Shown here in pieces: positions 1 through 64,000 of a DNA stretch of 64,000 nt (position 1 is its first letter; each line of letters begins with the position of its first letter). The notes under the pieces are model-generated. The model was given only the letters and a program-made list of their open reading frames with translations. It did not search any database and was not told the origin of the DNA. The stretch covers positions 1-64,000 of the forward strand of contig CALDHM010000016.1 in NCBI GenBank assembly GCA_937941455.1, in the 5' to 3' direction. The translations under genes and the position numbers were made by a program. This DNA comes from an uncultured Pirellulaceae bacterium (GTDB lineage Bacteria; Planctomycetota; Planctomycetia; Pirellulales; Pirellulaceae).

Positions 1-292
1 TGGCCAACGCTTTTTTTAAATTGTCCCGTTCCAGCTGAACACGCCGCAATTCTGATTCCAGCTCCCGAACGCGTTCATCGAGTCTCGTTGCCGTCTTACC
101 GGCCTTACCGACCAACTCGCTCTTCCAGCGGTACAGGAGATCGGGGCCTGATATTCCCAGGCGCTCCGCAATCGACTTAGCCAAATGGCCATCCATCAAC
201 ATTTGAACAGCTTCTTCCTTGAATTCTTCCGTGAATCAACGACGCTGCGAAACAGGTCGTTTCGAATCCTTGTTCTTGGCAATTTTGGACAT
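1..292 (-). pseudogene. IS3-family transposase orfA, broken (window-edge partial)
   Basis: Read leftward from an ATG at 290-292, the product starts MSKIAKNKDSKRPVSQRR, then meets an in-frame TGA, then continues FTEEFKEEAVQMLMDG and an HTH segment (SIAERLGISGPDLLYRWKSEL), followed by a heptad-rich tail (RLDERVRELESELRRVQLERDNLKKALA) running off the window. This is the layout of the IS3/IS911 OrfA DNA-binding protein: N-terminal HTH then leucine zipper. The stop lies where family members usually have Arg (RRRFT...), so a single CGA to TGA change would explain it. Any OrfB integrase half would lie outside the window. Likely a non-functional copy. Confidence 0.8.
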
Positions 293-698
293 GGTATTGC
301 TTCTCCTGGACCGTCCAAAATAAGATACTCGACTGTCCGAAAAAACCCATGCACCTCAAGGTTGGCGAAGATGGCCAAGAGAATATCTAGTTGGTCTTGG
401 GGGGATTTCGACCGGGCAATTCGTTAGCCAGCGGGTCAAGACTTCGGCCAACTCAACGTTTTTGCAGCGCGACTCCAAAAACTCTCGAATTTCCACGGTT
501 TTTTGGGGCAGTTCGGTTGCTCTCACCGCTATTTGTTTTTCTTTCTGGCTGTCTTTACTGAACTGCGACATGGTCTTTGTTGATTCGAGGTCAGCGCAAG
601 AGCCATCATCCCATCCTGTCCCTTCCCGGGTCGCAGCGAGCGACTTTTTAGGCTGGACCAATTTACGCTTGGGGAGCGACAACGTAAGATCAAGGGAT
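293..698. other. gene-poor gap: IS flank and possible 71-codon leftward ORF
   Basis: Just outside the transposase start, 305-340 carries two similar GGACCGTCC/GACTGTCC-type motifs, which could belong to the IS terminus, but the exact end cannot be fixed from one copy. A leftward frame from an ATG at 569-571 to a stop at 356 would encode a 71-residue, hydrophilic, Glu/Lys/Arg-rich peptide beginning MSQFSKDSQKEKQIAVRATE. It has no clear ribosome binding site and no recognised family, so it is only a candidate. No convincing promoter was seen. Confidence 0.3.
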
Positions 699-2000
699 AT
701 GACATGCCTATCGAATTTCAAAGAATCCCCGGAACGGGCAGCAGAACGACGCCGACTGTCGCAAATTGATCATGAAGCGTTGACCGCATGGCAGCTTTCC
801 CGCTTGAACACGATGCTAGAGCACGTCTTGCCCAGCAATCGGTTCTATCAAGAGAAGCTTGGTTGCCAATCCTTGATACTCACCTCGCTCGACCAGTTGC
901 AGGAACTGCCGTTCACTTTCAAGGATGAGTTGCTGGACAACGAGCGGGGGCATGATCGGCCCACGCATTTAACTTATCCCGCCGCGAACTACACGCGATT
1001 TCACCAAACCAGTGGAACGCGTGGCAGACCTTTGATCGTGTTGGACACACAAGCGGATTGGAATTGGTGGCTCAGCACGTGGCAGTACGTGCTGGATGCC
1101 GCCCAGATTTCAGCCGGTTCGCGCTGCCTGCTTGCCTTCAGCTTCGGCCCGTTCATCGGTTTCTGGAGCGCCTTCGATGCGATCGTAGCGCGGGGGGGCA
1201 TGGCGATTCCTACCGGCGGGATGAGCACACTCGCTCGGCTGGAGCTACTGCGGACTAGCCGAGCATCCGCGATTTTTTGCACGCCCAGTTATGCATTGCA
1301 TTTGGCGGAGGTCGCCACGGAGCACCAAATTGACGTCGCGGCCCTGGCGGTGCGTAAGATCGTCGTGGCGGGCGAGCCCGGCGGATCTGTTCCCGCCATC
1401 CGCGAAAAAATCGAATCGTTCTGGAATGCCCGATTGATCGATCACGGGGGTGCCAGCGAGGTGGGACCTTGGGGCCTTTCTGACCCGGCGGGCCGGGGCT
1501 TGTACGTGATCGAAAGCGAGTTCATCGCCGAGTTTCTGTCCGTCGAATCGGGTCAGCCCGCTGACGAAGGGGAGTTGGCCGAGCTCGTGCTGACCAACTT
1601 GGGACGCTGGGGCAGTCCCGTGATTCGTTACCGCACCGGCGATTTGGTGCGCCCGACTTGGGACGACGATCAGCCTTGCCGATTCGTTCTGCTCCAAGGA
1701 GGAATTCTCGGGCGGTCGGACGACATGCTGGTCATCCGCGGCGTGAATGTCTTTCCAAGTTCAATCGAACAGATCCTCAGAAGCTTCCCGGAAGTCATCG
1801 AGTACCGCATGACCGCCTACAAACAAGGAGCGATGGACCGGTTGCTGGTCGAGGTTGAAGATCGCTTGAATCAACCCGCTCGTATTCAAGACGAGTTACG
1901 CCTGCGGCTTGGTTTGCGGGTCGAAGTTGAAAATGTAGCTTTGGGAACCTTACCAAGATTCGAGGGCAAGGGGCGGCGGTTCGTCGACAAACGATGTTAA
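699..2000 (+). CDS. phenylacetate-CoA ligase (PaaK)-like adenylate-forming enzyme
   Basis: Predicted 434 aa, close to the usual PaaK length. The adenylate-forming P-loop is seen as HQTSGTRGRPL (about residues 102-112), the acyl-adenylate motif as YRTGD (311-315), and the C-terminal hinge as GRSDDMLVIRGVNVFP (338-353). These families activate a carboxylate with ATP and usually pass it to CoA; the substrate here is unknown. The frame is open upstream to 462, but residues encoded there look non-coding, and ATG 699 is preceded by an AGGGA-like site, so 699 is preferred. The stop overlaps the start of the next gene, implying co-transcription with the class V aminotransferase and the DUF971 protein. 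Confidence 0.85.
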   Translation: MTCLSNFKESPERAAERRRLSQIDHEALTAWQLSRLNTMLEHVLPSNRFYQEKLGCQSLILTSLDQLQELPFTFKDELLDNERGHDRPTHLTYPAANYTRFHQTSGTRGRPLIVLDTQADWNWWLSTWQYVLDAAQISAGSRCLLAFSFGPFIGFWSAFDAIVARGGMAIPTGGMSTLARLELLRTSRASAIFCTPSYALHLAEVATEHQIDVAALAVRKIVVAGEPGGSVPAIREKIESFWNARLIDHGGASEVGPWGLSDPAGRGLYVIESEFIAEFLSVESGQPADEGELAELVLTNLGRWGSPVIRYRTGDLVRPTWDDDQPCRFVLLQGGILGRSDDMLVIRGVNVFPSSIEQILRSFPEVIEYRMTAYKQGAMDRLLVEVEDRLNQPARIQDELRLRLGLRVEVENVALGTLPRFEGKGRRFVDKRC

Positions 2001-3274
2001 CGTTTACTGCGGAACTCGCCCGCACATGCCGCCAGCAATTTCCCGCGCTGAACCGCCTGCACGACGGAAAACCGTTGATTTTTTTCGATGGACCTGCCGG
2101 CACCCAAGTCCCACAACACGTCGCCGAGGCAGTAAGCCATTACCTGTTATTCAACAACTCCAATCGAGGGGGCTATTTTCCTGTCAGCCAGGATTCGGAC
2201 CGAGAATTGGGAAGGGCATTACAAACATTCGCTACCTTCGTAGGCTCGACAGATCCCGCCGAAATCATGTTTGGCCAAAACATGACCTCGCTGACTTTCA
2301 GCTTCGCTCGTTCGCTTTCTCAGACGTGGCAAACAGGGGATGAGATCATCGTCACCGCGACCGATCACGATGCCAACATAACTCCCTGGGCCGACGCCGC
2401 AGCGTCGCGCGGTGTAGCGGTGCGACTGATTCCGTTGCGGCCCGCCGATTGCTCGCTCGATATGGACAGTCTTAAAAATACGATCGGTCCCCGGACTCGT
2501 TTGATCGCCGCCACCTGCGCGTGCAATGCCTCCGGCGGATTGAATCCGATCGATCGGATTGTGGCTCTGGCTAAACAGGTTGGCGCGAATGTGTTTTTGG
2601 ATGCGGTGCATTACGCTCCGCATCACTTGATCGATGTAGCACGTTGGACTTGCGATTTCGTCGCTTTTTCTACCTATAAATTCTTCGGACCGCATTTGGG
2701 CGTTTTGTGGGCCAAACGAGAACATTTGGAAAGATTAACGCCGACAAAAGTACGCCCCTCGAAAAATGTCTTGCCCTGGAATTGGATGACCGGGACGCAA
2801 AGTCACGAGAGTATCATGGGGGGCTGCGAAGCGATCGAGTATCTTGCTGATATCGGCCGCCATGTTATGAAGCAGCCCGACACGCCGCTCCGTCCCGCCT
2901 TGGCAGCGGCATTCGAGGCGATCAGCGAATACGAATCTCGCTTAGTCTGGCAACTCATCCAGGGCTTATTGTCCGTTTCCGGCACGAAAATTTTTGGCAT
3001 CACCGATCGTGACCACGCTTGCCAGCGTGTGGCCACGGTTTCGTTCATCCACGAGAGAGTTGCCACTCCCAAATTAGCTCAGGCTTTGGCGCGGCGCGGG
3101 GTCTGCCTGTGGTCTGGCAATTACTATGCCCTCGAGTTTACGCGACAATTAGGTCTCGAGCCCGATGGCATGATCCGGCTTGGTCTGGTCCACTACAATA
3201 CCGCAGAGGAAGTAACCCGGTTTCTCGAAATTTATCGCCAAGTGCTCCAGGAAGACTTCGCCATCGGAGCGTGA
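1994..3274 (+). CDS. cysteine desulfurase-like class V aminotransferase
   Basis: 426 aa, fold type I PLP enzyme. Visible features are a DH motif (ATDHDANITPW, about 123-132), the PLP-contacting DAVHY (203-207) and the Schiff-base lysine in STYKFFGPHLG (Lys229). The overall pattern, including the N-terminal FFDGPAGTQVP, fits the cysteine desulfurase-like TIGR01976 group rather than SufS or IscS. A SufS-style catalytic Cys motif (RxGxHC) is not present; the corresponding region reads RRGVCLWSGNYYALE, so true desulfurase activity is uncertain. The ATG overlaps the stop of the PaaK-like gene and the DUF971 gene follows 3 bp after its stop, which suggests translational coupling. Confidence 0.85.
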   Translation: MLTFTAELARTCRQQFPALNRLHDGKPLIFFDGPAGTQVPQHVAEAVSHYLLFNNSNRGGYFPVSQDSDRELGRALQTFATFVGSTDPAEIMFGQNMTSLTFSFARSLSQTWQTGDEIIVTATDHDANITPWADAAASRGVAVRLIPLRPADCSLDMDSLKNTIGPRTRLIAATCACNASGGLNPIDRIVALAKQVGANVFLDAVHYAPHHLIDVARWTCDFVAFSTYKFFGPHLGVLWAKREHLERLTPTKVRPSKNVLPWNWMTGTQSHESIMGGCEAIEYLADIGRHVMKQPDTPLRPALAAAFEAISEYESRLVWQLIQGLLSVSGTKIFGITDRDHACQRVATVSFIHERVATPKLAQALARRGVCLWSGNYYALEFTRQLGLEPDGMIRLGLVHYNTAEEVTRFLEIYRQVLQEDFAIGA

Positions 3275-3277
3275 ACC

Positions 3278-3616
3278 ATGTTGTATCCGATTGAGTTGGC
3301 AAAGACCGACGATCGTCAACTGTTGATTCGGTGGAGCGATGGGTTGGAACAAAGGATCCCGTTTCGAGTTTTGCGCGAGGCCTGTCCCTGCGCGACCTGC
3401 CGTGAGAAGGCCGAAGGAAAATCGCGATCCGCGCAAACGATTGAGCGGCGGGGCAATCTGCCCATCTTGTCACCAGCCGAGGCACGCCCTTTGGACGTGC
3501 TCTCCATGCGCCCCGCCGGAAATTATGGCTATCACGTCGATTATTCCGATGGCCATGCAACAGGAATCTATACATTCGAATACTTGCGCAGTTTGACCGA
3601 AGCCCAAGACGCCTAA
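3278..3616 (+). CDS. DUF971 family protein
   Basis: 112 aa, matching the DUF971 / gamma-butyrobetaine hydroxylase N-terminal-like fold. The sequence shows the family pattern L..W.DG...I.FR.LRE.CPCATCRE near residues 12-45 and ends with YGYHVDYSDGHATGIYTFEYLR. DUF971 proteins often sit beside Fe-S or Mrp/ApbC genes, and the cluster of Cys residues (ACPCATC) is consistent with metal or sulfur handling, but the biochemical role is not established. It is the last gene of the 699-3616 set. The neighbouring PLP enzyme makes a shared sulfur-related role conceivable, but that is inference. Confidence 0.85.
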   Translation: MLYPIELAKTDDRQLLIRWSDGLEQRIPFRVLREACPCATCREKAEGKSRSAQTIERRGNLPILSPAEARPLDVLSMRPAGNYGYHVDYSDGHATGIYTFEYLRSLTEAQDA

Positions 3617-3647
3617 CCGGTCCCGATCAGTACAATCAGCAGATCCG

Positions 3648-3751
3648 TTAGGCTTTGTTCCAAAACGGTGCGTCGGAATGCACAAGCGACAGGTTTTTGT
3701 GGGAACTGCGGGCTGGTTACTGACGTTTGACGGGTTTCGAAACAAAGCCAA
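3648..3751. repeat. MITE-like element, copy 1 (terminal inverted repeats)
   Basis: 104-bp stretch bounded by TTAGGCTTTGTTCCAAAAC (3648-3666) and its imperfect inverted partner GTTTCGAAACAAAGCCAA (3734-3751). A second element of 106 bp at 27887-27992 has near-identical ends but an unrelated interior. Neither copy holds an ORF. Could be a non-autonomous mobile element, a REP-like unit or a hairpin-forming transcript end. Confidence 0.6.
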
Positions 3752-4130
3752 GAGTCTGCCGAGCTTTGTGCGGGACTTTCGCCTAACGCTGAAGACTCTG
3801 AAAATAGAGGCGCACCATGTTTTTTTGCGGCACTGCAGTAGTTCGAGTCGATTCTAATGGTGCTGGGACATGAACGCTGTTTGCAAAACTGCATTCGCCT
3901 CGGGTGCAGAACACTTCGCGAACGATTCTGTCGTAGCACCCATCCCATACAGACTTGACCCGTAACCTGGAAGGGCCGCATGTCCATGACATGCTACCCA
4001 ATCACACGAAGGCCTAGCGCCGGATCGACCCTCCAGTGGGCAAGTCTCTTTTCGGGGATTGTCTGGCATGACGCTCCCCCTCGCAGACGATTGCGTCTCC
4101 GTTGAGCTTCCTGTTCACGCATGGTAAGTT

Positions 4131-4148
4131 AGTTGATTCGAATCAACT
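4131..4148. promoter_or_regulatory. 18-bp perfect palindrome, candidate operator
   Basis: AGTTGATTCGAATCAACT is a perfect inverted repeat ending 31 bp before the peptidase ATG at 4180. The spacing and dyad symmetry fit a dimeric repressor or activator site overlapping a promoter. No cognate regulator lies next to it. Confidence 0.4.
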
Positions 4149-4179
4149 CACGTGACCCTCATCTTAACAGGAGCCGCTC

Positions 4180-6093
4180 ATGCCTACATTTCCGCCACCA
4201 CTCTCGCGATGGTCGGTCGCAACCCTCGTCGCTTGCTCGATCGGGCTCGGGACGCTGACGGCGAACGTTGCGGCTCAACAAACGACAGCGTCCGAGAAAG
4301 CCGCAGCTGTCTTCAGAGATGGTTTGGCTCAAAAGGTTCCCGCATTCAGCAAATCGACCGAATGGATTCAGTACGATTTGTGGGTGGAAACAGAATTCGA
4401 CACCGATGGCGACGGCAAACTCGATCGAGTCCATGTCGATGTTACTCGCCAAAAGCAAACCGACACCGAGGGACTCAAGGTTCCTGTTATCTACACGACA
4501 AGTCCCTACTACTCGGGTGTCGGTTCGGGGGACGCCAAGTATTTTTGGGACCCCAAACATCCGCTCAATGCGGTTCCGCCCACTCATGAACCGTCCCCGG
4601 CGATCCCCCATCAAAGCCGCCGCCCACTAATGACCGGCGAACTGATCGACCGTTGGGTCCCCTTGGGCTTCGCTGTCGTTCATTCGGCATCTCCAGGAAC
4701 CGGCTTGTCACAAGGTTGCCCCACCTGCGGCGGCGAGAACGAAGCCCTTGCCCCCAAGGCCGTCATTGACTGGTTGAATGGGCGAGCCAAAGGTTTTTCA
4801 ACTCCTGACGGAAATGAAGAGGTGACGGCCTATTGGTCAACAGGCAAGGTCGGAATGATCGGCACGTCGTACAACGGGACACTGCCGATCGCGGCAGCTT
4901 GCACGGGTGTCGAGGGGCTCGAGGCGATCGTGCCCGTTGCCCCCAACACCTCCTACTATCACTATTATAGATCCCATGGGCTGATTCGGCACCCCGGCGG
5001 CTACATGGGGGAAGATATCGACGTGTTGTACGACTTCATCAATAGTGGCGATCCGAATAAACGCGAGTATTGCAATTCCGAAGTGCGTGACAAACTCATG
5101 CTTGCCCGACAAGATCGCGTGACCGGCGACTACAACGACTTTTGGGCCAGCCGCGACTACCTTAATCAACTGGGCTCGTTCCGCGCCGCCCTGTTTATGG
5201 CTCATGGCTTCAACGACTGGAACGTGATGCCGGAACACAGTTACCGCATTTACAAAGCGGTCAAAGAAAAGGGCCTGCCCGTAAGAATCTACTACCATCA
5301 ACAAGGCCATGGTGGAGATCCGCCCTTTGAAATGCTCAATAAATGGTTCACCCGATATTTGTACGGCATCGAAAACGGCGTCGAAAACGAACCAAAAGCT
5401 TGGATCGTACGCGAAGGCGCTCGCAATTCCCGGCCGACCCCTTATCCCGACTACCCGCATCCCGAAGCTAAGCCCGTCCAATTGTTCCCGGGTGGCAATG
5501 GTTTGCAGCTGGGACGCTTGTCTGCTGACCGTTCAGCCGCTGCAAATGAACAACTGACGATCGTCGATGACTATCAAATTCCTGGGAGTCAACTCGCCCG
5601 TCAAACGGAGTCGAAGAATCGCCTGCTATTCGCGACCGATCCGCTTCGCGAGGCCGTGCATATCTCTGGGCTACCGCGAGTCACACTACGGTTGGCTTGC
5701 AACCATACCGCTTGCAATTTGTCGGTCTGGCTGGTCTCATTGCCGTGGACTGAGGATGGTCGAATCACGGACAACATCATCACCCGCGGCTGGGCCGACC
5801 CCCAAAATCATGCAGCTTTGACAGGAAACGAACAAGACCTCGCCTTGCTGGATCGCAGCGAACTATTGGAACCGGGGAAATTTTACACGCTCACCTTCAC
5901 GTTGCAGCCGGATGATCAAATCATCCCTGCAGGGCAGCGAATCGGCTTGATGGTGTTTTCGAGTGACCAAGATTTCACGCTGTGGCCACCCCCTGGCACC
6001 GAACTGACATTGTCGATTGACGATTGTTCCTTGGAATTGCCAATCGTCGGCGGCGAGGCGGCATGGCACCAGGCGGTTGGCGGATCCCAATGA
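4180..6093 (+). CDS. secreted Xaa-Pro dipeptidyl-peptidase / CocE-like hydrolase (S15)
   Basis: 637 aa. An N-terminal signal peptide is visible (hydrophobic stretch about residues 12-30, cleavage likely near NVAAQQ). The alpha/beta hydrolase carries GTSYNGT with nucleophile Ser230, the acid in HGFNDWNV (Asp346) and the base in HQQGHGG (His377). The C-terminal beta-rich half (about 430-630) matches the X-Pro peptidase/CocE C-terminal domain. Expected to release X-Pro dipeptides, or to hydrolyse related amides/esters, outside the cytoplasm. A DTDGDGKLDRV segment at 75-84 resembles a calcium-binding loop. It stands alone, with an 18-bp palindrome just upstream as a possible control site. Confidence 0.85.
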   Translation: MPTFPPPLSRWSVATLVACSIGLGTLTANVAAQQTTASEKAAAVFRDGLAQKVPAFSKSTEWIQYDLWVETEFDTDGDGKLDRVHVDVTRQKQTDTEGLKVPVIYTTSPYYSGVGSGDAKYFWDPKHPLNAVPPTHEPSPAIPHQSRRPLMTGELIDRWVPLGFAVVHSASPGTGLSQGCPTCGGENEALAPKAVIDWLNGRAKGFSTPDGNEEVTAYWSTGKVGMIGTSYNGTLPIAAACTGVEGLEAIVPVAPNTSYYHYYRSHGLIRHPGGYMGEDIDVLYDFINSGDPNKREYCNSEVRDKLMLARQDRVTGDYNDFWASRDYLNQLGSFRAALFMAHGFNDWNVMPEHSYRIYKAVKEKGLPVRIYYHQQGHGGDPPFEMLNKWFTRYLYGIENGVENEPKAWIVREGARNSRPTPYPDYPHPEAKPVQLFPGGNGLQLGRLSADRSAAANEQLTIVDDYQIPGSQLARQTESKNRLLFATDPLREAVHISGLPRVTLRLACNHTACNLSVWLVSLPWTEDGRITDNIITRGWADPQNHAALTGNEQDLALLDRSELLEPGKFYTLTFTLQPDDQIIPAGQRIGLMVFSSDQDFTLWPPPGTELTLSIDDCSLELPIVGGEAAWHQAVGGSQ

Positions 6094-6307
6094 CGCCGCG
6101 CCGCCGAAACATTGAAACATCGTGAAGCGACACGATTACGCGGCTTGATGGCAAGTCCGTTGCATGACGAGCGGCCTTGGGCTTGCCAAACGTTCGCAGC
6201 GTGTTCATTTTCACTTGGGCGGCAACGAACAACTCAACGGTATCAGGCCAACGTGTTTGCCGCTCGCGCGTCGTGGCGAATTCGAACGGCTGCGACATTC
6301 CAATCCT

Positions 6308-7090
6308 TCACGCAAAATGCGGGGGGCGTTTTTCACAATATGCGGCAATCCCTTCCAGGGCGGCCTCTGTGGTACGGGCTGTGGCCAATTGGGCGAGGCT
6401 CAGCGATAAATTGGTGAACAGCGTCTCGCCAAGCGACTCGTTAATGAATTTCTTCGTCATCGTGATCGATGTTGCGGCTCCTTCTGCAATCGACCTTATC
6501 AGCTCGTGGGCTCTGGCCCAAACAAAATCCCCAGGCACGATTTCCGTGGCAATCCCTTTCTCGCGCATCCAGCCAGCGTCCATCGCTTGGCCAGTTAATA
6601 GATACGGCATGGCCGTCGCTGGTCCAAGTCGAAATCCCAGCAAGGCAGCCCCAACCGCATTGCTCAGCCCGAGGCTCGCTTCCGGAAATAACAGTTGGCA
6701 CTTGTCGTGGGCGATCACCAAGTCGCTTGCCAGCACCAAGGCCGCGCCCAATCCGTAAGCACTGCCGTTCATGGCCACCACGATCGGCTTAGGATACCGT
6801 AACATGGTTTCGAAGAGGGTTTGCAGCGCCTCGAGATCATCCTCCCAACGTCGAGGAGCGTCTGGTTCCTGGGCGACCTCGTGCAGTTCCTTCAGGTCAC
6901 TTCCCGAGCAAAACGTCTCGCCAGTTCCTGTCAGAATAATGCCGCGAACTTTCCGCTCACCATGAAAATCCTCGAACGCTTGCTGCAAACCCGCCACGAT
7001 GTCTCGAGATAAGGGATTATGGTGTTCCGGTCGGTTCAAGATAATCGTTCCGGACGGGACGTTCTTGCGAATTTCGACTCTGCCCGACAT
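6308..7090 (-). CDS. enoyl-CoA hydratase/isomerase family protein
   Basis: 260 aa crotonase-fold protein. The oxyanion-hole segments are visible as GSDLKEL near residue 65 and AYGLGAALVLASDLVIA near 110-126. A Glu in the FPEASLGLSN segment is positioned like a catalytic acid, but the second crotonase glutamate is unclear, so hydratase, isomerase or another crotonase activity are all possible. ATG 7090 is preferred over the in-frame ATG at 7099 because AGGAAG lies about nine bases upstream. It follows the isomerase/epimerase gene on the same strand at about 18 bp and may share its transcript. Confidence 0.8.
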   Translation of the reverse strand: MSGRVEIRKNVPSGTIILNRPEHHNPLSRDIVAGLQQAFEDFHGERKVRGIILTGTGETFCSGSDLKELHEVAQEPDAPRRWEDDLEALQTLFETMLRYPKPIVVAMNGSAYGLGAALVLASDLVIAHDKCQLLFPEASLGLSNAVGAALLGFRLGPATAMPYLLTGQAMDAGWMREKGIATEIVPGDFVWARAHELIRSIAEGAATSITMTKKFINESLGETLFTNLSLSLAQLATARTTEAALEGIAAYCEKRPPHFA

Positions 7091-7108
7091 GGCGATCATC
7101 TTCCTACG

Positions 7109-8107
7109 CTACGCTTTCTCAAAGGCCGAATCGAAGGCGCGGCGGCTTTTTTGGAAATCCAAGCGGCGTGTAAATGCGCACGCCTCGCGAGCCCCGAATT
7201 CTCGATCCATCCCAGAATCTTCCCATTCGATCGACAGCGGCCCGTCATAACCAATATCGTTCAGCGCCCGTACAATCTCTTCAAAATTGACTTGGCCTCG
7301 CCCCGGAGATCGAAAGTCCCAACCGCGGCGAGCATCGCCGAAATTCAAATGACTGGACAAAATCCCGCTGCGGCCGTCGAGGGTCCGAATCGCGTCCTTG
7401 ATATGCACGTGAAAAATACGATCGGGAAAACGCCGAATGAATTGCGCCGGATCGACACCTTGCCAGAGCAAATGGCTGGGATCGAAATTGAACCCGAATT
7501 CTGGGCGATGATCAATCGCCTCGAGTGCCATTTCGGCCGTGTACAAATCGAACGCGATTTCCGTCGGATGCACTTCCAATGCAAAGCGGACACCGCATTC
7601 TCGGAATACGTCCAGAATCGGATGCCAGCGCTCGGCAAATTGGCAGAAACCGGCACGAATCATCGAATCGGGCACCGGCGGAAAGGAATAGTTGAGATGC
7701 CAGATGCTCGAACCCGTAAAGCCATTGACGACGCTCACCCCGAACTTCTTCGCCGCACGTGCCGTATTCTTGACTTCCTCAGCCGCGCGATGGTTTACCC
7801 CCTCGGGCGATCCATCACCCCATACCGACGGCGGCAGAATCGCTCGATGCCGCTCGTCGATCGGATCGCAAACGGCTTGCCCAACGAGATGGGTCGAAAT
7901 CGCTACGCATTTCAGGCCATGCCGATCGAGCAAGGCCCGTTTCTGGTGACAATAATCTCCTTCCGCCAGCGCGCGATGGACCTCGAAATGGTCCCCCCAA
8001 CAAGCCAACTCCAAGCCATCGTAGCCAAACGAATTGGCCTTTTCGGCCATGACTTCCAAGGGCAGATCGGCCCATTGACCTGTAAACAACGTAATCATGC
8101 GGGACAT
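7109..8107 (-). CDS. sugar phosphate isomerase/epimerase (AP endonuclease 2-like TIM barrel)
   Basis: 332 aa. The sequence starts [23 protein letters not shown] and shows the xylose-isomerase-like TIM-barrel pattern: [12 protein letters not shown] near residue 30, then [32 protein letters not shown] and [10 protein letters not shown], giving the metal-binding Glu/Asp/His set of this superfamily. An upstream in-frame ATG at 8161 exists, but 8107 has AGGAG at suitable distance and matches the family N terminus. The substrate is unknown; planctomycetes hold many paralogues for sugars or inositols. The enoyl-CoA hydratase gene lies just downstream. Confidence 0.85.
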
Positions 8108-8378
8108 TTGATTGAAACTCCTATCCGCAACAGGAATGCTTGTATTAGTTTGAACATACAACGGGTTTGACTCGCTGCATCTTGGCGCCCCTCCGCAGAT
8201 GCAATCCGGGCGAGTCGCTCATACTGTGGCAAATTTCTCGCCCATTCTTCACGGCCACCGAAGGTAAGTTAGCGCCCTTGGACCTTACCAAATTCAGCGG
8301 ACCACCACCGTCGACCGCGACGATCCCTAATGAGCCGGAGGCTGCCCAGCAATACCTTCTCCCAATTTCCGGCTTATT

Positions 8379-9368
8379 TCAAGTAGCCAACTCGAAGACC
8401 ATCGGCGGGAAACAGAGAATTGGTATCATCAACGAACACCAGCCTAACAGCACGCGAAACCAACCGAGCGGCGCCGTATCATCGCGTGTCGGCGGATGCT
8501 CGGTTCCCGCCAGAAGCAACAAGGCCACCATCAATACGAACACGTAATGCTGGTAATAGACCATGAAGGCGATCGCCAAGACCACGATCAGCTTCGCAAT
8601 CGCATGAGCTACCTTGCCGAACATTGTGTAGGTGATGTGCCCACCGTCCAATTGGCCAACGGGTATCATGTTAAGTCCGGTGATCACAAAACCCACCCAG
8701 GCCGCGGCAAAACAGGGGTTCATCTGCGTCAGATACACGGTTTGGTTTTCGTACCCGGCCACGCCATGCCAGCGAATCAGCCAATCGAGCAGCAGCGGCA
8801 TCTTCAGGCCAATCACTCCATAAGCCGGCGAGCTCAAATCCAACTGCTGAGCGCCGATCAAGGCCATGGGGATCGCCACCACAAGGCCGGCCAAAGGTCC
8901 CGCAATTCCAATATCGAAAATCTGTCGTCGATTCGCGGCCATGCCATCAATCGCGATCACGGCTCCCAGCGTCCCGAAGCTGTTAATCGGAAAAGGTAAA
9001 AAATAGGGCACAGTGGCGCGGATTCGGTAGACCAAAGTCGCCACGTAGTGCCCCAATTCGTGCAGCAACAAAATTCCCAGCAACGAAGCCGAGTAAATCA
9101 TCCCCTGCCGCCAGTTGGTCAGCACCAACCGACGCACATTCATCAAGTCACCGGCCAACGCAGCGTCGGACAGCACCTCAAACGGCTGCCAACTCGTCAC
9201 GCCCACCCAAAAGGTCGACAGACAGGTCAGCAGAAACAGCAGCAAAGGCAACCAATATCGGCGCCGCGAAGAAACCGGCACGACTTCTTCCGGCTTAGCC
9301 ACCTCCTTCGTTAGTTGGACGGTGGCATCGCCGGAATGCCGATCAGGTATATTGGGCAGATCATTCAT
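8379..9368 (-). CDS. site-2 protease family (M50) intramembrane metalloprotease
   Basis: 329 aa polytopic membrane protein. The zinc-binding HELGH motif is at about residue 104-108, inside a hydrophobic helix (ASLLGILLLHELGHYVATLV), and the third ligand lies in NMIPVGQLDGGH near 232-243. Further hydrophobic segments at about 40-58, 150-170 and 258-285 are consistent with a six-helix S2P core. Such proteases cut substrates within the membrane, often anti-sigma factors or transporters. A sigma/anti-sigma pair exists 40 kb away, but no direct link is implied. The first 35 residues are polar and presumably cytosolic. Confidence 0.85.
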   Translation of the reverse strand: MNDLPNIPDRHSGDATVQLTKEVAKPEEVVPVSSRRRYWLPLLLFLLTCLSTFWVGVTSWQPFEVLSDAALAGDLMNVRRLVLTNWRQGMIYSASLLGILLLHELGHYVATLVYRIRATVPYFLPFPINSFGTLGAVIAIDGMAANRRQIFDIGIAGPLAGLVVAIPMALIGAQQLDLSSPAYGVIGLKMPLLLDWLIRWHGVAGYENQTVYLTQMNPCFAAAWVGFVITGLNMIPVGQLDGGHITYTMFGKVAHAIAKLIVVLAIAFMVYYQHYVFVLMVALLLLAGTEHPPTRDDTAPLGWFRVLLGWCSLMIPILCFPPMVFELAT

Positions 9369-9425
9369 CCTGCCTAAGATACCATATTTACAGGCCGTTT
9401 AGAAATACGTTGCCGTCACGGCTGA

Positions 9426-9515
9426 TCAGTGCTTGAGAAAGTTGAATTGGCCGATGAAGGCCCACACCGTGACGAAAGACAGAACCAACAGCGAATTCAT
9501 CCAATCGACTGACAT
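9426..9515 (-). CDS. candidate 29-aa single-span membrane microprotein
   Basis: Leftward ORF from ATG 9513-9515 to TGA 9426-9428, with an AAGGA site about nine bases before the start. The product begins MSVDWMNSLLVLSFVT and ends in FNFLKH. Residues about 7-23 are strongly hydrophobic and would span the membrane once, with Asp4 on one side and Lys28-His29 on the other. No family is recognised. Size and topology recall small subunits or regulators of respiratory or transport complexes, but nothing nearby names a partner. It lies downstream of no gene and upstream of the site-2 protease gene, on the same strand, 58 bp away. Confidence 0.5.
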   Translation of the reverse strand: MSVDWMNSLLVLSFVTVWAFIGQFNFLKH

Positions 9516-10195
9516 GGAACTTTTCCTTCAGAGATTGAAACAAAAGAACCATCCCTGAAAAAAAACTCGTTCATCCATGGGTCGCACTGTGGGCTAAGTG
9601 AACTCTTTGGCAGCCCAACGCCGATGAATTCACACAATACGACACAACATCATATCGGCACGGGCTACAGATCACCGGAAAAATTTTTTTGACGCCGCTA
9701 GGTTTTACCTGAACGGTAATTCATCACGATCTCGGCAACCTACGCCACGCACAACCGCTACGATTTAACAGGACTCAAGCGAAACAGGCCTTACGTTACC
9801 AACTGTCTCGTGCCCCTCAACAACTTGCAGCTCTTCAATTTGGACCGATAAGCTGGATTCAAGTGGTGCCAATAGAATCCATTCGCGCAGCGTCACTCAG
9901 CTTACCGAAGGCGTCAGCGCCAGCTCCACCACCCGCATCAAAACGCCGAGCTCGAGCGACAGGCTCTCCCCTCCGACCGTCAGCGGCCACTAAATCGTTT
10001 GACGAAGCGCGGGACAGGCTAGTGTTGTCTTCAGAGGATTGCAGCTTTGTTCGGCAACACCCGTTGGCTGCTTCAGGACGCACGTTGATTTGAATGATCT
10101 GCGGAAATAGGGCCCGACGATCGATATTCGGCCTTCGTTTCCCACCGCGATGCTGTATCCTTCTTCAAATATCCAGAGCTCACCTGGTGCTCAAT
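9516..10195. other. 680-bp gap with no recognisable gene
   Basis: The 150 bp next to 9515 presumably hold the promoter of the small leftward ORF. Two overlapping frames at 9859-10093, one on each strand, give Ser/Ala/Pro/Arg-rich low-complexity products without ribosome binding sites and were not accepted as genes. Nothing else was recognised. Confidence 0.4.
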
Positions 10196-10244
10196 TCAGC
10201 GTTCGCCACTTAAGACGTAACGGACGGTCCGAGGAAAGATCGGC

Positions 10245-10271
10245 ACCACGAAGGACACGAAGAGCACGAAG
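10245..10271 (+). repeat. short ACGAAG-type repeat preceding GxxExxY fragment
   Basis: ACCACGAAGGACACGAAGAG and the following CACGAAG form three near copies of an (A)CACGAAG unit ending directly at the ATG at 10272. From general knowledge, such CACGAAG-rich leaders often precede GxxExxY genes. Its role is unknown. Confidence 0.5.
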
Positions 10272-10334
10272 ATGGAATTCGACGATTTATCCAATCGCGT
10301 AATCGGTTGCGCTATTGAAGTCCATCGACATTTA
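10272..10334 (+). pseudogene. GxxExxY protein, first 21 codons only
   Basis: ATG 10272 opens MEFDDLSNRVIGCAIEVHRH, then L, an almost exact match to the N terminus of GxxExxY-domain proteins (IGCAIEVHRxLGPG...). After Leu21 the sequence switches to the 3' part of the IS256-family transposase on the opposite strand. The normal continuation (GPGLLEs.YE...) is absent here and was not found beyond the IS remnant near 11262. The gene has thus lost about 80% of its length, probably through IS insertion followed by deletion. Confidence 0.7.
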
Positions 10335-11308
10335 GCCGGGACTACTCGAGTCGGCCTGCGAATCGAGTTTTCGATCGCATTGGTGCTCAGCAAGTTTCGG
10401 CGCAGCGTGTTGGGAACATTCAAGCTATGCAAGGCAGTCAATTCCTCTCCCGCCTCCTCCAGGCTGGCTAACGCAACGGCGTTGATCGGGTGTGCGTTGA
10501 TCGGTTGGAGAAAGGCTTTCAGTTCCTGCAATACTGCTTCGGCTGCTGCTGGTCCTTGAACCTCACGCAGACGCTTAAACAGCCGAGCCAGTTCACCCCA
10601 ATGTCGCTTTGACAACTTCGCCCGAATTTTACGTTCCTTGTGAACCAGGCAACGCTGAATCAAAACATCCGGGAAGAGCTCTTTGAGTGCTCTGCGAAGG
10701 GTATCGCTCCTACCAAGCACGCTCAGCAACATCCGCTCACAGTGAATGCCACGCTTCATCAGCCAACGCATCAAGCCGCGACAAATCTCGGTACTTTCCG
10801 TGCTTCCAAGCTCGAAGTCCAACACCTGTTTGTTGCCACCTGCGTCAATCCCAACGGCCACAATCGCCATTGGATCGCGGCTCAAGTGAATCCCGTCCAA
10901 GAGCAGAATCGCCCAGTCGGTCTGCGAAAGATCGCGGTTTCGCAGCGAACCAACGAACTGCTCGCCAATGGCTTGCCGGTGCCGCGAAGCATTCGATTTA
11001 CTTACCCCAGGAACTGATTCGTCATGCACTTGCGACACCTCGCAGGTGCTCGCGCCGCGCTTCAAGGCCTGCACAATCGACTCCTGAAGCTGACGGGGCA
11101 ACGGCCGGCCGCGTACGTCGATAGCACCACTTCCCTGGAACTGCCATCTGATTCACGTCGACGGACTCGAGGATGAGCTACCTCCTCCCATTCACCTTCG
11201 CAAAGCACTCGACCGGGATTGCTGCAAGCTCGAAATCCGGCTCACTCCCTCTCCGTCATAATGCATTTCGCAGGGCGTTTGCCCTGGTAATAATCCCCAA
11301 CTCGCGGT

Positions 11309-12655
11309 TTAAACTTCGATGATCCGGCAAAGATCGATACCCAAAATTTTGCCTAATTCATCGAGAGCTTGAAACGATTCGTTGATCAGGTGGGGATCGC
11401 ATAAATCATCCGGTGCCAGTTCATCGCGATAATGCCGCTGGATCCATGCGGTGAGTCGGCGATCCAAGTCGTCGCTCCAAAAAACTCCAGGCAGGGCGGC
11501 TTGTTGTTGCTCGTCGGAGAGCACGACGCGCAAGCGAAGACAAGCCGGCCCACCACCGTTTCGCATGCTTTGGCGGAGGTTGAGGAATTTTACTTGAGCG
11601 ATCGGAATCGCTGGATCGACTAGCAGCCGTTGCAAGACGCAGTGGGCGGCCGGCGTCGCTTCGCATTCACGGGGGCAGACGATCACGAATGTTCCATCGT
11701 TGGTTTTGAGCAATTGACTATTGAAGAGATAACTGCTCACGGCATCGGCCAGAGAAAGTTCGGCTGATGAGATTTCCACGTAGTGTAACGGACCTATTTG
11801 GGTTTGCGACCACATCTCCCGCAAGTCGGCAATGACGCGTGGTTGATCGACGAAGGCTCGTTCGTGGGCCAACAGTAAATTGACGGAGCCCACGGCAATG
11901 ACATCGTTGTGGAACACTCCAGCATCGATCGCCTCCGGATGCTGCTGGGTGACCAGAGTTCGGGATTTGGCCAGTTGATGGCGGCGGGCGATCGCCTGGC
12001 AGGCTTCGCGGGTTTGCCGAGCTGGAAATTTGGCAGGCGAGGGCAAATTCGGATCCAAAGCGCTGCGGCCGAACGTAAACCATTCCACCCCCGGCGCACC
12101 GTGATCAGCGGCCAACCGCGTGTGATTGGCCGCCCCTTCATCCGCAAGCGCGGAACCGAAGGGCAGAGGGGAGTGAACTTGAAAGTAATTTGGATCGGCA
12201 AAAATTTGCCGAAGTACAGCCGTAGTTTGCTGCGCTTCAAGCGATCGATGCAACAGCGAATTGAGATTGGCCGGTGTGAGGTGCAGTCTCCTGTCTGCCG
12301 TGTCCGGGCTGGGGGACACCGTCGCTGCATTGGCAGTCCACATCGAAGAAGCACTGTAGGAAATCGCCACGAGCGTCGGGTCCGCCTTGTCAGCGGCAGC
12401 GATCAGTTGAGCCGGGCTTCCGAAAAAACCGAGGCTCCGGAGCAATTTCAAATTCGGGCGGGGCAGGGGAGGCAAGACCGCTTGGCCGATCCCCAGGCTA
12501 GCCACAAACCTCATCTTGGCGAGTCCCTCGAGAGCGGCCGTTTTCGGTGAAGCCACCAACCCTTGGTTTCGCGCCGACGCCAAATTCCCATGCGACAGGC
12601 CCGCGTAATTATGGGTCGGCCCCACAAGCCCGTCGAAATTGAATTCGCGAAACAT
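11309..12655 (-). CDS. astB: N-succinylarginine dihydrolase
   Basis: 448 aa, the usual length of AstB. The N terminus FREFNFDGLVGPTHNYAGLSHGN is diagnostic. HNDVIAVGSVNLLLAHE near residue 245 and RNGGGPACLRLRV near 365-377 contain the His and Cys expected for this amidinotransferase-fold enzyme. It converts N2-succinylarginine to N2-succinylornithine, CO2 and two ammonia in the arginine succinyltransferase pathway. No astA, astC, astD or astE is in the window, so the role may be fulfilled with distant partners. ATG 12655 was chosen because an in-frame TTG six bases earlier has no better support. A lone gene between the IS remnant and the DUF4340 gene. Confidence 0.9.
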   Translation of the reverse strand: MFREFNFDGLVGPTHNYAGLSHGNLASARNQGLVASPKTAALEGLAKMRFVASLGIGQAVLPPLPRPNLKLLRSLGFFGSPAQLIAAADKADPTLVAISYSASSMWTANAATVSPSPDTADRRLHLTPANLNSLLHRSLEAQQTTAVLRQIFADPNYFQVHSPLPFGSALADEGAANHTRLAADHGAPGVEWFTFGRSALDPNLPSPAKFPARQTREACQAIARRHQLAKSRTLVTQQHPEAIDAGVFHNDVIAVGSVNLLLAHERAFVDQPRVIADLREMWSQTQIGPLHYVEISSAELSLADAVSSYLFNSQLLKTNDGTFVIVCPRECEATPAAHCVLQRLLVDPAIPIAQVKFLNLRQSMRNGGGPACLRLRVVLSDEQQQAALPGVFWSDDLDRRLTAWIQRHYRDELAPDDLCDPHLINESFQALDELGKILGIDLCRIIEV

Positions 12656-12676
12656 CAGCAATCACCGTTAGGAACT

Positions 12677-14116
12677 TCAGACACCATCCGCAGCGGCCTG
12701 ATCGTCACTTCGTTCATTTTCGTTGGGAGGTGAGGATGAAGGCGTCTCTTGTGTGGCGTCTGCGCTTGGAGGAGCCGAGATTTCCGGCCGCAGCTTGGTG
12801 AAAAATTCCTCGTCCACCGAATATAACCAGCCACTATGAATGCTATTCAGATTTTCGGCGATTTGTCTGGCTTGGGCTTCCAGTTGTTCATAGTCTCGGC
12901 GAGCGCGAGCCAATTCCAGCTTTTGTTCTTCGCTCATTGCATTCTCTTCGTCGGCCGTCGGCTGAGCGGGACGTTTCGCTTGGCTCAAATCCGGCTGGGC
13001 GAGAATCAAGGCCCAGCGGCAGAGCTTCGAGCGGGTTTGATCCGTATTTTCAAGATTGCCAGCCAAGATGCTGATCCGCACGTTTCCCTTGGTCAAAATA
13101 TCGATGCGTCCGCCGCTTGAGAGCAAGTCGCTGGGGGCAGCCTGAGACGATGGCGGAACATAGCCAAATTTTTCGAGCGTAGCATAGACCGCCTTGTCAG
13201 CCACCTTGTCCGGGCGGCGGAGCACCGGCAGCAGATCCTTGTCGACCCGCCGCACTTTGACGAGCGGAAATTTCGCCAAGACGGCCAAGCCTTGCTCCAA
13301 AAAACTGATTTGCGACTCATTAGCCTCGACGGCCACCAACTCCGCACCCTTGCCGAATTTCAGTTCGGTCAGTGGGAACGTATTCTTGTCGCTGATCGCG
13401 AACGTGGCCTCGTAGAGCCGACCAACCGGCACTGGTTCCTTCTGCAAATCCTCGGGGTTGATGCGATAGTTGTCATTGACAATCTGGACCGGCGTGTCCA
13501 GCAAACCCAAGCGCAGCAGGTTCAGCTCGACCCAATCCGCGAACCGCGATGACAGAATCGAGTCGTCGAATTCCACGAGGTAGATATTCGGTTGACCTTC
13601 GATGCGAACATAACGTTGGTTTTGTTTGCTGGGATCGTCGGGGGGCAGCCCCACGATCAAGCTGGCCAAGGTGCCGCGATTGGAGTCGAGGATTGTGATT
13701 TTCCTCCCAACATGCGATTTGTTGGTGGTTGATTGGAAATCTTGGGGGTCGACGACACCAAATCGGGAATGGTCCTCGACCTTGTCCGAAATCACATCGA
13801 GAACTTTCTTTTTGACGCTGCCGATGGCATCAGCGATCCGCTTCACGTTATCGGCATTGAAGTTATCGTAGCCGGGAAAAACATAGCGTTCGCCGCGCCG
13901 CTGCAGTGTTACTCGTTCGAGCGATTGCAGGTCGGGGTTGAATCGCTCGACTTGGATGACATTGACCTTGCGATCTTCGAACTCCTCGAATAACGCTTGG
14001 TTGATTTGGCTCTGCAACTTCTCGAATTGCGGCCAGGGGTAATAGTAAGCAGCGATCGCCGACGTGACAGCTGCCATGATACCCCACAGGAGTGTTTGCA
14101 AAGTTTGCGATTTCAT
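12677..14116 (-). CDS. DUF4340 domain protein, partner of Gld-type ABC transporter
   Basis: About 479 aa. MKSQTLQTLLWGIMAAVTSAIAAYYYP is a single N-terminal membrane anchor; the rest is exported and built of DUF4340-type repeats (for example RVTLQRRGERYVFPGYDNFNADNVKRI and AVEANESQISFLEQG). The C terminus (from about 400) is Glu/Ala/Gln-rich and probably coiled coil, ending in an acidic Pro/Ser tail. DUF4340 genes commonly follow gldG-like genes, as here, 34 bp downstream of the GldFG fusion on the same strand. Likely a periplasm-facing subunit of that transporter. An alternative start 21 bp upstream is less likely. Confidence 0.8.
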   Translation of the reverse strand: MKSQTLQTLLWGIMAAVTSAIAAYYYPWPQFEKLQSQINQALFEEFEDRKVNVIQVERFNPDLQSLERVTLQRRGERYVFPGYDNFNADNVKRIADAIGSVKKKVLDVISDKVEDHSRFGVVDPQDFQSTTNKSHVGRKITILDSNRGTLASLIVGLPPDDPSKQNQRYVRIEGQPNIYLVEFDDSILSSRFADWVELNLLRLGLLDTPVQIVNDNYRINPEDLQKEPVPVGRLYEATFAISDKNTFPLTELKFGKGAELVAVEANESQISFLEQGLAVLAKFPLVKVRRVDKDLLPVLRRPDKVADKAVYATLEKFGYVPPSSQAAPSDLLSSGGRIDILTKGNVRISILAGNLENTDQTRSKLCRWALILAQPDLSQAKRPAQPTADEENAMSEEQKLELARARRDYEQLEAQARQIAENLNSIHSGWLYSVDEEFFTKLRPEISAPPSADATQETPSSSPPNENERSDDQAAADGV

Positions 14117-14150
14117 GAGTATTGAACCTAGGACCAAAATGGGGTGTACG

Positions 14151-17093
14151 CTATTTCAAGCGGCGGGCCTTGGAAATGCCCTCGCGCTCGAGCAACCGTC
14201 GCCGGGTAAAGACAATCAAGCCCAGCAGCAGCGGCGGAATCGGCGGAATCAAGACTGCGGCCAACTTGAATTTCCGTTGGATCTGTTGGATTTCCAGTTC
14301 CGCAGATAATTCGATGGAACGCTCCCGTTCCTTCCGTTCGTTTTCCAGTTCTTCGAACCGTGCCTCGAGTCGCTGCTGCTGCTCGCGCATCAGACGTTCC
14401 AAGGTTTGACGCTTGGAATTCAGCAGGACGGTGTCGATCGCCTCGCCGCGCTGCTGCCGCGCGAGCAGGGTTTGGACTTCTTGCCCCAACTCGCGAGTCG
14501 CATTGACAGCCTCGACGCGATACGTCTCCCGAGTGGTTTGCAATTCCTTGATGAACTCCTGGGTCGCCTTGTAGACATTGTCGCGCGTCTTCTCCGTCTC
14601 CTGTTCGACGACCCGCAACGTACTGTACCGTTGCTGGCGAGTGCGGAGATCTAAATAGGTGTCGATGCCGGCCATCGAGTCGATCAGGTTTTGTACGAAC
14701 GCGGTATTCTGGAAGCGATACCGGATCCCATTCTGGATCGGGAAATCACGCAACTGCGAGAAGGAATTGGCCAGCACATCGCTATCGGCGACGTAGACCA
14801 CATTGACCTTGAATTTGTTGGGAGTTTTATCCTTGGCCAGCTCAGCGACGGGTTGATTGGCCAAGGGACCGACAATTCGCGCGGCCAAGGTGAAATTCGA
14901 CTCCGGTGCCTGCCGAGCGGCCTCGAGTTGCTCGGGGGACTGCGCACTCAAAAAGTCGCTCATGAGCAGGCGCCCTGCGTTGGCGGTCAGCACGAGCGGA
15001 ATGAATTCCAACGTCGATCCCGACTTGGGGTTGATGTAGGTCGCGTAGGTGAACAACACCTCATTGATTCCGCGCGTCGCTGGATCGTCGGCGTTGAATC
15101 GCCCCTCGGTGGCCACCTCCTGGCGCACGATCAACTGCTCTGGCTGATTCAATTGCGGATTGCGGGGATACGGGTTGATCGACGCTTGCCAAATCAACCA
15201 CGGGATCGACACTGGCTGCTTCGTGTCTTGGTCGACTCGGGTCATTTGATCGATATCCAAATCCAGCGCGTTGTGCAGGTCGCGGATATCCCCAGCCTCG
15301 AGCGTTGGCCGCGGCAGCATTCGGGTGAACGGTGTACCTCCTGCGGTCGGGAAATTTTCTTCTTGCGTGAGGACGTCTTCGAAGATGATCGCCGGTTGAC
15401 CGAGTTTGATCGCGTTGACGAGATTGGTCATTTCGTCGGGGGACATCTTCGAAGGCTGGACTACCACCAATACATCGTAGCGCCGCCGCGGTTCAGCTCC
15501 CTCTTCTTCGACGAACAAGGGGATCGGTGTCCCGGCATTCACCCTTTCCAGGTTGTATTGCCGTTGCATTTCCGCCAGGACGCGGAGCATGGGAACCGTC
15601 ATCGGCTGCGTTTGACCGTCTGCCGTGCGGCGGTAGACTACGCCACCCATCGGCATGGCGTCCGTTTCGACGACGCCGATCGTTTTCTTGTTGGGATTGG
15701 CCACCGCCGCGATAGCCCGCGTCAACTCGTATTCGACGGCGGCTCCATACGGAAAGAACGGAATGACAACGCGGCTGCGGCCGCTAGAGATCGCCACGCC
15801 GAGTATCAATTCCTCCTGGCGCAATGCCCCTCGCGATTGACTCTGCACGGTGACCGGCCGGATGCCATAGCGTTTCTCCGCGAGAATTGCTTCCTGGCTG
15901 AAAGGCTGCATGCCCTGATTGAGACTGACCTGCAGGCGGTTCCCGCCGAGGACATCGTATTCGCGGAGGAGGTTGACCAGATCGTATTTCGTTTGCACGT
16001 ATTCGGTCGGCACCGTGGCGGAAACGTAAGCGTCGATCTTGATCGGATCGACGGGTCGTCCGTCATCATCGACCTCTTGCGTTTCCAGTTCGCGGAGGAT
16101 CTTGATCGTCGTCGGTGAAAGGGTACTGATCTTCGACTGCGACACGTCAATCCGTGCCCGATTGATCGGGCTATGCTGGACCACGAGGACCAAGGCAATC
16201 ATGGCGATTGCCAGGAAGATCGCGCGGGCCAGGTAGTGCCACAGCATCGACGTCCCATCGCGTCCGCCCAACCAATGTCGACGACCGATCAGGATCAGGC
16301 AGAGGTACAAGCCGATGACGACGATCCCAATGAAATAGAGGATCGACGAGGGGCTGATCAATCCTCGGCCGAAGGGCTCGAACCGTTGCAACAGCGACCA
16401 ATTGAACAGACGCTCGATCCATACGGTATTCGACAGAATCACGTCGCTATTCGAGAAAAACGCCAGCGGGGCATTGAAGGCGGCTCCGAAAATGAAGCCC
16501 ACCGTCAAGTTGTTCGTCAGGAACGACGCGACCATCCCGATCGCCAGCATGGCGATCCCCATGAACCAGTAGCCAACGTAGGTGGAGAACAGCAGCGGCG
16601 TGTCGAGCTCACCGCCAGTCAGCGCGAGCAAAACGCCATAATTCGACAGTTGCGAGAACAGCAGCGAGACCGTGAAGACCAACACCGCCGCGAAGTATTT
16701 GCCAATCACAATGTCGAAATCGCGCGCTGGAAGGGTCAACAGCAACTCATCGGTTCCCTGCCGACGCTCGTCCGCCCAAATGCTCATCGTGATGGCGGGG
16801 ATGAAGACCAGCATGATGTAAGGAAGAAACTTATTCAGCTGATCGAAATTCGCCAGATTGGTGGTGAAAAATTCGTGAGGCCAAAAGGCGGCAAAGCTGG
16901 TCAACAGCACGAACAAGCACAAAAAGACGTAGCCAGTCGGGTTGCTGAAATAGCCGGAAAAATTCCGTTTCATTACCGCGAACGCCGCTTGGCGATACAG
17001 GCCGAGGGGCAACATCAGCAGCAACAAACAGGCTATGAAGGCCAAATCAATGACCAGCATGTAGACAAATTCGATAACGATATTCAAATCCAT
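14151..17093 (-). CDS. GldF-GldG fusion: ABC-2 permease with periplasmic GldG domain
   Basis: 980 aa. Residues about 1-280 form an ABC-2 type permease with six or more hydrophobic helices (YVFLCLFVLLTSFAAFWPHEFF, IMLVFIPAITMSIWADERRQGT, FIGIVVIGLYLCLILIG). At about 288-310 another span precedes the GldG-like exported region, which opens RIDVSQSKISTLSPTTIKIL and includes VVQPSKMSPDEMTNLVNAI. Residues about 840-920 are a long charged coiled coil, and the protein ends with one more span (AAVLIPPIPPLLLGLIVF) and a basic tail. GldF and GldG are separate in Bacteroidetes; a fusion is seen here. It follows gldA and precedes the DUF4340 gene. Confidence 0.85.
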   Translation of the reverse strand: MDLNIVIEFVYMLVIDLAFIACLLLLMLPLGLYRQAAFAVMKRNFSGYFSNPTGYVFLCLFVLLTSFAAFWPHEFFTTNLANFDQLNKFLPYIMLVFIPAITMSIWADERRQGTDELLLTLPARDFDIVIGKYFAAVLVFTVSLLFSQLSNYGVLLALTGGELDTPLLFSTYVGYWFMGIAMLAIGMVASFLTNNLTVGFIFGAAFNAPLAFFSNSDVILSNTVWIERLFNWSLLQRFEPFGRGLISPSSILYFIGIVVIGLYLCLILIGRRHWLGGRDGTSMLWHYLARAIFLAIAMIALVLVVQHSPINRARIDVSQSKISTLSPTTIKILRELETQEVDDDGRPVDPIKIDAYVSATVPTEYVQTKYDLVNLLREYDVLGGNRLQVSLNQGMQPFSQEAILAEKRYGIRPVTVQSQSRGALRQEELILGVAISSGRSRVVIPFFPYGAAVEYELTRAIAAVANPNKKTIGVVETDAMPMGGVVYRRTADGQTQPMTVPMLRVLAEMQRQYNLERVNAGTPIPLFVEEEGAEPRRRYDVLVVVQPSKMSPDEMTNLVNAIKLGQPAIIFEDVLTQEENFPTAGGTPFTRMLPRPTLEAGDIRDLHNALDLDIDQMTRVDQDTKQPVSIPWLIWQASINPYPRNPQLNQPEQLIVRQEVATEGRFNADDPATRGINEVLFTYATYINPKSGSTLEFIPLVLTANAGRLLMSDFLSAQSPEQLEAARQAPESNFTLAARIVGPLANQPVAELAKDKTPNKFKVNVVYVADSDVLANSFSQLRDFPIQNGIRYRFQNTAFVQNLIDSMAGIDTYLDLRTRQQRYSTLRVVEQETEKTRDNVYKATQEFIKELQTTRETYRVEAVNATRELGQEVQTLLARQQRGEAIDTVLLNSKRQTLERLMREQQQRLEARFEELENERKERERSIELSAELEIQQIQRKFKLAAVLIPPIPPLLLGLIVFTRRRLLEREGISKARRLK

Positions 17094-17153
17094 GTTGTCT
17101 CAATTGATCTCAAGGATTTCCCGTGATTTTTGTTGTGCAACAGTCGAAGGCGG

Positions 17154-17969
17154 TCATTCGTCGTAGTCTTCTTTCAGACGAGTGCCGGTCTCGGGATCGT
17201 GCCCGGTGAGTTCCGCGAAAACATGATCCAATCCCCGCTGGTGCGGATCCATCTCGCTGAGCAGCCCGTCGTAGACCTTGCGCCCTTCGTTGATCAAGAT
17301 GACGCGGTTGGCCATCGCTTGCACTTCCTGCAAGATATGCGTCGAGAGCAAGATCGTTTTCTCTTGGCCGAGTCGCCGCATGGTCTGCCGCACGCCGCGA
17401 ATTTGGTTGGGATCGAGCCCTGAGGTCGGTTCGTCGAGTATCAGGACCTCGGGTTCATGCAGGAGCGCTTGGGCCATGCCGACCCGTTGCCGGAACCCTT
17501 TTGACAGCTTGCTGATTGGCTTGTAGATCACGCTGCTCAAGCTGCACAGGTCGACCACCTTTTCAATGCGGTCGAGCTTCGTGCGTTTGCCGAGCCCGCG
17601 GGCCTCGGCGAAAAAATCCAGCAGACTGAACGGGGTCATGTCGGGATACAGCGGACCGGTCTCGGGCAGGTAGCCCAGGCATTGCGAGCCAGCGAGCCGC
17701 TCGGTCGCCATATCGAAGCCGGCGATTCGAGCCCGGCCTTCGCTGGCCGACAAATATCCGGTCAAGATCTTCATCGTCGTGCTCTTCCCGGCGCCGTTAG
17801 GTCCGAGAAAGGCGACCACTTCTCCCTTGTAGACTTTGAATGAAACGTCGCGGGTCGCCGCGAAAATCCCGTAGAACTTCGACAGATGCTCCGCCTCGAT
17901 CATGGGCGCTTCATCGGCGCGCGGGTCCGCGGGCGGCGTAGGTGTCGCTTGGGTTTCAGCAGTGCTCAT
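17154..17969 (-). CDS. gldA: GldA-like ABC transporter ATP-binding protein
   Basis: 271 aa. Walker A LGPNGAGKST (about 55-64), ABC signature LSKGFRQRVGMAQAL (about 155-169), Walker B VLILDEPTSGLDP and the switch His in LLSTHILQEVQAM are all intact, so the ATPase should be active. It drives the adjacent GldF-GldG permease (60 bp downstream) and thereby a three-gene system with the DUF4340 protein. Gld-type transporters are required for gliding in some Bacteroidetes, but planctomycetes lack that machinery here, so the exported or handled substrate is unknown. The first 20 residues are Thr/Pro-rich and may be disordered. Confidence 0.85.
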   Translation of the reverse strand: MSTAETQATPTPPADPRADEAPMIEAEHLSKFYGIFAATRDVSFKVYKGEVVAFLGPNGAGKSTTMKILTGYLSASEGRARIAGFDMATERLAGSQCLGYLPETGPLYPDMTPFSLLDFFAEARGLGKRTKLDRIEKVVDLCSLSSVIYKPISKLSKGFRQRVGMAQALLHEPEVLILDEPTSGLDPNQIRGVRQTMRRLGQEKTILLSTHILQEVQAMANRVILINEGRKVYDGLLSEMDPHQRGLDHVFAELTGHDPETGTRLKEDYDE

Positions 17970-18048
17970 CAGGGTTCGTCACCGGTGCAGAAAGGGGTCG
18001 ATCACGAGTTGGCTAAAAACTAAGGGCAGTACGAGATGCCGAGTGGCC

Positions 18049-18081
18049 AAGTTCCGCCGCCAGCCATCCACGGCGGAACTT
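18049..18081. repeat. 11-bp perfect hairpin between nadB and gldA
   Basis: AAGTTCCGCCG (18049-18059) and CGGCGGAACTT (18071-18081) pair perfectly around an 11-nt loop. A second hairpin, GGGGC...GCCCC around AACC, follows at 18102-18115. No T-run follows on either strand, so a classical intrinsic terminator is not supported; a structured leader, ncRNA or Rho-type end remains possible. Confidence 0.45.
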
Positions 18082-18261
18082 CCCAGCCAAAATCGAACAG
18101 CGGGGCAACCGCCCCGGCACGATCGGCAGCAACCCCGATAGGGGATTGGGTAAGAACGCTCGCGATGTGGAACGACTTCAATTTTCGTTCCCAGACTACG
18201 TTTTGTCGAGCGGACGGACCATCGTCCAATCGGTCTCGAGCAAGCTCGACCGCCAATATAG

Positions 18262-19905
18262 TTACGTCGGCGACAAGTGATCTTGTTCGTCCAGCACCGG
18301 CCCCAGTTCGTGGTTTAACCCTCGAAAACAAATGGAGCGTCGCCAGTGCTGATGGGGCTCGGGAAAATCGGTCCGGAAATGAACGCCGCGGGATTCTTCG
18401 CGGATTCGTGCGGCGCGAACCAGAATTTCGCTGACCAGCAGCATGTTTTGCAACTCCCAAGCCTCCTGCGTCGCCTGAGGGTAGAGCTGAAATAAATGCC
18501 GCCACCCCCGAATGGTTTCCTCCGCATCGAGCAGTCCCGCTTCCTCGCGACGCACGCCGGCAGCCCGCCACATGAGACTTTTCAAGGAGTTGCGAATGTC
18601 GGCCAAATCCAGTTCGCTCGGCGGCGGCGTGGACAGCGCATGGCGCAGCCGGAAATCGAACGTCGGCGGCGCTTCAGCGGCAATCGCTTGGCTGGCACCA
18701 CGTCCCACTAAGGTCCCAAATACGAGGCCCTCCAGCAAACTATTGGAGGCCAATCGATTGGCGCCATGCAAGCCGCTGCTGGTTACCTCCCCCGCCGCCC
18801 ATAGTCCGGGCAACGACGTCCGCCCTTGGCTGTCGACGGCCACACCGCCGATCATGTAATGGGCGCCCGGACGAACCGGAATGCGATCACTGGTGATGTC
18901 CAGTCCGAAGGCGGCGCACGTTTGCAAGATACCGGGAAACCGCTGCCGGACATAATCGGCGTCCAAGTGGCTCAGATCCAAGTAGACGTTGGGATGTTGC
19001 GTCTTCTCCATTTGGGAAACGATGGCTTGCGAGACAATATCCCGCGGCGCAAGTTCACCGCGGGGATCGTAATCGGGCATGAAACGATGACCATCCCGAT
19101 CGACAAGGTAGGCCCCCTCGCCGCGGACAGCCTCAGTGATCAAGCTGCGAGAACTCCCGGCGATATACAGAACTGTCGGATGGAACTGCATAAACTCCAT
19201 GTCGCGCATCACCACTCCGGCGCGGATCGCCAGGGCGTGGCCGTCGGCAGTAGCCACGGCGGGGTTGGTGGTCTCACGAAAAATCTGACCGGCTCCGCCA
19301 GTGGCCAAGATCACTTGTTTGGCCCACACCAGTTGCACTTGATTCTGGTGAAACACGATGGCACCGCAGCAGCGGTCCCCCGACACCAGCAAGTCGATCG
19401 TGAACATGTTTTCGAAAATGGAAATGTTCGGTGCCGCCAGGGCTCGCTGGATGACGGCTCGCATAATTTCCTGTCCTGTCGCATCTCCGAGCGCATGGAT
19501 GATCCGGTTGTGCGAATGCCCTCCCTCGCGCCCCAGCACCAAATCGCCGGCCACCTGATCGAAACGTGCCCCCAACTCGATCAAGTCCCGAATGCAATCC
19601 GGGCCTTGCTCGACCACCATCTGCACGATCTGCGGATCGCACAGTCCGGCACCTGCGACTAGCGTATCCTGAACGTGCCACTCCAGGCGATCCGCGGGGT
19701 CGACCACGCTGGCGATGCCCCCTTGAGCGTAGTTGCTATTGGAGTGTTGCAGTTTTCCTTTAGTGGCCACTAGTATTTCCAAGCCGGGATCGCAGGAGAG
19801 CGCGGCCTTCAGGCCTGCCAATCCGCCGCCCAAAATGAGAACATCCGTCAAGCGATGCAAGGCTCGTTTGCCATCAAACGGCACGAGATAACGGGGGATG
19901 GAATC
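18262..19905 (-). CDS. nadB: L-aspartate oxidase
   Basis: About 547 aa. The FAD dinucleotide-binding motif DVLILGGGLAGLKAAL is near the N terminus, followed by NSNYAQGGIA, GREGGHSHNRIIHA, MEFMQFHPTVLY and HYMIGGVAVDSQGRTSLPGLWAAGE, the hallmarks of NadB. It oxidises L-aspartate to iminoaspartate, the first step of de novo NAD synthesis. No nadA or nadC is in the window. The frame is open upstream to 20025, but that stretch has no family similarity; a TTG at 19905 preceded by AAAGG gives the expected length, so the start is uncertain by up to 40 codons. It lies alone before the hairpin region. Confidence 0.9.
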   Translation of the reverse strand, partial: DSIPRYLVPFDGKRALHRLTDVLILGGGLAGLKAALSCDPGLEILVATKGKLQHSNSNYAQGGIASVVDPADRLEWHVQDTLVAGAGLCDPQIVQMVVEQGPDCIRDLIELGARFDQVAGDLVLGREGGHSHNRIIHALGDATGQEIMRAVIQRALAAPNISIFENMFTIDLLVSGDRCCGAIVFHQNQVQLVWAKQVILATGGAGQIFRETTNPAVATADGHALAIRAGVVMRDMEFMQFHPTVLYIAGSSRSLITEAVRGEGAYLVDRDGHRFMPDYDPRGELAPRDIVSQAIVSQMEKTQHPNVYLDLSHLDADYVRQRFPGILQTCAAFGLDITSDRIPVRPGAHYMIGGVAVDSQGRTSLPGLWAAGEVTSSGLHGANRLASNSLLEGLVFGTLVGRGASQAIAAEAPPTFDFRLRHALSTPPPSELDLADIRNSLKSLMWRAAGVRREEAGLLDAEETIRGWRHLFQLYPQATQEAWELQNMLLVSEILVRAARIREESRGVHFRTDFPEPHQHWRRSICFRGLNHELGPVLDEQDHLSPT

Positions 19906-20141
19906 CAAGGGAACCTTTCTCTGGGGCAATCCTGGTGATCTATCGCGGGGGATCAAGCTGCCGCGGTCCGATACCACATTCTGTTCCAGGCGACTCCCAA
20001 AGGCTAGGGCAGTGAGGCGACACACTCGCTCCGGGAAATCTTTTCAAGGGAGCCTCGGTTTCCCCCAACCTTGAAATGAAACGGAACAATCGCTCGGGGA
20101 AATCGTCAAAAGGCGAAGACCTGCGGCGTTCTGGATCGGCT

Positions 20142-21098
20142 TTAGTGCCCCAGGATTTTCATGTCGCATCTGAGGCCCGGGTAGAGAAGCCAATGGTTGT
20201 CGGCATCCAATCGGTTTTCGATTTCCGCCCATACCTCGAAGAATTCCTGACGGATCGTAAAGTCGGGTTTGGCGAAGACGATCACACCGTTGAAGGACTC
20301 GGCCGTATTGAGGCCGGGGATGTTGACAGAGACCATGACTTGACGACCGGTGACGCTCGACGGCGAATACTGTTTGATGCTCAACTCTCCCTTGACGCGC
20401 AAGCGATCGAGGCGGATCACCCGCACCACCTTGTCTCCGGCGTTGACCCATTCCTTAGCCTCGCGTTCGACGGACATCACTAAGCCGTCGAACGGAGCGC
20501 GGATGATCCGTCGTTCCAAGGCATCCTCGGCGGCTCCCACGCGTACCCGCTCGATATCTGCCTCGAGGCTGGCAAATTGCTGCTCCATCTCCGCACGATC
20601 AACGCCGGCCTTGCTGACCTGGAATTGCGCTCGCGCCGTGCGGTAGTCATTGGCTGACTTGTCCCCCTTGTTGTAGAGGCGTTCCACCGTTTTGAACTCC
20701 TCTTGGTAGAGATCCAGTTTCGCCTTGGCTTCGGCCATCCCCGAGCTGTCTTGAGATTTCATCGTGGTCAGGGCCAGCCGCGCTTTGGCCTCTTCCAGTC
20801 CGCGTTTCGCGAGTCGGTTTTCCATGGTGGCGATGATTTCCGATTCGCGAACGACTTGGCCTTCGCGAACCAGGATCGTGTCGATTTGGCCAGCCTCGAG
20901 CGCGGGGACTTCGACGTCGTTGATCAGACGGAGGATCCAATATTCTTCGTCCAGGCTCGATCGCGAGTAACTCCCCGCACCGCTGGTGGCTCCCGCTAAA
21001 TGCTTTTCAAGTTCGGTTTGGGCCTCCGCCATGGGCATGAGCCCAAGCAACCCGACAACCGAACACAAAATCATCCAATTCAACCTTAGGCGAGACAT
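20142..21098 (-). CDS. HlyD/RND-type periplasmic adaptor (biotin/lipoyl-like hairpin)
   Basis: 318 aa. A signal peptide is seen (LNWMILCSVVGLLGLMPMAEAQ). The lipoyl-like half-motif VPALEAGQIDTILVREGQVVRESEIIATMENR is at about 63-95, a long alpha-helical hairpin runs about 95-190, and the matching half RRIIRAPFDGLVMSVEREAKEWVNAGDKVVRV follows. The C-terminal beta-barrel (VKGELSIKQYSPSSVTGRQV) is typical of membrane fusion proteins. No inner-membrane pump or outer-membrane channel is adjacent; the only neighbour is another adaptor, the GAF-HlyD fusion, upstream on the same strand. A perfect TATAAT reading leftward lies at 21164-21169, about 65 bp before the start, as a possible -10 box. Confidence 0.85.
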   Translation of the reverse strand: MSRLRLNWMILCSVVGLLGLMPMAEAQTELEKHLAGATSGAGSYSRSSLDEEYWILRLINDVEVPALEAGQIDTILVREGQVVRESEIIATMENRLAKRGLEEAKARLALTTMKSQDSSGMAEAKAKLDLYQEEFKTVERLYNKGDKSANDYRTARAQFQVSKAGVDRAEMEQQFASLEADIERVRVGAAEDALERRIIRAPFDGLVMSVEREAKEWVNAGDKVVRVIRLDRLRVKGELSIKQYSPSSVTGRQVMVSVNIPGLNTAESFNGVIVFAKPDFTIRQEFFEVWAEIENRLDADNHWLLYPGLRCDMKILGH

Positions 21099-21355
21099 GG
21101 TAGGAACCTTGGATTGCCGATCGATAAAAAAATGATTGAACGCGACGACGCTTAACTGTCCGGATTATATCGTCCAACGAGAAACTGGGGATTCACGGCA
21201 AGTCTCGGTAATCGCAGTCTGCACGCAATCCGGCAAGCGATGAACATCGATTTCATTCCACGATGACTTTCATTTCGGGGATGTCCGGCTTGTCGCAAGC
21301 GAGCGTTGACGTCGCGGCCCGATCGTTAAGAGGTATCTTTAGCGAGCCGGTCGAT

Positions 21356-23461
21356 CTAAAACCAGTACAAGACCGCCGTCTTTGCCGACTCGTACAACTC
21401 GTGGAACAGGACGTAACCGAGGGGTCGCGTGCCGCATTCGATTTTGGCGGTCGCTCGCGTACCTGTCCGCAGCAGATCTGCCGGAATTTGTTGATTGTCG
21501 AAGTTGACCAAGACTCGCGCCGTGTTTTCCTGGCCATCATGCACGTCGAGCACCGGATCTACCTTGGTGATTTCCCCCCGAAACTGCGTCGCCGGGTGCG
21601 AGGCGAGCGTGAAGGCGACCTGCAGTGGCTGGGATGAAGCCCCTTGAGCCGCCAGCAAATGCCCCATTCGCTTTTCGGGGACATACAAGTTCAACTGCCA
21701 GCGCGTGTCGGGGGCGACCACGGTCATCAAATTCTGCCCCTGTTTGACGGGCCGACCGAGCAAATAACGTCGTACTTGCCAATTGACGACACGTCCCCGG
21801 ATGGGGCTGACGATGTGCAGCTTCTGATAGTCGGCCTCACGCAGGGCCAATTCCTTTTCTTTGTAAGCGAGTTCCTGTTTGGCCTTGTCGAGCTGCGTCA
21901 AAATATTCAACAACTCGAATTGCTCCATGCGATGGTCGAACGTCGCCTTACTCCGTTGGAATTTTTCGATGATCTCTCGCAGTTGCCCGATCTCGCCGCG
22001 AAGCCGCTCGATTTCGCGCGTCAAATCGTGATTGGTCATCACAGCCAGGAGCGCCCCCTCGTCGACGATTTGTTGGGGATCATCCGGAACGTGAATTTCG
22101 ACGAAGCGGCCATCGATCTCTGCAAAGATTTCTTGTTGAGTTTCCGGGATCAGTTCCCCGTTGGTCCCCAACGTGAACGGAAACGGAACGACAAACAAGC
22201 CGAAAATGGATGCCGCAAGGATCGTTAAGACCAGCATCGTCCTGATAAGTCGCTCGCCGCGAAACGGTCTCGTCAGCTTCCCCAGTTGCTTCCACAGCGG
22301 CATCAGGAACAGCCCTTGATGCTCCAAGCAATTGGCGAGGGCGCGCTCCGCGTGGTCCGCCACGACTCGGGTCCGGTTGCGCGTATTTCCGGGCAAACGG
22401 GAGTCGGCCAATTGTTCCAGGACCAGCGCCCCGGTCACGCGCCGTGGTGTTGTGCCGTCGGGAGGACCATCGAATAGGGGCACGATACCGACGAATTTCG
22501 CATGCGAGACATCCAAGTAAGCTTGCAACTGCGCTTCGATCTGCGGCGCCAGGCTCGAGGCATCCCCCTCGAACCAGACCGATTCTCCTGTCCGTACGGC
22601 GACTCGTGCGAGCTGCGCCAAGCGTTTGGTTTGATCCGCTCGCCGCTCGATCGTGTCCAGCCCACTGACGGCCACCACGCGCGCCGCGCTGCCAGCCCTA
22701 GTAATCACGCTCAAGCGGTCGCAGCCGATAATCCGCCGACCCTCGTTGGCAATCGTGTAGGCCGTCGGCTCGATGTCGAGTGTTTCATGGATGGCACGAG
22801 AAAATCGGTCGAGATCCGACCAGAGTTGTTGCTGCTCGTGGAAGGCGCGGAGCCGTTTCGTTTTCAAATAATCGTTGGCGATATCTGCCATTTGCACGAG
22901 AAACCGCAGATAGCCCCGTTGGGTGGCCGGACCGCCACCGGGCCGCTGCAGGATTTCGATGAATCCGACGACCTGGTCGTCGATCCGCAGGGGGCAAAAA
23001 ATCAGCAAAAACGGGGTCGGGTTCCCGGCCTGATCTTTGCCCCCCCCTCCCGAATGCGGTGGCACCAGCGTAGGCTCAGGGTTTTTCAGCAGTTGATCGA
23101 GCAAGCAGCTGTGGCGGACCTGGGCTTGCGGATCGCTGGCGAGGGTGGTTTGCGTGAGATTGATGTGGTACAGGAGTTGCAGGGGTGAAGCTTCGTTTTT
23201 TCGCTTCCAGATCACCCCCCCGACGCTGGCCAGCGCACTGGTCGTTTTCGTCAAAAATCCTTGGTAAAACTCCTCCTCGGAACACTGCGAACGGGCAAGG
23301 TCCGTAATTTCCTGTACCAGTTGGCGAATTTGATTCTTGGTCTGATCGATCAGCGCTGGATCGATCGACTCGGGATAATGCGGCGCACCGCCAGCCGCCG
23401 AAACGTCGTCGGTCCGCAATTGCAGAGGATCAGGCATCGAGGTTGGCGGAGTGTTCAGCAT
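21356..23461 (-). CDS. GAF-domain / HlyD-family adaptor fusion protein
   Basis: 701 aa. The N-terminal 370 residues are soluble: a first region with EITDLARSQCSEEEFYQGFL and a GAF-like sensor (ALASVGGVIWKR; later IEPTAYTIANEGRRIIGCDRLSVITRAG, about 225-255). One transmembrane helix (LVLTILAASIFGLFVVPFPF, about 405-425) leads to an HlyD-type exported part with a lipoyl half-motif (GRFVEIHVPDDPQQIVDEGALLAVM), a coiled-coil hairpin (about 480-560) and SPIRGRVVNWQVRRYLLGRPVKQGQNL. It would couple cytoplasmic ligand sensing to an export complex. The start could also be ATG at codon 9. Adjacent to the simpler adaptor; the transporter itself is not in the window. Confidence 0.8.
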   Translation of the reverse strand: MLNTPPTSMPDPLQLRTDDVSAAGGAPHYPESIDPALIDQTKNQIRQLVQEITDLARSQCSEEEFYQGFLTKTTSALASVGGVIWKRKNEASPLQLLYHINLTQTTLASDPQAQVRHSCLLDQLLKNPEPTLVPPHSGGGGKDQAGNPTPFLLIFCPLRIDDQVVGFIEILQRPGGGPATQRGYLRFLVQMADIANDYLKTKRLRAFHEQQQLWSDLDRFSRAIHETLDIEPTAYTIANEGRRIIGCDRLSVITRAGSAARVVAVSGLDTIERRADQTKRLAQLARVAVRTGESVWFEGDASSLAPQIEAQLQAYLDVSHAKFVGIVPLFDGPPDGTTPRRVTGALVLEQLADSRLPGNTRNRTRVVADHAERALANCLEHQGLFLMPLWKQLGKLTRPFRGERLIRTMLVLTILAASIFGLFVVPFPFTLGTNGELIPETQQEIFAEIDGRFVEIHVPDDPQQIVDEGALLAVMTNHDLTREIERLRGEIGQLREIIEKFQRSKATFDHRMEQFELLNILTQLDKAKQELAYKEKELALREADYQKLHIVSPIRGRVVNWQVRRYLLGRPVKQGQNLMTVVAPDTRWQLNLYVPEKRMGHLLAAQGASSQPLQVAFTLASHPATQFRGEITKVDPVLDVHDGQENTARVLVNFDNQQIPADLLRTGTRATAKIECGTRPLGYVLFHELYESAKTAVLYWF

Positions 23462-23634
23462 GACATGATTAGCATCGGCATAATCGGCAGGTGGTGTTGC
23501 AACGGGTGGGTGACTTTCTCGAAAAAACCGAAGTTTGGCAACGGCGGTTTTTCGACTGGTTGGTCAAGCGCGCTAAATCAGATAGCATAGAGAACCGTCG
23601 TTTCCCTGTAGAACCCGAAAACGTCCGAATTTTT

Positions 23635-24444
23635 ATGCGCATCATTATCGAACCGAGCAGCGAGTACGCTAGCAAACGGGCAGCCGCCTGGATTGCACAA
23701 CTGATTCGCCGCAAGCCGAATTGCGTCCTCGGTTTGGCCACGGGTTCGACCCCGCTGGCTGTCTATCAAGAGTTAATCCGGCAACACCGCGACGAAGGGC
23801 TCGATTGGTCCCAGGTGACGACCTTCAATCTCGATGAGTATGTTGGCCTGGCGCCGACGCATCCGCAAAGTTACCGGTATTTCATGGACGAGCACTTATT
23901 TCGCCACATCAACATTTTGCCGCAAAATATCAACGTCCCCGACGGGCGAGCGTTGGACTTCGAACGCTACTGCCGCACCTACGAAAAACTGATCCAGCAA
24001 GCTGGAGGAATCGACTTGCAATTGCTCGGCATCGGCAGCGACGGCCACATCGCCTTCAATGAGCCGGGTTCGTCACTTGGTAGCCGCACGCGGATCAAGA
24101 CATTGATGCGTAAGACGATCGAAGACAATGCTCGCTTTTTTGCATCGCCTGCCGAAGTGCCGCGGATGGCGATTACCATGGGGGTCGGTACAATTCTCGA
24201 CAGCCGTCAGTGTTTGCTACTGGCGACAGGGCGTCACAAGGCTGAAGCCATCGCTCATACCGTTGAGGGGCCAGTCACCTCGCAGGTAACCGCGTCCGCC
24301 CTGCAACTCCACCGCGATGTCATCGTCGTGCTCGACGAAGCCGCCGCGTCGCTGCTGCAGCGGATTGAGTACTACAAAGAAGTCGAACAAACGCAGCGCG
24401 AGCTCGAGGCCGCAGCAGCGGCGTTTCCACCCGAGTTGCTCTAA
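23635..24444 (+). CDS. nagB: glucosamine-6-phosphate deaminase
   Basis: 269 aa, the typical NagB length. Substrate loop GLATGSTPLAVY (about 33-44), the catalytic FNLDEYVGL (Asp67), LLGIGSDGHIAFNEPGS and TMGVGTILDSR are all present. It converts glucosamine 6-phosphate to fructose 6-phosphate and ammonia. The frame is open for 48 codons upstream, but ATG 23635 begins MRIIIEPSSEYASKRAA exactly where NagB proteins start. The rhomboid gene follows 53 bp downstream on the same strand. No nagA or nagK is nearby, and no regulatory site was identified. Confidence 0.92.
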   Translation: MRIIIEPSSEYASKRAAAWIAQLIRRKPNCVLGLATGSTPLAVYQELIRQHRDEGLDWSQVTTFNLDEYVGLAPTHPQSYRYFMDEHLFRHINILPQNINVPDGRALDFERYCRTYEKLIQQAGGIDLQLLGIGSDGHIAFNEPGSSLGSRTRIKTLMRKTIEDNARFFASPAEVPRMAITMGVGTILDSRQCLLLATGRHKAEAIAHTVEGPVTSQVTASALQLHRDVIVVLDEAAASLLQRIEYYKEVEQTQRELEAAAAAFPPELL

Positions 24445-24497
24445 CGTCACGCTCTGATCCTACGCATACGAGACTTTTCCAGAAACGAATCGCTCCC

Positions 24498-25496
24498 ATG
24501 AGACTCATTGGCACGCTGCCGACCCAAGATGACGCGGAAAACCTGTCGGCTTGGATGACAGTCGAGGGGATGGCGAATCATGTCGATCTCGTCGATGGCA
24601 AATTCGAGATTTGGATCAAGGAAGAAGATCACGTCGCCGTGGCCCGCGACGCGCTCCGAGCTTTTCTGAATAATCCAAAAGATGCGAAATTCGCTGATGC
24701 CAGAAGGCGTGTCGCGATTCTCGAGCGGGAACGGCAACTCAAGCAGCGCCGCCACGCTCAAAACGTCTACACAATGGACCAGGTGCGCGGTGAGCAAGCG
24801 AGGACGCCGCTGGTCTTCGCGCTGATCGCGATCGCCGTGGCGGTCGGATTATTCACGTCGTTTGGAAACAGCTTGCATTCGGTCTGGTTCCGCAGTCTGT
24901 CATTCGTGCACCTCAGACCGAACGATCTGACACAAGTGGTAGAGAGCCAGCTCGAATCGGCTGAGAGCCTCAAATTTTGGTCGTTGCGGCGGGGAGAGCT
25001 TTGGCGACTGATCACGCCCATTTTCATTCATTTCGGCACCGTTCATTTGATTTTCAATCTGCTCTGGCTGTGGCAACTCGGCCGCGCGTTCGAGCAGCGC
25101 TTCGGATCCTGGTGGTTGCTGCTGTTGGTGCTCGCGGCCGCGGCGCTGGGGAATTTAGCCGAAGTCGCCGTGCCCTCTTCCTGGGGTGGGATGCGGGTCG
25201 TCACCGACCACGGGCATGGAGTACTCAACTTTGGCGGGATGTCGGGGGTCGTCTACAGTTTGTTCGGCTTTCTGTGGGTTCGCTCGGTGATCGACCCGAG
25301 CCAAAGGCAACTGCAACTGTCCTCGGGGACGATCGCCATCATGCTGGGCTGGTTGTTGTTTTGCTCGCTGCCGATTTCGGAAGAAATCCTCGGCTCAAAA
25401 ACGGCCAACTGGGCCCACGGCTTAGGCCTTGCCGTCGGTATCGCGGCGGCCTTTCTCGGCTATTGGCTGCGCAGGCCTTTTCAGCAGTCAAGTTAG
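24498..25496 (+). CDS. rhomboid family intramembrane serine protease
   Basis: 332 aa. The N-terminal cytosolic domain (TLPTQDDAENLSAWMTVEGM...IWIKEEDHV) resembles the rhomboid N-domain of GlpG. A first span is at about 104-121. The core shows ITPIFIHFGTVHLIFNLLWLW (the HxxxHxxxN-like helix), the catalytic Ser in FGGMSGVVYSLFGF (Ser249) and the partner His in NWAHGLGLAVG (His307), giving an intact Ser-His dyad. It should cut single-pass membrane proteins. Located 53 bp after nagB, possibly co-transcribed without functional relation. No clear Shine-Dalgarno precedes the ATG. Confidence 0.9.
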   Translation: MRLIGTLPTQDDAENLSAWMTVEGMANHVDLVDGKFEIWIKEEDHVAVARDALRAFLNNPKDAKFADARRRVAILERERQLKQRRHAQNVYTMDQVRGEQARTPLVFALIAIAVAVGLFTSFGNSLHSVWFRSLSFVHLRPNDLTQVVESQLESAESLKFWSLRRGELWRLITPIFIHFGTVHLIFNLLWLWQLGRAFEQRFGSWWLLLLVLAAAALGNLAEVAVPSSWGGMRVVTDHGHGVLNFGGMSGVVYSLFGFLWVRSVIDPSQRQLQLSSGTIAIMLGWLLFCSLPISEEILGSKTANWAHGLGLAVGIAAAFLGYWLRRPFQQSS

Positions 25497-25590
25497 CCAC
25501 TTGTCGGACGCAGGCGAGCGGCCAATCTGTAGCTACCTTTGCCGAATGGTAGATGCCAAGCAAGACTTCCGTTTGGCGATGGAAGCTGCG

Positions 25591-25640
25591 GGATGTCTTC
25601 AAGTGCCGCCCACCGGGATGTCTTCAAGTGCCGCCCACCG
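25591..25640. repeat. 25-bp perfect tandem duplication
   Basis: Two exact head-to-tail copies, 25591-25615 and 25616-25640, each beginning GGATGTCTTCAAGTG and ending CCGCCCACCG. They lie between the 3' ends of the rhomboid gene and the TIGR03009 gene, so affect neither reading frame. Probably a recent slippage product. Confidence 0.9.
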
Positions 25641-25720
25641 TAATATCTGCTGATCTTAAAAAATCAGCCGACGGGAGTTAGCCTGCGGTTGTGATCGATA
25701 CGGCGGAGCGATACCTTCGT

Positions 25721-26728
25721 TTACCGATTACGCAGTGGTGATCCTGACGGCAATTCCGACGTTTGCTGAGTACCGACGGTGGGCAAGGTCCGGTCGACCG
25801 TTTCCCATCCCGGGGGGGCCTTCGGGCGGATGAAGAGATTCAGAAAGGCTGAGATGCCGGTCAACTGCCCGTTGATTCGGCGGTTGGCGAACTCGATGTG
25901 TCGGCTGACCGGATTTTTCACCTCGTCGTATCCGGGTGCGAAAATGTGCATCGATCGGGGCAAGAAATCTTGCTGGCTGATCACCAGTTGAATCTTCGAA
26001 TAGTCTTGCGCGTCGCTGGCCCGTTTTGGATAGATCTCCAGCCAGTATTCGTCGGTGACGTCGCGCGGCGTGATGACCTTGATCCAGTACCGGTCGAGTA
26101 GAACTTCTTTTTTGGCACCGAACACGAACGGCAAGGGGCTATTGACCAGTCCCTCGCCACGGTACTCCGAGGGGATGCGTTGTTCATAGAGCCGCTTGTT
26201 TTGGAAATCGAATTCGTAGGTCGCCTCGCCATCGCAGATCCATTTTTCACGAGCCAAATCGGCATCGGCGCGCTGTTTGTACTGCGGGTTTTCCCCTTCG
26301 CGGGCGGGGGGGGCGGCAAAATCCCAGATCTTGTCGGCCTCGTAACTCGCCTTGTCCGGGGCTTGGAAGCGAATCTCCCCTTGGATCACGGTGCTGCCGG
26401 CCAGGCTGCCGCTGCGGGGGTCGCGGTAGTTGCACAGTTCTGGGTTGTATTCGACCCGTTGGAAGTCGACGACGCATCGCTTGATTTGGCTGCTGCTGCG
26501 CTCCCAAGCGTCCAGCAGTTGTTCGATGTACTGCTGATGATCGGGCGATAGCGGAAATCCCTCGGGGAGCTGCGGGGCGGCAGTTGTCGAAACGGTTGAG
26601 GCGGAGTTTCCGGCGGCAGCTCGTTGGCTGTCTTGGAGACCGGGGGCACGCTGCGACGGTGACTGCCCCCACGCGGCCGACGCTCCCAATACGATGATGA
26701 CGAACAATAACCGAGAATACGAAGCCAT
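25721..26728 (-). CDS. TIGR03009 family exported protein (planctomycete-specific)
   Basis: 335 aa. The signal peptide is clear (LLFVIIVLGASAAWGQ), followed by a low-complexity Ser/Thr/Ala linker and then a globular part starting LSPDHQQYIEQLLDAWERSSSQIKRCVVDFQRVEY, which fits TIGR03009, a family known mainly from planctomycetes. Later segments GEIRFQAPDKASYE, WICDGEATYEFDFQNKRLYEQ and PLPFVFGAKKEVLLDRYWI resemble the outer-membrane lipoprotein carrier LolA/LolB-like fold, so a lipoprotein or lipid-handling role outside the cytoplasm is possible but unproven. AAGGACGG lies upstream of the ATG. A stand-alone gene. Confidence 0.8.
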   Translation of the reverse strand: MASYSRLLFVIIVLGASAAWGQSPSQRAPGLQDSQRAAAGNSASTVSTTAAPQLPEGFPLSPDHQQYIEQLLDAWERSSSQIKRCVVDFQRVEYNPELCNYRDPRSGSLAGSTVIQGEIRFQAPDKASYEADKIWDFAAPPAREGENPQYKQRADADLAREKWICDGEATYEFDFQNKRLYEQRIPSEYRGEGLVNSPLPFVFGAKKEVLLDRYWIKVITPRDVTDEYWLEIYPKRASDAQDYSKIQLVISQQDFLPRSMHIFAPGYDEVKNPVSRHIEFANRRINGQLTGISAFLNLFIRPKAPPGWETVDRTLPTVGTQQTSELPSGSPLRNR

Positions 26729-26849
26729 CTTTGCCGTCCTTGACCAAGAACCCCCAAATCGTACGTTTAACGGGTCTCATCACCGCCGGATGAAACCGCA
26801 AACGTTATAGTCGCGATCCGCCGCTTCGGGCTACCCCAAGCTGAGGATG

Positions 26850-27707
26850 CTAGCGGTGGAAAGCCAAGACCTCCTCGACAATCGCTTTCAGTTTGCGGGT
26901 GGCAATATCGGCCAATTCGATGACCTCCTCACCCGAGGTCGGAACCAAGATGTCCGGATCGGCAACATTGGCGATGACCGATAGTCCGAGCACGCGCCAG
27001 TTGAACTGGCTCGCCAGACAAACCTCGGGGATCGTGGACATCCCGACCGCATCGGCACCGAGCTTTCGCAGGGCTCGATATTCCGCGCGGGTTTCGAAAT
27101 TGGGTCCCAGCATCCCGGCATAGACGCCGCGATAGATCGGGAAATCTGCTCGGCGAGCCGCCTGTTCCGCCAGTTCCATGAACTCCGAATCGTAAACCAT
27201 ATCGCTGCGGCGCTGGGGCGTTCGCTCAAAATTCCAGGCGCCGCGCGGCTGGGCATACCGAAACATCCAGTCGAAATGGCTCGCGATGAGCATCACGTCC
27301 CCGCTGACGAATTTGGAGTTAATCCCTCCCGCAGCGTTGGTGACGATCAGATTCTTCAATCCCAACTGGTCGAAAACGCGGATGCCATGGGTTGCTCGTT
27401 GCCAAGAGTAGCCTTCGTAGAGATGAAAACGCCCTTTCATGGCGACGACCGTCACGCCAGCGATCGTCCCGCAAATCAGTCGGCTGGCATGTCCCGTCGC
27501 GGTGGACACTGGGAATTCAGGGATCTCGCGATACTCGAAGACTTCCTCGACCTCAATGGCTTTCGCGACGTCACCGGCTCCCGTACCTAACACGATCCCG
27601 AATCGCGGCTGCTTGGGCCAGCGGCGAAAGATCCAGTCGGTGCTGATCCGGGCTCGATCCATGTCGCTCTGTGGGGTGGGGCTGGTCATGGTGGAGAAAG
27701 GGTCCAT
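26850..27707 (-). CDS. purine-nucleoside phosphorylase, copy 1
   Basis: 285 aa trimeric-PNP family. Phosphate-binding and substrate motifs seen are GIVLGTGAGDV, ATGHASRLICG, MKGRFHLYEGYSW, VTNAAGGINSKFVSGDVMLI, GPNFETRAEYRALRKLGADAVGMSTIPE. It cleaves purine nucleosides with phosphate to free base and ribose 1-phosphate. Start choice is open: ATGs at codons 7 and 16 are alternatives and none has a strong ribosome binding site. A related but clearly diverged second copy lies 360 bp upstream on the same strand, separated by a MITE-like element. The Asn that distinguishes Gua/Hyp-specific enzymes (usually in VIANVAD-like context) is visible as VIANVADPD. Confidence 0.88.
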   Translation of the reverse strand: MDPFSTMTSPTPQSDMDRARISTDWIFRRWPKQPRFGIVLGTGAGDVAKAIEVEEVFEYREIPEFPVSTATGHASRLICGTIAGVTVVAMKGRFHLYEGYSWQRATHGIRVFDQLGLKNLIVTNAAGGINSKFVSGDVMLIASHFDWMFRYAQPRGAWNFERTPQRRSDMVYDSEFMELAEQAARRADFPIYRGVYAGMLGPNFETRAEYRALRKLGADAVGMSTIPEVCLASQFNWRVLGLSVIANVADPDILVPTSGEEVIELADIATRKLKAIVEEVLAFHR

Positions 27708-28068
27708 GGTGCGGATCTAATGTTAACTCTGGCACTTTCCAAAATCTTCGCCAAGCTGACGATTTGCAAAGCTGTCTGCTGTGGCGGCTGCACGCTCAGC
27801 CAATCGCTCGTTCGCATGATTTCCATGGCGACTGCTCTCAGCTAACCATTGCCGGTTATGAAATTTCGTGTCGATGCCAAATTAGACTAGGCTTGTTGCC
27901 AAAACCCCGAAGCCGTTGGGACGCTAGCTCGCGGCTCTCGCGAAAACCGGACGCTAGCACGATCCAGCTATTCGTTTTGAAACAAAGCCTAGCAAAATCT
28001 CACAGCATCACCAGCGCGTTGCGATCCTATCAATTACCCGAAGGTTGCGAACGTTTGCCAAAATCTGA
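27708..28068. other. intergenic region between the two PNP genes
   Basis: 361 bp without a supported gene. It holds the MITE-like element at 27887-27992, whose interior carries two direct copies of GACGCTAGC. The remaining sequence next to 27708 presumably includes the leader of PNP copy 1, but no promoter was identified. Confidence 0.5.
27887..27992. repeat. MITE-like element, copy 2 (terminal inverted repeats)
   Basis: 106 bp bounded by CTAGGCTTGTTGCCAAAAC (27887-27905) and GTTTTGAAACAAAGCCTAG (27974-27992). The right end inverted matches the left end of the element at 3648 in nearly every position. Interior sequences of the two copies are unrelated. Sits between the two PNP genes. Confidence 0.6.
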
Positions 28069-28893
28069 CTACTTTTCACCCTCCAACACTCCCACCACCA
28101 GGGTGGTGAGTTTCGGGGCAGCGGCATTCGCGATTTTGACGATTTCGTGTGGATCGGCGACTTGCAAGGAGTCTGGAAAACACATGTCGGTGATTACCGA
28201 GAAGCCAACCACTCGCAGGCCTGCATGCACCGCGACGATGACCTCAGGAACGGTCGACATTCCCACGACGTCAGCGCCGATCGTGCGGAGAAACCGATAT
28301 TCGGCTCGCGTTTCCAAATTAGGCCCAGTAACCGCGACAAAGACCCCACGGTGGGCCACGATGTCATTGGCCCGGGCCACGCGTAGCGCGCGATCGATCA
28401 ATTGGCGGCAATAGGGCTGGCTCATGTCCGGAAACCTCGGCCCCAGCCGGTCGTCGTTGATACCAATCAACGGGTTGTCACCCATCAAGTTGATGTGGTC
28501 GTCGATCAACATGATGTCCCCGCATTGGTAATAGGGATTCATCCCGCCGCAGGCATTGGACACCACCAGCAGATCGGCCCCCAGGGCCTTCATGACGCGA
28601 ACCGGCAAGGTAATTTCTTGCAGCGAGTATCCTTCATACATATGCTGCCTCCCTTCCATCGCGAGGATGGGCAAGCCGTTGAGCCTCCCGCAGACCAGTC
28701 GGCCCCGATGACTGAGTGCGGTCGTTTTGGCGAAGTTCGGAATCTCGGCGTAGTCGATGGCGACCTCAACCGTGATTTTCTCGACTAGCGGCCCGAGACC
28801 GGTGCCGAGAATGATTCCCGCTTTGGGAACCTGATTCCATTTGCTGCGAATGAACGCTGCGGTTTCTTGGACTTTTTCGTAAATACCTTGCAT
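28069..28893 (-). CDS. purine-nucleoside phosphorylase, copy 2
   Basis: 274 aa, starting MQGIYEKVQETAAFIRSKW, the expected N terminus of bacterial PNP. Motifs are GIILGTGLGPLVEK, TTALSHRGRLVCGRLNG, MEGRQHMYEGYS, VVSNACGGMNPYYQCGDIMLIDDHINLMGDNPL, GPNLETRAEYRFLRTIGADVVGMSTVPE. Compared with copy 1 it keeps HINLMGDNP, which is typical of PNP I-type enzymes, while copy 1 has HFDWMFRYA; the two probably differ in substrate range. The frame extends 40 codons upstream, but those residues are not family-like. It sits 158 bp from the glycosyltransferase gene on the same strand. Confidence 0.9.
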   Translation of the reverse strand: MQGIYEKVQETAAFIRSKWNQVPKAGIILGTGLGPLVEKITVEVAIDYAEIPNFAKTTALSHRGRLVCGRLNGLPILAMEGRQHMYEGYSLQEITLPVRVMKALGADLLVVSNACGGMNPYYQCGDIMLIDDHINLMGDNPLIGINDDRLGPRFPDMSQPYCRQLIDRALRVARANDIVAHRGVFVAVTGPNLETRAEYRFLRTIGADVVGMSTVPEVIVAVHAGLRVVGFSVITDMCFPDSLQVADPHEIVKIANAAAPKLTTLVVGVLEGEK

Positions 28894-29051
28894 CGAGGAA
28901 GCCCGATCGTAGACCTTGTGACTAATTCGCGAGTAACAAGCCAGAACAGCGTAACAGATAGGGGGAGCGTCCCTCAAGCGGTTACCCGGCGCATCGAGCG
29001 CTGCGAAATCCACGCGGGATCAAAGCCGCAGCGACTCGGAAGCTCGCCTGG

Positions 29052-29993
29052 TCACTCCCCCGCGACCGGGCGAGTTTTTGACACGATATTGACGACGCGG
29101 CGGGCCGTTCTGCCAGGGGCCATCAACATGCTGAGCGCAAGTCGCGCGTAACCGCGCAACGGCTGGCCGCTGTAAATTTCCGCGACTGCCTCGCGGTATT
29201 GGCCGATCGATAGCGAATCGAGCTTGAACAGGGTGCCCTGCAGCCAATGTTGACTGCGATGCTGACGGCGAAATTCATCGATCGAGATTTCGGGTTTCCC
29301 AGCCTGCCGCAGTCGATAGAGTTCCGCAGCGTACTCGTTGAAAAGCTGCGCCTCAATGATGCGGCGTCCGTTGACACTCTGCGTGTGCAACCGATAGTCC
29401 AAAAAGCAGTGCGGCTGATTGGCTAGGCGAGCCACCTCGGCGATTCGCAAGAAAAAATCCCAGTCTTCGGAGATGGTATGAGACCAGTAACCGCCGACCC
29501 GGTTGTACAACTCGCGGCGGAAGATCGAGGTGCCATTGCACATGGTGTGATGATTTTTGAGCAGCCCGGCCAATATCGATTCATGATCCAGCGGCAGGTT
29601 TGAAATCAATCCCGTCCGACGAGTCCCCATGCGACGCAGTTGGCCGCCCGACAATCCGATTTCGGGATGCTCGTCCATGAAGGCGACTTGTTTCGCCAAG
29701 CGATCCAGCGGCGTGACGTCATCGGCGTCCATGCGCACCAGGTATTCTGAATCCGAGATCGAAATCGCGCGATTGGCTGCCGCGCCCTGGCCGCGATTGG
29801 CCTGCCGATCGAAGATGATACGCCGATCACGCGCTGCCCAGGCGGCGATAAATTCGCCGGAGCCGTCGGTCGAACCGTCATCGACAACCACCAGTTGAAA
29901 ATCTTGGAAGGTTTGTTTGAGAACGGAGTCGACCGCCTCCTGCAGGTAAGGCCGGGCGTTGTAACACGCCATGATCACGGCGACTTTTGGCAT
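29052..29993 (-). CDS. glycosyltransferase family 2
   Basis: 313 aa. GT-A fold: the start MPKVAVIMACYNARPYLQEAVDSVLKQTF leads to VVVDDGSTDGSGEFI, then the metal-binding DXD-type YLVRMDADDVTPLDRL and the acceptor-side SEDWDFFLRIAE. The C-terminal 60 residues contain two amphipathic helices and a basic end, which may associate with membrane. It likely transfers a sugar from a nucleotide donor to a surface glycan, but acceptor and donor cannot be told. An upstream in-frame ATG at 30053 adds 20 residues lacking family similarity. The divergent membrane pair begins 260 bp away on the other strand. Confidence 0.88.
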   Translation of the reverse strand: MPKVAVIMACYNARPYLQEAVDSVLKQTFQDFQLVVVDDGSTDGSGEFIAAWAARDRRIIFDRQANRGQGAAANRAISISDSEYLVRMDADDVTPLDRLAKQVAFMDEHPEIGLSGGQLRRMGTRRTGLISNLPLDHESILAGLLKNHHTMCNGTSIFRRELYNRVGGYWSHTISEDWDFFLRIAEVARLANQPHCFLDYRLHTQSVNGRRIIEAQLFNEYAAELYRLRQAGKPEISIDEFRRQHRSQHWLQGTLFKLDSLSIGQYREAVAEIYSGQPLRGYARLALSMLMAPGRTARRVVNIVSKTRPVAGE

Positions 29994-30253
29994 GCTTTGA
30001 TGACGCGAAAGGGATGGGATGGACGTTTCTCGGCATTTTCGCGGAGCGGCCACGATCCGCCTGACCGGGGCGATGTTCCGAGATTCATCTTGATTTGGAC
30101 CAACGAGATTGGCAACGGACTGCGACGATCTCGACGGCGACTCGTAACAACCGTACCGATTTTATGGGGGATAGACGTTGCGCTTCTTCCCGAAAAAAAC
30201 GGCTCGCTGATCGAATCAGGCGAGTCGACAGCCGGATTGTCGATAGTTTCGAC

Positions 30254-30727
30254 ATGAGAATCAACCAGTTTCTAAGAAATGTCGTGCAGACGGGGGACCT
30301 TTCGGCGGCTACGTTGTTCGGCGTGATTCTGGCCATTGCCGTGTGGCTGGTCAGTTTGCCGTTCAGCGAGAAAATCCAGCAAGCAACGTTGATGCGCTTC
30401 CATCTCCAGTCCCCCTCGTTTCTGGCTTGGTGCGGCCTCCAAGTGGTACCGGCGATGTACAACCTGGAAAATCGCTATTGGCTGAGCGAACGGGTCGAGC
30501 AAGATGATGCCACCCGCAGCGTGCGTTGTATCGAGTCGGGAACCACGAACCATTTTCCGACACGCATGATCACCTCGTTCGATGCCCGTTACCGCTTTTT
30601 TCGCCAGTTGGACCATGCTGAGGTCATTTTAGAATCCCGCTATCGCGATCAAGTCTTGGCCACACGCTGGCAGGTCGACAAGGACTCGAACAACGTCATC
30701 TCCGCGCGACGCTTTGGGGAGAATTGA
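30254..30727 (+). CDS. single-span membrane protein paired with HTTM-like protein
   Basis: 157 aa, no recognised family. A span lies at about residues 17-36 (ATLFGVILAIAVWLVSLPF), followed by a region with FLAWCGLQVVPAMYNLENRYWL and a charged, probably globular C-terminal half rich in Arg and Asp. The stop TGA at 30725-30727 is one base before the ATG of the next gene, so translational coupling is very likely. Small membrane proteins with a MYN.EN-like segment often accompany HTTM-type polytopic proteins. Another in-frame start upstream at 30095 was rejected because its extension is very basic and overlaps a likely promoter region. Confidence 0.6.
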   Translation: MRINQFLRNVVQTGDLSAATLFGVILAIAVWLVSLPFSEKIQQATLMRFHLQSPSFLAWCGLQVVPAMYNLENRYWLSERVEQDDATRSVRCIESGTTNHFPTRMITSFDARYRFFRQLDHAEVILESRYRDQVLATRWQVDKDSNNVISARRFGEN

Positions 30728-30728
30728 C

Positions 30729-31604
30729 ATGAGCGCGGCAGGTTGTTCCAGCGACACGAATCTGCTGGTGAGCACCTCGTCGGTCTCGGCAACGTTGCCG
30801 ACGCCGATTGTTCTCAATCGGATCGTGATCGCATCGATTCTCGTCTCCCTGCTCTGGAAAATCCGCTATTTTTTGCTCGCCTTTGCGGTCTATTTCGAAT
30901 ACCCTCTGCATGATGAATTCTTTCCAGCATGGCTGAGCAGCAGCGGAGTCTCGCTCGCAGCGTACACGTTATCGGTCGCGGCATGTCTGGTCAGTCTCTT
31001 TTCTGTCGATCGGCGATATTTGATGGGTTGTAGCCTGCTGCTGACGGCGTGCCTCTACATTCAATGCATCCACCAACATTCGTACAATGACGTGACCTTC
31101 CTGACGTGTTTCTGGTCAGCCGCTTGGTCGTTTTGGTTCACCTCACGGATAGGACGTGATCACGACAACTTGCTGATTGAAAAGGGAGTATTTATCTCCC
31201 ATTTGATTTTGTCCGTGATTTTTTTAGGCGGGGCGATGGGGAAGTTGACCCCCGGGTACTGGTCGGGACAAGTCCTTTATGACATTTATTTCGCTGCTCG
31301 AGACTTTTGGGTGTTCAATATCCTGCGGGAGCATTTCAGCAATGACACGCTGCACGCGATTTCGCGCTGGTATTCGCGTTTTGTGATAGTGACTGAAATG
31401 GGTTGTGCCTGTTTATGGCTGCTGCCACGACGCTGGGCCTCGTGGCTGGCGATTATTACTTGCTGCGGAATTTGCTTGTTCAGCAACGTGCTGTTGCTAT
31501 CTGTGCTGGCCTGCCTGCTTGGCTTGGCGGTCATCGGGCTGCATGAGGAACCGCTCCCTCGGCAATCCCGTGTTACCGGTGATGCGCTGGATGTGGGGGG
31601 CTAA
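30729..31604 (+). CDS. HTTM-like polytopic membrane protein
   Basis: 291 aa with about seven hydrophobic segments (for example IVIASILVSLLWKIRYFLLAF, SLAAYTLSVAACLVSLF, LILSVIFLGGAMGKLTPGYW, LAIITCCGICLFSNVLLLSVL). The segment HQHSYNDVTFLTCFWSAAW and the GGAMGKLTPGYWSGQ loop resemble the HTTM domain shared with vitamin K-dependent gamma-carboxylases, but the similarity is partial and the catalytic Lys/His set of true carboxylases was not established. Forms a two-gene unit with the preceding single-span protein. Role unknown; candidates are membrane protein modification or lipid-linked chemistry. Confidence 0.55.
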   Translation: MSAAGCSSDTNLLVSTSSVSATLPTPIVLNRIVIASILVSLLWKIRYFLLAFAVYFEYPLHDEFFPAWLSSSGVSLAAYTLSVAACLVSLFSVDRRYLMGCSLLLTACLYIQCIHQHSYNDVTFLTCFWSAAWSFWFTSRIGRDHDNLLIEKGVFISHLILSVIFLGGAMGKLTPGYWSGQVLYDIYFAARDFWVFNILREHFSNDTLHAISRWYSRFVIVTEMGCACLWLLPRRWASWLAIITCCGICLFSNVLLLSVLACLLGLAVIGLHEEPLPRQSRVTGDALDVGG

Positions 31605-31821
31605 TTCGATGAAATCTCGATCAAAAAATGGTAAAATTTTGTCGGAATTGCGGCTTTTTTGGCCATTAACTGTTTCTTAACTTTTTGGGCACGGAATCTT
31701 CAAACTCGCCAATTATCTTGCAGGCCGTTTTGGAGGTCTGGGTAAATTCGCCGAGCGCTCGGCGCCTCAGGCCCAGAATCGGTAAGTCGCGCCTAGCGAC
31801 GAAATAGAAAGGTTTTTGGTC

Positions 31822-32604
31822 ATGAAGAGATTCTTTTTGACTGCCATGATTGGGCTGTTGACCCTGCCCACTCTGGCGATGGGTGATATCATCACCCAAT
31901 GGAATTTTAATTCGAACCCACCAGACAGTAATACGTCCACGGGTACCCTGACCCCGAGCACTGGCTCGGGATCGATCGGCTTGATTGGTGGCACTTCGGC
32001 AACGTTTGCTGGCGGCATTTTGACCCCTAGCGCTTCGACGGACCCGGCTCCGGCCGCTGACAACTCGGCATGGAACACGTCCACCTATGCGGTGACCGCC
32101 CCAAACATGTCCGCCGGTATTGAGGGATTTGTTGACACGACGGGTTACACGAACATCACGGTCCGCTGGGACCAACGCCACAGCAATACATCGAGCAGAT
32201 TCGTCGCGTTTTTTTACACGACGGATGGTGGGACGACCTGGGCTCAAGCAACCAATCCCATGTTGACCGCGGGTACCGTTAACGGCACTTTGAATCCCAA
32301 TGACGACTCAATCGAGGGGGATTATTTCAGGGGTGGGAGTGGTGACCGATTCCACAATTTGCGAACAGTAGACCTCTCCACCATTTCGTTGGCTGGCGAT
32401 AATCCCAACTTTGGATTCCGCGTCGTCGCTGCCTATGGCCCCTCGGCCTCGGCGTATACGGGTACCACTGGCACATTTAACGCAGGCGGAACCTGGCGTT
32501 TCGACATGTTCACCATTGAAGGCACGGCGATTCCCGAGCCCGCAGCGGCTTCGCTGCTCGGCCTGTTGAGCTTGGCCCTCGTCGGTTATCGCCGCCGTGG
32601 CTAG
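31822..32604 (+). CDS. PEP-CTERM sorting domain protein
   Basis: 260 aa exported protein. ATG 31822 follows GAAAGG and opens MKRFFLTAMIGLLTLPTLAMG, a signal peptide. The middle is Ser/Thr/Gly/Asn-rich and beta-rich with NITVRWDQRHSNTSSRFVAFFYTTDGGTTWAQ. The C terminus reads IPEPAAASLLGLLSLALVGYRRRG: PEP motif, hydrophobic helix and basic tail, the exosortase-dependent PEP-CTERM signal. Processing would remove the tail and place the protein on the cell surface or in extracellular matrix. A single gene with its own strong terminator. The binding target is unknown. Confidence 0.9.
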   Translation: MKRFFLTAMIGLLTLPTLAMGDIITQWNFNSNPPDSNTSTGTLTPSTGSGSIGLIGGTSATFAGGILTPSASTDPAPAADNSAWNTSTYAVTAPNMSAGIEGFVDTTGYTNITVRWDQRHSNTSSRFVAFFYTTDGGTTWAQATNPMLTAGTVNGTLNPNDDSIEGDYFRGGSGDRFHNLRTVDLSTISLAGDNPNFGFRVVAAYGPSASAYTGTTGTFNAGGTWRFDMFTIEGTAIPEPAAASLLGLLSLALVGYRRRG

Positions 32605-32657
32605 TTTTCTCGAAGGACCTCACTTGTATTTCTCACCTCGTTAACGACTCACCGTGG

Positions 32658-32693
32658 GCCAAGGCGATCCCAGGTCGCCTTGGCACTTTTTTT
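32658..32693 (+). terminator. intrinsic terminator after PEP-CTERM gene
   Basis: A perfect 10-bp stem, GCCAAGGCGA (32658-32667) with TCGCCTTGGC (32675-32684), a 7-nt loop and a T-run starting at 32687. It lies 54 bp past the stop codon of the PEP-CTERM gene. Confidence 0.9.
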
Positions 32694-32882
32694 TCCCGGC
32701 GAGCTCCTACAAGAGGCAGGAAGCCATCGACGACTCATCAAAATGCTGGCGTACGCAGAAATTTTCCGTTGCGGTTGCTATCTGGCATTTCGCTTCTTTC
32801 AGTTAGACTGGGCGCTGGGCGGCGGGGATCGCGATGGTTCCCGGAAGCGCCCCAACCACTGATTCCGTAGGGCCAACGCGAT

Positions 32883-34220
32883 ATGAATCGACTCGATCGC
32901 AAGTTGTTCGTTTTGGATACGAACGTGATCCTGCACGATGCCGCTTGCATCCGCTCCTTCGAAGAAAACGATATCGCCATTCCGATCACCGTCCTGGAAG
33001 AACTCGATCATTTCAAACGAGGCACCGAGGATATCCATTTTCAAGCGCGACAATTTCTACGCACGGTCGATGAATTATCCGGTTCGGTCATGACCGAGGC
33101 CGGCGTCCCGCTGGGAGACGGCATGGGAACCATCCGGGTGGTTCTCGATCAGCAAACTCACCCGAGCATGCAGGGGATTTTCCTGCGGGATTTACCCGAT
33201 CATCGGATCCTGAACGCGGCGCTGCATTTGGCAGAGGCTCGGCAATATCGTCAAGTCGTGCTCGTGTCGAAGGATACCAACATACGTCTCAAGGCGCGCT
33301 CCCTCGGCTTGGCCGCCGAAGATTACGAAGCCGACAAATTGGCCAGCGTCGACCAGTTGTACACGGGCAAACGGATGATCGAAGGGGCCTCGTGCGAAGA
33401 GATCGCACAATTCTTCGAGGGAAAAGGGATCGTGCCGGCGACGCAAGTGCCCCGCATCCCCAATCCGGTCGCCAACGAAAATTTCGTCTTTCGCAACGGC
33501 TCGCGTTCGTCGTTGCTGACGTTTTCGGCCGCGGATCGAACGTTTCACCGCGTCGATAAACGTGTCGCGTTTGGCATCCAACCGAAGAACGCTGAACAGC
33601 ATTTCGCATTGCGGGCGCTGCTGGATGAGAAAATCTCGCTGGTCACCATCGCCGGTCAAGCGGGAACTGGTAAAACGCTGTTAGCGCTCGCGTCCGCCCT
33701 CGAGCAGCGGTCTCGTTACCAGCAGATTTTGCTCGCGCGGCCAATCGTTCCCCTCAGCAATCGAGATCTGGGCTTTCTGCCCGGCGATATTCAGGAGAAA
33801 CTCGCTCCCTACATGCAGCCTCTGTTCGACAACTTGAATGTGATTCGCAATCAGGGACGGGAGCGTGAAAGGGAATCGCAAAATCGCGAAATTCAGGAAA
33901 TGCTCGACAACGAGCAACTGGTCATCACACCCCTGTCCTACATTCGCGGCCGGAGCATCCATCGGACCTTTTTGATCGTTGACGAAGCCCAGAATCTGAC
34001 ACCGCATGAGGTCAAAACGATCATCACCAGAGCAGGGGAAGGAACGAAAATCGTGCTGACCGGCGATATCCAGCAGATCGACCATCCGTACTTGGACAAG
34101 CTGTCCAATGGCCTATCGCACCTGATCAACCGGATGGTTGGTCAACCTCTCTACGCTCACATCAGCCTCGAAAAAGGGGAGCGATCCGAACTAGCCGATC
34201 TGGCATCCAAACTCCTGTGA
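32883..34220 (+). CDS. PhoH family ATPase with N-terminal PIN domain
   Basis: 445 aa. The PIN nuclease domain begins [18 protein letters not shown] with acidic residues Asp12, Glu38/Glu39 (VLEELDHF) and the later [13 protein letters not shown] (about 122-134). The PhoH ATPase has Walker A GQAGTGKT (about 257-264) and Walker [18 protein letters not shown] (about 362-378) plus the sensor [22 protein letters not shown]-PhoH proteins are thought to couple RNA unwinding and cleavage. Complete and apparently active. It stands between the PEP-CTERM terminator and the ABC transporter pair, and has no obvious operon partner. Confidence 0.9.
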
Positions 34221-34440
34221 TGCTTCCAGGCGGTCGGAAGCGGCGGGAAAGCTCCAGCGCCCATTTCCGGGGGATTGTGGAACCGTACGCCAACCAATAT
34301 CGTAGGAATTTGGTAGACGCGCGGTTCCGCTCCTGATCGGTGAAGTGGCCGACGCGATTCCCCCCGATCGTCGCGTTGAATCTGGCTTTATTCCATCGGG
34401 CCCTCGCGAGTCCCCGACATCTCAAGTCCTCGATTGATGC

Positions 34441-35124
34441 ATGCTCGAGCTCAAAAACGTCAAAAAAGCCTTTATCCAGCCGGACGGTTCGAAGACCCCG
34501 ATTTTGGATCTTCCCGAGTACAACCTCAAGGCCGGTGAACAAGCCGCTCTCATCGGTCCCAGCGGCTGCGGAAAAACGACGCTGCTTCACATCATTGCTG
34601 GGATCGTTCGCCCGACGTCCGGTTCGGTAAAAATCGACGGGGTCGAAATCACGAAATTTTCGGAGGCGACTCGCGATCGCCTGCGGGCAAACAAAGTGGG
34701 CTACGTGTTTCAAACCTTCAATCTCCTCCCGGCCTTTTCGGCGCTCGAGAATGTGATGCTGGGAATGGCGTTCTCATCGGGGCGAGCCTCATCGACCCGG
34801 GCGCGCGAGCTCTTGCAACGTGTTGGCCTGGGGCACCGCTTGTCGAGCCGTCCCAAGATGATGTCGGTTGGGGAACAGCAACGCGTGGCCGTCGCCAGGG
34901 CTTTGGCGAATCGCCCGAAGATTCTGCTGGCCGACGAACCTACCGCCAATGTCGACCCCGCCAATCAACAGCAGGTGATCGATTTGATTAGGAACAATTG
35001 CCGCCAGGAAGGAGTAGCACTATTGTTAGTAACCCATGCCATGAATGTCGCGGAACAATTCGAACGTGTCGACCGTTTGGATGAAATCAATCGGGTCGTG
35101 GCTGCTGCGCGAGGTGTGGCATGA
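34441..35124 (+). CDS. ABC transporter ATP-binding protein (LolD/MacB-type)
   Basis: 227 aa. Walker A IGPSGCGKTT (about 40-49), the Q-loop FQTFNLLPAFSALENV, an altered signature MSVGEQQRVAVARALA (canonical LSGGQ read as MSVGE) and Walker B ILLADEPTANVD, then the switch His in LLVTHAMNV. The signature change from SGGQ to SVGE is notable, but is common in LolD-like proteins of this kind. It overlaps the permease gene by four bases (ATGA), so the two are translationally coupled. Probably energises lipoprotein or lipid transfer by an FtsX-type permease. Confidence 0.88.
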   Translation: MLELKNVKKAFIQPDGSKTPILDLPEYNLKAGEQAALIGPSGCGKTTLLHIIAGIVRPTSGSVKIDGVEITKFSEATRDRLRANKVGYVFQTFNLLPAFSALENVMLGMAFSSGRASSTRARELLQRVGLGHRLSSRPKMMSVGEQQRVAVARALANRPKILLADEPTANVDPANQQQVIDLIRNNCRQEGVALLLVTHAMNVAEQFERVDRLDEINRVVAAARGVA

Positions 35125-36824
35125 GCATTCTGAAAATCGCTTGGCGCAGCATCCAGCACCGGGGACTCGGCTCCCTTCTGACCGTGATTTCGATGGCCCT
35201 GGGCGTGATGATGGTCGTGTCGGTGCTGTCGATCAACGGCTTGGTCAGCCGCTCGTTTCGCAACAACTCGAGTTTCGGCTATGACTTGATCGTGGGGGCG
35301 CGCGGTGGCGGCACGCAATTGACGTTGAGTTCGGTATTTTTCTTGGGCCGAGCCATCGAGACCATTCCCTATGAGTACTATCTGGCGTTCTGCGACAAGG
35401 AGACCCGCAGCAAGGAGTTTCGCAACTCAATCGCCTACCGGGGCAACGAGGAGCAGTTCCGAGCGCTCGAGGCGCTCAACGCCGTGCGTATGGCACCTGG
35501 CTCGGCGGGGTGGGGTGCCATCGCGGAGGGGCTGGCCACCGATTTTCTCAACCGCCATCAGACCGCCTTTATGCAGATCGATGAACGCGGGCTGTTCTCG
35601 AATTATGTGAACTTTGCGGTACCGATTCTCTTGGGGGACACCTATCAAATCGAAAACTCCGACGCTTACTTCAAAGTCTGCGCGACCAACCGGGACTACT
35701 TCGACAAATTGACCCTCGGCGAAGGCAAAAAATTCGAACTCGCCAGTGGCAGATTCTTCGACAACGATGATTCCGAAGTCGGTTATTTCGGTTGCGTCAT
35801 GGGGGCCTTGGTCGCCAAAACGTCGGGCAAAAAAGTCGGGGACCAAATCAAGGTGACTCACGGCATTCCCGGCGAAAGCGGTGCGCATATCCACGACCAG
35901 TTGTTCACGATTACCGGCATTTTGGCGCCGACCGGCACTCCCAACGACCGCGTTGTGTTCGCCAATATGGAAGGGTTTTACCTGATCAATGATCACGTGA
36001 AGCCCGTCGTCGAATCGACCGGCATCAACCTCAGGCCCGACCGCGATGAGGCCAAATCGTTGGCAGACGAAGGGACCAAGCCAGGCGTCGAGCTGTCCGA
36101 CGAAGAGCTGTCAACCGTCCGCCTGCCGGTCGAGCAGCGAGAACTCACGGCACTGCTCGTCAGCGTATTCGACGAGGAAGGCTTCGGACTGGCCGCGCAA
36201 TACCTTCAGCAACCCATCGAACAAGGAAACCTCGCCAGCACACTGAACTGGTCGAAATTTCGACCGCTGCAGGCGCAGACATCCGCCCAATGCGTCAACC
36301 CCGTCCAAGAAGTCATGCGATTGTTCGTCTACTTTGTCGAACCCGCCAAATGGATCTTGCTGGCGCTGACCACCCTGATTTGCGTCGTCTCGGGATTGAG
36401 CATTCTCGTGGGCATCTATAATTCGATGAGCCAGCGGCAACATGAAATCGCCGTCATGCGAGCCTTGGGTGCTAGGCGCTCGCATGTGATGTTGATCATG
36501 TTGACCGAGGCCATCATGCTGGCGCTGGCGGGCGGGTTGATTGGCTGGCTGGGTGGCCGCGCGTTGAATGTGGCCCTCAGTCCCATCGTAGAACGGCAAA
36601 CGGGGGTTCCGGTGCGGTTCTGGGATTTTGCTCCGGCCGAACCAGTGTTTGCTGTCCTTTCTCCGTTACTCGGCAACTCTGATTTTGCCAGCCGCTTGGT
36701 CAAATTCCAAATGTCCCCTGAGCTTTTGCTCATTCCCGGCCTGATCATTTTGGCGGTCCTTGTGGGCGTTTATCCTGCCATTTCTGCCTACCGTACGGAT
36801 GTCGCCAAGTCCTTAGGCAAATAG
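35121..36824 (+). CDS. FtsX-like ABC transporter permease (MacB/LolC-type)
   Basis: 567 aa. One N-terminal span (LGSLLTVISMALGVMMVVSVLSI) is followed by a large exported domain (about 45-390), then three C-terminal spans (WILLALTTLICVVSGLSILVGIY; VMLIMLTEAIMLALAGGLIGWLGG; LLLIPGLIILAVLVGVYPAI), the four-helix FtsX layout. SQRQHEIAVMRALGARRSHVM is the coupling region that contacts the ATPase. The exported domain carries GAH-rich IPGESGAHIHDQLFTITGIL, typical of the MacB periplasmic core. It begins inside the last codon of the ATP-binding gene. The cargo is unknown. Confidence 0.9.
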   Translation: MSILKIAWRSIQHRGLGSLLTVISMALGVMMVVSVLSINGLVSRSFRNNSSFGYDLIVGARGGGTQLTLSSVFFLGRAIETIPYEYYLAFCDKETRSKEFRNSIAYRGNEEQFRALEALNAVRMAPGSAGWGAIAEGLATDFLNRHQTAFMQIDERGLFSNYVNFAVPILLGDTYQIENSDAYFKVCATNRDYFDKLTLGEGKKFELASGRFFDNDDSEVGYFGCVMGALVAKTSGKKVGDQIKVTHGIPGESGAHIHDQLFTITGILAPTGTPNDRVVFANMEGFYLINDHVKPVVESTGINLRPDRDEAKSLADEGTKPGVELSDEELSTVRLPVEQRELTALLVSVFDEEGFGLAAQYLQQPIEQGNLASTLNWSKFRPLQAQTSAQCVNPVQEVMRLFVYFVEPAKWILLALTTLICVVSGLSILVGIYNSMSQRQHEIAVMRALGARRSHVMLIMLTEAIMLALAGGLIGWLGGRALNVALSPIVERQTGVPVRFWDFAPAEPVFAVLSPLLGNSDFASRLVKFQMSPELLLIPGLIILAVLVGVYPAISAYRTDVAKSLGK

Positions 36825-37038
36825 CTCCGCCAACAACCGGCGAATAATTAAGGGAAATCCGCGCGGAGACCTTTGAGTTATCTGCTTGGGAACGGTAAAT
36901 TGAAGGAAAACGGCGAACAAAATTCGGCCGTATCAAGTATCAGAGGGACGATACCCGCCAAGCAGTCGCGATCAGGGACCGCGGCGGGCAAGGTAGCACA
37001 CCGTCCAGGAATGGCTTTCAAAGGCTTGGTTTTCACCC

Positions 37039-38646
37039 ATGAAACAGTTTTCTCGACACGATGCCTCGCGGATTTTGCTGGCCTGGGCGATTTGGATTGC
37101 GTCCCTGGGCTGGCTAGCGGCCGGGGAAACTCACGCCGGAGCGTCCTCGAATTGCCCGTTTTGTTCGGCGGTTGCGGCAACGTTTACCGAGAATATCGAA
37201 GCCAGTCAGGTGGTCGTGTTCGCGCGGCTCGTACAACCGGCTCCCGAGATCGAAGTCGACGAAATGTTTCTCCCCAAGGCGGAGTTCGAAATTTCGACGA
37301 TTCACAAAGGGAAGGAATTTGTCGACATCGGCCAACGCTTCAAGGCGCTCCTCGTCGGCAAATACGACGTCGGCCAGATGTTTTTAGTCATGGGAGTCGA
37401 CCCGCCCGAGATCGCCTGGTCGACGCCCCTCAAGGCCAACCAAAACCTGATGGACTACATCGACAAACTCGATGAGATCCCCCGCGAGGGAGCGGATCGG
37501 CTGGCGTTTTTCTTACCCTACCTCGAACACGAGGACGCGATTTTAACCTACGACGCCTATGATGAATTCGCGCGGTGCAAATATTCCGACCTCCACGATC
37601 TCAGAGATCGCCTCGATCCAGCGGTCCTCATGAAATGGATTGCCGATCCCGACGTGCCCATCAACCGCCGACGACTCTACTTCACGATGCTCGGAGTCTG
37701 CGGACGCCCTGAGGATGCCGAGGAACTCGAGCGACTCATTCGCAGCGGCGATCGTGAAAAACAAGCGGGACTCGATGCACTGGTCGCCTCGTATTTGACC
37801 CTTGTCGGCGACCGGGGTTTGGATGTCGTGGACGAATGTTTCCTGAAGTCAGCGGACGCCGACGATCTGCAGTTACTGTCGGTCAAGGCGGCGCTGACGT
37901 TTCACGCGTCCGAGGCGAAAATTCTGTCGAGGGAACGCGTCATTCAATCACTGCGGACCTTTCTGGAGCGTCCTGCTATCGCCGACGCGGTGCTCCCCGA
38001 CCTGTCCCGGCTCGAGGATTGGGACGCGGCCGAGCGCGTCGCCAAGTTATTCGACGAGCTCGAAACCAATTTTCAGAAGGTTATGGTGGTGCAGTTCTTG
38101 CAGACCTGCCCTCGGCCAGAAGCCAAAACGTTCCTCCAACAAATCGAGCAAAAAGCTCCGGATGTAATCAAGAAGGCCAAATTCCTCAACGACTTCGACT
38201 TGGGGGATGGCGGGCAAACGGAGGCCACTCCCCCCGAAAAAACCGCCCCGGAATCGACGCCAACTCCCTTTGAGGACGAGGACGCCGAGCAACCGTCTGA
38301 CACCACGGTGATCGTCACGCACAAACCTTCCGCGTTTGCTGATATTTCCGTCCCGGACACCGAGGCAGAAAGATCGGTTTCACAACCGGCCGAAGAACAA
38401 CAAACATTTACCGTCAGTCGAGCTGAACCAACGGCTCCCCCTAACGTAGTAAAGAACGAAGGGGAACCACCTGTCGTCCGGCCGGAGAATGCGACGCCGG
38501 CCTCCGATTTGAATCGAAAATCTGCTCCGGCCGCGAATTTCCGACTAGGAGTCGTCGTCATTACACTCCCCATGATCGTTAGTTTCGGTGTATTTCTGTT
38601 GATTTGGTCGGTGATCAGCGGGTGGTTCGAAAGATTGATTTTTTAG
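37039..38646 (+). CDS. exported/membrane-anchored protein of unknown function with CPFC
   Basis: 535 aa. Signal peptide or anchor at about 8-30 (SRILLAWAIWIASLGWLAAGETHA), then ASSNCPFCSAVAATFTEN with a CxxC, a compact domain to about 150, a helical repeat region (about 170-390: RRRLYFTMLGVCGRPEDAEELERLIR..., HEAT-like pattern), a disordered acidic Pro/Thr/Glu-rich linker (about 395-500) and a C-terminal span (LGVVVITLPMIVSFGVFLLIW). Both ends are therefore probably in the membrane with the repeats outside. Family unrecognised, but the architecture is seen in planctomycete proteins. Followed at 64 bp by the CCFG proteins, perhaps an operon. Confidence 0.6.
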   Translation: MKQFSRHDASRILLAWAIWIASLGWLAAGETHAGASSNCPFCSAVAATFTENIEASQVVVFARLVQPAPEIEVDEMFLPKAEFEISTIHKGKEFVDIGQRFKALLVGKYDVGQMFLVMGVDPPEIAWSTPLKANQNLMDYIDKLDEIPREGADRLAFFLPYLEHEDAILTYDAYDEFARCKYSDLHDLRDRLDPAVLMKWIADPDVPINRRRLYFTMLGVCGRPEDAEELERLIRSGDREKQAGLDALVASYLTLVGDRGLDVVDECFLKSADADDLQLLSVKAALTFHASEAKILSRERVIQSLRTFLERPAIADAVLPDLSRLEDWDAAERVAKLFDELETNFQKVMVVQFLQTCPRPEAKTFLQQIEQKAPDVIKKAKFLNDFDLGDGGQTEATPPEKTAPESTPTPFEDEDAEQPSDTTVIVTHKPSAFADISVPDTEAERSVSQPAEEQQTFTVSRAEPTAPPNVVKNEGEPPVVRPENATPASDLNRKSAPAANFRLGVVVITLPMIVSFGVFLLIWSVISGWFERLIF

Positions 38647-38709
38647 GTTTTCGGGCAATACTTCGAACAAAACCCGTTTGTCCAAACCACGTTACCACTC
38701 GGACCTGCC

Positions 38710-39432
38710 ATGAGCACCACGACAAAGTCAATCAACGAAGACGATATCGAACTTAAGGCTGATCCATTTGAGGTACCCAACGAACTTGATGAAACGTGGG
38801 ATGAAGAATATCGATCGATCAGTCGTGCGGCGATCGCCAGTGTCGCCTTCGCCGTCCTTGGATTGATTGCATTTTGGGCACCGCTATTCGTAATCCTGCC
38901 ATTTCTTGCGATTTGTTTGGGCTTGGTAGGACTGAGCAACATTCGTCGTTACCCCGACGAGCTGGTCGGCAAGAAAACGGCATGGCTTGGAGTCATCCTC
39001 GGCAGTATCGTGTTTGCTGGCTCCGTCGGCTGGCATTCTTATGTTTATGCCACCGAAGTCCCTGAGGGTGTCACGCGGGTCCGCTTTTACGAGCTCAAAC
39101 CAAGTTCGCGTAGCAATCGCCTGTTCACAGAACGGGCCGAGGAACTCGACGGGCAGCAAATCTTTATCAAGGGCTATGTTCGCCCCGGTAACGAAAGCCG
39201 AAATCTCAAAAAGTTCGTCCTTACCGGGGACTTTGGCGATTGCTGCTTCGGCGGGAACCCGAAAATCTCCGAAGTCATCGGCGTGACGATTCTCAGCGAC
39301 CAAACCGTCGATTATGATTTCCGGTATCGCAGCATCATCGGGACCTTTCGGTTGAACAAGAACCCGAAGGCGATCAACGAGAAAGACGTGCCCCATGTCA
39401 TCTACGAAATCGAAGCCACCGAAGTACGGTAG
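38710..39432 (+). CDS. DUF4190-like membrane protein with CCFG domain
   Basis: 240 aa. After an acidic N terminus, two spans (AIASVAFAVLGLIAFWAPLFVILPF... and AWLGVILGSIVFAGSVGWHSYVY, about 40-115) resemble DUF4190. The C-terminal half (about 135-235) is an exported beta-rich domain: LDGQQIFIKGYVRPGNESRN, FVLTGDFGDCCFGGNPKISEV, YRSIIGTFRLN. The last domain is homologous in order to the next gene's product, with a shared CCFG. It loosely recalls DUF3299, but that match is tentative. The downstream gene may start inside this one (ATG at 39395), implying coupling. Confidence 0.6.
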   Translation: MSTTTKSINEDDIELKADPFEVPNELDETWDEEYRSISRAAIASVAFAVLGLIAFWAPLFVILPFLAICLGLVGLSNIRRYPDELVGKKTAWLGVILGSIVFAGSVGWHSYVYATEVPEGVTRVRFYELKPSSRSNRLFTERAEELDGQQIFIKGYVRPGNESRNLKKFVLTGDFGDCCFGGNPKISEVIGVTILSDQTVDYDFRYRSIIGTFRLNKNPKAINEKDVPHVIYEIEATEVR

Positions 39433-39901
39433 ATTTCGTTTCATGTGGCGGTTGGGACTCTCGCTGCTGGTATCCGTGGCCGCCACGCCTCAGTTATTGT
39501 CGCAACAGCCTCCGGCCCAAGCCGACAAGAAGATTAACGAATGCACGTTCGACGACATCAAATTCGACATGGAAGTCGGCGGCAAATTCTCTGAAGACCT
39601 GCTCACCGACAAAATTCGCGGATATTTTGGGAAAACCATGCGCATTCGGGGCTTCATTCGCCCTAGTTTCAAGCAGTCAGGATTGACCAAGTTCGTCTTT
39701 GTCCGCGACAACCAAGAATGCTGCTTCGGCCCTGGCGCTGCTCTGTATGACTGCATCATGGTTCAGTTGGCGGAAGGGGTCGAAACCGAATACACCTTGC
39801 GTCCGATCACCGTCCGCGGCACGTTTTACTTCAAGGAATACATGGGCCCCGACGGCGAAATCTGGGCGATCTACCGCATGAAAGACGCAGTTGTCGAATA
39901 G
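39395..39901 (+). CDS. secreted CCFG-domain protein (DUF3299-like)
   Basis: 168 aa if ATG 39395 is used, 152 aa from ATG 39443. The longer form has a basic n-region then WRLGLSLLVSVAATPQLLSQ, a signal peptide; the shorter one begins at the same hydrophobic core. GAGAAAG upstream of 39395 favours the longer, but the overlap with the previous gene makes it uncertain. The mature domain reads MRIRGFIRPSFKQSGLTKFV, then ECCFGPGAALYDCIMVQLAEG, RPITVRGTFYFKE, the same block order as the C-terminal half of the previous protein. The vicinal Cys pair plus a third Cys could bind metal or form disulfides. Confidence 0.6.
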   Translation: MSSTKSKPPKYGRFRFMWRLGLSLLVSVAATPQLLSQQPPAQADKKINECTFDDIKFDMEVGGKFSEDLLTDKIRGYFGKTMRIRGFIRPSFKQSGLTKFVFVRDNQECCFGPGAALYDCIMVQLAEGVETEYTLRPITVRGTFYFKEYMGPDGEIWAIYRMKDAVVE

Positions 39902-40268
39902 CCTGCGTCAAATCTTGTCCCGGCGCGACTGCAACGGTCTCCCCCGCGTTTTAGAACTCTCGCCTCCCTGCTAGAATTGGCACGTTTTGAACGTCTGATC
40001 ACAGCCGTTTTGATCGTCTTCCACTGAACTTAGAACCTGTCGCGTAGCGAGCCCTCGTCAATCCTCCAGGTTATCGCAGCGGGGGATAATAATCGACGGA
40101 GTGTAACCGCAATTCGGGTGCTGATCCGCGCTGATTCATGACCGTAAGGTAATCAGTCGACGGCCGGCATGAGACACAATCCCCCAACGCTGGCGGCGAC
40201 CGATCGCTGGGGAAAAAGTGGAGCAGGGGGCGATCAACAGGCAACTCTGCAACTGAGATCCCGGAGTC
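39902..40268. other. 367-bp gap upstream of btaA
   Basis: No supported gene. Short frames on both strands lack ribosome binding sites. No clear sigma-70 boxes, hairpins or palindromes were recognised. Confidence 0.4.
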
Positions 40269-41459
40269 ATGGCAGTTTTCGATTGGTTTAGCCGAAAAAT
40301 TTTCAATACAGTCCACCGCAACAATTTGGTCTACAACACGTGTTGGGAGGACCCGCGACTCGACCGCGTCGCGCTGGAGTTTACCCCTCGCGACCACGTG
40401 CTGGTCATCACCTCGGCCGGTTGCAACGCTCTGGACTACGCCCTCGCCGGTGTCGAACGCGTGTACGCGGTCGACATGAACCCGCGGCAGAACGCACTCT
40501 TGGAACTAAAAAAGGCCGGCATCCGCGCCCTGGATTTCGACACGTTTTTCCAAATGTTCGGGGAGGGGCGTTTGCCTGGCGTCAAACGTATCTATCAAGA
40601 AAAACTCCGCCACCACCTCGACGATTGGTCGCGACAATTCTGGGATCGAAAAATCAAGTGGTTCGACAACCGCCGGCGCACGTTCTATTTTCGCGGCACC
40701 TCGGGCACCTTCGCCCGCCTGATGAAAATTTATACCGACAAGGTTATCCGCGTTCGCCCTTACCTTGATCAAATCCTCAACGCGAAAACCGTCGAAGAGC
40801 AAGCCGAAATCTACAACACCAAGCTCAAGGATAAATTCTGGTCGAATCTTGTGAAATTCACGTTGAACCGAGACACCACCATGGCGATGCTAGGCGTCCC
40901 CCGCGCGCAGCGACGCCAAATCGAGGCTACCTACGATGGCGATCTGGTTCGCTACATCCAGCAATGCCTCGAGGGGGTGATGGTCCGGCTCCCGATGCGC
41001 GACAATTATTTCTGGCGACTTTACATGAACGGCCAGTACACCCGGGAATGCTGTCCGACCTATCTCGAACAGGAAAATTTCGAAAAGCTCAAAGGCGGCA
41101 TCGTCGACCGCCTCTCAACCCATACCGATTCGGTTCAGGGCTTCCTCGAAAAACATCCTTGGAAAATCTCGAAATTCATTCTGCTCGACCATATGGACTG
41201 GTTGAGCGATCACTTCTTCCCGCTGCTCGAAGCGGAGTGGCAGGCGATTGTTGACAAGGCCGCGCCTCAAGCTCGCCTGATTTGGCGCAGCGGTGGATTT
41301 AATACCGATTTCATCGATCAGGTGCATGTCAAAAAGGACGGACAACGGGTCAAAGTCAACAGTCTGCTGACGTACTATCCCGAACTCGCCGCCGAGTTGC
41401 ACCCCAAGGACCGAGTGCACACCTACGGCAGCTTTTACATCGCTCAATTCAATGCTTGA
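40269..41459 (+). CDS. btaA: S-adenosylmethionine:diacylglycerol 3-amino-3-carboxypropyl transferase (BtaA-like, DUF3419)
   Basis: 396 aa. [40 protein letters not shown] (about 22-61) is the DUF3419/BtaA nucleotide-binding start, followed by [17 protein letters not shown] and a conserved C-terminal stretch [23 protein letters not shown]...IWRSGGF. BtaA transfers the 3-amino-3-carboxypropyl group of SAM to diacylglycerol, giving diacylglyceryl-homoserine, the first step of betaine lipid (DGTS) synthesis. The BtaB-like methyltransferase gene follows 303 bp downstream on the same strand, which strongly supports the pathway. The long gap suggests the two may have separate promoters. Confidence 0.88.
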
Positions 41460-41762
41460 TGGAGAATTTCGATACGGACACACGCAGCAACACGACGCAA
41501 TCGCCTTGAAGGTACTCGGGCCCGGCGCTGACAGGAAAAGCCGCGATCCGCAGCGTCAACAAGGGAGACGCTCGACGAGCAAACGAAACGAACTTTACCT
41601 CGCTACGACCGGAAGTCTCGCATCCCCATCGAGTAGAAACACATGACAGCAAACATCGTCGAACAGTCGCATGGCACCACATTCGATGCCGATCCCACGA
41701 GTTGAACGGCAGATGAAAACAGGATCATCGATACGGATTCAATACCAGGACATTTTCGTAAC
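41460..41762. other. 303-bp gap between btaA and btaB
   Basis: No supported gene. A 20-codon frame from ATG 41643 (MTANIVEQSHGTTFDADPTS) exists, but its ribosome binding site is poor. Nothing else was recognised. Confidence 0.35.
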
Positions 41763-42512
41763 ATGGCTTTTTTTTCTGACTTGAAAATTCTCTACCATAT
41801 GCTGGTCAAACCGGTACGAGGGTCCAGTCATGCGGAGCGTCTGGAGAGTTTTTATGGTGGCCAGGCCAAGTCCTACGATGACTTCCGCAAGCGACTGCTG
41901 AAAGGGCGCGAGGAACTATGGGAACGCTTGCCCCGACCATCCGAAGGCATTTGGGTCGATATGGGAGGTGGGACCGGCGCTAATTTGGAAAATTTCGGCG
42001 AGTCGATCCACCAACTCAAGAAAATTTATCTTGTCGATCTCTCGGCGTCACTTCTCAAGGTCGCCGCCGACCGCTTCGCCCAGCGCGGCTGGACCAACAC
42101 GATTCCTACCGAGGCCGACGCCACCCGCTTCCGTCCGGTAGAGGGGCAAGCCGACGTCGTGACCTTCTCATATTCCCTCACCATGATTCCCGATTGGTTC
42201 GCAGCCATTGACAATGCGGTCGAGATGCTCCGACCTGGAGGCTACTTGGGTGTCGTCGATTTCTATATTTCGCGCAAATTTCCCGACGATGGCTTGCGAA
42301 AACACGGCACATTCTGCCGCGGTCTCTGGCCGAACTGGTTTGCCACTGACAATGTCTTTCCAAGCCCCGATCATGTGCCCTATCTCCGGCGCAAGTTGGA
42401 AACCGTGCATCTCGGCGAGCACATGACACGGCTACCGTATGTTCCGTTTTTCAAAACCCCTTACTACATTTTCGTGGGCCGCAAACCAAGCCTCACCGAT
42501 ACTGCGGGTTAG
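41763..42512 (+). CDS. btaB: SAM-dependent N-methyltransferase, BtaB-like
   Basis: 249 aa class I methyltransferase. SAM-binding motif I reads GIWVDMGGGTGANLENFGE (about 62-80), motif II IYLVDLSASLLKVAADRFAQRGW, and motif IV-V FSYSLTMIPDWFAAIDNAVEMLRPGGYLGVVDFYI. The last (FSYSLTMIP.W..A...A..MLRPGG..GVVDFYIS) is characteristic of BtaB-type enzymes. It would methylate diacylglyceryl-homoserine three times to DGTS. Together with btaA it gives a complete betaine lipid module. In many bacteria this pair is induced by phosphate limitation; no Pho box was recognised here. Confidence 0.85.
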   Translation: MAFFSDLKILYHMLVKPVRGSSHAERLESFYGGQAKSYDDFRKRLLKGREELWERLPRPSEGIWVDMGGGTGANLENFGESIHQLKKIYLVDLSASLLKVAADRFAQRGWTNTIPTEADATRFRPVEGQADVVTFSYSLTMIPDWFAAIDNAVEMLRPGGYLGVVDFYISRKFPDDGLRKHGTFCRGLWPNWFATDNVFPSPDHVPYLRRKLETVHLGEHMTRLPYVPFFKTPYYIFVGRKPSLTDTAG

Positions 42513-42533
42513 GGCAGGGGAGACTTGCAGAAA

Positions 42534-43775
42534 TCAGGCGGAAAGCCGCTCGATGGTTTCTTGTAATCGGTCGCCGAAATAATCGACTTCCTCTGCGGTG
42601 TTGTACAAGTAAAAGCTGGCACGCACGCTCGCCGGGACCCCGAGAAAATCGTGCAAGGGCATTGTGCAGTGATGCCCGGCTCGCACCGCGATCCCCTTGC
42701 AATCGAGCAGCACCGCAATATCCTGGGCCGACACACCTGGAACGTGAAAGCTGACGATTCCCGACGCTACCTCGCGTTCTCGATGCAGGAAGGCGATGCC
42801 GCGAATCTGCGTCAGTCGCTCCCGCGCCCGCCGAGCCAGCGATTTTTCGTGCTCGGCGATTTGATCTAGGCCGATATCCGACAGGTACCGAACTGCAGCT
42901 GCCAGCCCGATCGCCTCAACAATCGGCGGCGTCCCCGCCTCGAATTTGGCCGGGAGTTCTCCGGGGGTGAATCCCGATGTCGTGACGCCGCTGATCATAC
43001 TGCCTCCCCCGAGGAAAGGCGGTATCCGTTCGAGCCACTGGCGCCGACCATACAGCACACCGATCCCCGTGGGGCCGAGCAATTTGTGGCCACTGAACGC
43101 GGCAAAATCAACCCCCAAGTTCTCGAAATGGATCGGTTCGTGAGGAACCGCCTGCGCGGCGTCCAGCACCACCGTGACGCCCCGTTCCTTCGCGTAAGAC
43201 ACCATCGGCTCGATGGGGAGACGATATCCCAGTACGTTCGACACCGCCGCAAAGCTTACCAACCTTGTCCGCGGGGTGAAGCATTTTTGCCATTCAACGA
43301 GATCGAACGAACCGTGATGGCCAATCGGTGCGAATACAACGCGAGCCCCATGCCGCGCAGCGGCCTGCTGCCACGGGACGATGTTCGAATGGTGCTCCAG
43401 CATCGTTAGCAGAATTTCGTCTCCAGGCTGCAGAACAGCGGCACTCCAGGCATGTGCGACTAGGTTCAAAGCCGCCGTTGTGCCACTGGTGAAAATGATT
43501 TCCGCCGCGTCTCGCGCGCCGACGAAATCGGCCAGCGTCTGGCGTGCCGCCTCGTACTGAGCCGTCGAGCGCTCACTCAATTCATGGATACCCCGATGCA
43601 CATTGGAGTAGTCGCGGCGGTAGCAATTGTCCATGGCCTCCAAGACCGCCGTTGGCCGTTGGGTCGACGCCGCATTATCGAGATAGACCAATGGGTGCTT
43701 CCCGTGGATCGACTGGTGCAGGATCGGGAAATCCTGCCGCACAGCTGCCGAGATGGACGAAATGGAATGGCTCAT
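42534..43775 (-). CDS. sufS: SufS-type cysteine desulfurase
   Basis: 413 aa. It begins MSHSISSISAAVRQDFPIL; LVYLDNAASTQRPTAVLEAM, EHHSNIVPWQ, LDAAQAVPHEPIHF, the PLP lysine in FSGHKLLGPTG (Lys231) and the active-site Cys in RAGHHCTMPLH (Cys370) are all as in SufS. It provides sulfane sulfur from cysteine for Fe-S assembly or other thio-cofactors. No sufBCDU genes are here, so it serves a distant or shared pathway. The frame extends upstream to 43922 without family similarity. A second, more divergent class V enzyme is encoded at 1994. Confidence 0.92.
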   Translation of the reverse strand: MSHSISSISAAVRQDFPILHQSIHGKHPLVYLDNAASTQRPTAVLEAMDNCYRRDYSNVHRGIHELSERSTAQYEAARQTLADFVGARDAAEIIFTSGTTAALNLVAHAWSAAVLQPGDEILLTMLEHHSNIVPWQQAAARHGARVVFAPIGHHGSFDLVEWQKCFTPRTRLVSFAAVSNVLGYRLPIEPMVSYAKERGVTVVLDAAQAVPHEPIHFENLGVDFAAFSGHKLLGPTGIGVLYGRRQWLERIPPFLGGGSMISGVTTSGFTPGELPAKFEAGTPPIVEAIGLAAAVRYLSDIGLDQIAEHEKSLARRARERLTQIRGIAFLHREREVASGIVSFHVPGVSAQDIAVLLDCKGIAVRAGHHCTMPLHDFLGVPASVRASFYLYNTAEEVDYFGDRLQETIERLSA

Positions 43776-43857
43776 GGTTCCGACTATACCACTTGAGTAA
43801 CCGCCAACGATGGCTATCAAGCAACGGCCTTGCGTCAAATTCGATCGCAACCGCCGA

Positions 43858-44778
43858 TCACGTCGAGCGTTCGCGCACCCAATCGATCCCTGACAGTCGA
43901 GCGAGAGCCACTTGGAGGGCATGGGTCCCCAGTTGCCCGCCTCCTTGGGCTTGGAGGGCGATGTAAAGTTGCCGCGCGGTTGCCAGCCCGGGCAGGGCTA
44001 TGCGCATGCGCTGGGCCTCCTCCAGAGCGATCCCCATGTCCTTGACGAAGTGATCGACAAAAAAGCCCGGGTCGAACTGGTTATTGATGATACGGGGGGC
44101 AAGATTCGACAACGACCAACTCCCGGCCGCTCCGCTGGCCACCGATTGCAGCACGCTATTCAAGTCCAGCCCCGCGCGATGGGCATACAACAGCGATTCA
44201 CAGACGCCGATCATATTGGTCGCGATCAAAATCTGGTTAGTCATCTTCGTATGCTGTCCTGCTCCTGGCGGGCCCTGATGCACGACGGTCTTGCCCAGGA
44301 CCGACCAGATGGGCAGCAAAGCCTCGAACGCTCGACGTTCCCCCCCCACCATGATCGACAGCGTTGCGTTTCGAGCGCCGACATCGCCTCCCGATACGGG
44401 AGCGTCGAGAAAGGTGGCCCCCTTGGCGGCCGCCGCTGCCGCCAGTTGCTGCGCGAGATTCGGGCTGCTGGTGGTCATATCGACGAGAATCAACCCGCCG
44501 CGCGCGGCGGTCAGCGTTCCCTCCGCCCCCAGGTGCACCTGGTGCACATCGTCGGGGTAACCCACGATTGAAAACACGACGTCTGCTGCGGCAGCAGCCG
44601 CCGCAGGGGTCGCAGCCCAAGTCGCGCCGTCGCGCTCCAGAGCGGCCGCCTTGCTGCGCGTTCGAGAATAGACGGTAATTTGGTAACCGGCGCGCAGCAG
44701 GTGGCCGCACATGCTGGCCCCCATCACGCCCGTTCCGATCCAGGCGATTCTCGTCGACGCTGGTGCAACCTCAATCAT
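43858..44778 (-). CDS. NAD(P)-dependent beta-hydroxyacid dehydrogenase-like protein
   Basis: 306 aa. The Rossmann motif [21 protein letters not shown] near the N terminus, then [17 protein letters not shown], the substrate loop [22 protein letters not shown] and the catalytic Lys region [19 protein letters not shown] place it in the 3-hydroxyisobutyrate dehydrogenase / 2-hydroxy-3-oxopropionate reductase / GarR group. ATG 44778 has AGGAA upstream and fits the family start. Substrate not determined (tartronate semialdehyde, hydroxyisobutyrate and succinic semialdehyde are all possible). Adjacent genes give no pathway clue. Confidence 0.85.
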
Positions 44779-44859
44779 CGAAAATTCCTCGCAAGATTCG
44801 CCGATCAAAAAGCATCTGGAGCGGCTCAGTTCGGTCAGCGCGACCTGGTCGAGTGGCCG

Positions 44860-45312
44860 TCAATCGAAGTTGGGACGTTTGAGAATTTCTGTCACGATGA
44901 TGGCCTGGCGAATCGTTTTCGGCGTGCGCAATAGTTTCAACAGTTCGCTGCCGCCGGTATCGCGTTGCTGCTTCTCTTTCTTTTTCTTGGTAAGCCGCCC
45001 CAAGTCATGGTCGAACTTTTCTTGCAGTCGCGATTCGATTTTGTCGTCGGCCAGGCCTACCTCGGCTCCGAGTTGAGCCGCGTGCTGGGCGATTCGCGAG
45101 GTATCGAGGTGGCGTTTGGCAATGCCTTCACCACCGACGACTTCCACCTCGTCGGGCTCCACGATCTCGGGGGCCCGAGGACGGGTCCGCGCCGGCGTGG
45201 GAGGCTTATTGACCGGAGTGCCGCGGCCCGGTTGGGCCGGCGGAGCCCCCCCCGCGGCCTTGTTCCGCCGTTCGGCAGCCTTGCGAAGAAACTCGTCGAT
45301 ATCTCGTGCCAT
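44860..45312 (-). CDS. small basic protein following floA
   Basis: 150 aa, no recognised family. It begins MARDIDEFLRKAAERRNKAAGG, continues with a Pro/Ala/Thr/Arg-rich disordered stretch (about 25-60), then an acidic patch (PEIVEPDEVEVVGGEG) and a helical, Lys-rich C-terminal half (KFDHDLGRLTKKKKEKQQRD). It starts 58 bp after floA on the same strand and is likely co-transcribed. The frame is open upstream to 45414, inside floA, but the ATG at 45312 gives a sensible start. A cytosolic adaptor for the flotillin raft protein is a guess only. Confidence 0.6.
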   Translation of the reverse strand: MARDIDEFLRKAAERRNKAAGGAPPAQPGRGTPVNKPPTPARTRPRAPEIVEPDEVEVVGGEGIAKRHLDTSRIAQHAAQLGAEVGLADDKIESRLQEKFDHDLGRLTKKKKEKQQRDTGGSELLKLLRTPKTIRQAIIVTEILKRPNFD

Positions 45313-45370
45313 GTGGAACTCTGTCGTTCGCTCAACCAAAACAGGGTAAACTCGATGCAAATCGCTCGGA

Positions 45371-46456
45371 TCAATTTCCGGTCGCCACAGTCTCCTGAGC
45401 CGGGGCACTGGCATCGGCCACTGATCGTCTCATGCTGGTATCGGCCTCGATGTTCCGCAATTTGTAGTAATCGAGAATGCCCAGTTTTCCGGACCGGAAG
45501 CTTTCAGCGATCGCCCGCGGAACCTCGGCTTCGGCCTCGACGAGCCGCGCGCGGCTTTCCTGAATCGACGCCTCTTTTTCGCGCTCTTGGGCGACGGCCA
45601 TCGCCCGGCGCCCTTCCGCTTTGGCCCGCGCGACCCGCGTATCGGCCTCGGCCTGGTCGGCCTTGAGTCGGGCACCGATATTTTCCCCGACGTCAATGTC
45701 CGCGATGTCGATCGAGACGATTTCGAACGCCGTTTGCGAATCGAGTCGCCGCGCCAACACCGCTTTGGAAATCATGTCCGGGTTGGCCAAGACGGCTTTG
45801 TGATCTTCCGCCGAACCGATCGCACTAACGATCCCTTCGCCAACGCGGGCGATGATCGTTTCCTCGGTCGCTCCCCCAATCAACTGTTGCAGGTTCGAAC
45901 GAACGGTAACCCGCGCCTTGACCTTGAGTTGGATACCGTCTTTGGCAACCGCATCCAAGGCTTTGGGGCCAGCCCCCTTTGGTGGGCAGTCGATGACCTG
46001 GGGATAGACGCTGGTCTGGACCGCCTTGAGGACATCGCGGCCGGCCAAGTCGATCGCGGTCGCCTCGCGAAAGCTCAGTCGAATTGTCTTGGCCTTGTTG
46101 GCGGCAATCAACGCCCTTACAACCAGCGGGACATTCCCGCCCGCCATGTAATGTGCCTCCAGTGCCTTAGTCGTGAGTTCAGGATCGTTCAGCCCCGCCT
46201 GCACCGCCATGATTTTGCACGGGACGATCACCCCCGGCTTGACCTTGCGAAAGGTCATCCCCACCAAGTCGAAGATCGTAACCCCAGCACCGGTCAAAAA
46301 CGATTGAATCCACCATCGAAAATAGGAAGCGAATATCCCCAAAATCGCGATGACAAAAAACAAACCAGCCAGAATCGCGGCGATCGTGATGATCCGCCAC
46401 AGATCCGCCGCATCGCCACGGTTCTGCGCGAGCAAGCCGGTGAATAGACTCAACAT
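45371..46456 (-). CDS. floA: flotillin-like protein FloA
   Basis: 361 aa. An N-terminal membrane segment ([25 protein letters not shown], about 22-46) is followed by a second hydrophobic patch and the SPFH-like region [58 protein letters not shown] and [51 protein letters not shown], ending in the Ala/Glu-rich coiled coil. This is the UPF0365/FloA family, a scaffold of functional membrane microdomains. It precedes a small basic protein gene that may be its partner. No NfeD-like gene is next to it. Confidence 0.92.
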
Positions 46457-46610
46457 GCACTACTCCATCATCAAATAGCCCGAGAGGATTGCCATACCAC
46501 ATCACTATTGTGGCCCGTTCGATGACGCGAATCAATCACGGGGCAGGGGAGATTCCGCCACAATCCGGAATCCGGGAGCGCGTCGTCAGGCAGGTTGCCT
46601 TGCCCCTCTT

Positions 46611-47807
46611 CTAGCGCCGCGCCCGCGGATGGGCCAAATTCAGCCAAGCTCCATTCTGCTGGCTGCTGGCCACCGCTTGCTCGATGAAATGCATGCCGTC
46701 GATCCCGTCGTTGACGTTGGGATAAATCGAGTTGTTCCGATCGACCGACGATCCGGCGTTAAGTTGGCAAATGTCGTCGTAAGCGGATCGGTAGATATTT
46801 GCAAACGCCTCGAAAAAAGCCTCCGGATGACCGCTGGGCAAGCGACAAGCGGCCTTGCCCGACGCGTTCATGTAGGGCGAGTTCGGGTCGCGGGTGTAGA
46901 TACGATGCGGTTGCCCGTTGGTGCGCACAAACATTTCGTTGGGATTTTCTTGCCGCCAAGTCAGGGAACCTTTCGTGCCATCGATTTCGATGAACAAGTC
47001 GTTCTCTCGACCGTGGCTGATTTGCGAAGCGGTGACCGTTCCCAGACCTCCATTTTGCCACTTGATCATGGCCGTGCCGTAATCGTCCAGCTGTCGCCCC
47101 GCCTCAAAGGTCCTCAACTGACAGCTGATTTGGGCAGGCAACAATCCGGTCATGTAACGTGTCAGATTGTAGGCGTGGGTCGCGATGTCTCCGAAACAAC
47201 CCGCAGCACCGCTCCGTTTCGGGTCGGTGCGCCAGGCCGCCTGTTTTTGATCGGTTGCCTCGAGGCGCGTGCGGAGCCACCCTTGGATGTAAAATGCCCT
47301 GGTCGCCTGAATCTCGCCTAGCTCGCCACCCAAAATCATCTCGCGGGCTTGGCGAACCAGCGGGTAGCCGGTGTAGTTGTGCGTCACGGCGAAGATCACT
47401 TGCGCGGCATCAACCGCCTTTCCCAATTCCTCCGCTTGCGCCAGATCGTAGGTCAGCGGCTTGTCGCACAGCACATGGAACCCTGCCTTGACGGCCGCTA
47501 GGGCGATTTCGAAATGCGTGTGATTCGGCGTCGCGATGCTTACAAAATCGATCCGCTCGTGGGCGGGCAACTTCGCCTCGGCTTGCAACATTTCCTGATA
47601 GGACCCGTAGGCTCGTGCGGGGGGAATATCGTAGTCCGCCGCAGAAGCTTTGGCGCGCGCCGGGTCCGACGACAGCGCCCCCGCCACTAATTCCGCGCGA
47701 TTGTCCAAACAAGCCGCTATCGAGTGAACTCGCCCGATAAATGAACCTTGGCCTCCCCCCACCAAGGCCATCCTCAGTTTACGATTCAACGGTGCATTGA
47801 TTCCCAT
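46611..47807 (-). CDS. Gfo/Idh/MocA family oxidoreductase
   Basis: 398 aa. The NAD(P)-binding motif is at the N terminus (ALVGGGQGSFIGRVHSIAACLDNRAELVAGALS). ATPNHTHFEIALAAVKAGFHVLCDKPLTYDLAQAEEL carries the EKP-like (here DKP) motif, and the C-terminal half holds GAAGCFGDIATHAYNLTRYMTGL (GD.G.H..D.) as the catalytic region. It oxidises or epimerises a sugar or inositol; the substrate is unspecified, and many paralogues occur in planctomycetes. No signal peptide, so cytosolic. It stands alone, about 170 bp from the next gene. Confidence 0.88.
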   Translation of the reverse strand: MGINAPLNRKLRMALVGGGQGSFIGRVHSIAACLDNRAELVAGALSSDPARAKASAADYDIPPARAYGSYQEMLQAEAKLPAHERIDFVSIATPNHTHFEIALAAVKAGFHVLCDKPLTYDLAQAEELGKAVDAAQVIFAVTHNYTGYPLVRQAREMILGGELGEIQATRAFYIQGWLRTRLEATDQKQAAWRTDPKRSGAAGCFGDIATHAYNLTRYMTGLLPAQISCQLRTFEAGRQLDDYGTAMIKWQNGGLGTVTASQISHGRENDLFIEIDGTKGSLTWRQENPNEMFVRTNGQPHRIYTRDPNSPYMNASGKAACRLPSGHPEAFFEAFANIYRSAYDDICQLNAGSSVDRNNSIYPNVNDGIDGMHFIEQAVASSQQNGAWLNLAHPRARR

Positions 47808-47980
47808 CGTCTTTCTTCCTCGTGCTAAAGGTTCAGCTTCGCTATGTCTCGGTTGAATATAGCGGAGGTTCCATCCCGTCGGAAGTTGTCAGGAGTGGCA
47901 ACTCAGCCTGGCACGGGGAACGCTGGCGGACGCTACCTCGAGTCCGCATTGATTCGATGCACCGCTCGATGGCGGCCCCG

Positions 47981-48874
47981 TTAATCGGTCAAGGCCAATT
48001 GTTTCAAGGCGTCGAGCAAGGCCAACATTTGCTCGGATGAGATGTCTCGCCATCCGTCCGCCTTGTGGCGAATGATGCACAGTTTGAAATCCTCAGCGGC
48101 CTCGCTCACATCCTCAGGCAGGCTATCAAACGCAGCAAACAGCGGAATGCCCACGGAGCGATTTTCGTTGACGACGGTCACCCGCTCCGACTCGCCGTTT
48201 CCGGAGATGTCCAATTCGTCTCCGAAATCAGGACGTTCGTCGCGTGGGCCAGGGACATAGTCGCTAAAGTCTTGGGGCACCGCGGCTGCTTCACCACGCT
48301 CAGCCAACGCCAGTGAACTCAACTCTTCATCGATCTCGGTAGCCACGATGTCAGCACCAACCGGTCGCTCGTGCGGATCGCGGCCGGTCGCCTCCCAACG
48401 TCGCTGCCGCATTTGCGACACCGACCAGCGATTTTGGACAGCTCCCTCCAGCCACATCTCGGCATCATGCCAATCGAGGGCGGCATAGAAATGGCTCCAA
48501 TAGGTATGCGGATACGTTGAGTACACTTCCCCAAATCGCTCGTAGGTCCTTCTCAGCCGCCCCACATGTTGCGGCGAGACTCCGCCTACCAACCGACTCC
48601 ACGCTTCGTCGGAGTAAGCCGTCGGTGCCAAACCACGCGCGGCCAGGTCTTGTCGCCAGGCCACAATGATCCGTCCCTTTTCCCAATTGGTCGTGCTGAT
48701 CAGCCGATTCCATTGGCCGACAAATGGCAGCGATTCTGCCTGTGGAGTTTCGCCGTCCACGTCTGGCGGGTTAGTCGGCGTTTCCGCTGCGACATTATCC
48801 CCAACGGCAACAGCGAATTTCTGCGAAGCAATGGCCTCCGGATCCGTCGAGACATTTTTTTTCTTGGGACTCAT
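47981..48874 (-). CDS. conserved protein of unknown function
   Basis: 297 aa. A Lys-rich start (MSPKKKNVSTDPEAIASQKF) is followed by a Pro/Asp/Thr-rich linker, then a helical core about 55-165: QWNRLISTTNWEKGRIIVAWRQDLAARG, VGGVSPQHVGRLRRTYERFGEVYSTYPHTYWSHFYAALDWHDAEMWLEGAV, SVSQMRQRRWEATG. The pattern resembles ParB-like or DUF3102-like DNA-binding helices in layout, but the match is weak. The C terminus (about 230-297) is a second helical piece. A regulator is possible. ATG 48874 follows GAGCAGGT. No operon partner. Confidence 0.5.
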   Translation of the reverse strand: MSPKKKNVSTDPEAIASQKFAVAVGDNVAAETPTNPPDVDGETPQAESLPFVGQWNRLISTTNWEKGRIIVAWRQDLAARGLAPTAYSDEAWSRLVGGVSPQHVGRLRRTYERFGEVYSTYPHTYWSHFYAALDWHDAEMWLEGAVQNRWSVSQMRQRRWEATGRDPHERPVGADIVATEIDEELSSLALAERGEAAAVPQDFSDYVPGPRDERPDFGDELDISGNGESERVTVVNENRSVGIPLFAAFDSLPEDVSEAAEDFKLCIIRHKADGWRDISSEQMLALLDALKQLALTD

Positions 48875-49155
48875 ACCTGCTCGCTTTACAATAATGAGTG
48901 GGTTTGTAGGCGGATAACCACCGACGCTGATTCACACGGCGAGTTCCCAAGATTAGCGTTTTCAATTGGGATTAAAAGGGGCAAACGGTTCTGCGTTGAG
49001 ATTTGGCAAAAGATGCCGTTTATGCGAATTTTTCATGTGGGAAAGCTGTCGGCAAGCAACCGACGAGTGTGCCAGGAATCAGCAACAAGCACGATAGTTA
49101 ACAGCGACCAGGGGAGACCTCGTTCCGAGGCAAGCCGTCGCATCTCGGGAGATGC

Positions 49156-50811
49156 TCACGAACGCGGCTTGAGGATCAACAACACGCGTCGCGTTGAGGT
49201 CGCCGGAGCAGGACGATTACTTTCCCACCCCTCCAAGCTCGCTTCCGCATCCTTGGCGAGGTCGCTGGCGTTGGGGGGGGCGGCTCCGCTGGCGTCGCCG
49301 CGGTGAGTCTCCTTGTCGGCTATCATCGGCAACACGAAGGGTTGTGCAGCTTGCGAAGCGATTGCAGCCTCTTGTTTTTCGACCGCAGCACCCCCGGCTG
49401 GATTAGACGAAGCTGACTCATTGCTAAAGCCCCCCCCCGGCAAGGCTCGCTGCTGGAGCGCCGCACGGTTTTCGACCCGATCGGCAACCGTGTCATTGCG
49501 CGCAGCGAGTTGGTTCGTCCAATTTTCGAAGGCCAGCAGGCCATTGGATTGCTCGATACCGGCTTCACCAGCCCGGGCCTTTAATCGCGTCAGCAGCGAT
49601 GATACCTGCTGATCCGATGCGATCCACTCGATTTTCACTGGCAACCCGCTGTCACCGGCCTCGTTGCCCCTGTCGCTCGCCTGTTCAGCCTGCCCCGCAA
49701 ATATGTTGGCTGCCTGTTCATCCCGCTGACCAATCCCGGGAGCGGCGACCAAGCCGGCACCGCCTAATCCGACGCTGGTCGGTAGCGACGAAACCACGGC
49801 TTCTTTTTCGAGCAACCCACGATAGTACGCCAACGAACGCTCGTGACCTTCCAGCACGAAGGCATAATATTTCGTCGGGTCGTATGTCGATGGAGCTCGC
49901 TCGACGTTGGCCGCAATTCCCGGCAGTTGGAATCGACCGGCCGAAACTGCCGCTTCGGGTTGCCTTCGATCGTTCATCTCGACAATCCACAACTCGGCGA
50001 AATCGCCAGTCAAGACGTTGGCGTTTTCGCCTGCTCGTGAGTCAAAAGCACGATCGTCACTCACAATTTTCGACCGTTCTATGGCCTTGGCGATACCCTC
50101 GGAGGACACGTCACCCGCATGAACCGGTTCGGCGTCCTTTGCCAACGATTTCATCTCCAGCGGCGGCGTAGGGGCCAAGCTTTCAGCCATTTCATTTTCG
50201 CGTTTTCTTAAGGCCCCATCCGGCATTTCAGTCCTTGGCGCATCTGACTGTGACCGCGAGGTCTCGGCAGCCTCGGCCTCCGCAGCAGGCTGCGTCACGG
50301 GCTCGAAAGTATAGGCCAGCCTATCGAGATTGTCCGGTTCTCGCTCTGAACCCTCTAGGGCATCGGAAACCCCAGGTGCCGACTTCAGGGCGTTTTGCTG
50401 GGCCAAGGGCACGTCGCCGCGTTGTCGCTGCAATGCCATCCAGAAAACTCCCAGTACGAGGGATGCAGCCAAAGCCGCGGCCGACATCCAGCGTAGGGTC
50501 CGCGGTCCCGCTTTGCTCCCTCGACGTGCGGCCGCAGGGGACGGAGTCGCCGCGCCGGTCAACTGGCCGGCGCTGGACGGAGTCAGCGAGGACGAGCCGA
50601 ACGCGCGACTAACGACCTGGTCGGCGAATCCCTGGGGCAAAGCGACTTTGGGAAAGGCCCGGCACTGTTGCGCGATGGCCCGCCACGATTCCACTTGCTC
50701 GCGAAAACTCGGGTCCTCCGCCATCAACCTCTCGGCACGCGCCAACTCGGGACCGGACAAGTTGCCGTCCAAGTAATCGTTCAAAAAATCCTCGTCGAAA
50801 TTTCGCGACAT
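49156..50811 (-). CDS. membrane-anchored anti-sigma factor, long periplasmic domain
   Basis: 551 aa. The N terminus (DEDFLNDYLDGNLSGPELARAERLMAEDPSFREQVESWRAI) is an anti-sigma domain without the zinc HxxxCxxC motif. One span lies at about 108-128 (WMSAAALAASLVLGVFWMAL). The remaining ~420 residues are Ala/Glu/Ser-rich and mostly low complexity, with a folded patch at about 265-330 (NVLTGDFAELWIVEMNDRRQPEAAVSAGRFQLP and LEGHERSLAYYRGLLEKEAVV). The C terminus ends in RRVLLILKPRS. Located 22 bp after the sigma factor gene on the same strand; presumably holds it at the membrane until released. Confidence 0.75.
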   Translation of the reverse strand: MSRNFDEDFLNDYLDGNLSGPELARAERLMAEDPSFREQVESWRAIAQQCRAFPKVALPQGFADQVVSRAFGSSSLTPSSAGQLTGAATPSPAAARRGSKAGPRTLRWMSAAALAASLVLGVFWMALQRQRGDVPLAQQNALKSAPGVSDALEGSEREPDNLDRLAYTFEPVTQPAAEAEAAETSRSQSDAPRTEMPDGALRKRENEMAESLAPTPPLEMKSLAKDAEPVHAGDVSSEGIAKAIERSKIVSDDRAFDSRAGENANVLTGDFAELWIVEMNDRRQPEAAVSAGRFQLPGIAANVERAPSTYDPTKYYAFVLEGHERSLAYYRGLLEKEAVVSSLPTSVGLGGAGLVAAPGIGQRDEQAANIFAGQAEQASDRGNEAGDSGLPVKIEWIASDQQVSSLLTRLKARAGEAGIEQSNGLLAFENWTNQLAARNDTVADRVENRAALQQRALPGGGFSNESASSNPAGGAAVEKQEAAIASQAAQPFVLPMIADKETHRGDASGAAPPNASDLAKDAEASLEGWESNRPAPATSTRRVLLILKPRS

Positions 50812-50833
50812 GGCTGTGCTGGATCAGGATCAA

Positions 50834-51412
50834 TTAATTGGGGGATTGGATTCCCAAAGCGATGAGTTCTTCCTTGAGTTGATGGCGGGCCCGATGAAGT
50901 CGGCTCCGCACGGTCCCCACAGGGATCTCCAAAATTTCAGCGATGGCTTCGTACTCCAAGCCGTCAAACTCGCGAAGGACCAGAATCGTACGCTGGTCCT
51001 CCTCAAGGCGAGCCAAAGCCCGCTGGACTTGAGTGACCGTTTCCTCGACGTCCAACGGTCGCTGCGGCGCACTATCGCTCGATTCGATATCGCGCAGTGA
51101 GCCGTTCTCTTGGTAAAGGCTCGCTGTTGACTTGCGGCTGCGGATGCGACTGATCGCCAAATTCCGAGCGATCCGAAAAATCCAGGTATAAAAATGGCTG
51201 TCGCCGCGGAAGGAGGACAAACGCCTATACGCTTGAACGAAACTGTCCTGCGTGACGTCCTGCGCTTCATGTTCGCTGCCCAAAAGATGAATCAAACTGT
51301 TGAAAAGCCGGTCTTGATAGCGGCGCACCAATTCGCCGAAGGCGTCCCGATCGCCGGCCAATGTGGCCTCGATCAGTTGATTATCGGTCTGACTGGATTT
51401 CGGCTCGTTCAT
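50834..51412 (-). CDS. ECF-type RNA polymerase sigma factor
   Basis: 192 aa. Region 2 reads FGELVRRYQDRLFNSLIHLLG and DVTQDSFVQAYRRLSSFRGDSHFYTWIFRIARNLAISRIR, region 4 as RTILVLREFDGLEYEAIAEILEIPVGTVRSRLHRARHQLKEEL. An acidic linker with RDIESSDSAPQRPLDVEETV separates them. It is immediately upstream of the anti-sigma gene, so it is probably autoregulated and released by signal-dependent anti-sigma cleavage; a site-2 protease is encoded elsewhere in the window (8379-9368). No target promoter was identified. Confidence 0.92.
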   Translation of the reverse strand: MNEPKSSQTDNQLIEATLAGDRDAFGELVRRYQDRLFNSLIHLLGSEHEAQDVTQDSFVQAYRRLSSFRGDSHFYTWIFRIARNLAISRIRSRKSTASLYQENGSLRDIESSDSAPQRPLDVEETVTQVQRALARLEEDQRTILVLREFDGLEYEAIAEILEIPVGTVRSRLHRARHQLKEELIALGIQSPN

Positions 51413-51497
51413 CTATGGACGCAAAATCGGGGGATGAAGTTCCCTTGAGGATCTGGCCCTGCCATTGTATCGCGTCGGCGGGAGCGGTGGCCAAGAT

Positions 51498-52775
51498 TTA
51501 CGAGGTTTTTCGAGAATTCCAGCGTTGCCCGGCCACCCACAACACCGACCCGGCCCCCAACCCTACGATGCTGATCCACTGGCTGATCGAGAGACTGGTC
51601 CCCATTAGCCCCTTCTCGTCAACTCGAATCGCCTCCTCCAGGTACCGGCAAACGGCGTAAGTGATGAGCATCAACGCCAGCACCTGACCATCGAACGTGC
51701 GCAGCGGATAGAAGAACCACAATAATCCGAAGATGATCGCCGCACTAATCGTGGCGTAAATCTGTGTGGGATGGATTTTCAGAGACCGCTGCGGGAACTG
51801 ACTCGCCGGAATCTCGCGAAAGATATCGCCCCGTTCTTTCGTCTCGATCACGACCGGAATCGGTATCGACAAATTAGCCTCGAGAATAAAACGCAAGCGA
51901 TCAGGCTCCAACAAATGAGGAATGCGAATCAGATCGCCAGCCTTCAATCCGAACCGTTCGCCAAGGCTCCCGGGGTGGACTTGGATGACCTCTCGAGGAA
52001 ACTTTGGGTTGGTCGTTTCCTTCGTTTCGATGCCGAGTAGCGAGCCGTCTACGTATTGCTCGTAGTAGGGGGGGGAACCAGCTGGGAACTCAATCCCCAA
52101 GGGAAAATCATCGCCGCACAATCCGCCATAGCAGCAACCATTCATCAAGCAGCCGATCCTTCCGATCGCGAGCCCCCAGGCCATCGCCGGGGCGAGAATA
52201 TCGAGCGTCGCCAGAATCGGCAGCTTCGCCTTGCGAAGATACAGCAGCGCCCCCACGATGGCCCCGATCAGACTTCCGTAGACGACCAGCCCCCCCTTGC
52301 TCATGTCGATGATCGCCAACAATGTGGACAGCCAATGCTTACCGGTAAACTCAGGCCATTTTTGGATGACGTACAACAACCGAGCGCCGATCAACCCACT
52401 GACGATCACCACGAAACACACCGTGATGATCGGCTCCGGATTTTGCCCGAGGCGGCGGCACCGTAGGACCACCAAGCCCATCGCCGAGACGATGGCCAAC
52501 ATCAGGAAAAACCCGTAACCGCGAATCGCCAACCCGCCCGGCAACAAGTCGCCCAGCGGATCGGCCGGATTGACTTGAGGCACCGACAGCGCCGGCAGCA
52601 CCCAGCCGATGATCGCCGCAATGATCGCAAGGATCGGCCCTTGCTCCCGAATCGCCCTTCCCCAACCAAGCAGCCGCGCGTGCCACACCAACCAACCCGC
52701 GGCAACCAGCAACCACGACCACAGGATCCAGGTGGTGAACCATTCTTTAGGAATGATGAGCAGCGTTTGCTTCAT
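51498..52775 (-). CDS. lgt: prolipoprotein diacylglyceryl transferase with PDZ-like insertion
   Basis: 425 aa, well above the ~270-300 aa norm. The Lgt core is seen as GLAIRGYGFFLMLAIVSAMG, SGLIGARLLYVIQKWPEF, GGLVVYGSLIGAIVGALLYLRK, and the signature WGLAIGRIGCLMNGCCYGG. After FPAGSPPYYEQYVDG, about 75 extra residues intervene before HPTQIYATISA; they contain VHPGSLGERFGLKAGDLIRIP, a PDZ-type carboxylate-binding loop. Additional N-terminal residues (about 1-60) hold further spans. It attaches diacylglycerol to the lipobox Cys of lipoproteins. ATG overlaps the panC stop (ATGA), so they are co-translated. Confidence 0.9.
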   Translation of the reverse strand: MKQTLLIIPKEWFTTWILWSWLLVAAGWLVWHARLLGWGRAIREQGPILAIIAAIIGWVLPALSVPQVNPADPLGDLLPGGLAIRGYGFFLMLAIVSAMGLVVLRCRRLGQNPEPIITVCFVVIVSGLIGARLLYVIQKWPEFTGKHWLSTLLAIIDMSKGGLVVYGSLIGAIVGALLYLRKAKLPILATLDILAPAMAWGLAIGRIGCLMNGCCYGGLCGDDFPLGIEFPAGSPPYYEQYVDGSLLGIETKETTNPKFPREVIQVHPGSLGERFGLKAGDLIRIPHLLEPDRLRFILEANLSIPIPVVIETKERGDIFREIPASQFPQRSLKIHPTQIYATISAAIIFGLLWFFYPLRTFDGQVLALMLITYAVCRYLEEAIRVDEKGLMGTSLSISQWISIVGLGAGSVLWVAGQRWNSRKTS

Positions 52776-53626
52776 GGCCTCGCCTGAATCCATTCATTGT
52801 CAATCAGACGAGTCGCTCCGACGCGCGCCGCAACGAGCAGGACCACCGGCAGCCGAATGGTATCAAGTTCCTCGAGCGACTGAGGATCGGCCGCCACCGC
52901 ATAATCCACCTCGGCGATCCCGTGAGCGTGCATCTCCTCTCGCATTATTTGGGCAACATCCTGCCCACTCAGGGCAGCGGTGCCCAGCACTGCCTCGCGA
53001 GCCTTGAGTAGCCCTCGACGAATGCCGACCGCCCGCTCGCGTTCGTCTACCGATAAGTAACAGTTGCGCGAACTCATCGCCAGTCCATCTGGTTCGCGCA
53101 CGATCGGCGCGACGTCGATGCGGCAGGAATGATTGAAATCGACCAGCATGCGGCGAATCACGGCCACCTGCTGAAAGTCCTTTTGGCCAAAGACTGCGAC
53201 ATCGGCTTGGGTCATGTTGAGCAGCTTCAAAACGATGGTGGCGACGCCGCGAAAATGCGTGGGACGCGCCGCCCCCTCCCAAGCTCGCGATACCGCAGGC
53301 GGTTCCACATACGTCGAAAAACCGGGCGGATAGATTTCGGCTGCGCTTGGACTGAACACGACGTCCACGCAGCGACCAGTCAACTGCCGACAATCGTCCG
53401 CGAACGTCCGTGGATATTTGGCGAGGTCTTCGTGGGGTGCGAATTGCGTCGGGTTGACAAAAATCGTCACGATCACAAAGTCAGCCAAAGACGCCGCCCG
53501 GTCGACGAGACTCAGGTGCCCCTCATGCAACGCTCCCATCGTGGGAACGACCCCGATTCGTCGACCAGCCCGGCGGGCGGCCGAGACGGTCTGCTCAAGG
53601 TCATCGATCGTGGTGATGATTTTCAT
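52772..53626 (-). CDS. panC: pantothenate synthetase
   Basis: 284 aa. It begins MKIITTIDDLEQTVSAARRAG; the ATP-binding VPTMGALHEGHLSLVDRA, then FVNPTQFAPHEDLAKYPRT, FRGVATIVLKLLNMTQADVAVFGQKDFQQVAVIRRM and GLAMSSRNCYLS are the standard PanC blocks. It ligates pantoate and beta-alanine, the last step of pantothenate synthesis. No panB or panD is nearby. The gene overlaps lgt by four bases. The frame continues upstream through the 19-bp tandem repeat at 53719-53756, but those residues have no PanC similarity; ATG 53626 is the family start. Confidence 0.92.
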   Translation of the reverse strand: MKIITTIDDLEQTVSAARRAGRRIGVVPTMGALHEGHLSLVDRAASLADFVIVTIFVNPTQFAPHEDLAKYPRTFADDCRQLTGRCVDVVFSPSAAEIYPPGFSTYVEPPAVSRAWEGAARPTHFRGVATIVLKLLNMTQADVAVFGQKDFQQVAVIRRMLVDFNHSCRIDVAPIVREPDGLAMSSRNCYLSVDERERAVGIRRGLLKAREAVLGTAALSGQDVAQIMREEMHAHGIAEVDYAVAADPQSLEELDTIRLPVVLLVAARVGATRLIDNEWIQARP

Positions 53627-54335
53627 GAAGTTGCCCGAATTGGCCCGATTTAGATTCGATTCGGCTCGAGGGGCGACAAATTGCCGATCGGTGACTGACT
53701 GTTGCGAAGACAATCTCTTATCATGTCCATCCACAACTATCATGTCCATCCACAACTGGCTAGACCGCTAGCCGTTTGGCGGCAAGCAACTCGAAGCTCA
53801 TCACCCCTCGGCTTGGCCATTCCACGTCGTCGAGCAAGGCTCTTGACTCCCGCCGCAATCGACCTACCACACGTCGTCTCGGCGACGCCTCGAGGAGCTC
53901 TTCCGATGGACGATTTCCAGAGGCGAATTCGAAAACATTGCGGATCCCACTCACGTGACCATTCGTAGTGGCTTGTTGACCCCACCCCCCGACCATTCGT
54001 GCCAAATCATGCTGAAATATCGAGCTCGCAACCTGATCTGCCGGGAACGAGCCTCGCGGTAACCGTTCAAACCGTGGCGAAAACCAGGCGGTCGTTCTTC
54101 AACATGAAGTTTTGACGAAGGCCGCGAACTGGCGTGTTTTACGAAAAATTTGCTACAGACGTCAAAGACAATTTATTTTAGGCAACTCGCCGAATACAAT
54201 GCCGATAGATCATTCACCAGTTGCCACTTCGAAAGGTGTGACTGGGAGCGGCGCAGTGGGTTTCGGGCAAACTCTCGCTGACCAACCAAACAGTGTGGTG
54301 ACCATTGCTCCTTGCTTGCGAAAAAAGGACATGCG
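53627..54335. other. 709-bp gap upstream of panC and the cyclase-repeat gene
   Basis: Divergent promoter region containing the 19-bp tandem repeat at 53719-53756. A leftward frame from ATG 53996 to a stop near 53760 would encode a 78-residue Arg-rich peptide starting MVGGWGQQATTNGHV and ending FELLAAKRLAV; it lacks a clear ribosome binding site. The 200 bp before 54336 are comparatively AT-rich and presumably carry the promoter of the cyclase-repeat gene. Confidence 0.4.
53719..53756. repeat. 19-bp perfect tandem duplication
   Basis: Two exact copies of TATCATGTCCATCCACAAC, 53719-53737 and 53738-53756, lying about 95-130 bp upstream of the panC start. They may influence the panC promoter region or be neutral slippage. 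Confidence 0.9.
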
Positions 54336-55907
54336 ATGTCGGGTTTAGTTGACGCTTCGGGTGTTTCGCGAAACCCCGGCTCTGACCATCGAAACGAGGA
54401 ATCCGAAACGAAGCAACGCCCCGCCCATGAGAGATTCTTGTTGTTTTTTCTGGTTCCCAGTTGGTCCCTCAGTTTTTTGATTCACCTGTTGCTGATTCTG
54501 GCACTGGCCTTGTGGTTCCTGAGCCCTCCGACTGAATCGCCGATCAGTTTTCAAGTCGGAACCAGCGATAGCCAATTACCCGAGGACATCAACGTCGATT
54601 TCTCGGGGATGGAACTTGAGGAATCCACGCTCGAAGTCGAGGAATCTACCAAACTCGACGACGCCCCGAAGCTGGAGGAATTGCTCCCCATGCAACTCGA
54701 GGTTCCCAGCGATTTGCCCGCCACTCCCGACATGTTGCAGGAAACCCCCATGGGGGCGCTCGCGGCAGCGAGTTCTCCCTCGGGATTCGGTGAAACTGGA
54801 GGGCGGACCGGGGAATCGCGGCAAAAAATGCTGCGGGAAAACGGAGGCACGGCCGAATCGGAAGAATGTGTGGAATTGGCCCTTGAATGGTTGGCCAAAC
54901 ATCAACTGAAAGATGGCTCATGGAACTTTGACCATACGGTCGGTCCGGGGTCGCGGTCTCGAAAGAACCCAGGATCGTACACACAGCACAGTGCCGCAGC
55001 CACGGCTATGGCCCTGCTCCCATTTTTGGGAAGCGGGTTCACCCACAAGGAAGGAAAGTACAAAGAAGTCGTACTCAACGGTTTGCGGTACCTCGTCGAG
55101 GTCCGCGGTATCAACACTCCTAACGGATTTTCGTTTTTCCGCTCGAACAATGCCGACGACATGTACTCCCACGGGTTGGCGAGTATCGCGATTTGCGAAG
55201 CCTATGCGATGACGGGTGATTCGTGGCTGCAATCGGCGGCCCAGGGGACGATCAAGTTCATCGAGTACTCGCAGCATTCCGAAGGGGGCTGGCGCTACGT
55301 GCCCAAACAGCGTGGGGACACGTCCGTGGTCGGCTGGCAAATCATGGCGCTGAAAAGTGGCAAAATGGCTGGCCTTGAAGTGAGCGACGAAGTCGTCACC
55401 CAAGCGTCACGCTTTTTGGACTTGGTCTCCATCGATACCGGTTCCCACTTCGGCTACATGGACAAACCTGCCGAGGTAAATGGTAATCACAAGACCTGCA
55501 CGGCCATCGGCTTGCTCTGCCGCATGTACTTGGGCTGGAACCGCGAGCACCCGGGGCTCACCAACGGAGTCAATTTTCTGGCGAAGCAAGGTCCCTATCT
55601 CGGCTCATTGGATTATCCCATCGGGGCCAACATGTACTACAACTACTACGCGACCCAAGTCATGCTCCAGTATGGCGGTAAACCCTGGCAAGACTGGAAC
55701 CCCCGTATGCGCGACTTTTTGGTGAAAAATATGGATCGCGAGGGGAACGAGCGGGGCAGTTGGTTTTTTCCCGGCGGTGATTTAGGTGCCCAGACGGGGG
55801 GCAGATTGTACTTCACGGCCATGGCCGCAATGACTCTCGAGGTCTACTATCGCTACATGCCCCTGTACAAAGAGAAATCCGTCGAAGACGATTTCAAATT
55901 GCGATAG
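54336..55907 (+). CDS. membrane-anchored prenyltransferase/squalene-cyclase repeat protein
   Basis: 523 aa. One span at about 35-66 (LFFLVPSWSLSFLIHLLLILALALWFLSP) anchors it, followed by an acidic Glu/Pro/Leu linker to about 150. The rest is an alpha/alpha toroid: VELALEWLAKHQLKDGSWNF, YSHGLASIAICEAYAMTGD, YSQHSEGGWRYVPKQRGDTSVVGWQIMALKSG and later LDYPIGANMYYNYYATQVMLQYGGKPW..WNPRMRDFLV. These are QW-like repeats, but the DxDD catalytic motif of squalene-hopene cyclases was not seen, so a binding or scaffold role is more likely. ATG at 54336, nine codons after an upstream in-frame start. Confidence 0.75.
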   Translation: MSGLVDASGVSRNPGSDHRNEESETKQRPAHERFLLFFLVPSWSLSFLIHLLLILALALWFLSPPTESPISFQVGTSDSQLPEDINVDFSGMELEESTLEVEESTKLDDAPKLEELLPMQLEVPSDLPATPDMLQETPMGALAAASSPSGFGETGGRTGESRQKMLRENGGTAESEECVELALEWLAKHQLKDGSWNFDHTVGPGSRSRKNPGSYTQHSAAATAMALLPFLGSGFTHKEGKYKEVVLNGLRYLVEVRGINTPNGFSFFRSNNADDMYSHGLASIAICEAYAMTGDSWLQSAAQGTIKFIEYSQHSEGGWRYVPKQRGDTSVVGWQIMALKSGKMAGLEVSDEVVTQASRFLDLVSIDTGSHFGYMDKPAEVNGNHKTCTAIGLLCRMYLGWNREHPGLTNGVNFLAKQGPYLGSLDYPIGANMYYNYYATQVMLQYGGKPWQDWNPRMRDFLVKNMDREGNERGSWFFPGGDLGAQTGGRLYFTAMAAMTLEVYYRYMPLYKEKSVEDDFKLR

Positions 55908-56001
55908 CCAAGCCGCGAGAAACCGCGAATTGCATCTTCCTCGCTGCTGAACCCTGGATTTGCGCCCATCCAACAAGACGCGATACCATCGCAAGCCCGC
56001 T

Positions 56002-57042
56002 CTACCAACGCAGGATACAGCCGCCCCAGGTCAAACCCGATCCGAAACCGCAACAGAGAATTTTATCCCCCGGTTTAATCGCACCCGAAAGATGGGCCTC
56101 ATGGAGGCAAATCGGAATGCTGCCAGCCGATGTGTTGCCGAAACGATCGACATTGCAAAATACTTTCTCCTGCGGCACGCCTAACGCCTCAGTGGCCGCA
56201 TCCAGAATCCGCCGGTTGGCTTGGTGGAACACAAACAAGTCGATGTCGTCCAGTTCCAGATGAGCATCCTCCAGCAGGTCAGACACGATTTGCGGAATCA
56301 ACCTCACGGCCCATTTAAAGACTGCGCGGCCTTCCATTTTCAGAAACTGATCCCGAGCATCAAGCGCCGCATGGGTCGCCGGTTGACGCGAGCCGCAGGC
56401 AGGAATCACCAGGGTATGACTCAATTCACCCACCGATCCCAAGCGGAAGGCAAGGAGGCCTGAAGCGGTCTCTTCGTCGCGATCGTCCGGCCCGAGCAGA
56501 ACGGCGGCGCCACCATCCCCAAACAAAGGATACGTCTTGGGATCTTGCGGATCGACAACCATCGTCATCTTGTCCGCACCGATCACCAACACACGGCGGA
56601 AACAGCCATTGCGAACGAATTGGGCCCCCATCGTCAGAGCATACATAAAACCGGAACAGGCAGCGTTGACGTCGATCGCGCCGCAGACAGCACCCAACTT
56701 CGACTGGACAATGCATGACGTCGACGGGGTGTAGTGATCCGCGGTCATCGTAGCGACCAAGATCAATTCGATCTCAGAAACGTCGGCATGGGCCGCTTGC
56801 AAACAATCCGTGGCCGCCAAGTAGGCTATATCACTCGTGGCTTGATCATCCCCGGCATGAAAACGGGAACAGATACCCGTGCGCTGGACGATCCATTCGG
56901 TATCGATTCCAGCTACGTTCAGTTCATGATTGGGAACGCACTTGCTGGGGATACCGATGCCAGTTCCCAGTATCTTGACCCCGAGGGTCTCGGTTTTGTT
57001 GCGTTTCTTGATGCTTGCCGTCTCAGTCAATGAAATCGCCAT
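56002..57042 (-). CDS. fabH: beta-ketoacyl-ACP synthase III (FabH family)
   Basis: 346 aa. The thiolase-fold catalytic triad is visible: Cys129 in DVNAACSGFMYAL, His273 in FVFHQANRRIL and Asn303 in RFGNTSAGSIPICLHEA. WIVQRTGICSRFHA and FGDGGAAVLLG are also typical. It would condense acetyl-CoA or another acyl-CoA with malonyl-ACP to start fatty acid synthesis, but no fabD, fabG or acpP is here; FabH-like enzymes of secondary lipid or polyketide pathways are an alternative. A short N-terminal extension (about 20 residues) precedes the family start ETLGVKILGTG. Confidence 0.88.
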   Translation of the reverse strand: MAISLTETASIKKRNKTETLGVKILGTGIGIPSKCVPNHELNVAGIDTEWIVQRTGICSRFHAGDDQATSDIAYLAATDCLQAAHADVSEIELILVATMTADHYTPSTSCIVQSKLGAVCGAIDVNAACSGFMYALTMGAQFVRNGCFRRVLVIGADKMTMVVDPQDPKTYPLFGDGGAAVLLGPDDRDEETASGLLAFRLGSVGELSHTLVIPACGSRQPATHAALDARDQFLKMEGRAVFKWAVRLIPQIVSDLLEDAHLELDDIDLFVFHQANRRILDAATEALGVPQEKVFCNVDRFGNTSAGSIPICLHEAHLSGAIKPGDKILCCGFGSGLTWGGCILRW

Positions 57043-58017
57043 TTGAAACGTCGTGAAATCGGTAATTGGATGAACGTCGCTCGAATCCTGGAATGATAGA
57101 CGACGGTTCTGTAAAACGCTATGGTCGCCGCGAGAACTTTTACGCCAATTTCCACTCGCACGGACGAAATTTGGCGGTCAGGCAAACTCTTCGCGGCGAA
57201 CCCAAAATTCGGGAAATCGAGGCCTCCAGATCTTGGACACGGTCCGAAAACCGAAAAGCCAAAACCGAAAGCCCCCATAACCCGAAGCGCTAGCGACGGC
57301 TGGTTTATAGATAGGCTCCTCGTCGAGGGTCTGCCCCATTCGTGGACTTCCCGCATGACGGGGAACCTGCAAATCCTCGATCAGCCGCCAATCCAAAAAA
57401 ACAGGGAAAATTCGGCCGTGCTCAACAGCCTATCCATTCGCGTTCTGGCCGGATTCCGGGGTTTGCCACGAAAAAGGCCAACGCTGGTGCCGCAGAACCG
57501 GACGACTACTCGACGTTCCCATGAAAGCGCTTACGGCTCCCAAGCACACGACCTCAGTCCCGAACAAGACTTCAAAATCCCCGGAGGCTGCGGTTATTCG
57601 GTGGAAAACGGTTCTCGAAAATCCTTCCGAGCAAGGTCAACGTGCCGCCGACGGCTTGTTGGGCCAGCTTTGAAACCGAAAAATGGGAAGTCTAGGAAAA
57701 CATTGCCGCCAGACTTCGGTGCAAAGAAGCCGCTATAAACGACATTTTCCACTTTTTTCCCCGCATCCCTTTCCTCTCGCAAAACCAACCCCCTCTAAAG
57801 AGGGTATCCCATCGAGAAATTTTGGCTAAATTATTGTTTGCAAGGGCACTGCCTTCGGCTTGACCGCAGGATCGCCAATACCGGGCCAGTTTGGACGGGC
57901 ATCGGTCAAATTTCTCCTCGGCGGGAAATTGGCAGGACCAACGAGATCACATTGCAGGTCCCGGCCCGGACGGAGTCAGCATTTTCTCATTCGTTAACGA
58001 AGGAAGAACATACAACT
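57043..58017. other. 975-bp gene-poor region
   Basis: Longest gap in the window. A rightward frame (57121-57738) gives a Lys/Arg/Pro-rich 205-aa product without family and was not accepted. Part of the region (57280-57330) reads ATAACCCGAAGCGCTAGCGA, resembling short palindromic planctomycete intergenic repeats with CCCGAAGCG, but only one copy is here. A small hairpin CCCTC TAAA GAGGG is near 57790. The last 170 bp precede the NRDE gene. Confidence 0.4.
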
Positions 58018-58791
58018 ATGAGCCTGATGGCAATTCTTTATCATCTTGTACCTGAATCCCCCGTTTTGGTCGCGTACAACCACGATGCCCCGATTGGCAC
58101 GCCAGTCCCTGCTCCGGCCATCCACTCGGGCAAACCGAGAATCCTCGCGAGCGTCGACCCCAACACGACCGGCACGAACTTGGGAGTCAATCAGAACGGG
58201 CTGATCGTGGGCATCGTCGATCGCCGCAAGATGGGCATTCCGTCACACCCCGAATCACTGCCAATGCTGGTCCGGCAACTTTTGAAGTCGTCTTCGGCCC
58301 AACGGGCGATGACGATGGTGATGGACGCCATGTCGACCGGCAACTACCTGGGTGCTGACTTCATCATTGCCGACTCGGAAAGTGGTTGGTTGGTCCGTGG
58401 TGGCGATGATGTCGTCAGTTCCGAACTCGAGGATGGATTGACCATCATCGGCTCGACGGATCTCGATGATCCCCGCCAAGAGCGCGTCGCCATGGCCCAT
58501 CGTTTGTTGACACTCCAGAATCTGAACTCTCCCATCAAATTTTTGGCGGTAGCCAGCAAGGTCTTCGCTCGGGGGCCCAGCATTCCCGGTCGCCCCTCGA
58601 TGGTAGTGCGCCGTTCGGATTACGAAACGGTCAGTTCGACGCTGGTGGCGTTGGGCAAGAAGCCGCGAGATGCCATCTATCAATTTGCTGCAGGTGCCCC
58701 GGACGTCGCCAAGTACGAAGACTATTCACCGATGCTGCGCGACATTTTGAGTCGCGGCATCCGCGAAGCTCGTTCGCGCACGAATGTTTAA
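58018..58791 (+). CDS. NRDE/TANGO2-family protein
   Basis: 257 aa. MSLMAILYHLVPESPVLVAYNHDAPIGTP shows the NRDE-family start, where the usual 'NRDE' is replaced by 'NHDA', followed by GVNQNGLIVGIVDRRK and later DFIIADSESGWLVRGGDD and TIIGSTDLDDPRQERVAMA. TANGO2-like proteins have an Ntn-hydrolase-like fold and roles in haem or lipid handling, with no defined bacterial activity. AAGGAAG precedes ATG 58018; the frame is open 60 codons upstream without similarity. An intrinsic terminator follows at 58852. A stand-alone gene. Confidence 0.7.
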   Translation: MSLMAILYHLVPESPVLVAYNHDAPIGTPVPAPAIHSGKPRILASVDPNTTGTNLGVNQNGLIVGIVDRRKMGIPSHPESLPMLVRQLLKSSSAQRAMTMVMDAMSTGNYLGADFIIADSESGWLVRGGDDVVSSELEDGLTIIGSTDLDDPRQERVAMAHRLLTLQNLNSPIKFLAVASKVFARGPSIPGRPSMVVRRSDYETVSSTLVALGKKPRDAIYQFAAGAPDVAKYEDYSPMLRDILSRGIREARSRTNV

Positions 58792-58851
58792 GGCCACGAC
58801 GTCGGGGTTGCATTCGACTAGGCCCGACCGAACCGTAATTTCGGCTCAACC

Positions 58852-58886
58852 ACGTCCATCTCCGCCGCGGTGGACGTTGTTTTTTT
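58852..58886. terminator. intrinsic terminator after NRDE gene
   Basis: ACGTCCA (58852-58858) pairs with TGGACGT (58871-58877) around a 12-nt GC-rich loop, followed by a seven-T run (58880-58886). It lies about 60 bp past the stop at 58791 and also faces the end of the leftward gene ending at 58906, so it may serve the NRDE gene only. Confidence 0.75.
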
Positions 58887-58905
58887 GACTGTCCCAAACC
58901 GACAG

Positions 58906-59616
58906 TCACGCCCGCCGCTGCCCCTTTTTCTTCGGGGCTTCCAAGCGATACACCAACCGATTCCCTCGCTTGCCAACTTGACGTGCGCCACCGGTCTCCC
59001 GCAACACATAGGCGATTTTCTGCGCTGAGTTGCGCGAGACACTCAGCAGGCTCGCAAGCTCGAGCGTGTCGAAGGACTCTGAAAGATCGGCGGGTAGCAA
59101 TCGCCATAAATCCGCAGCCGTGCGAAACTCTTGCACCTCGAGCGTCCGCTCCAACCGCCGATCGGCAATGATGAAATCGTCACTGCTCCAGCGGCGCCGC
59201 CGACCGTGTCCCGGATAACGCAACTCTTGCACCTCGATCAGCGGCACAACGAGCCGCAAATGTCGATGCGGAAAGACTCTTGTGAAATGCAGCAACTCAT
59301 CAAAAATCGCTAACATCGTTCGGCGTTGCGGGCTCCAGCGCACCGACGCGACCTCGCCATCACGATGCTGAAGCCGCACGATCTGTTTCCGCGCGACGAT
59401 CGGTTTCACGATGTCGACTCCGTGCGACTTCAACAAGGTGGCGACCTTCTCGCGAATCGAAGCCAAGGGACTGTGCTGGATTTCAATCAGCCGTCCACGG
59501 TCCACCACGTCGATGCGAAAACTCCCCAGGCGCACCTCGGTTCGCGCCTCCGGGCCGCTGAATTGCTCCTTCAATTGGCGGTGCACGCTGAATTCCATCT
59601 CGATCACACTCCGCAT
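58906..59616 (-). CDS. CoiA-like nuclease-fold protein with winged helix (candidate)
   Basis: 236 aa. N-terminal part: FSVHRQLKEQF then RTEVRLGSFRIDVVDRGRLIEIQHSPLASIREKVATLLKSH. The R.DVV....LIEIQ.S.L.SI pattern resembles the PD-(D/E)XK motif of CoiA-type nucleases (D...ExQ). The C-terminal ~80 residues (FDTLELASLLSVSRNSAQKIAYVLRETGGARQVGKRGNRLVYRLE) are a winged-helix DNA-binding domain. A middle segment with RWSPQRRTMLAIFDELLHF and VVPLIEVQELRYPG joins them. It may bind and cut DNA or regulate transcription. No partner is adjacent. Start could be ATG at codon 7. Family not firmly recognised. Confidence 0.55.
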   Translation of the reverse strand: MRSVIEMEFSVHRQLKEQFSGPEARTEVRLGSFRIDVVDRGRLIEIQHSPLASIREKVATLLKSHGVDIVKPIVARKQIVRLQHRDGEVASVRWSPQRRTMLAIFDELLHFTRVFPHRHLRLVVPLIEVQELRYPGHGRRRRWSSDDFIIADRRLERTLEVQEFRTAADLWRLLPADLSESFDTLELASLLSVSRNSAQKIAYVLRETGGARQVGKRGNRLVYRLEAPKKKGQRRA

Positions 59617-60002
59617 CCTGGCGAGGCCGCTCGGCTGGTCAGGGCCCCAAGTTTTCCTCTAAACAAAGACGTTTCAAGCGTCCGACCCAATTTTTTCGGG
59701 TTCCCTCGTCGCGACGATGAACACGGTCTGCCGCGACAGTTGCTCGTTTCGTCGGATCGAGCATTCGCCCTGTATTGGACGAAAATAAGCCTTTTCATGC
59801 TAAAACGAAACTGCAACAAAGTCCTAGGCCAATTCCGAGCCGGAAATGGTCGCCATGAATGCTGCGACTCGATGGCTCACCGCTCGCCTAAAAACTCGCG
59901 GTGCAAAAAAACTGGGATTTTGTTAAGTTAACACAACATGTTGTGGCGCGCCGCGACAGGCCAACCACCGCAGCAGTTTGACGTTGTTTAAGGAAACCTC
60001 AA
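59617..60002. other. 386-bp gap upstream of cysK
   Basis: Divergent promoter region between the nuclease-like gene and cysK. It contains the palindrome at 59932-59945 and an AAGGAA ribosome binding site just before cysK. No further gene or repeat was recognised. Confidence 0.45.
59932..59945. promoter_or_regulatory. 14-bp palindrome upstream of cysK
   Basis: CACAACATGTTGTG is a perfect inverted repeat, 57 bp before the cysK GTG and beside a GTTAAGTTAAC stretch. Position and symmetry suggest a regulator-binding site, possibly for sulfur control, but the cognate protein is unknown. Confidence 0.4.
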
Positions 60003-60971
60003 GTGAACGTGAACACTATCGCCAGAACCGGAATTCAGGACGACATCACCCAATGCATCGGCAACACGCCGCTTGTGCGGTTGCAACGCGTCGTCCATGG
60101 CTGTCACGCAGAAGTCGTCGCCAAGGTCGAAAACATGAATCCGCTGTGGAGCGTCAAGGACCGCATTGGCCGCGCGATGATCGACGCGGCCGAACGGGAC
60201 GGGCTAATCAATGAGGACACGGTGATCATCGAGCCCACCAGTGGCAACACCGGCATCGCGCTCGCTTACGTCTGCGCCGCGCGCGGCTACAAGCTCAAGG
60301 TGTGCATGCCCGAAAGCATGACCGTCGAGCGCCGCCGCTTGCTGAAAGCCCTCGGAGCTGAGGTTATTTTGACTCCCGCCGCCGAGGGGATGTCGGGGGC
60401 GGTCAAGCGGGCGACCGAGTTGGCTGCGGCCAACCCCAATTACTTCATGCCGCAACAGTTTAAAAATCCCGCCAACCCAGAAATTCATCGCCGCACCACG
60501 GCGGAAGAAATCTGGCGCGACACCGAAGGCAAAATCGATATCCTCGTCTCCGGAGTCGGCACCGGAGGCACGATCACCGGTTGCTCGGAAGTCCTCAAGG
60601 CGCGACGCCCCGAAATGAAATCGATCGCCGTCGAACCGGCCAACAGTCCGGTGATCACGCAGCGCCGTGCGGGGCAACCTTTGCAACCAGGTCGCCATAC
60701 CATTCAAGGGATCGGCGCAGGATTCATCCCCGACATCCTCAACGTCGACATCATCGATGAGGTGATCACGGTCCGCGATGAAGATGCAGCCGAGACCGCT
60801 CGGCAACTCGCGACGCAAGAAGGTCTCTTCTGCGGCATCAGTTGCGGTGCCGCGGCTTGGGCCGCCTTGCAGGTCGCTCGCCGACCAGAAAATTCTGGCA
60901 AATTGATTGTTGTCGTGCTCCCCGATTTGGGAGAACGCTACCTGTCGACATCCCTGTATCCAGCCGAGTAA
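60003..60971 (+). CDS. cysK: cysteine synthase A
   Basis: 322 aa. The start reads [25 protein letters not shown] lysine Lys52 in [11 protein letters not shown], the substrate loop [12 protein letters not shown] (79-84 TSGNTG), and the phosphate cradle [11 protein letters not shown] are all present, as is [14 protein letters not shown]. It makes L-cysteine from O-acetylserine and sulfide. The codon at 60003 is GTG; a second GTG at 60009 is possible, and AAGGAA upstream supports either. No cysE neighbours. A perfect palindrome lies 57 bp upstream; an 11-bp hairpin (60983-61023) without a T-run follows. Confidence 0.92.
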
Positions 60972-60982
60972 GGCAAGCCCGA

Positions 60983-61023
60983 GGCGTATCGGCGAGGCAT
61001 CACACTGCGATTGCCGATACGCC
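60983..61023. terminator. possible bidirectional terminator hairpin after cysK
   Basis: GGCGTATCGGC (60983-60993) and GCCGATACGCC (61013-61023) form an 11-bp stem with a 19-nt loop between two converging genes. No T-run is present, so it may act with Rho or only as an mRNA end stabiliser. Confidence 0.45.
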
Positions 61024-61064
61024 GCCGTCGCGCCCGCTCGCCGCGCGGTCAGTGGCACTCCGTT

Positions 61065-62210
61065 TCAAGCGATCGGCATTTCATAGACTTGATACGTCTT
61101 GTATTTTCGCAGCGGGATGGCTCGTTCCAACGAGCGCAGGGAACGGATATTCTCCTCGGCAATCCAGCCGAATTCCCAGCGACGGAATTTCAGCCACTGG
61201 TGCATCATCGGACGTGTCAACAACGATACGATCCCCTTCGCACGAATTTCAGGATCGACTCCGGCGGCGATGCAGCGGATTTCTGGAATCCGCCTCATCC
61301 AGTACAGCAGCTGGGGCAAACGCAACCAATCGCTCGCTCCTCGAGACTTCTGAATGGCCCAATTGATGTTGGGGATCGATACCAGGTAGCCCACCATCTG
61401 GCGATCGATGTAAGCGCAAATGATCGTTTGCGGATTGATGATCCGGCGCAGTTGCTTGACATTGAAATTCAATTCCGCCTCCGTCAACGGTACGAAGCCC
61501 CAACCCTGACTACGAATCACGTTCCCGATTCGGTTGACCTCGCGCAGCACCTGTTCCAAACTCTGCCGCGTCGGGCTTTCGATGCGGATATCGGGATGCC
61601 TGGCCGCAATCCGTTCGCAGGCGGCATCCATGTCGCGGGTTCGCCGCACCAATTCTTCGTCGTCCACCTCGTGGGCGATAATGAAGGCGAAAAAGCGTTT
61701 GATGGGTGACAGCCCGTAACTCTGCAGCAATGGGTCGTAGTAGGCCGGATTATGGGCCATCATTAGGAACGGAGGATGTTCGAACCCGTCCACAAGCACG
61801 CCGAACTCTCCCTTCATCGAAGGACTCATCGGCCCCCGCATCACCTCGCACCCTTGCTCCCGCAACCACTCCCGGGCTTGATCGAGCAAGGAATAAGCGA
61901 TGGCTGAATCGCGTGGCGATTCGAAAAAACCGAAGAACCCCGCATTTTCACCGCGATACTCGTTGTTCAGATCATCGATGATTGCGGCGATCCGCCCCAC
62001 GGGCTTTCCATCCCGATAGGCCACCCAAACGGTGCGCCGAGCATGCTGGTAAAACGGATGGTGTCGCGGGTCGAGCTGTAACCACTCCAAACGCTTCAGT
62101 GGGATCACGGCGGCAGGATCGTGGCGATACAACTCGGCCTTCACGCGATAAAAATCGTTTCGGGTACGGCGGGATTCGACAGTTTCGATTCGGATCGTTG
62201 AACCCTGCAT
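61065..62210 (-). CDS. GNAT-fold N-acyltransferase-like protein (YghO-like)
   Basis: 381 aa. Two GNAT-like segments are seen: VWVAYRDGKPVGRIAAIID, then ENAGFFGFFESPRDSAIAYSLLDQAREWLREQG (about 60-115), and later ICAYIDRQMVGYLVSIPNIN...CIAAGVDPEIRAKGIVSLLTRPMMHQ (the acetyl-CoA-binding turn, about 270-340). The middle has MRGPMSPSMKGEFGVLVDGFEHPPFLMMAHNPAYYDPLLQSYGL, common to YghO-type uncharacterised proteins of similar length. An acyl transfer to an amine is likely but the donor and acceptor are unknown. Stands alone, facing cysK. Confidence 0.65.
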   Translation of the reverse strand: MQGSTIRIETVESRRTRNDFYRVKAELYRHDPAAVIPLKRLEWLQLDPRHHPFYQHARRTVWVAYRDGKPVGRIAAIIDDLNNEYRGENAGFFGFFESPRDSAIAYSLLDQAREWLREQGCEVMRGPMSPSMKGEFGVLVDGFEHPPFLMMAHNPAYYDPLLQSYGLSPIKRFFAFIIAHEVDDEELVRRTRDMDAACERIAARHPDIRIESPTRQSLEQVLREVNRIGNVIRSQGWGFVPLTEAELNFNVKQLRRIINPQTIICAYIDRQMVGYLVSIPNINWAIQKSRGASDWLRLPQLLYWMRRIPEIRCIAAGVDPEIRAKGIVSLLTRPMMHQWLKFRRWEFGWIAEENIRSLRSLERAIPLRKYKTYQVYEMPIA

Positions 62211-62348
62211 CGGATTAGCTCATGGAAATTGCAAAAAAATGAACCTTCGCAACAAAAAACCTAGGTTATCTCAGTATTGGCTGCAACATCACCGGGTAGT
62301 CCGAGTTACAATGCGCCGGGGGCGAGCGTCTCAGTTATCGGTAAAACA

Positions 62349-63560
62349 ATGGTAATTTTTTCATTGCGAACGTTAAGTCCGATCTTTAATTCGCGAGTCA
62401 GCATGAGGTTGGGCCTAACCGCGGGCCTGATCATTTGTTTCCAGGCGAATTCCCCGCTGGTGGCCCAATCCTCAGGCAGCAACGCCCCCAAAACGCGAAG
62501 CACGGGGACCGTTACGTCCCAGAATCCTGAACTTTGGCAGGTCGTCGATTCGGAGAATCTCCTGATTCCCCAAACGCTCTTGCCTGTCATTCATTCGGAA
62601 GAAGGGCAAGAAGACTTGCGACTCACCGTCGCTGAAAAAGCCGGCCTGATCAAAATTTTTGAAGAAATTGATGGGACATGGTGGCGTTCGAGAAACCTGG
62701 AAGAACTCGAACGCCGCAGAGTCGTTGCGGACCTGGAACGTCAGTTGTTGGCATCGTTCTCGAAGATCGTTCCGAACGAGAAAGTGAAACGCCTTCAGCA
62801 ACTGGAGTTGCAGGCTCAGGCCATTCGCGGCTTACTGCGATCCGATGTGGCTACGGGGGTGAAGTTGACAGAACGTCAACACGATCAATTACTGGCGCGA
62901 GCGCAAGCGACATTGAAATTGAGCCAGGATTCTCTTGACTCTTCTCATGAAAAGAAAAATGACTCGACCTTGCAGCAGCGACTAGCCGACGCACTGGCCA
63001 ACGAAGCGCAACGAGCCTTCCGCGATTTGAGCGAGACTCAAAAATCGGCTTACCAACAAATGCTCGGTGAACTGATTGATCTGAGCCACGCCTCGCGAGT
63101 TTATCCGTTGGCACCCGAATTCGCCGCAGGCTCGAGGTGGTTGGGCCAAGGGCCAGAACGCATGGCGGATCTGCGCGGCAAAGTCGTCGTGGTGCACTTC
63201 TATGCCTTTCAATGCATCAATTGCCAACGGAATTTCCAAAGGTACACGGAACTCGTCCAACGTTTTCAGGATCGCGATGTCGTGATGATCGGCATCCAAA
63301 CCCCTGAACTTCCTGCCGAACGGGATCCCGAACAGGTACGTGCTGCCGCGGAGAAGCATCAATTCACTTTTCCAGTTTTGCATGATGTAGACAATAATAA
63401 CTGGAATGCTTGGGGCAATACCATGTGGCCGACGGTCTATGTCGTTGATCAGGATGGATACATTCGCATGTGGTGGCAAGGAGAATTGAATTGGCAAGGG
63501 GCGAAAGGCGACGAGGTAATTGCCAACGCCATCACCCGTTTGCTTGAACGTGATCGTTAG
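62349..63560 (+). CDS. exported thioredoxin-fold (TlpA-like) protein
   Basis: 403 aa from ATG 62349; a shorter form from ATG 62403 would begin MRLGLTAGLIICFQANSPLVAQ, a signal peptide core that both share. Residues about 90-260 are helical with a Gln/Glu/Leu-rich coiled coil (QRLADALANEAQRAFRDLSETQ). The C-terminal domain is redoxin-like: MADLRGKVVVVHFYAFQCINCQRNF has the CINC redox pair, then DVVMIGIQTPELPAERDPEQVRAAAEKHQFTFPVLHD and MWPTVYVVDQDGYIRMWWQG. Probably a periplasmic disulfide or thiol protein of the TlpA/ResA type, here with a long helical N-terminal extension. Confidence 0.75.
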   Translation: MVIFSLRTLSPIFNSRVSMRLGLTAGLIICFQANSPLVAQSSGSNAPKTRSTGTVTSQNPELWQVVDSENLLIPQTLLPVIHSEEGQEDLRLTVAEKAGLIKIFEEIDGTWWRSRNLEELERRRVVADLERQLLASFSKIVPNEKVKRLQQLELQAQAIRGLLRSDVATGVKLTERQHDQLLARAQATLKLSQDSLDSSHEKKNDSTLQQRLADALANEAQRAFRDLSETQKSAYQQMLGELIDLSHASRVYPLAPEFAAGSRWLGQGPERMADLRGKVVVVHFYAFQCINCQRNFQRYTELVQRFQDRDVVMIGIQTPELPAERDPEQVRAAAEKHQFTFPVLHDVDNNNWNAWGNTMWPTVYVVDQDGYIRMWWQGELNWQGAKGDEVIANAITRLLERDR

Positions 63561-63627
63561 CCCCACGAGGACACGGAATCAACCAATCACCCACAATATC
63601 AGATCCGAGACAAGCAGCCCTGTGACG

Positions 63628-64000
63628 CTAGGAGCAACACGCCAAACTCTCGACACAATCGAGCAGTAATTTGCGGTTGACGGGCAGCAAGTCCGCGAGG
63701 TTGGCCCGCAGGCTATCGACGGGCAGGTTCAACAAGTACGCGACCTTGCCCCATAGCTCCGCGTCGTCCCCGAGGTCCTGCCCCGGGCGGGTCGCTGCCA
63801 ACCGGAGCGCGTTTTCGATGCGTCGCAGCAGACGATAATTCTGGATCAGCGTTTCTCCCGAACGACGATCAATCAGCCCGAGATCCATCTGCTTCTGGAT
63901 CGAACCCACCGTGTTCGACTCGCGCAATTGCGGCAGCCGTGCCAAATGCCGCAACTGGATGAGTTGCGTGATGAATTCGACATCAACTGTCCCGCCGCTG
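63628..64000 (-). CDS. glnE: glutamine synthetase adenylyltransferase, C-terminal part (window-edge partial)
   Basis: The visible 123 residues are the C terminus of GlnE: SGGTVDVEFITQLIQLRHLARLPQLRESNTV, where GG.VDvEFitQ is the conserved end of the second nucleotidyltransferase domain, then GLIDRRSGETLIQNYRLLRRIENALRLA, the helical C-terminal domain. GlnE adenylylates and deadenylylates glutamine synthetase in response to PII. The 5' part lies beyond the window. Transcribed leftward, it ends at 63628 close to the stop of the redoxin gene on the other strand. Confidence 0.88.
   Translation of the reverse strand, partial: SGGTVDVEFITQLIQLRHLARLPQLRESNTVGSIQKQMDLGLIDRRSGETLIQNYRLLRRIENALRLAATRPGQDLGDDAELWGKVAYLLNLPVDSLRANLADLLPVNRKLLLDCVESLACCS

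Follow-up and report, generated by a model that had tools for sequence, protein, structure and literature searches.

The prolipoprotein diacylglyceryl transferase (Lgt) encoded in the window, by which we mean the whole stretch of 64,000 nucleotides from an uncultured Pirellulaceae bacterium analyzed here, carries a true PDZ domain of the HtrA/DegP/S2P type in its periplasmic head. Our computations show that this architecture is near-universal in Pirellulales and that it also occurs in Gemmatales-type Lgt. Lgt adds the first lipid to bacterial lipoproteins; the enzyme is nearly universal among bacteria and essential in many. In Planctopirus limnophila, lgt was scored essential (PMC10632474).

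An Lgt with a conventional body

The lgt gene (51498..52775, minus strand) encodes 425 residues and starts at an ATG at 52775 that overlaps the stop codon of panC. The assignment is based on Pfam LGT (PF01790; 166.6 bits against a cut-off of 24.9, residues 80-414, gapped) and on structure. An AlphaFold model of the whole enzyme, run with 53 sequences, has a mean pLDDT of 92.8 and matches E. coli Lgt (5azb) with a Z score of 22.4 and an rmsd of 3.2 over 260 aligned residues (Foldseek E 1.1e-10). TIGR00544 scores below its cut-off (111.4 versus 118.9 bits, in two stretches); it is one NCBI naming model (an NCBIfam equivalog) and was not counted as defining the Lgt family.

In our alignments, the equivalents of E. 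coli R143, R239, E243, and R246 are all retained. R206 and R377 correspond to the essential R143 and R239, respectively, and are invariant in alignment A1; R206 falls within the Lgt signature GRIGCLMNGCCYG (residues 205-217; 52125..52163, minus strand). Three other positions are substituted relative to E. coli, with H103 replaced by Y166, N146 by C209, and E151 by C214. Cysteine at positions 146 and 151 of distant Lgt is on record, as is tyrosine, tryptophan, or phenylalanine at H103 (PMC13251419), and given that such replacements are known elsewhere in the family, N146 and H103 do not define it. The window Lgt probably performs ordinary diacylglyceryl transfer in the membrane.

The entire transmembrane (TM) body and the head are shared with E. 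coli Lgt (5azb/5azc; PMC4728403), whereas two features distinguish the window enzyme, namely, the PDZ domain in the head and an extra hairpin of two helices that follows the first strand of the head. The hairpin (residues 10-62; 52590..52748, minus strand), delimited by DSSP of the model and hydrophobic in sequence, separates the N-terminal strand of the head from arm-1; it is seemingly common to Planctomycetales-type Lgt and not to Gemmatales-type Lgt. The HPTQ motif (51765..51776, minus strand; residues 334-337, to within one codon) immediately precedes the first TM helix downstream of the insert. An earlier note, made from the DNA letters, had described the HPTQ block as C-terminal; in the model, three TM helices come after it.

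The same genome encodes a second PF01790 protein, of 241 residues and without the insert (locus L060 on contig C21, 1468-2193, minus strand). Its gene overlaps one for a radical SAM protein with an HMPTM zinc ribbon (L060, 2190-3641, minus strand), and the two are possibly a membrane-lipid enzyme pair.

The insert as a PDZ domain

The head helix PPYYEQYV (residues 235-242; 52050..52073, minus strand; located in the model), which is retained in PDZ-less Lgt, leads into the PDZ domain (approximately residues 246-326; 51798..52040, minus strand), the boundaries of which were derived from the PDZ-less relatives L131, L126, and L130. The insert follows the head helix that comes after FPAGSPPYYEQ, precedes HPTQ, and comprises about 80 residues without counterpart in short-headed relatives. 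The earlier note had counted about 75 extra residues and called them PDZ-like. The count agrees with the 75-80 residues found here, the three landmarks that it named (FPAGSPPYYEQ, VHPGSLGERFGLKAGDLI, and HPTQIY) are all present in the minus-strand open reading frame, and profile, fold, and conservation together strengthen PDZ-like to true PDZ.

Pfam PDZ_6 is sub-threshold on the window Lgt, both over the whole protein (E 9e-4, 19.3 bits versus a cut-off of 27) and over the insert alone (E 1.2e-4, 22.2 bits versus 27); in the Lgt of relatives, E values go down to 1.4e-13. The same model is present in 13/28, 28/53, and 29/43 Lgt of three Pirellulales-dominated sets whose organisms overlap, and Pfam finds a PDZ domain in 22 of 23 Gemmatales-type Lgt. 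A profile built from 44 Lgt inserts (A6) and searched against PDB sequences matched an S2P homologue (5.7e-19), DegP (8.8e-17), and RseP (5.3e-15); 387 PDB sequences were matched at E<=0.1, and the best 60 of the 387 are all PDZ-bearing proteins. A control set of 19 Lgt, drawn from Phycisphaerae and other groups and having head inserts of long or medium size, gave no match to any PDZ model.

Structure prediction, which the earlier note had suggested as a check, points the same way. The insert modeled alone (pLDDT 86.3) has the element order b-b-a-b-a-b-b, which is the PDZ order, and every match listed for it in structural comparison is either a PDZ domain or a protein that bears one (Z 5-6.1, 2.7-3.9 A, 65-78 residues). 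Z scores of 5-6 are modest, and the claim of a PDZ fold therefore rests on the uniformity of that list together with the sequence profile. With the whole enzyme as the Foldseek query, Lgt comes first, followed mostly by PDZ proteases. The closest folds are the PDZ domains of HtrA/DegP/DegS and CtpA, which share with the Lgt insert a helix, then an x-hydrophobic-G-hydrophobic loop, then a strand. Those domains regulate proteases and bind the C termini of misfolded proteins; in contrast, the PDZ domain of the window Lgt sits in a non-protease.

Three other accounts of the insert can be set aside. Disorder is ruled out by a pLDDT of 75-96 per block across the insert; a chance or low-complexity match is ruled out by the insert profile, the fold, and the control set; and Phycisphaerae-type inserts, which give no PDZ match, rule out a PDZ domain as a trait of every long-headed Lgt.

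If this domain binds peptides, what in its sequence would do so? The carboxylate-binding-loop pattern, identified in an alignment of Lgt PDZ domains, is S-L-L-G-I (residues 245-249; 52029..52043, minus strand), with L-L-G-I as the x-hydrophobic-G-hydrophobic loop. The loop glycine (G248 here) is glycine in 127/127 Lgt PDZ domains, and the next residue is hydrophobic in all 127; most other columns, unlike that of the glycine, are variable. A loop glycine and a following hydrophobic residue are what peptide-binding PDZ domains keep. This pattern makes it plausible that the Lgt PDZ is a peptide-binding domain, and the invariant glycine could instead have a structural role. The groove helix is poorly conserved among Lgt PDZ domains and the window copy is without the usual 'ING' strand, so that some copies may not bind peptides. 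A C-terminal signature common to the lipoproteins was considered as a ligand; among lipoprotein candidates in the window and about 0.79 Mb of the same genome, a small sample from a crude caller, 0 of 6-7 end in V/I/L/M/F/W/Y. The C terminus of LspA is cytoplasmic in E. coli and was set aside as a ligand for that reason.

Distribution, gain, and loss

A survey of Planctomycetota Lgt, another check that the earlier note had suggested, finds the insert in most relatives. A search for the nearest relatives found this Lgt in 60/60 genomes, the window's own included, and we identify the clade as Pirellulales because named loci include Rhodopirellula, Botrimarina, and Lacipirellula. All but one of 72 sampled Pirellulales genomes (71) carry an Lgt insert of at least 88 residues; the insert profile matches (E<1e-3) in 68 of the 72, a figure that is partly circular since some profile members are from the same species. 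Given that the insert is both ordered and conserved, neither disorder nor absence from relatives can be held against the domain.

In a contig scan, the best 80 loci were all Planctomycetota by title, bar one labelled 'bacterium'. PDZ domains occupy the same head position in families f97, f98, f99, and f100, and f97 clusters with a named Gemmataceae record. The domain is absent from 8/8 sampled Lgt of f96 and 12/12 of f21, two families of the same class that probably correspond to Isosphaeraceae and Planctomycetaceae, and from 26/26 sampled Lgt outside the class. Three Pirellulales Lgt (L194, L199, and L202) have tandem PDZ copies in inserts of ~180-190 residues. In Gemmatales-type L166-L171 and L120, the PDZ domain itself contains an extra insert, of ~70 residues in L166-L171. 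Phycisphaerae-type Lgt (L116-L118, L121-L125, L128, L129, L132, L134, L135, L137, L139, and L140) also carry inserts at this point of the head; these are unrelated to the PDZ, ~50-150 residues long, and in many cases helix-like in sequence, and no Pfam domain was found in them.

In a tree built from the Lgt body after removal of the insert, by a quick method with SH-aLRT support only, Pirellulales Lgt form a single group (99). A PDZ-less branch of L126, L130, L133, and L203 (100) is nested within it, beside the PDZ-bearing L026 (95), and L131 is a second, separate PDZ-less Lgt in the order. The domain has thus been lost at least twice inside Pirellulales, which means that it is dispensable for the Lgt reaction. 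At least five changes of PDZ state are needed across the tree; they would fit a single gain in the ancestor of the class followed by losses, or else more than one gain.

These losses bear on whether the domain does anything at all. The Lgt head may simply tolerate insertions, and the PDZ may be a neutral or stabilizing decoration without a ligand. The unrelated inserts of Phycisphaerae-type Lgt, the weak sequence conservation of the domain, and its repeated loss are what one would expect on that account; however, near-complete retention across the sampled Pirellulales genomes and the same loop pattern in Gemmatales-type Lgt argue against it, and we consider it unlikely.

Proposed role beside the active-site cavity

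Conservation is lowest in the head of E. coli Lgt, a region that influences which substrates are handled, that alters function when swapped, and that has been proposed to meet the linker of the preprolipoprotein (PMC13251419). In RseP, a PDZ tandem is a size-exclusion filter above the intramembrane active site (PMC7728848). Based on the loop pattern and on these two sets of observations, we favor, at a probability of roughly 0.55, a model in which the PDZ serves on the periplasmic side as an accessory module for docking or gating that engages a peptide or segment beside the cavity of an Lgt with ordinary chemistry. In this model, the domain would sit beside the mouth of the membrane-embedded active-site cavity, on its periplasmic side, where exposed peptides or extended segments would be engaged; candidate targets are the linker or mature part of an incoming preprolipoprotein or a periplasmic partner. 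We posit that it would thereby position or screen what gets to the cavity, as RseP does with its own PDZ domains. By sequence profile, the Lgt insert is best matched by the PDZ domains of RseP and other site-2 proteases, enzymes that likewise place a periplasmic PDZ between TM segments with the active site in the membrane. They are, however, proteases, whereas the window Lgt is a lipid transferase, and filtering is proposed here only by analogy.

The earlier note had suggested that the domain could help Lgt to select lipobox substrates, and this part of its proposal is not supported. Direct reading of the lipobox or signal peptide would be in keeping with a PDZ close to the active site and with the importance of the head for E. 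coli Lgt function (PMC13251419). Yet the proposed route of the peptide substrate into E. coli Lgt is a lateral one, by way of membrane clefts (PMC4728403), the PDZ belongs to the periplasmic head, and PDZ-less Lgt occur in the same order. Because the lipobox is expected to sit in the membrane cavity, we regard this reading as highly improbable.

Could the domain instead dock a fixed envelope partner, in line with the earlier note's other suggestion that it might join a complex? Here, the PDZ would bind the C terminus or a loop of, for example, a part of the Sec translocon or another lipoprotein-pathway or outer-membrane factor, placing Lgt in a complex without reading substrates. A loop that is invariant while the rest of the domain drifts is as expected with one constant type of ligand, and the tandem copies noted above also favor docking. 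The genes around lgt, in contrast, offer no candidate. The neighbors are panC, an ECF sigma factor gene directly after lgt (50834-51412, minus strand), and a presumed anti-sigma factor gene after that (49156-50811, minus strand), the last so named from position and sequence, with no Pfam match for its product. panC precedes lgt in many Planctomycetota whether or not the PDZ is present, so that its adjacency is uninformative about the domain. Partner docking is a possible, if doubtful, alternative to the docking or gating module that we favor.

An orthologous ECF sigma factor gene is next after lgt in many Pirellulales, which raises a possible tie to envelope stress. We speculate, with low confidence, that in two planctomycete orders Lgt is a gated or ligand-sensing enzyme, in which the PDZ would read peptide ends or unfolded segments in the periplasm and license preprolipoproteins for lipidation, possibly in connection with envelope stress.

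In the open-access literature, we found no description of a natural Lgt with a PDZ domain, only an engineered fusion and unrelated papers. The engineered Lgt-PDZ scaffold in E. coli (PMC9893748) also joins the two; there, a mouse PDZ is fused artificially at a terminus for enzyme clustering, whereas in the window Lgt the domain is natural and internal. Lgt goes unmentioned in the main text of a survey of 7,852 microbial PDZ proteins (PMC6411480), as do PDZ domains, Planctomycetota, and insertions in that of the Lgt head study (PMC13251419).

Substrate recognition by Lgt is unsettled, and the head is the suspected site (PMC13251419). If the head naturally contains a recognition domain that can be removed, and sister lineages without the PDZ serve as controls, the question of recognition becomes directly testable; the PDZ domain of Lgt also adds a non-proteolytic setting to those in which bacterial PDZ domains are found.
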